Positions 1 to 33,590 of a stretch of DNA of 33,590 nt are shown in pieces; the first letter of the stretch is position 1; every line of letters starts with the position of its first letter. The position numbers and the translations under genes were made by a program. Source of the stretch: Ilumatobacteraceae bacterium. GTDB lineage: Bacteria > Actinomycetota > Acidimicrobiia > Acidimicrobiales > Ilumatobacteraceae. The stretch covers positions 1-33,590 of the forward strand of contig JANWKM010000057.1 in the NCBI GenBank assembly GCA_025451395.1, read 5' to 3'. The notes under the pieces are model-generated. The model saw only the letters and a program-made list of their open reading frames with translations. It was not told where the DNA came from and searched no databases.

Positions 1-2
1 AG

Positions 3-671
3 TACACGATGTTCCGGACCGACGGCGAGCCGCTCGGGTTTCCTACTCGAGGATTCCCGGCGCCACAAGGGCCGTACTACTGCGGCGTCGGCGCCGGCCG
101 AGTCTTTGCCCGCGAGATCATCGAGGAACACACGCAAGCCTGCATTGATGCCGAGCTGATGATCGAGGGAACAAACGCCGAAGTAATGCCCGGTCAGTGG
201 GAGTTCCAAGTCGGTGCTGCCGACGCGGTCACCGTCAGCGACCACCTCTACGTGGCCCGCTGGCTGCTACACCGCGTCGCCGAGGACTACGACGTGGTGA
301 TCAGCCTGGACGCGAAGCCGCAGAAGGGCGATTGGAACGGTGCCGGTGCACACACCAACTTCTCGACCAAGGCGATGCGCGAGGACACCGACATGAAGGC
401 CATCGAGGCCGCATGTCAAGCGATCGGCAAGAAGATCGACCTACACGTCAGCAATTACGGCCACGACATCGAGAGCCGACTCACCGGCGCTCACGAGACG
501 GCGCCGTATTACGAGTTCAGCTACGGCGTGTCGAACCGTGGCGCGAGCATCCGCATCCCGTGGCAGGTACAACGTGCTGGACGCGGCTACGCCGAGGATC
601 GTCGGCCGAACGCCAACTGCGATCCGTACACGGTGACCCGCCTCCTCATTGAAACGGTGTGCGCCGACTGA
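3..671 (+). CDS. glnII: Glutamine synthetase type II (eukaryote-like GSII), 5'-truncated by the window edge
   Basis: Frame open to the window edge (YTMFRTDGEPLG...). GSII motifs GPYYCGVGAGR, GTNAEVMPGQWEFQVG, GDWNGAGAHTNFSTKAMR, RLTGAHETA, NRGASIRIP, YAEDRRPNANCDPY. Confidence 0.93.
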   Translation, partial: YTMFRTDGEPLGFPTRGFPAPQGPYYCGVGAGRVFAREIIEEHTQACIDAELMIEGTNAEVMPGQWEFQVGAADAVTVSDHLYVARWLLHRVAEDYDVVISLDAKPQKGDWNGAGAHTNFSTKAMREDTDMKAIEAACQAIGKKIDLHVSNYGHDIESRLTGAHETAPYYEFSYGVSNRGASIRIPWQVQRAGRGYAEDRRPNANCDPYTVTRLLIETVCAD

Positions 672-732
672 GGGTCTGCCCTTAAGGAAAACGGCAGAGT
701 GGTGGCAGACTTGCTACTGACGGAGGCCAGCC

Positions 733-2070
733 ATGCTCGACCAACAACGCGATTACGTACTGCGCACCGTTGAAGAGCGCGGGGTACGCCTAGTCCGCCT
801 GTGGTTCACAGACGTGCTGGGCAACCTGAAGAGCTTCGCGATCAGTCCGGCCGAACTCGAGAACGCGCTCGGCGATGGCATGACGTTCGACGGTTCGGCG
901 ATCGACGGCTTCAGCCGCGTTCAAGAAGCCGACGTGCTGGCGATGCCCGATGCGAACACATTCGAGGTGTTGCCGTGGGGCGACAGCAAGGCGGTCGAAG
1001 CGCGCGTTTTCTGCGACATCCACAACCTCGACGGCACGCCATTCGAAGGCGACCCGCGGCAAGTGTTGCGCCGCAATCTCGGAGCCGCCCGCGAACAGGG
1101 GTTCACGTTCTATGTCGCCCCCGACATCGAGTTCTTCTACTTCGCGCCGCCTGAGAAGGGCCAAGCACCGGTGCCGCTGGATGAGGGTGGCTTCTTCGAT
1201 CTCACCACCACCGACGTCGCGGGCACATTGCGCAAGGAAACCATTCGCACGCTCGAGACGATGGGCATTCCCGTCGAATACAGCTTTCACGAAGATGCGC
1301 CCAGCCAACACGAGATCGACCTGCGCCATACCGACGCGTTGACGATGGCCGACAGTGTGATGACGTTCCGGCTGGTTGTGAAGGAAGTGGCCGCCAAGCA
1401 GGGTGTGCACGCAACGTTCATGCCCAAGCCACTGGAAGGCGTGCAGGGCAGCGGCATGCACATGCACTTCAGCCTGTTCAAGGGCGACGAGAACGCTTTC
1501 TACAGCGACGACGACGCGTACAACCTCTCGCCGGTCGCGAAGCAGTTCATGGCGGGCCTACTCCACCACGCCGCAGAACTGACCGCAATCACGAACCAGA
1601 CAGTCAACAGCTACAAGCGTTTGGTGCCCGGCTTCGAAGCACCGGTGCACATCAGCTGGGCGCGCAACAACCGCAGCGGACTGATTCGTGTGCCCGTCGC
1701 CAAGCGCGGCAACCCCAGCGCAACCCGCATCGAGTACCGGTCGCCCGATCCGGCGTGCAATCCGTATCTGGCGATGAGCGTGATTCTCGCTGCCGGCCTG
1801 CGCGGAATTGCGGAGGGTTACGAACTGCCCACGGAAGCCGACGCAAACCTGTTCGAGATGGACGACGCGTCGCTCACCAAGCTGGGCATCGACACGTTGC
1901 CGCAGTCGCTCAGCGATTCGTTGAAGATGATGGAGCGGTCCACACTCGTCCAAGAAGCGCTCGGTGAGCACATCTTCGAATGGTTCCTGCGCAACAAGCG
2001 CAGCGAGTGGCGGGCGTACAAAACCCACGTGTCGCAGTTCGAGTTCGATCGCTACCTCCGAACGCTGTGA
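733..2070 (+). CDS. glnA2: Glutamine synthetase type I, GlnA2-like (445 aa)
   Basis: Full-length GSI with MTFDGSAIDGFSR, GSGMHMHFSLF, NSYKRLVPGFEAPVHISWARNNRSGLIRVP; SD GGAGG before the ATG. Confidence 0.92.
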   Translation: MLDQQRDYVLRTVEERGVRLVRLWFTDVLGNLKSFAISPAELENALGDGMTFDGSAIDGFSRVQEADVLAMPDANTFEVLPWGDSKAVEARVFCDIHNLDGTPFEGDPRQVLRRNLGAAREQGFTFYVAPDIEFFYFAPPEKGQAPVPLDEGGFFDLTTTDVAGTLRKETIRTLETMGIPVEYSFHEDAPSQHEIDLRHTDALTMADSVMTFRLVVKEVAAKQGVHATFMPKPLEGVQGSGMHMHFSLFKGDENAFYSDDDAYNLSPVAKQFMAGLLHHAAELTAITNQTVNSYKRLVPGFEAPVHISWARNNRSGLIRVPVAKRGNPSATRIEYRSPDPACNPYLAMSVILAAGLRGIAEGYELPTEADANLFEMDDASLTKLGIDTLPQSLSDSLKMMERSTLVQEALGEHIFEWFLRNKRSEWRAYKTHVSQFEFDRYLRTL

Positions 2071-2750
2071 ACGAGCTCCTCGCGGTCTATCCAGATTCGC
2101 CACCGGTCGATCTCGCGCGCACGCTCGATCTCGCTGGTTATCGCTGGAAGTCGGTCTCGACAGCGACAGAAGCGCTGCGCCACGAGCCAACCTCCGGGTG
2201 GGCAGGCGCTGTCGTAGCTTGCGACGTCGATGCCGAGGCCGCGTGGGCGTTTTGTAGCGCACTCCGTCGCCGCGACAACCCTGTGCAACCGCTGATGGTG
2301 CTGATCACCGGTGGGCAGCTCGCCGACCTAGAACTGCGCCACGACTTGTTCGACGATTTCTGCATCACACCGTGCCACCCCGTCGAGATCGAGACGCGGT
2401 TGCGTCACCTCTTCGCTCGTGGTGGTGGCGATGTCCGGCCGGAGGTGGTGCAGTACAGCAGCCTCGTTTTGAATCTCGAGACCTACCAGGCGACGATTGC
2501 GGGAACGCCACTCGACCTCACCTACATGGAGTACGAGTTGCTGAAGTTCCTTGCGCAGAACCCGGGCAAGGTGTTCACACGCGAGACATTGCTCAGCCGA
2601 GTGTGGGGCTACGAGTACTACGGCGGTGCCCGCACCGTCGACGTACACATTCGGCGACTGCGGGCCAAGCTCGGCGAAGAGCATGCCAACTTCATCGAGA
2701 CGGTGCGTTCCGTCGGTTATCGGTTCGGTCAGAGCCGCTGGAGCGCTTGA
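2067..2750 (+). CDS. glnR: GlnR-like OmpR-family transcriptional regulator (atypical receiver plus winged helix)
   Basis: GTG start overlaps the glnA2 stop (GTGA). C-terminus DLTYMEYELLKFLAQNPGKVFTRETLLSRVWGYEYYGGARTVDVHIRRLRAKLGEEHANFIETVRSVGYRF resembles actinobacterial GlnR as recalled. Confidence 0.82.
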   Translation: MNELLAVYPDSPPVDLARTLDLAGYRWKSVSTATEALRHEPTSGWAGAVVACDVDAEAAWAFCSALRRRDNPVQPLMVLITGGQLADLELRHDLFDDFCITPCHPVEIETRLRHLFARGGGDVRPEVVQYSSLVLNLETYQATIAGTPLDLTYMEYELLKFLAQNPGKVFTRETLLSRVWGYEYYGGARTVDVHIRRLRAKLGEEHANFIETVRSVGYRFGQSRWSA

Positions 2751-3415
2751 ACGACCAACTCCGCAAACGCGACTTTCCCGTCATCGTTCGGATGCAGATC
2801 ATCGCTGCGTAACACTTCACGACTGGGGTCGGCAGCGATCGTGTACCAATCGGCCACCACCGCATCGCCACGATTTTCGAGCTGCGCTTCCAGTACCTGG
2901 TTGAAGACCGTCGTTTGCCGTAGATCGCTCGGGCGGTAGACGTTGACCCACACCAAGCGCACCGGCGGCGGCAACAACTCGGTGATCTGGATGATCAGGT
3001 CGGCACAGTCCTGCGGGGTGTCAAAATTTCCCACGTCGTTGGTACCGAGCGCGATCACCCACACCGATGGGTTGGTTCCTTTGCCAATCAGCTTCTTGAC
3101 AGCGCGCACACCGCTCAACGTTTGACCGTTGCGCCCACTACCGATCGCAATCCGCCGACTGGTCTCGCCGTCAATAACGACGTCGGCAATACCCACGTCG
3201 GCGAGCGCGTGGCGCAGCGACGAGGCACTTGCTTCGGTGATCGAGTCGCCCACCACCGCAACTGAGACGATCGCCGCGTGTTGAGGCAGTTCCGCGCCCA
3301 GCGCGATGGTCGTAGCCGGAGCACCGTCGCGTCCGATGAAGGTTTTGGTCGTTTTACATCCCGCCACCAAGACCAATCCCGCCGTCAGTAGCGAGCGGCG
3401 CGAAATCGGGTTCAC
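2729..3415 (-). CDS. SGNH/GDSL-type hydrolase, predicted secreted lipoprotein
   Basis: N-terminus MNPISRRSLLTAGLVLVAGC (RR signal and lipobox); VAVVGDSITEAS, ALGTNDVGN, DDLHPNDDG blocks. GTG start at 3415 preferred over 3436. Confidence 0.8.
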   Translation of the reverse strand: MNPISRRSLLTAGLVLVAGCKTTKTFIGRDGAPATTIALGAELPQHAAIVSVAVVGDSITEASASSLRHALADVGIADVVIDGETSRRIAIGSGRNGQTLSGVRAVKKLIGKGTNPSVWVIALGTNDVGNFDTPQDCADLIIQITELLPPPVRLVWVNVYRPSDLRQTTVFNQVLEAQLENRGDAVVADWYTIAADPSREVLRSDDLHPNDDGKVAFAELVVQALQRL

Positions 3416-3451
3416 ACCTTCAATGTAGGTGGGCAAGCGATGTGCGAGGCT

Positions 3452-4816
3452 TCATCCCAGTTGCTGGATGCGTGCCGCATGCCGTGCGTGGCTGTGCAAC
3501 ACGTGTGGCAGATCGGGGTGCTCGATCTCTCCGTCGCGTACGACGAAGCGGCCGTTGACGATCGTGTGCCATGCGCCTGTCGGCCCACAGCGCAGCCAGG
3601 CTTCGATCGGATCGGCCAGCGCGCCGGCGTACATCGGCCCGGTCAGTCGCCATATCGCGATGTCGGCAACCGCGCCGGGCGCGATCACGCCGATCTCACC
3701 TTCACGTCCCAAGCACCCGGCACCGCCGAGGGTGGCCATCTCCAGCGCCATACGAGCGGTGCTGATTTGAGCACCATCGCGCAACTTGGCGAGCAGCATC
3801 GCGGTACGCGCCTCTAACCAGACCGACGCGCTATCAGCAGATGAGGAACCATCGACACCGATGCCGACCTTGACACCGGCGGCGCGCATCGGCACTACCG
3901 GCGAGATACCCGACGACAGGATGAGGTTGCTGCTCGGGCAGTGCGCGACGCCGATGCCGGCGGCTCCGAGCCGAAGTATCTCGTCGTGGTTGGGCATCAC
4001 ACAGTGCGCGACCCATGTGCGGTCACTGCACCAGCCGGTTCGTTCCAGGTACTCCATCGGGCGACAACCGAATGTCGCGAGTGAGAACTCGTCGTCCTCG
4101 GCATTCTCGGCGAAGTGTGTGTGCAGCCGCACATCGAGCCGCTGCGCTAGTTCGGCGCTGCGTACCATCAACTGTTCGGTGACGCTGAACGGGCTGCACG
4201 GCGCCAACGCGATGCGCACCATCGCACCGTGGTTGCGGTCGTGATGCGCCGCCACGGCCGATTCGCTGGCTGCCAGAATGTCGTCGTCGTCGGCAACGAC
4301 GTTGTCGGGTGGCAATCCACCATCCTTCTTGCTCAGGCTCATCGAGCCGCGAGTTGGGTGGAAGCGCATCCCTATCTCGCGCGCCGCTGCTATCTCAGCA
4401 CTCAACAGATCGCCGGCTCCCTTGGGGTGGACGTACAGATGATCGGCGCTCGTGCTGCAGCCGCTCAACGCCAGTTCGGCGAGGCCGATGAACGCACTCG
4501 TGTACACCGACTCCTCATCGATCAAAGCCCACAGCGGATACAGCGACTGCAGCCAACCGAACAGGGGCTTGTCGGTCATCGGCGGGAACGCGCGGGTGAG
4601 GTTCTGGAAAATGTGATGGTGCGCGTTGATCAATCCGGGCGTAACGAGGCAGTCACTGGCATCGACGATGCGATTCGCAGCAGGAAACGGATCAGTGCTG
4701 GCACCCACCGCCTCGATCAGGTTGTCGGTGATCGCCACCCATCCCCCGGGCAGCTCACGGCGCTGCGCATCGACCGTGGCCACCAACCGCGCGTTACGGA
4801 TCAGCAGGTCGGTCAC
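3452..4816 (-). CDS. Amidohydrolase, 8-oxoguanine deaminase-like
   Basis: TPGLINAHHHIFQNLTRAFPPMTDKPLFGWLQSLYPLWALIDEESVY, STSADHLYVHP, HTHFAE, HCPSSNLILSSGI, GIGVDGSSSADS. Confidence 0.82.
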   Translation of the reverse strand: MTDLLIRNARLVATVDAQRRELPGGWVAITDNLIEAVGASTDPFPAANRIVDASDCLVTPGLINAHHHIFQNLTRAFPPMTDKPLFGWLQSLYPLWALIDEESVYTSAFIGLAELALSGCSTSADHLYVHPKGAGDLLSAEIAAAREIGMRFHPTRGSMSLSKKDGGLPPDNVVADDDDILAASESAVAAHHDRNHGAMVRIALAPCSPFSVTEQLMVRSAELAQRLDVRLHTHFAENAEDDEFSLATFGCRPMEYLERTGWCSDRTWVAHCVMPNHDEILRLGAAGIGVAHCPSSNLILSSGISPVVPMRAAGVKVGIGVDGSSSADSASVWLEARTAMLLAKLRDGAQISTARMALEMATLGGAGCLGREGEIGVIAPGAVADIAIWRLTGPMYAGALADPIEAWLRCGPTGAWHTIVNGRFVVRDGEIEHPDLPHVLHSHARHAARIQQLG

Positions 4817-4819
4817 GGT

Positions 4820-6187
4820 TCAGAGAAGAGAGTCGATGATCAGTCGGATGTCGTCGAGCGTGGTCAACGGATTCACCACACAAATGCGCAGCACCATCTC
4901 GCCGGCCCACGCGGTCGGCACGAGGAAACCAACTCCATCGGCGAGCAGTTTGTCGCTCCACGCCTTGTACTGCTCGGGGCCCCATCCGCTCCGGCGAAAC
5001 AGCACAACACTGAGTTCCGGCTCCATGATCAACTCGAGATGGTTGGCATCATCGACCAGGCGGGCCGCTGCATGCGCGACCGAGAGCGTGTGCTCGATTG
5101 CATCGCGGTAGGCGACGGTGCCGTGGGTGGCCAGGCTAAACCAGAACGGCAACCCGCGGGCACGGCGAGTGAGGTGATAAGCGAAGTCGCTGGGATTCCA
5201 ATCCTCGTCAACTGCGTGCAATACGTCGAGATACTCGGCGTGCTGCGTGTGCGCCTCTCGCGCGAGCAGCGGATCGCGATAGATGAGCGCACAACAATCG
5301 AAGGGCGCGAACAGCCACTTGTGCGGATCGATGATCAGGCTGTCGGCGCGCTCGACGCCGTCGTAGCGCGCACGAATGCTTGGTGCGGCCAGTCCGGCGC
5401 CACCGTACGCGCCATCGATGTGGAACCACACTCCCAACTCATCGGCAACATCGGCCGCTCCATCGAGTGGATCGATCACCCCAGCATTCGTCGTGCCGCT
5501 GGTTGCGACAACTGCGAACACACGCTCGCGGTCAGACCTCGACAGATCCTTCACAAGTTTCTGCAACGCATCGACGCGAAGTCGACCCTGATGGTCGGCG
5601 TCCGCTTTGACGACGTCGGCATCCATCGCCTGACCCGCCGAAGTCACACTGCTGTGCGCGCCTTTGCTGGCGATGATCAGCCCACGTGTTCGATCGTGGC
5701 GACCCTCGGCACGCTGGCGCCAACGGTAACGCGCGGCCACGAGCGCGCTGAGGTTGCCGGCGGTGCCACCGGTGACGAACACTCCGCCGGCGCCGGCTGG
5801 CAATCCGGCAAGATCGGCGAGGTAGCGCAGGGCCTCGTTCTCGGCAAACACCGCACCACCACCCTCCATCCACGAACCGCCAAAAATGCTCGAGGCGCCG
5901 ACGACGAGATCGAAAAGGATCGAGGCTTCGGTTGGCGCGGCGGGCACGAACGACAGAAACCGCGGATGATCTACCGAGATGCATGCCTGCGCCAGCACAT
6001 CGCCGAACACGCGCAGCGCCTCGAGCCCGCCGATACCGCGTTCGGTGATGGTGTGCCCGGCCATCGCCCGTAGCTCGCCAATGGTCCGCGGCCCGTCCAG
6101 CGGTGGTGGATCGAGCCGCACACGGTCGACGGCGTAGCGCACGATCGCTTGCGTCAGCACTTCGGTGGCCGCATCGTGCTTGTGCAT
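4820..6187 (-). CDS. PLP-dependent group II decarboxylase (aromatic-L-amino-acid decarboxylase-like)
   Basis: WFHIDGAYGGAGLAAPS and SLIIDPHKWLFAPFDCC (PLP lysine); FVTGGTAGNLSALVAAR. Confidence 0.87.
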   Translation of the reverse strand: MHKHDAATEVLTQAIVRYAVDRVRLDPPPLDGPRTIGELRAMAGHTITERGIGGLEALRVFGDVLAQACISVDHPRFLSFVPAAPTEASILFDLVVGASSIFGGSWMEGGGAVFAENEALRYLADLAGLPAGAGGVFVTGGTAGNLSALVAARYRWRQRAEGRHDRTRGLIIASKGAHSSVTSAGQAMDADVVKADADHQGRLRVDALQKLVKDLSRSDRERVFAVVATSGTTNAGVIDPLDGAADVADELGVWFHIDGAYGGAGLAAPSIRARYDGVERADSLIIDPHKWLFAPFDCCALIYRDPLLAREAHTQHAEYLDVLHAVDEDWNPSDFAYHLTRRARGLPFWFSLATHGTVAYRDAIEHTLSVAHAAARLVDDANHLELIMEPELSVVLFRRSGWGPEQYKAWSDKLLADGVGFLVPTAWAGEMVLRICVVNPLTTLDDIRLIIDSLL

Positions 6188-6192
6188 TGCGG

Positions 6193-6348
6193 TCAGTAGT
6201 TCGTGTCGAGTAACTCGCTGCCGGCGTTGCGTTGCTCGCCGTCGCGGTTCAGCACAAACCCAAGCACGACAGCCACGGTGGCGGAGCCCATGATCGCCAC
6301 GATGGGAAAGATCAGCAGCACGAGGAGGATCGCGACAACACCAGGCAC
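6193..6348 (-). CDS. Small putative membrane protein, 51 aa (absent from the supplied ORF track)
   Basis: GTG-started frame translated by hand: MPGVVAILLVLLIFPIVAIMGSATVAVVLGFVLNRDGEQRNAGSELLDTNY*. One or two hydrophobic helices. Fills the gap between RidA (stop 6358) and the decarboxylase (start 6187). Confidence 0.55.
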   Translation of the reverse strand: MPGVVAILLVLLIFPIVAIMGSATVAVVLGFVLNRDGEQRNAGSELLDTNY

Positions 6349-6357
6349 GGGCGCAGC

Positions 6358-6717
6358 CTACTTGGCCTGCGCCGACGGCTTAAAAGCCCATGCTTCGATC
6401 TCGACCGCTGCCCCAGCGGGCAACGCGGCCACTCCGACTGTGCTGCGCGCGGGACGGTGCTCGCCAAAGCCAGCGATGTACGCCTCGTTGAAGTCGGCGA
6501 AAGTACTCATGTCGGTGAGGAAGCACAGCGTCTTGGCCACGTCGGCAGCAGTCGCGTTCATGGTCGCCAGCAGCACCTTCAGATTTTCGAGAGCTTGTGC
6601 CGTCTGCGCCGCCACCCCCGTGACGAGTGCTCCGTCCTTCATGCCGAGCTGACCACTGACGATGATCCAATCGCCAGCGCGCACGACGGGTGTGTATGGT
6701 CCGAGAGGTTTCGTCAT
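6358..6717 (-). CDS. RidA/YjgF family protein
   Basis: MTKPLGPYTPVVRAGDWIIVSGQLG...RPARSTVGVAALPAGAAVEIEAWAF, typical Rid-family pattern; the ORF track extension to 7119 is non-coding. Confidence 0.88.
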   Translation of the reverse strand: MTKPLGPYTPVVRAGDWIIVSGQLGMKDGALVTGVAAQTAQALENLKVLLATMNATAADVAKTLCFLTDMSTFADFNEAYIAGFGEHRPARSTVGVAALPAGAAVEIEAWAFKPSAQAK

Positions 6718-6762
6718 GCCCGCAGCGTACGCAGCTGCCGTGACCAATCGGATCGTCACCAC

Positions 6763-6768
6763 TAACGT
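6763..6768 (+). promoter_or_regulatory. Candidate -10 (TAACGT) for a leaderless lipoprotein transcript
   Basis: TAACGT-N7-ATG(6776), no SD. Confidence 0.45.
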
Positions 6769-6775
6769 TCGGCCG

Positions 6776-7624
6776 ATGATCTCGCCCAGGTTGACGCGCC
6801 GTCGGTTCCTTGCAGTAACGGGCGGTGCGCTCGTGCTCGCGGCGTGCGGCGACGATTCGGATCGGAAGGCCAAGCCATTCGGTGTGGTGCAGCGATTCTC
6901 CAGTGAGCCTTTGTTCACGCCGGGCGCCGCCCTACGGCTACCAGTGTCGTTGGTAGACCAAGCGGGCAACCTCGGCGATGGACCTGCCGCGTTGACGGGT
7001 TGGATCGAACACTTCGAGGGAGAACGCGTCGCCGATATCACCGCCCCGCGACGTGGGGTCGGCATCGAGATTCCATATTGGGAAGTGCGCACGACACTTG
7101 CCACCGCAGGTGCGTACACGCTTCGCTTCGAGGGCGACGACGGCTACGGCGCCAACTTCCAGGTGTTCGACGCCGCCGATGTCGTGTCACCGCTGACCGG
7201 CAAGAAGCTGCCGCCATTCGATACACCCACCGTCGACAATCACCGCGGCGTCGAGCCGTACTGCTCGCTCACACCCGAGCCGTGCCCACTGCACGCGGTC
7301 ACTCTCACCGAAGCGCTCGCGTCGGGGACACCCGTGATCTACATGGTCGGAACACCCGCGCATTGCAAGACCGGCACGTGCGCACCGGGCCTCGAGTTCC
7401 TCGTCAACGAACACAACCGACTCGATGACAAGGCCCTGATGGTGCACGCCGACGTGTATGCCGACGATGCTGCAACCACACTGGCCCCGGCCGTTGTCGC
7501 GCTGGGCGTGCAGTATGAACCGATCATCTACATGTGCAGCGCCGACGGCGTGATCGTCGACCGGCTCGACGGGATCTGGGACGCCAGCGAACTGACGGAG
7601 CGCGTCGACCTACTGGTCAGCTAA
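6776..7624 (+). CDS. Tat-type lipoprotein, uncharacterised; C-terminus possibly thioredoxin-like
   Basis: MISPRLTRRRFLAVTGGALVLAACGDD (twin-arginine and lipobox); GTPVIYMVGTPAHCKTGTCAPGLEFL resembles a redox-fold CxxxxC region. Confidence 0.7.
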   Translation: MISPRLTRRRFLAVTGGALVLAACGDDSDRKAKPFGVVQRFSSEPLFTPGAALRLPVSLVDQAGNLGDGPAALTGWIEHFEGERVADITAPRRGVGIEIPYWEVRTTLATAGAYTLRFEGDDGYGANFQVFDAADVVSPLTGKKLPPFDTPTVDNHRGVEPYCSLTPEPCPLHAVTLTEALASGTPVIYMVGTPAHCKTGTCAPGLEFLVNEHNRLDDKALMVHADVYADDAATTLAPAVVALGVQYEPIIYMCSADGVIVDRLDGIWDASELTERVDLLVS

Positions 7625-7633
7625 AGCTATTCG

Positions 7634-7960
7634 TCAGCTAAAACTTTGGCCGCAGCCGCAGCTGCGTTGTGCGTTCGGATTGGTGATCGCGAACCCGGCC
7701 TGGTTGAGGCCGTCCTTGTAGTCGAGGGTGGCGCCGGCCAGCAGTTGCGCCGAGGCGGCGTCGACAACGACCTTGACCGGATCGGTGCCGAACTCGGCCT
7801 TCTCGTCGTCGGCCGCAACATCGCCATCGAAGAACATCTCGTACGCGTAGCCACTGCATCCACCGGGGCGAACGGCGACGCGCAGAGCCAGATCGGTGGC
7901 CCCTTCGGCCTCGAGTAGCTCTTTCACTTTGCGGGCGGCGGGTTCGGTGAGCGTGATCAC
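7634..7960 (-). CDS. erpA: HesB/IscA-family iron-sulfur cluster insertion protein
   Basis: VAVRPGGCSGYAYEMFFD and C-terminal SCGCGQSFS. GTG start at 7960 follows an SD-like GAGGGA; the ORF-track start is TTG 7978. Confidence 0.9.
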   Translation of the reverse strand: MITLTEPAARKVKELLEAEGATDLALRVAVRPGGCSGYAYEMFFDGDVAADDEKAEFGTDPVKVVVDAASAQLLAGATLDYKDGLNQAGFAITNPNAQRSCGCGQSFS

Positions 7961-8021
7961 AATGGCTCCCTCGTTCAACTGGTGTGTTACTTGCGACAGT
8001 CAGTGTACCTGGGAATTACCG

Positions 8022-8027
8022 TAGCAT
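8022..8027 (+). promoter_or_regulatory. Candidate -10 (TAGCAT) for leaderless mrp
   Basis: TAGCAT-N7-GTG(8035), no SD. Confidence 0.5.
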
Positions 8028-8034
8028 TGACTTC

Positions 8035-9234
8035 GTGATTCAGGCTCCGCCCAGCGAAGACCAGGTGTTTGAGCTGTTGCGCGCCGTCATCGACCCGGAG
8101 CTGGGGGCCGACATCGTCTCGCTCGGCATGGTGCCGGCGGTCAGTGTGTCGCCTGAGGGCGACGTCAATGTCGGGGTCAAACTCACCATCGGTGGCTGCC
8201 CGCTGCGGGCACAGATCAAGAAAGACATCGAGAGCCGCGTGGCCGTGCACCCCGGCGTGCGCGACGTGCACATCGACTGGGGCGAGATGAACGCCGACGA
8301 GCGCACAGACGTGATGTTGAAGGCGCGCTGGAACGCTCGCGAGCAGGCGCCCGCGACTGCCGTGCCGCTGAGCACGCGCGTACTCGCCATCGCCAGCGGC
8401 AAGGGTGGCGTCGGCAAGAGCGCGGTCACCGTCAACCTCGCTGCCGCAGTCGCCGCGCAAGGCTTCACGGTTGGCGTGCTCGACGCCGACATCTGGGGAT
8501 TCTCGGTACCACGCCTGCTCGGCATCGACGAGCCGCTGGAAGCGCAGCGTGTTGAAGGTAGCGAGAAGCCGAAGATCATCCCCAACGAGCTACCGGTCGG
8601 ACCGAAAAGTCGCGGTGGGTTGCTGAAGGTTGTCAGCACCGGCTTCCTCGTCGAGGAGGGCACCGCGCTGATGTGGCGCGGTCTCATGTTGACCAAGGCA
8701 GTCGAGCAGTTCCTGCACGACGTCGAATGGGGCGAACTCGATTACCTGTTCATCGACATGCCACCCGGCACCGGCGACGTGCAGATGGGATTGGCGCGCA
8801 TGCTGCCGCGTACCGATCTGCTGATCATCACGACCCCCGCGCTGGCCGCGCAGAAGGTTGCCGCGCGTGCGGCCGACATGGCCCGGCGCAGCTTCTTGCG
8901 CGTGTGCGGCGTCATCGAGAACATGAGCTCGTTCACCTGCGATCACGGCGAGACGTACGCACTCTTTGGAGAAGGCGGTGGTCAGGTGCTCGCCGACGAA
9001 ATCGGTGTGCCACTGCTCGGTCGCATTCCACTCGAGGCAGCCGTCTCGGTCGGCGGCGATGCGGGCGTCCCCGTGTCGCTCACCGGAACCGGGCAGGCGG
9101 CGAAGGAGTTCCGCGCCATCGCCCAGCGCATCGTCGAAGATGTCGCGCCGCCGACCAACATGGCCGGCTGCAGCGCACGGATGCTGAACCTCGCCACCGC
9201 CGCCCTCGACGCCCACGACACCGCTGCTCAGTAG
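8035..9234 (+). CDS. mrp: Mrp/NBP35 family Fe-S carrier ATPase with N-terminal MIP18/DUF59 domain
   Basis: N-terminal VFELLRAVIDPELGADIVSLGMV; deviant Walker A ASGKGGVGKSAVTVNLAAA; FIDMPPGTGDVQM. Confidence 0.93.
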   Translation: MIQAPPSEDQVFELLRAVIDPELGADIVSLGMVPAVSVSPEGDVNVGVKLTIGGCPLRAQIKKDIESRVAVHPGVRDVHIDWGEMNADERTDVMLKARWNAREQAPATAVPLSTRVLAIASGKGGVGKSAVTVNLAAAVAAQGFTVGVLDADIWGFSVPRLLGIDEPLEAQRVEGSEKPKIIPNELPVGPKSRGGLLKVVSTGFLVEEGTALMWRGLMLTKAVEQFLHDVEWGELDYLFIDMPPGTGDVQMGLARMLPRTDLLIITTPALAAQKVAARAADMARRSFLRVCGVIENMSSFTCDHGETYALFGEGGGQVLADEIGVPLLGRIPLEAAVSVGGDAGVPVSLTGTGQAAKEFRAIAQRIVEDVAPPTNMAGCSARMLNLATAALDAHDTAAQ

Positions 9235-9341
9235 TCGTCCGAGGGTTTCCTCCCGCCGCGGTGGGTGTCGGAGGGTTTCCTCCCCGCCGGCGGGGACAAA
9301 AACCTCGGATGGCGGAGATCCGGGAGCAAACCCTCGGACGA
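9235..9341. repeat. Compound palindromic intergenic repeat (REP-like or bidirectional terminator)
   Basis: Arms TCGTCCGAGGGTTTcCTCCCG (9235-9255) and CGGGAGcAAACCCTCGGACGA (9321-9341), 20/21 complementary. A direct copy GTCGGAGGGTTTCCTCCCC and the palindrome TCCCCGCCGGCGGGGA lie inside. Confidence 0.85.
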
Positions 9342-9347
9342 GGCGCG

Positions 9348-10076
9348 CTACTCGAACGTGTCGTAGTCGGCGTCGCCGGGCATGGTGAATGCGACCACCC
9401 GTCCCGTCGAGTCGACTCGGACCTTCGGCAACACACAGGGCGGAGTTCCGACAGCCCATGCTGCACTCATCGCTTCGGCGACCGTCGAGTGCGGCACGAG
9501 GAAGCGCAGATGCGCGATCGTCGGTGGCATCAGCCGCAGTTCACGCGCTTGATGTCGCGCCAACGCATCGGCCGCTCGCACCCACATGCTGGCCACGGTT
9601 TCGTTGTCGTCGTGGTGCGACGTTTGTCCCACCGGACTCGCGGCCATGAAGAACCGCGTGTCGAATCGGCGCGCTGCCTCGCCCTTGGGAGTGATCCAGT
9701 GACCGATCCACGGCAACGCATCGGTCGCGAGTCGCAGCCCATGTTCAGCCGCCAAGGCACGCATGTCGACGGTGCCGTCGTACACACCGGCGCGATGTGA
9801 CAGCGCTGGATGGCCATCGTGCACCATCTCGCCGTTGACGTCGACGGCGAGTAGCACGCCAGCTTCCTCGTAGCACTCGCGGATCGCGGCGACGCGGTAT
9901 CCCTCGTCACCTCCACCGTCGGCGGTATCGACCTTGCCGCCAGGGAAGACGTACATCCCGCTGGCGAAGACGGCTTCGTTGGAACGGCGCAAGACGAAGA
10001 CCTCGACTCCGTCAGCCGTATCGCGCAACAGCATCACCGTCGCGGCTGGTTGGATGGGCACCTCCGGGTCGGCCAT
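9348..10076 (-). CDS. Nudix hydrolase family protein
   Basis: ATVMLLRDTADGVEVFVLRRS and Nudix-like GGKVDTADGGGDEGYRVAAIRECYEEAGVLL; start MADPEVPIQ chosen. Confidence 0.83.
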   Translation of the reverse strand: MADPEVPIQPAATVMLLRDTADGVEVFVLRRSNEAVFASGMYVFPGGKVDTADGGGDEGYRVAAIRECYEEAGVLLAVDVNGEMVHDGHPALSHRAGVYDGTVDMRALAAEHGLRLATDALPWIGHWITPKGEAARRFDTRFFMAASPVGQTSHHDDNETVASMWVRAADALARHQARELRLMPPTIAHLRFLVPHSTVAEAMSAAWAVGTPPCVLPKVRVDSTGRVVAFTMPGDADYDTFE

Positions 10077-10083
10077 ACGCGGC

Positions 10084-10093
10084 ACGGTAGCCT
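10084..10093. promoter_or_regulatory. Overlapping divergent -10 elements for Nudix (-) and orn (+)
   Basis: Minus strand TACCGT (10089-10084)-N7-ATG(10076); plus strand TAGCCT (10088-10093)-N7-ATG(10101). Hexamers share TA at 10088-10089. Confidence 0.5.
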
Positions 10094-10097
10094 CCCA

Positions 10098-10724
10098 ATG
10101 ATGTTGGTATGGATGGATCTCGAGATGACCGGGCTCGACCCTGCTCGCGATGTGATCGTTGAAATCGCCACCATCATCACCGACGACGAGTTGAACGTGA
10201 TTGCCGAAGGCCCCGACCTTGTCATTCATCGGTCGGACGAGGCATTGGCTGGGATGGATCCGGTCGTCGTCGAGATGCACACCAAGAGCGGACTGCTCGA
10301 TGCCATTCGCGCTTCAACCGTATCGCTCACCGACGCGGGCGAGCAGACCCTGGCTTTCATCAAAGCCCACGTTTCCGACACGACCAAGGTGCCGCTGTGC
10401 GGTAACTCCATTGGGATGGATCGCCGATTTCTGGCCGCTTACCTTCCCGAAATCGAGAACTTCCTGCACTATCGCAGCGTCGATGTCAGCAGTGTCAAGG
10501 AGCTGGTGCGCCGCTGGTACCCGAACCTGGGCAACGGCCATAGCAAGAAGACCGGATCGCATCGGGCGCTCGATGACATCCGCGAGAGCATTGCCGAGCT
10601 TCGGTATTATCGGGAGCGAGTGTTCTTACCAGCAGTAAATGAGTTGACGGCAGGCCAAGAACCTGGTTTCCTTGGCCAGATCACATCCACCGACCGACCC
10701 AGCCAATCCCCAAGACCTAACTAA
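10098..10724 (+). CDS. orn: Oligoribonuclease (DEDDh 3'-5' exoribonuclease)
   Basis: MMLVWMDLEMTGLDPARDVIVEIATIITDDELNVIAEGPDLVIH; CGNSIGMDRRFL; HRALDDIRESIAELRYYR. Start 10098 or 10101. Confidence 0.95.
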   Translation: MMLVWMDLEMTGLDPARDVIVEIATIITDDELNVIAEGPDLVIHRSDEALAGMDPVVVEMHTKSGLLDAIRASTVSLTDAGEQTLAFIKAHVSDTTKVPLCGNSIGMDRRFLAAYLPEIENFLHYRSVDVSSVKELVRRWYPNLGNGHSKKTGSHRALDDIRESIAELRYYRERVFLPAVNELTAGQEPGFLGQITSTDRPSQSPRPN

Positions 10725-10737
10725 GGGAAAAAGACCG

Positions 10738-10896
10738 ATGAAGCAGCTCACCGCCGCACCGCAGAAGCCCCCCGTGGCATACGCGCGCGCCTGCGATGCG
10801 GTTGCCATGGGCATTGAGGATTTTGCTGGCGCGACAGGTGGCTCGAAGACCGCCACCAATCTCACCACCCGACGCCTCGGGACGCGACCGACGTAA
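10738..10896 (+). CDS. Small ORF (52 aa), candidate leader/uORF of the downstream WhiB7-like gene
   Basis: ATG after AAGGGAAAAAGACCG; MKQLTAAPQKPPVAYARACDAVAMGIEDFAGATGGSKTATNLTTRRLGTRPT*. No recognised domain. Confidence 0.6.
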   Translation: MKQLTAAPQKPPVAYARACDAVAMGIEDFAGATGGSKTATNLTTRRLGTRPT

Positions 10897-10928
10897 ATAC
10901 GTCGCAAGCAGCCTCCGAGGCCGTCGGG
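10868..10928 (+). promoter_or_regulatory. Candidate antiterminator competing with the 10919-10960 terminator
   Basis: CCCGACGCCTCGG (10868-10880) pairs with CCGAGGCCGTCGGG (10915-10928): 13 bp with one bulged C (10921), sequestering most of the terminator 5' arm. Confidence 0.7.
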
Positions 10929-10960
10929 ATCGCAAGATCCCGGCGGCCTTTCTGGTTTTT
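10919..10960 (+). terminator. Rho-independent terminator between the uORF and the WhiB7-like gene
   Basis: 13-bp stem GGCCGTCGGGATC / GATCCCGGCGGCC (one G-U), GCAA tetraloop, then TTTCTGGTTTTT. Confidence 0.9.
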
Positions 10961-10996
10961 CAGTATCCGTAAGTGCACAAGAAATGGAATCAGGTC

Positions 10997-11371
10997 ATGT
11001 ACACCCTGAACCCCGAAAACCTGAATGACAGAGACATCCAGACCACCTTCGATGAGCTCGTCGAGCCGATGGTTGTTCGCGTCGCGCGCCCGCGCTGCTC
11101 GGACGGTCACGGCACCCTCACCCACCTGTTCTTCTCCGAGAACCACGTGGACACTGCTCGCGCCAAGGCGATCTGCAGCAAGTGCAAGCTCGCTGAGGAT
11201 TGCCTGGCGGGTGCGGTCGAGCGCGCCGAGCCGTGGGGTGTGTGGGGTGGCGAGCTGATCGAGAACGGCCGCGTTGTCGCCAGCAAGCGTCCCCGCGGTC
11301 GCCCACCGAAGCACCCGCGGCCGACGGTGGTCATCGACGAGGTCCCCATCCCCCCGCATCTCGTCGCGTGA
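10997..11371 (+). CDS. whiB7: WhiB-family Fe-S regulator, WhiB7-like with C-terminal AT-hook
   Basis: Four Cys (RCSDG, ICSKC, EDC); AEPWGVWGGELIENGRVVASKRPRGRPPKHPRP matches the WhiB7 tail as recalled. In-frame GTG at 10973 is an alternative start. Confidence 0.8.
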   Translation: MYTLNPENLNDRDIQTTFDELVEPMVVRVARPRCSDGHGTLTHLFFSENHVDTARAKAICSKCKLAEDCLAGAVERAEPWGVWGGELIENGRVVASKRPRGRPPKHPRPTVVIDEVPIPPHLVA

Positions 11372-11380
11372 GAGGAAACT

Positions 11381-11408
11381 CCGGGTAGGCGTTAACGCGC
11401 CTACCCGG
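11381..11408. terminator. Hairpin after the WhiB7-like gene, probable terminator without a U-tract
   Basis: Perfect 11-bp inverted repeat CCGGGTAGGCG-TTAACG-CGCCTACCCGG just after the stop codon. Confidence 0.65.
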
Positions 11409-11450
11409 GGTCGCCTGGGCGGTCGCGAGTGTCACAGCTAGCGTGTCGTC

Positions 11451-12026
11451 GTGAAGGCGACCACGCGACTCCGAGTGTGGACGATGGTCGCAGCAGCCTT
11501 CATCGCTGTCGTCGTCGGCTGGGCCATCTCCCGTACAAATCAATCCAACGACGACACAGTCATCCTCGACACACGCGTGACGATCGACCCGCCTGGCATC
11601 GGAACGAACGCTGCTATCGAAGGTGACATGCTTCCCGACGCCACCGTTCAAACGTTGCAGGGCGACGACGTTGCCGTCGCGTCGCTCATAGGGGACCCGA
11701 TGGTGATCAACGTGTGGGGCAGCACCTGCGGGCCATGCAAAAAGGAACTTCCCGCGTTCGCCGGCGTTCATCTGCAGTATGGGGACACGGTGCGATTCGT
11801 TGGAATCGACTACTTGCCTGCCAGCGACCGTGAGGAAGCCTTCGCCCGCGACCGTGGCGTGCAATACGAGTTGTACTACGACGGCAACGGCGAGTTCGTC
11901 AACAACGTCGGTGTCGCCGCCTTTCCGGTCACGCTGTTCGTCGACTCGAGCGGCAGGATCGTGCGGCAGACGGGCCAGCTCGATGAAGCGGAACTTATCG
12001 ACTTCATCGAGAGCGACCTGCTGTGA
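11451..12026 (+). CDS. TlpA/ResA-like membrane-anchored thioredoxin
   Basis: N-terminal TM; VINVWGSTCGPCKKELPAFA (CGPC active site); FPVTLFVDSSGRIV. Confidence 0.88.
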   Translation: MKATTRLRVWTMVAAAFIAVVVGWAISRTNQSNDDTVILDTRVTIDPPGIGTNAAIEGDMLPDATVQTLQGDDVAVASLIGDPMVINVWGSTCGPCKKELPAFAGVHLQYGDTVRFVGIDYLPASDREEAFARDRGVQYELYYDGNGEFVNNVGVAAFPVTLFVDSSGRIVRQTGQLDEAELIDFIESDLL

Positions 12027-12862
12027 ATCTCTCGCTCAGTTTCATTCGTGGCTTGATCGCCTCCATCAACCCCTGCGGTTTCGTGCTGCTGCCGACCTAC
12101 CTGATGTATTTCCTCGGGATCAGCGCCAACGACCCACAAGCACAGCGGGCGCCAATCAGCCGCGCGCTCATCGTCGGCGCGACCGTCTCGGCGGGGTTCT
12201 TCGCCGTCTTCTTTGCTATCGGCGCGGCGACGCAGTACTGGACCTACACGCTGCTCGACAACGCGAAGTACGCGACGCTTGTCATCGGCTTGCTGTTCGT
12301 GGTGCTCGGCATCGCGATCCTGTTCGGCTTCAAACTGCCGATCGCGACACCAAGGATCGATATCGGCGAGCGCGATCAGACCTTTCGGACCATGTTTCTG
12401 TATGGCATTGCCTACGCCGTTGCGTCAATCGGTTGCACGTTGCCGTTGTTCATCGCAACGCTGTTTCAAACGGGCGAGAGTAAGGGCTACTGGGCGGGAG
12501 TGAGCAACGTCCTTGCCTATGCGGCCGGGATGGCGCTGGTCGTCTTGTCGCTCACGCTTGCGCTCGCCACGGCCAATCAGGGATTCGTGCGGTGGTTGCG
12601 ATCCAAGATGCAGTACGTCGAGATGGTCTCCGGCGCGTTCGTGTTCCTATCCGGGCTGTATCTGCTGTGGTACTTCTGGAAACGCGATGTTCGGGCGGAC
12701 GATGACCCGATCATCGACGCCGTCGAAAACATGCAGCAGGACGTGCAGGCCTGGCTGAACGACCACTGGCAACTCGCCGCGTGGGTGCTGGGCGGGGTGG
12801 TCGCAATCGGTGTGATGTATGCGCTGCTGCGAGAGCGCCCCAGCCAACGGCCCGCCGAATGA
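12023..12862 (+). CDS. ccdA: CcdA-type cytochrome c biogenesis / thiol-disulfide transporter protein
   Basis: Polytopic; GLIASINPCGFVLLPTYLMYFLG and YAVASIGCTLPLFIA; GTGA overlap with the tlpA-like gene. Confidence 0.87.
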   Translation: MNLSLSFIRGLIASINPCGFVLLPTYLMYFLGISANDPQAQRAPISRALIVGATVSAGFFAVFFAIGAATQYWTYTLLDNAKYATLVIGLLFVVLGIAILFGFKLPIATPRIDIGERDQTFRTMFLYGIAYAVASIGCTLPLFIATLFQTGESKGYWAGVSNVLAYAAGMALVVLSLTLALATANQGFVRWLRSKMQYVEMVSGAFVFLSGLYLLWYFWKRDVRADDDPIIDAVENMQQDVQAWLNDHWQLAAWVLGGVVAIGVMYALLRERPSQRPAE

Positions 12863-13482
12863 CGTCGTCGACACCGTTCCGCGAACTCCTGGACAGCGAC
12901 GGTGTGCAGGAGGTGTGCCACTTACGCGGCAAATTGGGTTTCATGGCGTACCACGGCGGTTCGCTGGAGGTGCTCACCGATGTCGTCGCCGATCGTGCGG
13001 CCCAGCGCAGTGGCGCGAGTTACTACGGCGTCTTGCAACCACCCGACCTGAACTGGCACATCCCGTCGCACCTCGTCGCCCCAGCCGAGTCCGACGTGTT
13101 GTATGGATTTTTGCAACACGTCGATGCGGTGGTCACCATTCACGGCTATGGGCGGCACGGATATTGGACAACGCTGTTGCTCGGCGGCCAGAACCGCCCG
13201 CTGGCCGATCATTTCGCCGCGCACCTGCGCCCGGAGTTACCCGACTATCGAATCGAAACCGACATCGATGTGATGCCGAGCGAACTACGGGGCTTGCATG
13301 CTCGCAACCCGGTGAACCTGCCGCGCCAGCAAGGCGTACAGATCGAGCTCCCCCCACGGGTGCGTGGTGTCAGCCCGATATGGAACGACTGGCAAGGCCC
13401 GGGTCTGGTACCGCATAGCGACGCACTGATCGACGCGCTCGTGGCCGCGGCGACGACTTGGGTTACGGCGCAAGACGACTGA
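12859..13482 (+). CDS. Poly-gamma-glutamate hydrolase family protein (PghP/DUF867-like)
   Basis: FMAYHGGSLEVLTD, VDAVVTIHGYGRHGYWTTLLLGGQNRPLA, NPVNLPRQQGVQIELPPRVRG; ATGA overlap with ccdA. Confidence 0.72.
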   Translation: MTSSTPFRELLDSDGVQEVCHLRGKLGFMAYHGGSLEVLTDVVADRAAQRSGASYYGVLQPPDLNWHIPSHLVAPAESDVLYGFLQHVDAVVTIHGYGRHGYWTTLLLGGQNRPLADHFAAHLRPELPDYRIETDIDVMPSELRGLHARNPVNLPRQQGVQIELPPRVRGVSPIWNDWQGPGLVPHSDALIDALVAAATTWVTAQDD

Positions 13483-14131
13483 GCTGCCAGCCGTCACTTG
13501 CCGTTTCACTACCGACTGGCACGTAGCGAATGCGGTCGTGAAGGCGACTGGGACGGCCTTGCCAAAACTCGTATAGGTTCGGGCGTAGTAGCCAGCCGCC
13601 CCAAAACGTGGGGCGCGTGATGATGCCATCGCCGAACGTCGCAGACATCTGCGCGACTCGCTGCTCGAGCCACTCGCGGTCGGGTATCGGTTGTGACTGC
13701 GGCGACGACCACGCCCCGATTTGCGAATCGCGCGGGCGGGAGGCGAAATAATCGTCGCTCTCGGTATCGGGCAGTCGTTCCACTTCGCCGACAACGCGCA
13801 CCTGTCGATGCAGCTGTAGCCACGTGAACAGCATCGACGCGCGACCGGAGGCGGCAAGTTGCTCACTCTTCGCCGATTCGTAGTTCGTGAAGAACGTAAA
13901 GCCTCGATCGTCGGCGCCGCGCACCAGCAGGTATCGCGATTGCGGCCAGCCGTCGGCATCGATCGTCGCCAACACGAAAGCGTGCGGCTCAGTGCAGTCG
14001 GCCGCCGAAGCCTCCGCATACCACCGCTTCCACTGCACCATCGGATCGGCGTCGACATCGGCGATGTCGAGCCCGGCCGTCTCGTATTCCTGCCGGCGCG
14101 ACGCCAGATCCTGAGCTACACGGTCGCTCAT
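13463..14131 (-). CDS. pdxH: Pyridoxamine 5'-phosphate oxidase
   Basis: PHAFVLATIDADGWPQSRYLLVRGADDRGFTFFTNYESAKSEQL; RPTFWGGWLLRPNLYEFWQGRPSRLHDRI. Confidence 0.93.
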   Translation of the reverse strand: MSDRVAQDLASRRQEYETAGLDIADVDADPMVQWKRWYAEASAADCTEPHAFVLATIDADGWPQSRYLLVRGADDRGFTFFTNYESAKSEQLAASGRASMLFTWLQLHRQVRVVGEVERLPDTESDDYFASRPRDSQIGAWSSPQSQPIPDREWLEQRVAQMSATFGDGIITRPTFWGGWLLRPNLYEFWQGRPSRLHDRIRYVPVGSETASDGWQLSRLAP

Positions 14132-15417
14132 CGCGCGTGAATCGTCGTGATGCCACGCATGTACGGGTGTAGTACCGCGGGGACCTCGACCGAGCCATCG
14201 GCGAGCCGAAAGTTCTCAAGAATCGCGGCCCACACACGCGGCACCGCCAGCGCCGAGCCATTGAGCGTGTTGGCGACGATCGTTCCCTTTTCACCCGTCT
14301 TGCGGAAACGAATGTCGGCGCGGCGCGCCTGATAGTCGCTGAACCAACTGACCGAGCTGACTTCCAGCCAGTTGTCGCAGCCGGGCGCGTAGACCTCGAG
14401 GTCGAAGCTGCGGTGATGGCTCTGGCCGAGATCGCCGGTGGAGATCTCGATGATGCGATATGGCAGCCCGAGGCCTTCGATCAATTGCTCGGCTCGATCA
14501 CGCAACTCGGTCAGCATGGCCGGCGCCTGCTCCGGCGTTGTGACGGCGAGGATCTCGACCTTGTCGAACTCGTGCACGCGCAACATGCCGCGGGTGTCGC
14601 GACCAGCTGAGCCTGCTTCGCGGCGATAACACGGCGAATACGCCATCATCCTGATCGGTAACTGCGTTTCGTCGAGTACCTCGCCGGCGTAGAGCGAAGT
14701 GAGCGGCACCTCCGCCGTCGGGATGCACCACAGACCGTCGCGCTCGATCGCATACGCATCGTCGGCGAACTTGGGCAGTTGGCCGGTGGCGGTCAGCGTC
14801 GCAGTCGAGACCAGCGAAGGCGGCCGCACTTCCTCGAACGCGTCGGCGTTCGAATCGAGCGCGTATTGGCACAACGCGCGAGAAAGGGTCGCGCCCGCCC
14901 CGCGCTGCATCGCGAACATTGCCCCGCTGATCTTCGTTGCCCGCTCGGTGTCGAGAATGCCGAGCGCGACCGCCGACTCCCAGTGCGGCACTCGCTGGTG
15001 GTCGGCGAACTGTGTTGGAAGAAATGGACCCTTGATGACCGGATTGTCCGAATCGTCGAGGCCGTCAGGGGCTTCCGGATGCGGAACGTTGGGAATGCGC
15101 AGCAGCAACTCGTGGAGTTCGCCTTGCGCGCCATCCAACTGATCGGCAAGCACCCTCTCCTGTTCGCCGAGCGAACGGCTTTGAGCCTGCAACGACTCGG
15201 CGGCCGCCGCATCGCCGTCGCGCTTCTTCGTGGCCACTTGCTTCGAGACCTCGTTGACCTCGGCGCGCAACGCATCGCGCCGCGCCTGAATCGAACGGAC
15301 CTCGGCATCGAGTCCCGAGGCTCGATCCAATTGCACCAGCACCTCCGGCGCGTGCCGACGGGCGAGCGCGCGACGAACACCGTCGAGATCAGTGCGCAAA
15401 AGTCGGACGTCGATCAC
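14128..15417 (-). CDS. serS: Seryl-tRNA synthetase
   Basis: N-terminal coiled-coil arm; class II motifs SPCYRREAGSAGRDTRGMLRVHEFDKVE and LNGSALAVPRVWAAILENFR. Confidence 0.97.
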   Translation of the reverse strand: MIDVRLLRTDLDGVRRALARRHAPEVLVQLDRASGLDAEVRSIQARRDALRAEVNEVSKQVATKKRDGDAAAAESLQAQSRSLGEQERVLADQLDGAQGELHELLLRIPNVPHPEAPDGLDDSDNPVIKGPFLPTQFADHQRVPHWESAVALGILDTERATKISGAMFAMQRGAGATLSRALCQYALDSNADAFEEVRPPSLVSTATLTATGQLPKFADDAYAIERDGLWCIPTAEVPLTSLYAGEVLDETQLPIRMMAYSPCYRREAGSAGRDTRGMLRVHEFDKVEILAVTTPEQAPAMLTELRDRAEQLIEGLGLPYRIIEISTGDLGQSHHRSFDLEVYAPGCDNWLEVSSVSWFSDYQARRADIRFRKTGEKGTIVANTLNGSALAVPRVWAAILENFRLADGSVEVPAVLHPYMRGITTIHAR

Positions 15418-15421
15418 GCCG

Positions 15422-16261
15422 TCACGCTACGCGGTGGGGTGCGCGTCGGTAGGAGTCTTCGTCGTGCCAGCCGTGGGAGAAACGGCGGAAGAACATAAAG
15501 ATCAGGATCGACCAGAGATACATGCCGCCAGCAACTTTCATGATCGCGCCGGCAAGTTGCTGATCGTTGGTGGCGCTGAGTCCCCAAACCCGCACCGGCT
15601 GATTGCCGTAGTGCGAGTAGACGGCCCCCTCTGCGAACGTCAACCATCCTGCCGGCACGGTAGGCACGACGCTCTGTAAGAACAGGTAGATCATTTTTCC
15701 GCCGTAGCCCATCTGCAGCTCGCGGAACGGACCGACCACGGGCATCCACATCAGCAGTGCCGAAAGAACGAGCAGCAGGTGCATGCCGTAGTGCAGCGGG
15801 CCGTTGGTGGTCGACGCATTCACGACACCCGGAATGTGAGTGGCCATCACAATGACGTTGAATGAAATACCCGCCACAACCGGCCGCGCAGCAAATCGAA
15901 CGGCTCGATAGAGCCTGCCTTCGCCGACAAGCACGCGTAGTAGCCATTCGGGTGTTGCGAGCAAGACGAGCGGCGGCATCAGGTAGCTGAGCATCATGTG
16001 CTGCAACATGTGCACGCTGTACAGGTACTCCTCGCCGATCTGGTGGATCGGCCAGGTGCTGGCTGCGAACAGCAGCATCATCGCACCGCAGAAACAGATG
16101 ATGTTTCGTCGCGTGACCACTGCTTGGCCCTGCACGACGGCGTGCGGCCCAATCACCCGAACCGCGTAGATGTATGCACCAATGAGGAACGCAACCAGCA
16201 CGTAGACCTCGATGTTCAGCTGGAAGCGCCACGGATCCGCGTACGGAACGGCGGCCAACAT
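15422..16261 (-). CDS. ctaG: CtaG-like (caa3-type) cytochrome c oxidase assembly membrane protein
   Basis: Polytopic; YSVHMLQHMMLSYLMPPLVLLATPEWLLR; adjacent to oxidase genes. Confidence 0.85.
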   Translation of the reverse strand: MLAAVPYADPWRFQLNIEVYVLVAFLIGAYIYAVRVIGPHAVVQGQAVVTRRNIICFCGAMMLLFAASTWPIHQIGEEYLYSVHMLQHMMLSYLMPPLVLLATPEWLLRVLVGEGRLYRAVRFAARPVVAGISFNVIVMATHIPGVVNASTTNGPLHYGMHLLLVLSALLMWMPVVGPFRELQMGYGGKMIYLFLQSVVPTVPAGWLTFAEGAVYSHYGNQPVRVWGLSATNDQQLAGAIMKVAGGMYLWSILIFMFFRRFSHGWHDEDSYRRAPHRVA

Positions 16262-16265
16262 CAGT

Positions 16266-16574
16266 TCACCCTGCGAAGAACTGGAAGGTGCACAGCGCGG
16301 CGATGTACACGCCGACCGCGAGGCCGAGTCCGATGTAGAACATCGCGCCGAACAACTTGCTGTCGTACTTGAGGTGCATGAAGATCAAGAGAATCGCGAA
16401 GAACTTCATCGACATCAGAATCAGAAGCAATGGCGTGGCGAACGAGCCGAAATCGATCCAGTACGTCGAGGTCTCGAGTGCCGTGAAGAACGCGAGCACC
16501 GCCGCCGTATATATGAAATAGCGATTGGTCGGGTGATCGTGCTCGGCTTCCGCGTGTTCGGCGTGTTCGCTCAT
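16266..16574 (-). CDS. Cytochrome c oxidase subunit IV-like (caa3-type)
   Basis: Small 3-TM protein with His-rich N-terminus MSEHAEHAEAEHDHPTNRYFIYTAAVLAFFTALE; FFAILLIFMHLKYDSKLF. Confidence 0.83.
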   Translation of the reverse strand: MSEHAEHAEAEHDHPTNRYFIYTAAVLAFFTALETSTYWIDFGSFATPLLLILMSMKFFAILLIFMHLKYDSKLFGAMFYIGLGLAVGVYIAALCTFQFFAG

Positions 16575-16582
16575 GAGCTACC

Positions 16583-17203
16583 TCATGCCGGGATCAGATA
16601 GACGAGGGTGAAGATGACCACCCAGACGACGTCGACGAAGTGCCAGTACAGACCGACCATCTCGACCACTTCTGCTCGGTCGCCGGTGACGCGGTCGCGC
16701 GAAATGATGGCCACGAGCGCGAGCAGCATCATCACACCGACGCTGACGTGCACACCGTGGAAACCCGTCAGCGTGAAGAAGCTGCTCGAGAACAGACTGG
16801 TGGTGAAGCCGAGCCCTTCCTTGTAGAAGACGGTGAACTCGTACACCTGACCGCCGACGAACAACGAGCCGAGCAACGCCGTGGCGGTGAGCCACAACTT
16901 GGTATTGCGGACGTCGTTCTCCTTCGCCGCATTCACAGCCAGCACCATCGTCAGCGAACTCATCAGCAAGACGAAGCTGCTCACCGATGTCAGAGGAATG
17001 TCGAACACCTGCGCCGGCCCGGGGTTGCCCTGGTGGCGGCCGCGGTACAGCATGTAAGTGCTGATCAGTCCGCCGAACAGCAAGCACTCGCTGCCCAGGA
17101 ACATCCACATCGCCAGCTTGTTGTTGCTCAGGCCGGTAGTCGTTCCATGTCCCGGTGTTCCGTGGCCGGGGGTGTGAGTTGGGTGAAGTGCTGTGTCAGC
17201 CAA
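16583..17203 (-). CDS. ctaE: Cytochrome c oxidase subunit III
   Basis: KLAMWMFLGSECLLFGGLISTYMLYR, FTLTGFHGVHVSVGV, GLYWHFVDVVWVVIFTLVYL. TTG start at 17203 overlapping the ctaD stop is inferred. Confidence 0.93.
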   Translation of the reverse strand: MADTALHPTHTPGHGTPGHGTTTGLSNNKLAMWMFLGSECLLFGGLISTYMLYRGRHQGNPGPAQVFDIPLTSVSSFVLLMSSLTMVLAVNAAKENDVRNTKLWLTATALLGSLFVGGQVYEFTVFYKEGLGFTTSLFSSSFFTLTGFHGVHVSVGVMMLLALVAIISRDRVTGDRAEVVEMVGLYWHFVDVVWVVIFTLVYLIPA

Positions 17204-19220
17204 CGGAAGCCAACTCCTTCGGCGAGCCGTCGTCATCGGCAGGCGGTAGCGCTGGCGGTGGCGGTGGTGGGTCGTACTCATCCTCACCGGCGACCGACGG
17301 CTCGAGCACCCAGCCGAAAGTGGCGAACAGCAGTATCACTGCACCGATGATCGACAGTGTCAGGTTGAAGATCACTCCGTACGCGATGACCGGCAATGCA
17401 AACGCCAACACGATTGGCCAGTACGACGGCGACGGCAGGTGGATGTGCGCGTCGGGGTTGGCGTTCAGTTCTGCGTGAACGTCTTCCGCCGTCTTTATCC
17501 GAGAAAGGCGAATGCCGTCAGCGCTTTCCACCTCTTCGTATTTGCGGTGGAAGAATTCGTCGAGGGCATGCACCGTCGGAATGGCATCGAAGTTGTGTTC
17601 CTTCGGCGGGTTGCTGGTCATCCACTCAAGAGTGCGCGCGTCCCACGGATCGAGCGCCGCCTTCTCGCTCTTGCGCGCGGTGCGGAACACATTGATCACG
17701 AACAGCAGCACACCCGTGGCGATGGTGAACGCGCCGACAGAGGCGACCCTGTTCCAGAACCCGAGGTTGAAGAACCCGTCACCGGTGAGTTTCTTCGGCC
17801 ACACCACCATGCGGCGCGGCTGGCCTTGCATGCCCAGTATGTGCATCGGGCCGAACGTCAGGTTGACACCGATGAACATCAGCCAGAAGTTCCATTTGCC
17901 CAGAGTCTCGCTGAGCGTCTTGCCGAATATCTTCGGCCACCAGTAGTACAAGCCGGCGAACAGTCCCATCACGCCGCCACCAACGATCACGTAATGGAAG
18001 TGGGCGACGATGTGGTACGTGTCGGTCTGCTGCGTATCGGCCGGCGCGGCGGCGTGAGTGACACCCGACAGGCCGCCGATCGTGAACAGCACGATCGTGC
18101 CAATCGCGAAGTTCATTGCGGTTGTGAACCACAATTTGCCGCCCCATAGCGTCAGCGTCCAGTTACAGATCTTCACTCCAGTAGGAATCGCGATCAGCAT
18201 CGTCGAGATCGAGAACACCGCCACGCTCACCGGCCCGAGGCCGCTGGCGAACATGTGATGCGCCCACACACCCCAACCAAGAAATCCGATGGCGGCACCG
18301 GAGAAGACGACGAACTTGTAGCCGAACAGCGGCTTGCGCGCGAACGTCGGCAGTACTTCGGAAATGATGCCGAAGCTGGGCAGGATCAGGATGTACACCT
18401 CTGGGTGACCGAAAATCCAGAACAGGTGTTGCCACAGCAACGGATCCGCCCCTTGCTCGACGTCGAAGAAGGCAGCACCGAAGTTGCGCTGGAAGCTCAG
18501 CAGGAACAACGCCACGGTGATCACCGGGATGGCGAAGAGCAAGAGCAGCTGCACCACCAACTGCATCCAGGCAAAGACCGGCATTCGCATCAACGTCATG
18601 CCCGGCGCGCGCATGTTGATCACGGTGACGATCAGGTTGATCGCGCCAACAAGCGACGCAATTCCGGTGATCTGCAGACCAAGTGTCCAGAAGTCGACAC
18701 CATGGCTTGGCGAGAACAGTGCGCTCGAGTTTGGTGAATACATGAACCAGCCGCCGTCGGGAGCACCACCGAGAATCCACGAGGTGTTCAAGAAAATGCC
18801 GCCGAACAGGAAAAGCCAGAAGCCGAGCGCGTTCAAACGGGGAAAGGCGACGTCGCGGGCGCCAACCTGCAGTGGCAGGAAATAGTTCGCGAACGCTGCC
18901 GACATCGGCATGACGAACAAGAAAATCATTGTCGTTGCGTGCATCGTGAACATCTCGTTGTAGAGACCGGCACTCAGCACCGTGTTGTCGGGTGCGGCCA
19001 ACTGCAATCGAATGAGCAGCGCCTCGCAACCTCCGAGCAGGAAGAAGAACATTGCGGTCGCGCCGTACATGATGCCGAGCTTCTTGTGGTCGACGGTGAA
19101 AACCCATGCCTTCCAGCCGGTTGCGGCGACGGGGCGGCGGAACATCCCGAGCGCGGCGGTCGGCGTGACCATGGGTCGCTCGGCGGGATCACTGCCGGAA
19201 CGAAGTTCGAGGGTCGTCAT
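17196..19220 (-). CDS. ctaD: Cytochrome c oxidase subunit I (aa3-type)
   Basis: All six His ligand positions present: FTMHATTMIF, IFGHPEVY, WAHHMF, VAHFHYV; SD AAGGGA upstream. Confidence 0.97.
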   Translation of the reverse strand: MTTLELRSGSDPAERPMVTPTAALGMFRRPVAATGWKAWVFTVDHKKLGIMYGATAMFFFLLGGCEALLIRLQLAAPDNTVLSAGLYNEMFTMHATTMIFLFVMPMSAAFANYFLPLQVGARDVAFPRLNALGFWLFLFGGIFLNTSWILGGAPDGGWFMYSPNSSALFSPSHGVDFWTLGLQITGIASLVGAINLIVTVINMRAPGMTLMRMPVFAWMQLVVQLLLLFAIPVITVALFLLSFQRNFGAAFFDVEQGADPLLWQHLFWIFGHPEVYILILPSFGIISEVLPTFARKPLFGYKFVVFSGAAIGFLGWGVWAHHMFASGLGPVSVAVFSISTMLIAIPTGVKICNWTLTLWGGKLWFTTAMNFAIGTIVLFTIGGLSGVTHAAAPADTQQTDTYHIVAHFHYVIVGGGVMGLFAGLYYWWPKIFGKTLSETLGKWNFWLMFIGVNLTFGPMHILGMQGQPRRMVVWPKKLTGDGFFNLGFWNRVASVGAFTIATGVLLFVINVFRTARKSEKAALDPWDARTLEWMTSNPPKEHNFDAIPTVHALDEFFHRKYEEVESADGIRLSRIKTAEDVHAELNANPDAHIHLPSPSYWPIVLAFALPVIAYGVIFNLTLSIIGAVILLFATFGWVLEPSVAGEDEYDPPPPPPALPPADDDGSPKELASVG

Positions 19221-19233
19221 CTGATGTGTTCCC

Positions 19234-20463
19234 TTATTTCCGCTCGAGTAGGTAAGCGATCAACTCGTCGATCTGAGTCTCGTTCAAGTGCAGGTTGGGC
19301 ATACCGCGGGTCCGGCCACCCGTGGAATCGAGCTTCGCCGGGTCGCTGTAGTTCGGCTTCATTGCTGGCGCATCGCGCAACCAATCACGCAGCGTCGCCT
19401 CATCGAAGCACACCGGCTTGTCGGCATCTGCATCGGTATTCATCCACACGCCTTGCAGGTAGAGGCTGCCGAATTCTTCGGGTGACGCGTTCCACAGTTG
19501 CTCGCGGCAATCCTCCGTCAGCAGATCGAATGTCCATCCACCGATCGCCGTGCGCGTCATCAGATTGGTGAGATTCGGCGCAGCCCCTGAGACGACCCAC
19601 AGATCGGGCTCGGCAAGAACGGGCGTACCGTCCTTCTTGACCAGTTCGTTCACCTGGTGACAGCGGCTGCAACTGGCGATGAACGTACTTTCGCCCTTGG
19701 CCGCGAGTGTGTCTGCTTCGGGCGCATTGTCGGCGTAGGCCTCGAGTTGGTTATCGACCCAAGCTTGGAAGTCGGCCGGGTTGAGGGCGACAGCAGCTTG
19801 CCGCATTCGCGCATGGCTGAGCCCGCAGAACTCGGTGCACTGGCCGACGTAGATTCCCGGTTCGTCGGCCTCCAATCGCAGCGTCTGTAGTCGCCCGGGG
19901 ACCGCGTCGCGTTTGCCGTTCAGTGCCGGGATCCAGTAGCTGTGAATCACATCGCGGCTCGTGATACGCAGCAGCACCGACGTGTTAGTCGGAATGACAA
20001 GTTCGCCGCTGGTCACAATTGGCTCTGTGATCTCGACGCCGCCGCACGTTCCCGAATAGTCGTACTCCCACCACCACTGCTGGCCGGTGACGTTGACGAC
20101 GCACTCACTTTTCTGATCGGCGAGTTCGAACACTGCAGCCACAGTCGGAATGCCGACACCGACGAGGATGAGAGCCGGAATCACCGTTAGCAGAACTTCC
20201 AGCCAGGTCTTGCCGTGAGTCTGCTTCGGCATGTCTTGCCCGCGGTCCTTGTAGCGCAGAATCGAGTAGCCGATCGCGGCGAACACGATCAGCCCGACAG
20301 CGCCGGCGACATAGAACAGCGGCCGTTGCAGATCATCGATGGTGCGCGCGTTGGAACCCTTGGGCTTGAACGTGTCTTGTGGTGCGTCTTTGGCACAGCC
20401 GGCCAACACCGTCGCAGCCGCGACAGCAGAGCCCGCGAGACGGCGTCTGGTGAGGAAGGTCAT
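19234..20463 (-). CDS. ctaC: Cytochrome c oxidase subunit II fused to a C-terminal cytochrome c domain
   Basis: CuA motif GQCTEFCGLSHARMR, TGQQWWWEYDY, haem c CSRCH, C-terminal GMPNL; lipobox VLAGC. Confidence 0.95.
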   Translation of the reverse strand: MTFLTRRRLAGSAVAAATVLAGCAKDAPQDTFKPKGSNARTIDDLQRPLFYVAGAVGLIVFAAIGYSILRYKDRGQDMPKQTHGKTWLEVLLTVIPALILVGVGIPTVAAVFELADQKSECVVNVTGQQWWWEYDYSGTCGGVEITEPIVTSGELVIPTNTSVLLRITSRDVIHSYWIPALNGKRDAVPGRLQTLRLEADEPGIYVGQCTEFCGLSHARMRQAAVALNPADFQAWVDNQLEAYADNAPEADTLAAKGESTFIASCSRCHQVNELVKKDGTPVLAEPDLWVVSGAAPNLTNLMTRTAIGGWTFDLLTEDCREQLWNASPEEFGSLYLQGVWMNTDADADKPVCFDEATLRDWLRDAPAMKPNYSDPAKLDSTGGRTRGMPNLHLNETQIDELIAYLLERK

Positions 20464-20464
20464 G

Positions 20465-21595
20465 TCAGGGCACCACGATCGGGATAGATGCGCCGTCGAG
20501 CCCCGGCACTATGAACTCGAGCGGAGTGCTGCTGGCAAGATTCGTCTTGGGGATCTGAAAACCGAGGTACGCGGATTTACCCGGATGAACGGCGGTGGTG
20601 CACGACACTGCTTCCGGTTTATCGGGGAAGGACCCAAAGCGACCGGTCAATCGTTCTGGTTCATCGGAGTCGTTGTGGAAAATGACCCCGATATGGGCGT
20701 TACGCGGCACGGTAATTTCGTGCGCCTCGTCGGGGTAGCCGTTGATCACGGCCACGAGTTCTCCACCTTCCCGCAGATAGATGTTGGCGACGACGTTGCT
20801 CTTCAGTGATACATCTTGCGACGCACGCTCGTCGACCTCTTCCTCGCCGCCTTCAAGACAAAGAGCCTTTTGGCTGGCGTCGTCGACGGTGGGATGCGGG
20901 TGGACGGTGCGCTGACCTTGCAGCGCCGACGCAACGCCGACACCAAGCAATACGACCGCGCTAATGGCGCACACCCCAGCGACGGTGCGCTTGGAGCTCA
21001 CACGCCCGCTCGCAAACAGGAAGGCGCCGGCGATGATCGCAGCGCCGATGAAGATGAAGATCCAGCGACCGGCGTCGGGGTTAGCCGCAAGCATCACCCT
21101 CGAGAATGCATAAATGACACCGCCGGCGCCGATCGTTCCCAGTATCGGGAACTCGATCCCGTTCAACATGCGGTTGCGCAGATTCGCGTTGTAACGAATG
21201 TCGGCGCTCGCGCGTTCACTCCAACTTTGCACCATCCATTCGACAATTGCAGCGAACAACACGAAGAGGGAAACCTTGAACACGACGGGTTTACTAACAG
21301 CGCCGACTGCTAAGCCACCGACACCCAGCGCCGCGATCAGCGGCCACATGCTGCGGCCGACAGGCGGCTGCGCGGCAGCCGCCGTGTGCTCGATGCCCTG
21401 CTCCATGCTGGGCGTGTTGCCGTCGCGTGTGAACAGGTTGATCCCAGCGAGGAATGTGAAGATCACGGCCGCGGTGACTAAGCCGACCGTGCTCATCAGG
21501 CCGACCGCACCGCCCGTTGCCGCAGCGAAGACGATCGCCGCGACGACGGAAAGCACCGTCGCGCCCACGAACATCTTCGATCCGGTGGTGAACAT
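20465..21595 (-). CDS. Membrane protein: CtaF-like N-terminus fused to a cupredoxin-like C-terminal domain
   Basis: N-terminal TM pair plus RSMWPLIAALGVGGLAVGAV...EWMVQSW resembles actinobacterial CtaF. C-terminus HIGVIFHNDSDEPERLTGRFGSF...CTTAVHPGKSAYLGFQIPKT...LEFIVPG looks cupredoxin-like. Confidence 0.55.
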   Translation of the reverse strand: MFTTGSKMFVGATVLSVVAAIVFAAATGGAVGLMSTVGLVTAAVIFTFLAGINLFTRDGNTPSMEQGIEHTAAAAQPPVGRSMWPLIAALGVGGLAVGAVSKPVVFKVSLFVLFAAIVEWMVQSWSERASADIRYNANLRNRMLNGIEFPILGTIGAGGVIYAFSRVMLAANPDAGRWIFIFIGAAIIAGAFLFASGRVSSKRTVAGVCAISAVVLLGVGVASALQGQRTVHPHPTVDDASQKALCLEGGEEEVDERASQDVSLKSNVVANIYLREGGELVAVINGYPDEAHEITVPRNAHIGVIFHNDSDEPERLTGRFGSFPDKPEAVSCTTAVHPGKSAYLGFQIPKTNLASSTPLEFIVPGLDGASIPIVVP

Positions 21596-21605
21596 CGGTT
21601 CTCCG

Positions 21606-22184
21606 TTACTTCGTCACGTAAATCACGAACCACAGCACCGCGAAGGCGAAACTGAGGAAATACCAATAAAGAGCGTGCGCCGTCACAATCTCGGTGTCGG
21701 CCGTTCGGCGACCGAGGTACCGGAATGCGGTGACCGCGCTGAACAGCGCGCCGGCAACGAACAGTGCGACCATGAAGCCGGTGAGTGCGTAGAACATCGT
21801 GTTGAACGTTTCACCCGTTGCCGGCACGTTCATGCGCTCGTAGATGTTGACTTGCGCGTTGATGACGGCGACGCCAAGGAAAGCCACTAGCCAGAGCGCG
21901 ATCCCGGCATGAACTCGATCGCCTCGTTTCGCGGAGTACATCGCCCATTGGGAGAAGATGCCGATCGGCAGCATCGCGATCAGCATCACGTTGGCCGGCA
22001 CCATCGGCACTTCAACCTTGTCGGGCAGCCAGCGGCCGGTGACGCTCAGCGACTGGTCGCGCATCCGAAGATACAGCGCGAGCATGCCACCGAGCAGCGC
22101 GGTAAGAGTCGCGCACGCGACGGCGGTGCCGACGAGCAGTTGCCGTCGTGGGGCTGGAGCGGGCGCCGCGGGAAGCGCGAGCAT
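21606..22184 (-). CDS. Divergent cytochrome c oxidase subunit III-like membrane protein
   Basis: TMFYALTGFMVALFVAG and HALYWYFLSFAFAVLWFVIYVTK align with CtaE FFTLTGFHGVHVSVG and GLYWHFVDVVWVVIFTLVYL; TGATG overlap with the upstream gene. Confidence 0.75.
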   Translation of the reverse strand: MLALPAAPAPAPRRQLLVGTAVACATLTALLGGMLALYLRMRDQSLSVTGRWLPDKVEVPMVPANVMLIAMLPIGIFSQWAMYSAKRGDRVHAGIALWLVAFLGVAVINAQVNIYERMNVPATGETFNTMFYALTGFMVALFVAGALFSAVTAFRYLGRRTADTEIVTAHALYWYFLSFAFAVLWFVIYVTK

Positions 22185-23836
22185 CAGGAACTGCTCCGTT
22201 CAATCCGAAGATCGAGCAAGGGTTCAGCAGACATCACAATGTGTGCCGCCGGAAAGTTGTCGGGAGGAGCTGGCGACTCAGCTGCCCATTCGAGCGTCTG
22301 CCCATTCCATGGATCCGCCGGTGCATTAACGGCAGCAGTTGCATCGCCACGAAACGATCGCACGGCCAGCGCAATGAAGCCCAACACCACGAGTGTGATG
22401 AGCGCCAGGCCGACCGTGCTGAGTGTGTTCCAAAGGCTTGGCTTACCGCCGTAATCGAAGTTCACGATGGCATTGGACTCCGGTTGCACGGAAGGAAACA
22501 CGGCACCGGGTTGATCGGCGAAACCGGCGATCATCAGCGGCAACGCGGCCAACTCGGCACCGACAAACGCGAATAGCGCGAGCGGCAACACAGCCTTGTT
22601 CGGAAGTGAGCGACCCCACCATTTCGGTCCCCAATAGACGACTGCACCCATGGCGGCGAGCACACCGGCGAACACCACCATCAGCCAGTTGCCTTCTTCG
22701 AATGTCGTGCCAAACAGAGCTGCATCGCCGACGTGCAGTAGCGCACTCGATGCGACAGCCGACAACGCGAGGACTGCGGCGAAGAGGCCAAACACCATTG
22801 GTGCCTGCAGCTTCGGTCGCGTCGCGAGATTCTTGGCCACGAGAGCGACGGCGACGAACGCGCCCAGCAATGGGAGGCCGTGGACTAATCCGAACGGCGC
22901 CAGGTCGGCGAGCTTGTCTCCGAGGTCGAGCGCGGAGAATGCCGGGCGAAGTGTTACCGGTGCCTGCACCGCGGTCGCGAACGACGCGACACCGATCAAG
23001 CCGATCGCTGTGTACAGGACGCCCCGTGGACGAAGCCGCTTTCCGGTTGCGGTCGCGACAGTCTCGGCAAGGAAGCCGAAGACGGGAATCAGGAAGAGCA
23101 GCGTCGTCGGTTGGCTGAAACCAAACCCAACCCAAGTGCTGAGCGCTTCACGCAGGCTGAGCACATTCTCGGGCGACGGGTACCGGTACGCGACCCATGT
23201 GAACAACAGATCGCCAGCGACTACCGGCAGCGCGACGAGCAACGCCAGCGAGGCGATCAGCACCGACCACGAGAAAAAAGGAATGCGTCGCATGTTCATG
23301 CCCGGAGCTCGGGTAGTGAGGATGCTGGTGGCGAGACACACCAAACCCGCCACAAGACCAGCAATTATGAGCATCGCTGACAACATGAATAGTTCGACGA
23401 AACGCCGGTTGCCACCGTTGGGACCACCGTTGTTGACGAACGCGTACAGCGCGAGCACGGCTCCGACAAACCACATCCAGAATCCTGCCGCTGCCACCCG
23501 CGGGAAGGCCAACGAACGCGCACCAAGTTGCAACGGAACAATCGCAAGTGCGAGTCCGACGATCAGTGGCGCCAGTGCCAGATACGTGAGCCCGAAGCGC
23601 TCGAGCGCGAAGAGCTGAGTCAGCGAACCTTGATCGAGCAGCGAGCTCGTGGTGGAGATGCGCTCGGCACCGAGTAGCACGGCCACGACGCCGGCGGCGA
23701 GCAACGCAAAACCGCCTGCACCCAGATACAGACGACCGATTCGCTTGTGATCGGTCGTCGTCGACCACTCGCCGACGGACGCAAGTCCGGTGCCCGCGGC
23801 CGGGGCACTACTCGCGGTGGTATCGATCGTGGTCAT
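22184..23836 (-). CDS. Heme-copper oxidase subunit I-like protein lacking all recognisable metal-ligand histidines
   Basis: Retains TTDHKRIGRLYL, IVPLQLGARSLAFPRVAAAGFW, TTRAPGMNMRRIPFFSWSVL, YWGPKWWGRSL, DPWNGQTLEWAAESPAPPDNF. Ligand motifs replaced (see finding). Confidence 0.85.
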   Translation of the reverse strand: MTTIDTTASSAPAAGTGLASVGEWSTTTDHKRIGRLYLGAGGFALLAAGVVAVLLGAERISTTSSLLDQGSLTQLFALERFGLTYLALAPLIVGLALAIVPLQLGARSLAFPRVAAAGFWMWFVGAVLALYAFVNNGGPNGGNRRFVELFMLSAMLIIAGLVAGLVCLATSILTTRAPGMNMRRIPFFSWSVLIASLALLVALPVVAGDLLFTWVAYRYPSPENVLSLREALSTWVGFGFSQPTTLLFLIPVFGFLAETVATATGKRLRPRGVLYTAIGLIGVASFATAVQAPVTLRPAFSALDLGDKLADLAPFGLVHGLPLLGAFVAVALVAKNLATRPKLQAPMVFGLFAAVLALSAVASSALLHVGDAALFGTTFEEGNWLMVVFAGVLAAMGAVVYWGPKWWGRSLPNKAVLPLALFAFVGAELAALPLMIAGFADQPGAVFPSVQPESNAIVNFDYGGKPSLWNTLSTVGLALITLVVLGFIALAVRSFRGDATAAVNAPADPWNGQTLEWAAESPAPPDNFPAAHIVMSAEPLLDLRIERSSS

Positions 23837-23914
23837 AAGGACAAAAGACTCATTTCGTGCAGGCGCGCGACAGGTTTGACATTACCCTGCGGGCCTCGGG
23901 GGAACGGAAATCCT

Positions 23915-23945
23915 GTGTCGTTAACTACCCGTGTCGTTAACTACC
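23915..23945. repeat. Tandem duplication, 15-bp unit with 16-bp period, over the ctaB stop codon
   Basis: GTGTCGTTAACTACC at 23915-23929 and 23931-23945. Confidence 0.85.
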
Positions 23946-24891
23946 AGTGCGGCGAGCGAATCAGCACATCCGCCGTCATCGCGCCGAACAAAAGGGTGAC
24001 GTAGGTGATGCTGTACGCAAAAACCCGCATGGAGCGCGCCGGGGTCGTATTGCGACCGAGGTCGATAGTGCCCCACAGAAACAAGGCACCGAGCAGCACC
24101 GCGGATACTCCATAAATCGCGCCAAGGTCGGCGACCGGCCACAGCGCGAGAGTCCCGGCAACCATCAGCGCGGTGTAGCGCACCATCTTGTGCACCGTGA
24201 TGCGCAACGAGGAAACGGCGGGAAGCATCGGCACATTCGCTGCCCGGTAATCGTCGGCGTAGCGAATGGCCAACGCCCAGAAGTGCGGAGGCGTCCACAG
24301 AAACATGACGACGAACAGCACGACCGGAGCCCATGCCACGTTGTTCTGCACGGCCGACCATCCGACAAGTACGGGGACCGCGCCGGCGGCACCGCCGATG
24401 ACGATGTTCTGTGTGCTCGTGCGCTTCAGCCACAGGGTGTACACGAACACGTAGAAGAGTGTCGCGGAGAGCGCCAGCATCGCCGACAGCAGGTTCGCCC
24501 AACGCCACAGGACCGCGAACGCGAGCACCTCTAACCCGATAGCGAACGCCATTGCCTCCCGGGGATGAACGAGCCCGGTCACCAGTGGGCGACCCTGAGT
24601 GCGTGGCATGAGTGCGTCGATGTCGCGATCGACGACCATGTTGATTGCGTTCGCGCCGCCAGCGGCCAGTGTGCCACCGAGCAGTGTGATCAACACGAGC
24701 GAAGTGCGCGGCCACTCGCCGGCGGCGAGCACCATCGTCGGCACCGTCGTGATCAGGAGCAGTTCGATGATCCGGGGCTTCGTCAACGCGATGAAGCCCC
24801 CAACGCGCGACGTCGGAGCGCGACGCGAACTGTGCGCGACTCCGCCGGGCGCCAGCCGTGATGGGACCAGAGGGCGCGATCCGACAGCCAT
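23941..24891 (-). CDS. ctaB: Protoheme IX farnesyltransferase (heme O synthase)
   Basis: [77 protein letters not shown]. Confidence 0.95.
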
Positions 24892-24922
24892 GGTCGTCAT
24901 CGTACGGGTACCTTGTGAGGTA

Positions 24923-25216
24923 ATGCCCACTGTTGCCCCGGTCGAAGTCGATCAGCCCGATATTGCTGAGCACGTCTCTGTAGACCGACCTTGGATCGTG
25001 TTGGTGTGGAACGATCCGATCAATCTGATGAGCTATGTCACGTTCGTCATTCAAAAGATTTTCGGCTACAGCCTCGAGAAGGCGACCGAGTTGATGCTCG
25101 ACGTGCATCACAAGGGCCGCGCGGTAGTCAGTAGCGGCGCTCGCGAGAAGGCCGAGATGGATGTGTTCAAGTTGCACGAGCACGGGCTGTGGGCCACCAT
25201 GCAGCAGGACGACTAG
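24923..25216 (+). CDS. clpS: ATP-dependent Clp protease adaptor ClpS
   Basis: [48 protein letters not shown]. Confidence 0.95.
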
Positions 25217-25232
25217 TGGGGAACGCCTAACC

Positions 25233-25676
25233 GTGCCGGCGGCTTCGCAGGAGCCTGTCGACGGCTCTTACATCACCAGGGCCGGTCACCGCATTGCTGT
25301 TGGCGCGGTCGGTTGGTCGGCGACGCGCAGCGGCGGTCCCGGCGGTCAGCACGCCAACACCACCGACTCAGCGGTGACGATCACGATTGATGTCGCCGCT
25401 ACCGGCTTGCCGCCGCACGTGATCGGGCGAGTGGTTGCTGCCATCGGTCCAACCGTCGTTGCGACGTCGGCCCGGTCGCGGTCGCAGTGGCGCAACCGGC
25501 AACTGGCGTGGACCGAAGCGCTGGCGCGACTCGATGACGCGGCGGCACCACCGCGGCCGCCACGTGCACGAACGCGACCAAGTCGTGCGGCCCGCGAAAC
25601 TCGCCTACGCGACAAACGGGCCGCTGGCGAGCGCAAACGCACTCGCCAGCGGCCCGATCAGGACAGCTCGTTCTAG
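25233..25676 (+). CDS. arfB: ArfB/YaeJ-like peptidyl-tRNA hydrolase (ribosome rescue factor)
   Basis: GGQ motif TRSGGPGGQHANTTDSAV; basic C-terminal tail RAARETRLRDKRAAGERKRTRQR; no other release-factor domains. GTG start. Confidence 0.85.
   Translation: MPAASQEPVDGSYITRAGHRIAVGAVGWSATRSGGPGGQHANTTDSAVTITIDVAATGLPPHVIGRVVAAIGPTVVATSARSRSQWRNRQLAWTEALARLDDAAAPPRPPRARTRPSRAARETRLRDKRAAGERKRTRQRPDQDSSF
25617..25656 (+). promoter_or_regulatory. Perfect 15-bp inverted repeat (hairpin) inside the arfB 3' coding end
   Basis: CGGGCCGCTGGCGAG (25617-25631), 10-nt loop, CTCGCCAGCGGCCCG (25642-25656); stop codon at 25674-25676. Confidence 0.85.
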
Positions 25677-25677
25677 G

Positions 25678-26313
25678 TCAGCCCTTCTTGACGGGTAAAA
25701 CCACCTTGTCACCCTTGTGCGACAGCAGTGCGTGAGCAAAGCCGGCGATCGAGAGCAGCAGTAGCAACGCCGCAGCCAGGAAGCACACGAGTGCCGCAGT
25801 GTCGGCACGATCACCGAAGATGCTGAAGCCAAAAGTTGTGAGGAGCAAGCCCCGCAACGTTTCACCCTTGAACATGGTCTCCCGCAGTGAGGTGACGGAG
25901 TCAACCTTCGCCTGCAGCTCCTCGGTGTCCTGGCCAGCTTCCGTGGCAGCCTTCAGATCGGCATTCAGGCCGCTACGGATGGGACCAAGTGTTGCATAGG
26001 TCTCACCCTCGTACCCGGCGTTCTTCGCGCTTTCGCCCAGGTGGTACGCGATGTACTCGTTCGCATAGCACTCGGCCTTCTTGCCGCTGTCGAGGGCGGT
26101 GCCTGCGAACTCGATGAGGCAAGGTGCGTCATCCTGTTCGCCCTTCAAACCCTCTTCTGGAGTGAAGGTGATCTTCTGGAGTGAGAGTTGATCTCTCACA
26201 TAGGTCGTTGCGAAATCGGCTTGGTCCTTGAGGACGAGGCCGAGGACGAGCAGCAGGACAGCAAATAAAGCGCCGCCAATGCTGAACGCGATGTCGAGTG
26301 TGCGACGTTTCAT
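25678..26313 (-). CDS. Actinobacterial membrane protein of unknown function (2 TM)
   Basis: MKRRTLDIAFSIGGALFAVLLLVLGLVL...FKGETLRGLLLTTFGFSIFG...; SD GAAAGGGAAA before the ATG at 26313. Confidence 0.75.
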   Translation of the reverse strand: MKRRTLDIAFSIGGALFAVLLLVLGLVLKDQADFATTYVRDQLSLQKITFTPEEGLKGEQDDAPCLIEFAGTALDSGKKAECYANEYIAYHLGESAKNAGYEGETYATLGPIRSGLNADLKAATEAGQDTEELQAKVDSVTSLRETMFKGETLRGLLLTTFGFSIFGDRADTAALVCFLAAALLLLLSIAGFAHALLSHKGDKVVLPVKKG

Positions 26314-26563
26314 GGGGGTTTCCCTTTCGTGGTTTGAGAACAACGGTTTAGACAACGACAGCCTGCGACGATCGACGGATCGCTGGCAGTGCCATACGGC
26401 GGTTTCGACTAGGGACCTATTACCCAGTTCGGAGAATCGCGATGCTCAAGGTTTCATCAACTGCCTGAGCACGCCGCGAAGGATCAACCGCGGAGAGTAG
26501 TTAACTGGCACTCTACGTGAGAATGATGTTACGATACTCCCAAAACACAGGGGGTCGTCGGGG

Positions 26564-28078
26564 ATGTTCATCATGGTCAGCGGGACTCTCGGAGTCGTGC
26601 TGCTCGCGTTGGCCCTCTATGTCGCCATCGGGCGCTCGCCACACACTGTCCGGCACGCGGATCCCACTCAGGTGCGCCTCAGCGACGTCGTGGGCGCGTC
26701 GACCAACAAGGGCGATCTGCTCGACACGTTGAATCTCTTTCTGCACCACGTCACCTTCCGACAACAAATGGGCGGCTCCGCCCCGCGCGGCGTACTTCTG
26801 GAGGGCCCGCCGGGCACCGGCAAGACATACATCGCCCATGCACTCGCAGCCGAGACCGACGTGCCGTTCTTCTCAGTTTCGGCCAGCCAATTTCAATCGA
26901 TGTTCCCTAGCCAGACGAGCAGGAAGGTGCGCAATTTCTTCAAGGCGCTGCGAAGAGTTGCGCGGTCCAAGGGTGGGGCGATCGGCTTCATCGACGAATT
27001 CGACGCGATTGGCAGCGCCCGCTCGGGGGACGGCAGCGTCGGAATCGTGTACGAGTTACTTCTTCAGATGCAGAGCTTTGGCCTGCCGTCAACGCGGCAA
27101 AGGTTGGTTGACGGTTTCGCACGCCGTGTCAACCGACTTCTTCCCAGCAAGCTGGCCTTGCGACGCCGAACAGCGCTCGAAGCAAACGTGCTGGTGATTG
27201 CCGCAACAAACCGCGCCGCCGACCTCGATCCCGCCTTGATGCGACCGGGTCGCTTCGATCGCACAGTCCACTTTGATCTCCCGCCACGCAACGACCGGTT
27301 GGAGATCGCGGAGTATTACCTCGCGCGCAAGAACCACGAACTGTCGGTTTCCGCGGCACTAGTCGCAGACCTGACTGCCGGCTACACACCCATTCGGATC
27401 GAGCGGCTCCTCGACGAGGCACTGATCGAGGCGTTGCGAGACGGTCGCGTCGCAATGCGTTACTCCGATGTGATTGGCGCACAACTCATCACCGAGGTTG
27501 GGCTCGCCCAAATGGTTGGCTACCACCCCGACGAACGCAGACGAGTCGCGATCCACGAGGCCGGTCACGCCCTCGCTGCTGCATTGGCTGGCCGCGACGT
27601 CAAGCTGGCAAGCATTCTTCGCCGATCCGGCGAGGTCGGTTTGGTCGCCCACAACGAAGTGGACGAGCGCTACTTACAAACGCCAAGCGAGGCCCGCGAT
27701 GTCATGATGATTGCGCTGGCCGGTCGCGCAGCCGAGATCCAGGAGTTCGGCGAGGCTTCGAGCGGAGTGGCCAACGACCTGCACTCCGCGACGACCATTG
27801 CCGCCGAACTGGTCGGCATGCTCGGCGCCAGCGACAGCCTGATGAGCCTCGACGCAGCGGAGAGCTCACCCACCGGCAACTTGGTAGCAAAGGTCTTTCA
27901 CGATGCCAGGGCGCGGGCAAAGGCCGACGAGTTGATGAATACCGCTGCCGACCGAGCTGCCTGTGCAGTGCTGGAACATCGCCGTGCGCTGCTCGCGCTC
28001 GCGGATGCACTCGTCGAACAAGACGAGTTGACCGGCGACGAGGTACATATCATCGTCGCCGGTGCCCTCACGACCTGA
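26564..28078 (+). CDS. FtsH-like AAA+ ATPase/metalloprotease with single N-terminal TM
   Basis: Walker A EGPPGTGKT; Walker B GAIGFIDEFDAIG; SRH ATNRAADLDPALMRPGRFDR; zinc site VAIHEAGHA; GVANDLHSAT. Confidence 0.88.
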   Translation: MFIMVSGTLGVVLLALALYVAIGRSPHTVRHADPTQVRLSDVVGASTNKGDLLDTLNLFLHHVTFRQQMGGSAPRGVLLEGPPGTGKTYIAHALAAETDVPFFSVSASQFQSMFPSQTSRKVRNFFKALRRVARSKGGAIGFIDEFDAIGSARSGDGSVGIVYELLLQMQSFGLPSTRQRLVDGFARRVNRLLPSKLALRRRTALEANVLVIAATNRAADLDPALMRPGRFDRTVHFDLPPRNDRLEIAEYYLARKNHELSVSAALVADLTAGYTPIRIERLLDEALIEALRDGRVAMRYSDVIGAQLITEVGLAQMVGYHPDERRRVAIHEAGHALAAALAGRDVKLASILRRSGEVGLVAHNEVDERYLQTPSEARDVMMIALAGRAAEIQEFGEASSGVANDLHSATTIAAELVGMLGASDSLMSLDAAESSPTGNLVAKVFHDARARAKADELMNTAADRAACAVLEHRRALLALADALVEQDELTGDEVHIIVAGALTT

Positions 28079-28095
28079 CGCTGGGACGCTGGTGG

Positions 28096-28911
28096 TCAGT
28101 CTTCGGACTCGTCGTCTCCGTGGCCGCTGTTGTCATGGCCATTTCCGTGGCCGCTATTCCCGCCACTGTCGTCGCCGGACTCGTCTTCGGACTCGTCGTC
28201 GGACTCGTGATCGGCGTCGTCATCGGACTCGTCGTCGGCTTCGTCCTTGGACTCGTCATCGGCTTCGTCGTCATCGGACTCGTCTTCGGCACCCTTGGCC
28301 GCCAAGACGGTCGCGCAGTAGTCGTCGATCGACAGTCCGGCAGCGTCGGCAGCAACCTGCAGCTCGACTCGTGAGGGGTTGGTCGCGTCCTTGGCCGAGC
28401 CGTGTGTCCACGCCGTGCACTTGCCGAAGTGATCGACACTGCCGTTGTGGTTCTCACGCTCGGGGACTGACGAATCCGAAGATTCGTCGTCGGCCACGGT
28501 CGTATCCGATCCTTCGTCCAGGACAGATGTGTCGCCGCCCTCTAGAACTAGTTCGTTCGAATCGTCCTCGAACATGGGCAGTGCGCCGCCAGCGGCTGCA
28601 GCGGCAGTTCCAGCAGCCAGCAACGTGATGGCGACAATGGACAGTGCCCTGCGGGTCATGCGGGTGGAAGTCATGAAATTTCTCCTCGGGGAATCGATGA
28701 AAGCGGGGGTGTTGGCTGTAGCCGCGGCGTTTACCTCGGCGGTGAACTGCTGTACTCGTGTCGCCATGGTGGCCAGCTCTTCAGCCGAGGCCGGCTGACT
28801 GGCAGCGCGTACCAGGTTGACGGCGGCCCGTAGTTCCGGTGGTGCCGCGTCGGCCGGCAAGCGACCATCGACGAGGCCATCGGCCATGAAAGGGATGTGA
28901 TCGTTCGTCAT
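28096..28911 (-). CDS. Putative membrane anti-sigma-like protein with Asp/Glu/Ser-rich, His/Gly-containing tail
   Basis: One central TM (RRALSIVAITLLAAGTAAAAAGGAL), acidic low-complexity tail DESDDDEADDESKDEADDESDDDADHESDDESEDES; ATGA overlap with the upstream sigma-factor gene. Confidence 0.62.
   Translation of the reverse strand: MTNDHIPFMADGLVDGRLPADAAPPELRAAVNLVRAASQPASAEELATMATRVQQFTAEVNAAATANTPAFIDSPRRNFMTSTRMTRRALSIVAITLLAAGTAAAAAGGALPMFEDDSNELVLEGGDTSVLDEGSDTTVADDESSDSSVPERENHNGSVDHFGKCTAWTHGSAKDATNPSRVELQVAADAAGLSIDDYCATVLAAKGAEDESDDDEADDESKDEADDESDDDADHESDDESEDESGDDSGGNSGHGNGHDNSGHGDDESED
28098..28290. repeat. Imperfect low-complexity repeat (GACGAGTCC/GACGATGAC-like) encoding the acidic tail
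   Basis: Repeated cggactcgtc/cttcgtc units on the plus strand. Confidence 0.8.
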
Positions 28912-29537
28912 GTTCTAGAGATCGCCGGTCGCTGCTCTGGAATTACAGCATCCGTGAACTTTTCTTCGCGACCGATCATTTCGAGTGCATCGGCCAGTCG
29001 TCGCAGCGCACGGTGCTGATTCACCCGCACCCAATTGGGGGATCGACCCAGAACTTCCGCTACTTTCAACACATCGAGCTCGCCGACCACGCGCAACAGC
29101 AAGAGCTCGGCCAGCTCGTCGGGGAGCGACCTAGTGATCAGGTCGGCTGCGTCCTGTGCGGAGAGCCGGTCGATCACCTCTCGCGCCGTGTCACTGTCTC
29201 CGCCAAGACCTTTGAAGAATTCGATGTCGGTGGGCGTCGCCGGCCGACGGACAGCCGCTCGCCTGTGATCTGTGACCCGTCGCCGGGCAATCGTGAACAC
29301 CCAGGCGCGAAAACCGTCGAGATCACCATCGAAAGTGCCGATGTTGCGCGCCATCGCCAGCCACACTTCGCCAGCAAGATCATCGGCGGCGCCCGGCTCG
29401 AGACTGCGTAGGTAGCGAAGCAGCCGGGGTTGCAGGTCGCGGAACAATTGCTCAGCGCCCCACGGCGCGCCGTCCTTGGCCGCGCTCAGAACGTCGGGAA
29501 ACGACGTGGAGTCAAGTGGGCCGCGGACATAAGACAT
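28908..29537 (-). CDS. ECF-type RNA polymerase sigma factor
   Basis: Region 2 EQLFRDLQPRLLRYLRSLEPGAADDLAGEVWLAMARNI...GFRAWVFTIARRRVTDHRR; region 4 ELLLLRVVGELDVLKVAEVLGRSPNWVRVNQHRALRRL. Confidence 0.87.
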   Translation of the reverse strand: MSYVRGPLDSTSFPDVLSAAKDGAPWGAEQLFRDLQPRLLRYLRSLEPGAADDLAGEVWLAMARNIGTFDGDLDGFRAWVFTIARRRVTDHRRAAVRRPATPTDIEFFKGLGGDSDTAREVIDRLSAQDAADLITRSLPDELAELLLLRVVGELDVLKVAEVLGRSPNWVRVNQHRALRRLADALEMIGREEKFTDAVIPEQRPAISRT

Positions 29538-29642
29538 GCCAACTGGTATCGGCGGTCGTTGGTCAAAGGTAAACCCCTTCCGGCGACGCGATGGGTGATT
29601 CCTGACACCATTCTTCGGTTCCGGCTTGCTTGCTACGAGTCG

Positions 29643-29648
29643 TAGAAT
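29643..29648 (+). promoter_or_regulatory. Candidate -10 (TAGAAT) for leaderless aldehyde dehydrogenase transcript
   Basis: TAGAAT-N7-ATG(29656), no SD; partly overlaps CTACGAGTCGTAG palindrome. Confidence 0.5.
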
Positions 29649-29655
29649 TCGGGCC

Positions 29656-31113
29656 ATGGACTACACCTTTACTCCGCTCGCTGAGATCGCTCCGAAGGTA
29701 GCGGCTGCGCGGACGGCGTTTGCCGCGGGCACAACGAGACCCCAGTTGTGGCGGCGGGCAACGCTGGAAAGGTTGCGCGATCTGGTCGAAGAGCGCGAGG
29801 AGAAATTGCTCGACGCGTTCGCGGCCGACTTCGGCAAGCCGCGATTCGAAGCCTGGACCAGCGAGATCGGTTACATCGTCAGCGAGATCAACCACGCTCT
29901 GGCGCACCTCAGTACGTGGATGCAGCCGGAGCGCGTCGCCACACCCCTGGCGTTCAAGCCCGGAACGTCGCATGTTGTCCGCGAGCCGGTGGGTGTCGCT
30001 TGCGTGATTGCCCCGTGGAACTATCCGGTGCAGCTGCTGCTCGCGCCGATGATCGCTGCGATCGCGGCCGGGAACGCAGTGGTCGGCAAGCCCAGCGAAC
30101 TGGCGCCGCACGCAGCCGCCGAGGCGGCGGCACTCATCGAGGCGATCGGTGACCCTGCCGTATGCGTCGTGCAGGGCGGCGTTGCCGAGACCAGCGAGCT
30201 ACTCACCCAACGCTTCGACCACATTCTTTACACAGGTAATTCGCGGGTTGCCCGCATCGTGATGCGCGCCGCGGCTGAGAATCTGACGCCGGTGACCTTG
30301 GAGTTGGGTGGTAAGAGCCCTGCGCTTGTCAGTCGTCATGCCAACGTGCAGATCGCCGCCCGCCGGATCGCATGGGGCAAGTTCATGAACGCTGGGCAGA
30401 CCTGCATCGCGCCCGACTACGTACTCGTCGAGCGATCGGTACACGACGAACTCGTCGCCGCGATCGGCACGCACGTCGAAGAGTTCTACGGCGCCGATCC
30501 GCAGGTCAGCGGCGATTACGCGCGCATTGTCAACGAGCCCCACTTCCATCGGCTGGAGAAGCTGATCCACAGCGGAACTGTGGTGATCGGCGGCACCACC
30601 GATGCCGACACTCGCTACATCGCACCGACCGTGCTGACCGGGATAACGGCCGACGATCCAGTGATGGGCGAAGAGATCTTCGGCCCGATCCTGCCGATCA
30701 TCGCCGTCGACTCGATGAACGACGCCATCGAGTTCGTGCAGCAGCGCGCAGACGAAGGTGACAAGCCGTTGGCGCTGTACACATTCAGCGACAGCGACGA
30801 CGAGAACGACCAGGTGATTGCAGGCACGACGAGCGGTGGCGTCTGTGTGAACGGCACGCTGCTTCATTTCAGCAATCCCAATCTGCCGTTCGGGGGCGTC
30901 GGCGAGAGTGGTATGGGCTCGTACCACGGCAAGTTCGGCTTCGACACCTTCAGCCATCGTCGCGGAGTGCATGCGCGCAGCACGCGCATGGATCCAGCAC
31001 TGATGTACCCGCCGTATACGTCGAGGAAGCAGAAGCTGGTTCGCAAGGGGATGTCGCTGCTCGATCCGCGCGACGTGGGCGCCAAACTTCGTGGAGCGTT
31101 AAGGGGTAAGTAA
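29656..31113 (+). CDS. Aldehyde dehydrogenase family protein
   Basis: VGVACVIAPWNYPVQLLLAPMIAAIAAGNAVVGKPSE, LELGGKSPALV, NAGQTCIAPDYVLV, EEIFGPILPI, NPNLPFGGVGESGMGSYHGKFGFDTFSH. Confidence 0.94.
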   Translation: MDYTFTPLAEIAPKVAAARTAFAAGTTRPQLWRRATLERLRDLVEEREEKLLDAFAADFGKPRFEAWTSEIGYIVSEINHALAHLSTWMQPERVATPLAFKPGTSHVVREPVGVACVIAPWNYPVQLLLAPMIAAIAAGNAVVGKPSELAPHAAAEAAALIEAIGDPAVCVVQGGVAETSELLTQRFDHILYTGNSRVARIVMRAAAENLTPVTLELGGKSPALVSRHANVQIAARRIAWGKFMNAGQTCIAPDYVLVERSVHDELVAAIGTHVEEFYGADPQVSGDYARIVNEPHFHRLEKLIHSGTVVIGGTTDADTRYIAPTVLTGITADDPVMGEEIFGPILPIIAVDSMNDAIEFVQQRADEGDKPLALYTFSDSDDENDQVIAGTTSGGVCVNGTLLHFSNPNLPFGGVGESGMGSYHGKFGFDTFSHRRGVHARSTRMDPALMYPPYTSRKQKLVRKGMSLLDPRDVGAKLRGALRGK

Positions 31114-31677
31114 CGCGAGTAGATGGCGCTGCATCGCGTCGATGCCAGTGCCCTTTGTTGCGCTCGCCCACATAATGTCGCCTTCCTCGAGAGAGCATGC
31201 GGCTGCGAGCTGCTTGCGACGAGCTGCCAGCTTCGACGGACGCACCTTGTCAATTTTGGTCGCCACCACCGTGTGCGGCACATCGTTGGCGCGTAGCCAA
31301 TCGAGCATCTGCACATCGAGCTTGGTCGGCCCGATCTCGCCGTCGACCAATACCAACACCAAGTCGAGTCCCTCGCGTTCTAGAAGGTAACCCTCGATCA
31401 TCGAACGCCACCCGGCACGCTCGCGTCCGGGGACCTTCGCGTACCCATAACCGGGAAGATCGACGACTGTCCCACCGCTCGGCAGACGGAACAGGTTGAG
31501 CAGTTGCGTACGGCCGGGCGTGTTCGAAACCTTTGCCAACTGGCGGTGGTTTGCGAGTGCGTTGATCAAAGACGACTTACCGACGTTGCTGCGCCCGACG
31601 AACGCGACTTCGCACGGTGTCTCGGGCAAATCCGCGTAACGCTTCGCCGACGTCACGAAGGTCAATTGCAGTGGCAC
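31099..31677 (-). CDS. engB: Ribosome biogenesis GTP-binding protein EngB/YihA/YsxC
   Basis: FVGRSNVGKSSLINAL (G1), NTPGRTQ (G2), DLPGYGYA (G3), TKIDK (G4). GTG start at 31677 inferred. Confidence 0.95.
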   Translation of the reverse strand: MPLQLTFVTSAKRYADLPETPCEVAFVGRSNVGKSSLINALANHRQLAKVSNTPGRTQLLNLFRLPSGGTVVDLPGYGYAKVPGRERAGWRSMIEGYLLEREGLDLVLVLVDGEIGPTKLDVQMLDWLRANDVPHTVVATKIDKVRPSKLAARRKQLAAACSLEEGDIMWASATKGTGIDAMQRHLLALLTP

Positions 31678-31684
31678 CGTGGCC

Positions 31685-31706
31685 ACGGTAACGCGCTGAG
31701 TAGCGT
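31685..31706. promoter_or_regulatory. Divergent leaderless promoters for engB (-) and MFS transporter (+)
   Basis: Minus TACCGT (31690-31685)-N7-GTG(31677); plus TAGCGT (31701-31706)-N7-GTG(31714). Confidence 0.5.
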
Positions 31707-31713
31707 CGCAGTC

Positions 31714-32925
31714 GTGCCGTTGCTGCCTGCGCAAACCCACGCAGACGCCCGCGTGCTGATGGCCACCAGGGCGGTGCGCGGGTTCGTCGACGGGTTGATC
31801 AGCGTTGCAATCGCTGCGCTCCTGCCGCTGCTGGGTTTCTCCAAGTTGCAGATTGGCGTCACCGTCACCGCCATGCTACTCGGCTCCGCCTTGGTGACCT
31901 TGCTGGTCGGCACTCACGGCAATGCGATTCCGCGGCGAACCCTGCTATTCGTCGGCGCCGCGGTGATGATCTTCAGTGGATTGGCCTTCGGCGCGTTCAC
32001 TCAGTTCGCGATCCTGCTCGCGGTCGGTGTCGTTGGCACCCTGAACCCATCGGCGGGCGACGTCAGTATGTTCCTGCCGCTGGAACAGTCGTTGCTCGCG
32101 GCGACGACATCGACAGTTCGAGCGCGCACTGGGCTTTACGCCCGCTATGCGTTCGCCGGCGGACTGGCTGGCGCGCTCGGATCGCAGGCAATCGCGATTC
32201 CGGAGGCGATCGTGCGCCATACGTCGATTTCAGAATCGACCGCACTGCGCGCTTGTTTCGTGGTCTATTCGCTGGCAGGTGTCGCGGTGTGGCTGATGTA
32301 TCGCTCCCTCACGCAACAGTCAGAAGTCGGTGGTACCCCAGCGACGCCGCTCGGCCCGTCGCGCGTGATCGTCTATCGCCTCGCTGCACTCTTCGCGCTT
32401 GACTCGTTCGGCGGCGGCTTCGTCGTGCAATCGCTCTTGGTGGTGTGGCTCTTCCAGCGCTTCGAGATTTCGGTCAGTGGGGTCGGCACATTGTTGTTGG
32501 TCACCGGCATATGCAGTTCAGTGTCTGGTTTCGTCGCTGCCTGGCTGGCAGCGCGAATAGGTCTGATCCGCACGATGGTTTTCACCCATCTACCCGCGAA
32601 CTGTTTTCTGATAGCGGCAGCGCTGATGCCGTCGATGCCGTGGGCGCTGACGATGCTGGTGCTGCGCAGTCTCCTGAGTCAGATGGACGTGCCGGTGCGC
32701 ACTTCGTACGTGATGGCAGTTGTGTCGCCAGCGGAACGAGCAGCGGCAGCGAGTGTCACCAACGTGCCGCGCAGTCTCGCCGCAGCGTTGTCGCCGACTC
32801 TCGCTGGGTGGATGCTGCACAACAGCTCATTCGGTTGGCCACTTATCGTCGCGGGTGTCTGCAAGATCGTGTACGACCTGCTGCTACTGAACGGCTTCCG
32901 CCACCACCCCATAGAGCACACCTAA
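31714..32925 (+). CDS. MFS transporter
   Basis: About 12 hydrophobic segments; RAVRGFVDGLISVAIAALLPLLGFS, LTMLVLRSLLSQMDVPVRTSYVMAVVSPAERAAAASVTNVPRSLAAALSPTLAG. GTG start inferred. Confidence 0.85.
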   Translation: MPLLPAQTHADARVLMATRAVRGFVDGLISVAIAALLPLLGFSKLQIGVTVTAMLLGSALVTLLVGTHGNAIPRRTLLFVGAAVMIFSGLAFGAFTQFAILLAVGVVGTLNPSAGDVSMFLPLEQSLLAATTSTVRARTGLYARYAFAGGLAGALGSQAIAIPEAIVRHTSISESTALRACFVVYSLAGVAVWLMYRSLTQQSEVGGTPATPLGPSRVIVYRLAALFALDSFGGGFVVQSLLVVWLFQRFEISVSGVGTLLLVTGICSSVSGFVAAWLAARIGLIRTMVFTHLPANCFLIAAALMPSMPWALTMLVLRSLLSQMDVPVRTSYVMAVVSPAERAAAASVTNVPRSLAAALSPTLAGWMLHNSSFGWPLIVAGVCKIVYDLLLLNGFRHHPIEHT

Positions 32926-33590
32926 CGGCGCAGCAGCCGCTCGGCCGCCGCTTCGATCTCGCTCTCACTGAGGAGCACGAGTTTGGCGGCGTCGCCAAGC
33001 GGAATGAAGCTGTCCTTGCTTGCCACTCGTGCCATCCGGCCGTTGTAGCCATGATCGATCAGCGTGGAGAGCACGCCTTCCGCGACTCCGCCCGATGAGC
33101 GAGTTTCATCGACCACCAACACCTTGCCGGTCGCCTTCGCTTCGCGCACGATGTCGTCGACGGGCAACGGGCTGATCCAGCGCAGGTCGACAACCCGCAC
33201 CTTCTTGCCGCGCTTGCGCAAGTTGCTCGCAACGCGCAACGACATGAAGAGTCCATTGCCGAACGTCAGAATCGTCAGGTCCTTGCCCTCGCCGTAGGTG
33301 CGCGCAGCGCCGATCGGAACGTGGACTCCGCGATCGGGTGTTGCCAGCCACGCTCGATCGCCAGCCTGCAACATGTCTGCGGTGTGATAACGGGCGATGG
33401 GCTCGACGAAAACACCGACGGTGCCGTCGAGTGCTGCGCTTACGACGAGCGTGCGCAGCATCGCGGCCGCATCATCCGGCCGGGCGGGCACCGCCACGAC
33501 GACTCCAGGCAGATCGCGCAGCACCGTCAACGAATCGTCGTTGTGGAAGTGACCGCCGAAACCTTCTTGGTATCCCAGACCGGCGATGCG
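32922..33590 (-). CDS. Thiamine-pyrophosphate enzyme, 2-oxoacid dehydrogenase E1-beta/transketolase C-terminal region (5' end outside window)
   Basis: Frame open to the window edge (RIAGLGYQEGFGGHFHNDDSLTVLRDLPGV...). GVFVEPIARYH, LTILTFGNGLFMSLRVA, VRVVDLRWISPLPVDDIV, VLVVDETRSSGGVAEGV. Confidence 0.85.
   Translation of the reverse strand, partial: RIAGLGYQEGFGGHFHNDDSLTVLRDLPGVVVAVPARPDDAAAMLRTLVVSAALDGTVGVFVEPIARYHTADMLQAGDRAWLATPDRGVHVPIGAARTYGEGKDLTILTFGNGLFMSLRVASNLRKRGKKVRVVDLRWISPLPVDDIVREAKATGKVLVVDETRSSGGVAEGVLSTLIDHGYNGRMARVASKDSFIPLGDAAKLVLLSESEIEAAAERLLRR

Follow-up and report, generated by a model that had tools for sequence, protein, structure and literature searches.

Actinobacterial whiB7 genes typically carry a leader with an upstream open reading frame (uORF) and an attenuating terminator; when translation stalls, an antiterminator is built from overlapping uORF and terminator sequence (PMC10727445), and other reports concur on the attenuation of whiB7 by its uORF (PMC11550727, PMC4128351). 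These whiB7/wblC attenuators have been described in Mycobacterium and Streptomyces (PMC10727445, PMC11550727), and the mechanism is known from experiments in both genera, as reported by papers that cite Burian & Thompson (2018) and Lee, Lee & Roe (2022). Related devices are found in front of the ARE-ABCF genes vmlR, vgaA, lmrC and are5sc, where stalling on a uORF also turns a terminator into an antiterminator; in contrast with whiB7, these attenuators control resistance genes directly, have very short uORFs and are specific for a drug class (PMC12421871). In amino-acid biosynthetic attenuators such as that of ilvB1 in M. tuberculosis, the position of the ribosome likewise picks between antiterminator and terminator, but the uORF contains a regulatory codon run (PMC13236596), and none is evident in the Acidimicrobiales leader presented here. 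The kind of switch is already known; its order-wide presence in the Acidimicrobiales was not found in the literature searched, in which no paper on such a leader in the Acidimicrobiia turned up.

The leader lies in a window of 33,590 nt, i.e., the whole stretch of DNA analysed, which corresponds to contig C57 in the draft genome of an Ilumatobacteraceae bacterium (1.8 Mb in size and 63% complete). As a preliminary description had proposed, it is with high probability a ribosome-mediated transcription attenuator of the whiB7/wblC type, an assignment supported by the identity of the WhiB7 gene, a coding uORF, mutually exclusive helices and their covariation. That description took such control to be known from mycobacteria, which is correct, and placed the new leader outside that group, which underestimates the range of the mechanism, since it has been shown in Streptomyces too and is typical of actinobacterial whiB7 (PMC10727445). 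The locus shares with the Mycobacterium and Streptomyces systems (Dinan 2014, PMC4128351) an orthologous regulator, a putative promoter 5' of a uORF predicted to be translated, a uORF antiterminator strand that overlaps a Rho-independent terminator, and a candidate WhiB7-type box ahead of the -35 element; it differs from them in the primary sequences of the uORF and the helices and in its order orn-leader-whiB7-tlpA-ccdA, in which tlpA encodes a TlpA/ResA-like thioredoxin and ccdA a CcdA-like membrane protein, all on the + strand.

The product of the gene at 11009-11371 (+ strand; 120 residues) has a WhiB domain (Pfam Whib, 1.5e-12), four cysteines, a GVWGGE turn and a C-terminal AT-hook, RPRGRPPK, with the RGRP core (CSDG..CSKCKLAEDC..GVWGGE..KRPRGRPPK). 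Its best match in a PDB search is WhiB7 (2.2e-18; WhiB3, 4e-6), and in a tree it groups with WhiB7 of Actinomycetes (support 100/98), away from the other WhiB proteins of the genome; by these comparisons the gene, earlier called WhiB7-like, is identified as a WhiB7 orthologue. Its closest named relatives come from genomes assembled from metagenomes, under the labels Acidimicrobiaceae, Ilumatobacteraceae and Acidimicrobiales, and a source in this order is accordingly most likely. The start had been placed at GTG 10973, but this codon is not conserved and was ruled out because the nearest relative, L007, has lost one nucleotide and has it out of frame; the relatives begin at an ATG aligned with 11009 (M-Y-T/A-L). 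Because the start is ATG 11009, the terminator tail is separated from whiB7 by 48 nt and not by the 12-36 nt given before. Past the AT-hook (11297-11371), most Acidimicrobiales WhiB7 proteins have a conserved C-terminal tail (DEVPIPPHLVA), and no such tail was seen in the WhiB7s of mycobacterial and streptomycete type with which they were compared.

The uORF (10738-10896, + strand) is present as first described, with 52 codons (MKQLTAAPQKPPVAYARACDAVAMGIEDFAGATGGSKTATNLTTRRLGTRPT*) running from ATG 10738 to TAA 10894-10896 behind an AAGGG Shine-Dalgarno sequence at 10723-10727. Its coding character was supported by a pN/pS of 0.53 in frame, the two remaining frames giving 1.08 and 0.97, calculated from 77 close pairs of related uORFs that are not independent and from which the last 15 codons were excluded; changes at the three codon positions numbered 349, 406 and 516. 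These values indicate moderate, frame-specific purifying selection on the peptide. As selection is moderate, the pairs are not independent of one another and uORF peptides vary in length, no specific arrest peptide is evident, which is a point against attenuation; no arrest motif was visible. The uORF is predicted to be translated and, as in the whiB7/wblC attenuators, lies between whiB7 and a promoter-like site (10635-10672, + strand), made up of GTAAAT-GAG-TTGACG (10635-10649), 17 nt and TTTCCT (10667-10672). In most Acidimicrobiales leaders RTAAATNNGTTGAC(G)-N17-TTKCCT is conserved in an unchanged position, also written RTAAAT-N3-TTGACG-N17-TTKCCT, and the exact 15-mer box pattern occurs once in the window (0.09 occurrences expected allowing 2 mismatches). 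The WblC site is GAAAWY, 3 nt ahead of the -35 (PMC7157823); the RTAAAT-N3-TTGAC box resembles it, with one mismatch in the window, and is a candidate WhiB7 site. A sigma-70 consensus scan of the window called no promoter here, and conservation was used instead; the -10 (TTTCCT) matches the sigma-70 consensus poorly, which is a point against attenuation. A transcription start downstream of 10960, named earlier as evidence that would overturn the proposal, is without support in the sequence because the conserved promoter-like site lies ahead of the uORF. A regulon of WhiB7-box promoters elsewhere was also considered and set aside: the exact pattern is too strict, since in the four genomes G000, G003, G014 and G004 it either occurs once, at the whiB7 locus, or is absent.

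The strong intrinsic terminator of the preliminary description was found at 10917-10960 (+ strand), with a 15-bp stem (10917-10931/10936-10950), a GCAA loop and a U-rich tail to 10960; it folds alone with -35.8 kcal/mol (z -5.9), and its interrupted U-tract (TTTCTGGTTTTT) is a further point against attenuation. As in the whiB7/wblC attenuators, it overlaps an antiterminator whose other strand is in the uORF. The 5' strand of this helix (CCCGACGCCTCGG, 10868-10880, + strand) occupies the last uORF codons at a fixed distance to the stop codon, and pairs through 13 bp with one bulged C, as had been claimed, or 14 bp counting G10881-U10914, with a 3' strand (10915-10928, + strand) that overlaps the terminator 5' arm (CCGAGGCCGTCGGG). 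The predicted fold changes with transcript length from antiterminator to terminator: for an RNA ending at 10930, which has no terminator 3' arm, the minimum-energy fold is the antiterminator (-36.5 kcal/mol, z -5.6), and for the full-length RNA it is the terminator fold (-53.1 kcal/mol, z -6.3). Sequence comparison shows the two helices to be mutually exclusive. In a model, the antiterminator is lost when a ribosome covers 10864-10886, and the terminator still forms. Judged from one sequence alone the complementarity is suggestive: the duplex energy of the final 60 uORF nucleotides with the terminator 5' arm was matched in 11/5000 shuffles and 24/5000 synonymous recodings, i.e., a single-sequence chance of about 1 in 200-450 (0.2-0.5%). 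The antiterminator was accepted because conservation and covariation settle what one sequence leaves suggestive. A search of Rfam gave no family at gathering score in the whole window, and with the limit relaxed to E<=5 no meaningful match in 10500-11050.

Covariation was evaluated in an alignment (A1) of 31 distinct Acidimicrobiales leaders, reduced from the collected loci, in which the antiterminator strand holds a near-fixed spacing to the stop codon despite differences in uORF length. The covariation that had been predicted is present, so that this ground for rejecting the proposal falls away, and the antiterminator covaries far above controls: it has 84.9% of its cells paired and changes on both sides at 6 of 13 pairs, while the terminator has 97.7% of cells paired and a score of 0.175 versus 0.125. 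A third covarying helix, absent from the preliminary description, is a predicted hairpin that includes the stop codon of the uORF (10889-10904, + strand; CGACGU-AAAU-ACGUCG), with UAA 10894-10896 in the stem end and loop; 87.1% of its cells are paired and five of its six pairs change on both sides, so that its arms read CGACGU/ACGUCG in the window, ACACGU/ACGUGU in L052 and AAAUGU/ACAUUU in L081. Taken together, antiterminator and stop hairpin have 85.6% of cells paired versus 74.5% after shuffling and 29-42% in slid controls, 11 pairs with changes on both sides (67 such cells versus 18.5 shuffled), and a covariation score of 0.335 versus 0.151, reached in 0/500 shuffles. These counts are conservative because the inner half of the helix is, by eye, displaced in its pairing register in the L066-L088 group, which lowers them. 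At column 83, common to both helices, the terminator has 13 U-G wobbles and the antiterminator keeps 15 A-U and 15 G-C pairs, a Watson-Crick retention which argues that the antiterminator itself is under selection.

The stop-codon hairpin and its neighbouring pairs make the antiterminator more stable by about 12 kcal/mol (-36.5, versus -23.9 for P1 by itself), and a modelled 26-nt ribosome block on the stop codon abolishes the hairpin, weakens the antiterminator to -24.4 and keeps the terminator. For comparison, two sets of Actinomycetes leaders were used, 18 from genomes of 5-12 Mb, taken as Streptomycetaceae, and 26 taken as Mycobacteriaceae, both family names being inferred from WhiB7 sequence and genome size. 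A hairpin at or beside the stop codon is found in 22/31 Acidimicrobiales, 18/18 Streptomycetaceae-type and 21/26 Mycobacteriaceae-type leaders (shuffle rates 0.32, 0.45 and 0.37), and in the last set it often ends just 5' of the stop without containing it. In the streptomycete-type set the base after the stop varies with its partner (TGAT..ATCA, TGAC..GTCA), and as this base lies outside any codon, the paired change points to selection on the RNA. The hairpin was not found in the whiB7/wblC literature searched, and as a structural detail it may be new. We offer only tentatively the idea of a functional hairpin conserved across the phylum, which a ribosome paused at the stop would melt, hindering closure of the antiterminator, such that the switch would sense termination and release besides stalling in elongation. 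Being well defined and simple to mutate, the hairpin is amenable to work in model actinobacteria.

It is very probable that stalled ribosomes switch whiB7 on through the leader. Transcription would begin at the promoter just 5' of the uORF, probably boosted by WhiB7 itself. When the uORF is translated freely, ribosomes would cover 10868-10880, and the stop hairpin as well when they stand on the stop codon, while the polymerase makes the terminator, which would prevail and leave whiB7 off. When translation of the uORF is stalled or absent, 10868-10880 would pair with 10915-10928, enclosing the stop-codon hairpin and consuming the terminator 5' arm, and the polymerase would continue into whiB7. 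Translation inhibitors or amino-acid starvation would be the signal for this switching in cells. It is unlikely that the same RNA responds mainly to a charged tRNA, of alanine or another amino acid, instead of ribosome-binding drugs; the uORFs are Ala-rich (17.3% versus 10.2% in neighbouring proteins) and amino-acid starvation also induces whiB7/wblC (PMC11550727), but the uORFs of the marine group are without this enrichment (8.9%), no conserved codon run was found in the uORFs, and any stalling should act.

The distribution of the leader was followed with a covariance model (R1) built from it, with which 61 relatives were scored, a match being counted if it lay on the strand of the gene and no more than 700 nt 5' of it. 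R1 matches directly 5' of WhiB7 in 52 of the 53 genomes of the order that have the gene (the exception is G026), and 10 other matches in the relatives all have E values of 1e-3 or worse. In its own genome the model matches once (3e-33); the next best (0.1) and worse matches are not 5' of WhiB7 and were taken as chance, as were most matches of a scan of the phylum, which fall off WhiB7 genes. Additional WhiB7-like copies without the leader occur in G021 (L030), G025 (L096), G032 (L093) and G036; in G032 and G025 the second copy adjoins the leader-bearing one, and the second copies L030, L096 and L093 are possibly differently controlled paralogues. Leaders with the same parts in the same layout are present in both Actinomycetes families, and at least eight pairs between the uORF end and the terminator 5' arm form in 31/31, 18/18 and 25/26 leaders of the three sets, in folds without the 3' arm (shuffle rate 0.55-0.60). 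The preliminary description considered the leader an independent or ancestral version; its independence is unsupported, and since two Actinomycetes families have the same layout, a leader ancestral to Acidimicrobiales and Actinomycetes appears more likely. That the attenuator arose separately in the Acidimicrobiales is improbable: the leader sequences are unlike each other, no R1 match lies 5' of whiB7 in the large-genome family taken as Streptomycetaceae (f51), and the gene neighbourhood is unlike that of Ornithinimicrobium (L089), but the parts have an identical order around an orthologous gene, each of the three groups has hairpins at the stop codon or next to it, and outside the order weak R1 matches occur just 5' of WhiB7-like genes (G076, 3.6e-6; G229, 0.002; G070, 8.6e-4). 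The leader widens the known reach of WhiB7 control by ribosome sensing, from two groups of Actinomycetes that have been studied well to an order whose members are known mostly by metagenomes, and this speaks for an old circuit in the phylum, not one peculiar to pathogens or producers of antibiotics. With the alignment of 31 leaders and the covariance model there is a search tool missing from Rfam.

Upstream of the leader lies orn, an oligoribonuclease gene (equivalog match), which is also found there in the L066-L088 group. It is very improbable that the hairpin is a plain terminator of orn, with a chance uORF and a whiB7 promoter 3' of 10960, since, although orn ends at 10724, 13 nt ahead of the uORF, is upstream throughout the genus and the hairpin makes a good terminator, the promoter-like site is conserved 5' of the uORF, antiterminator and stop hairpin covary, the uORF is under frame-specific selection, just 48 nt remain between tail and ATG, and the leader is present without an upstream orn match in, e.g., L024, L027 and L052. 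In this genome orn is about 30 codons longer than in the relatives and runs across the whiB7 promoter-like site (10630-10724); L009 and other relatives end orn within the box (GCA TAA AT), and the same TAA is out of frame here. In the region 10098-12862, the order whiB7-tlpA-ccdA downstream of the leader, with its thiol-disulfide genes, is retained in nearly all the Acidimicrobiales loci examined, and readthrough past the leader could link WhiB7 to thiol redox genes. A strong perfect hairpin at 11381-11408, CCGGGTAGGCG-TTAACG-CGCCTACCCGG, separates whiB7 from tlpA, and it is called terminator-like on the - strand only.
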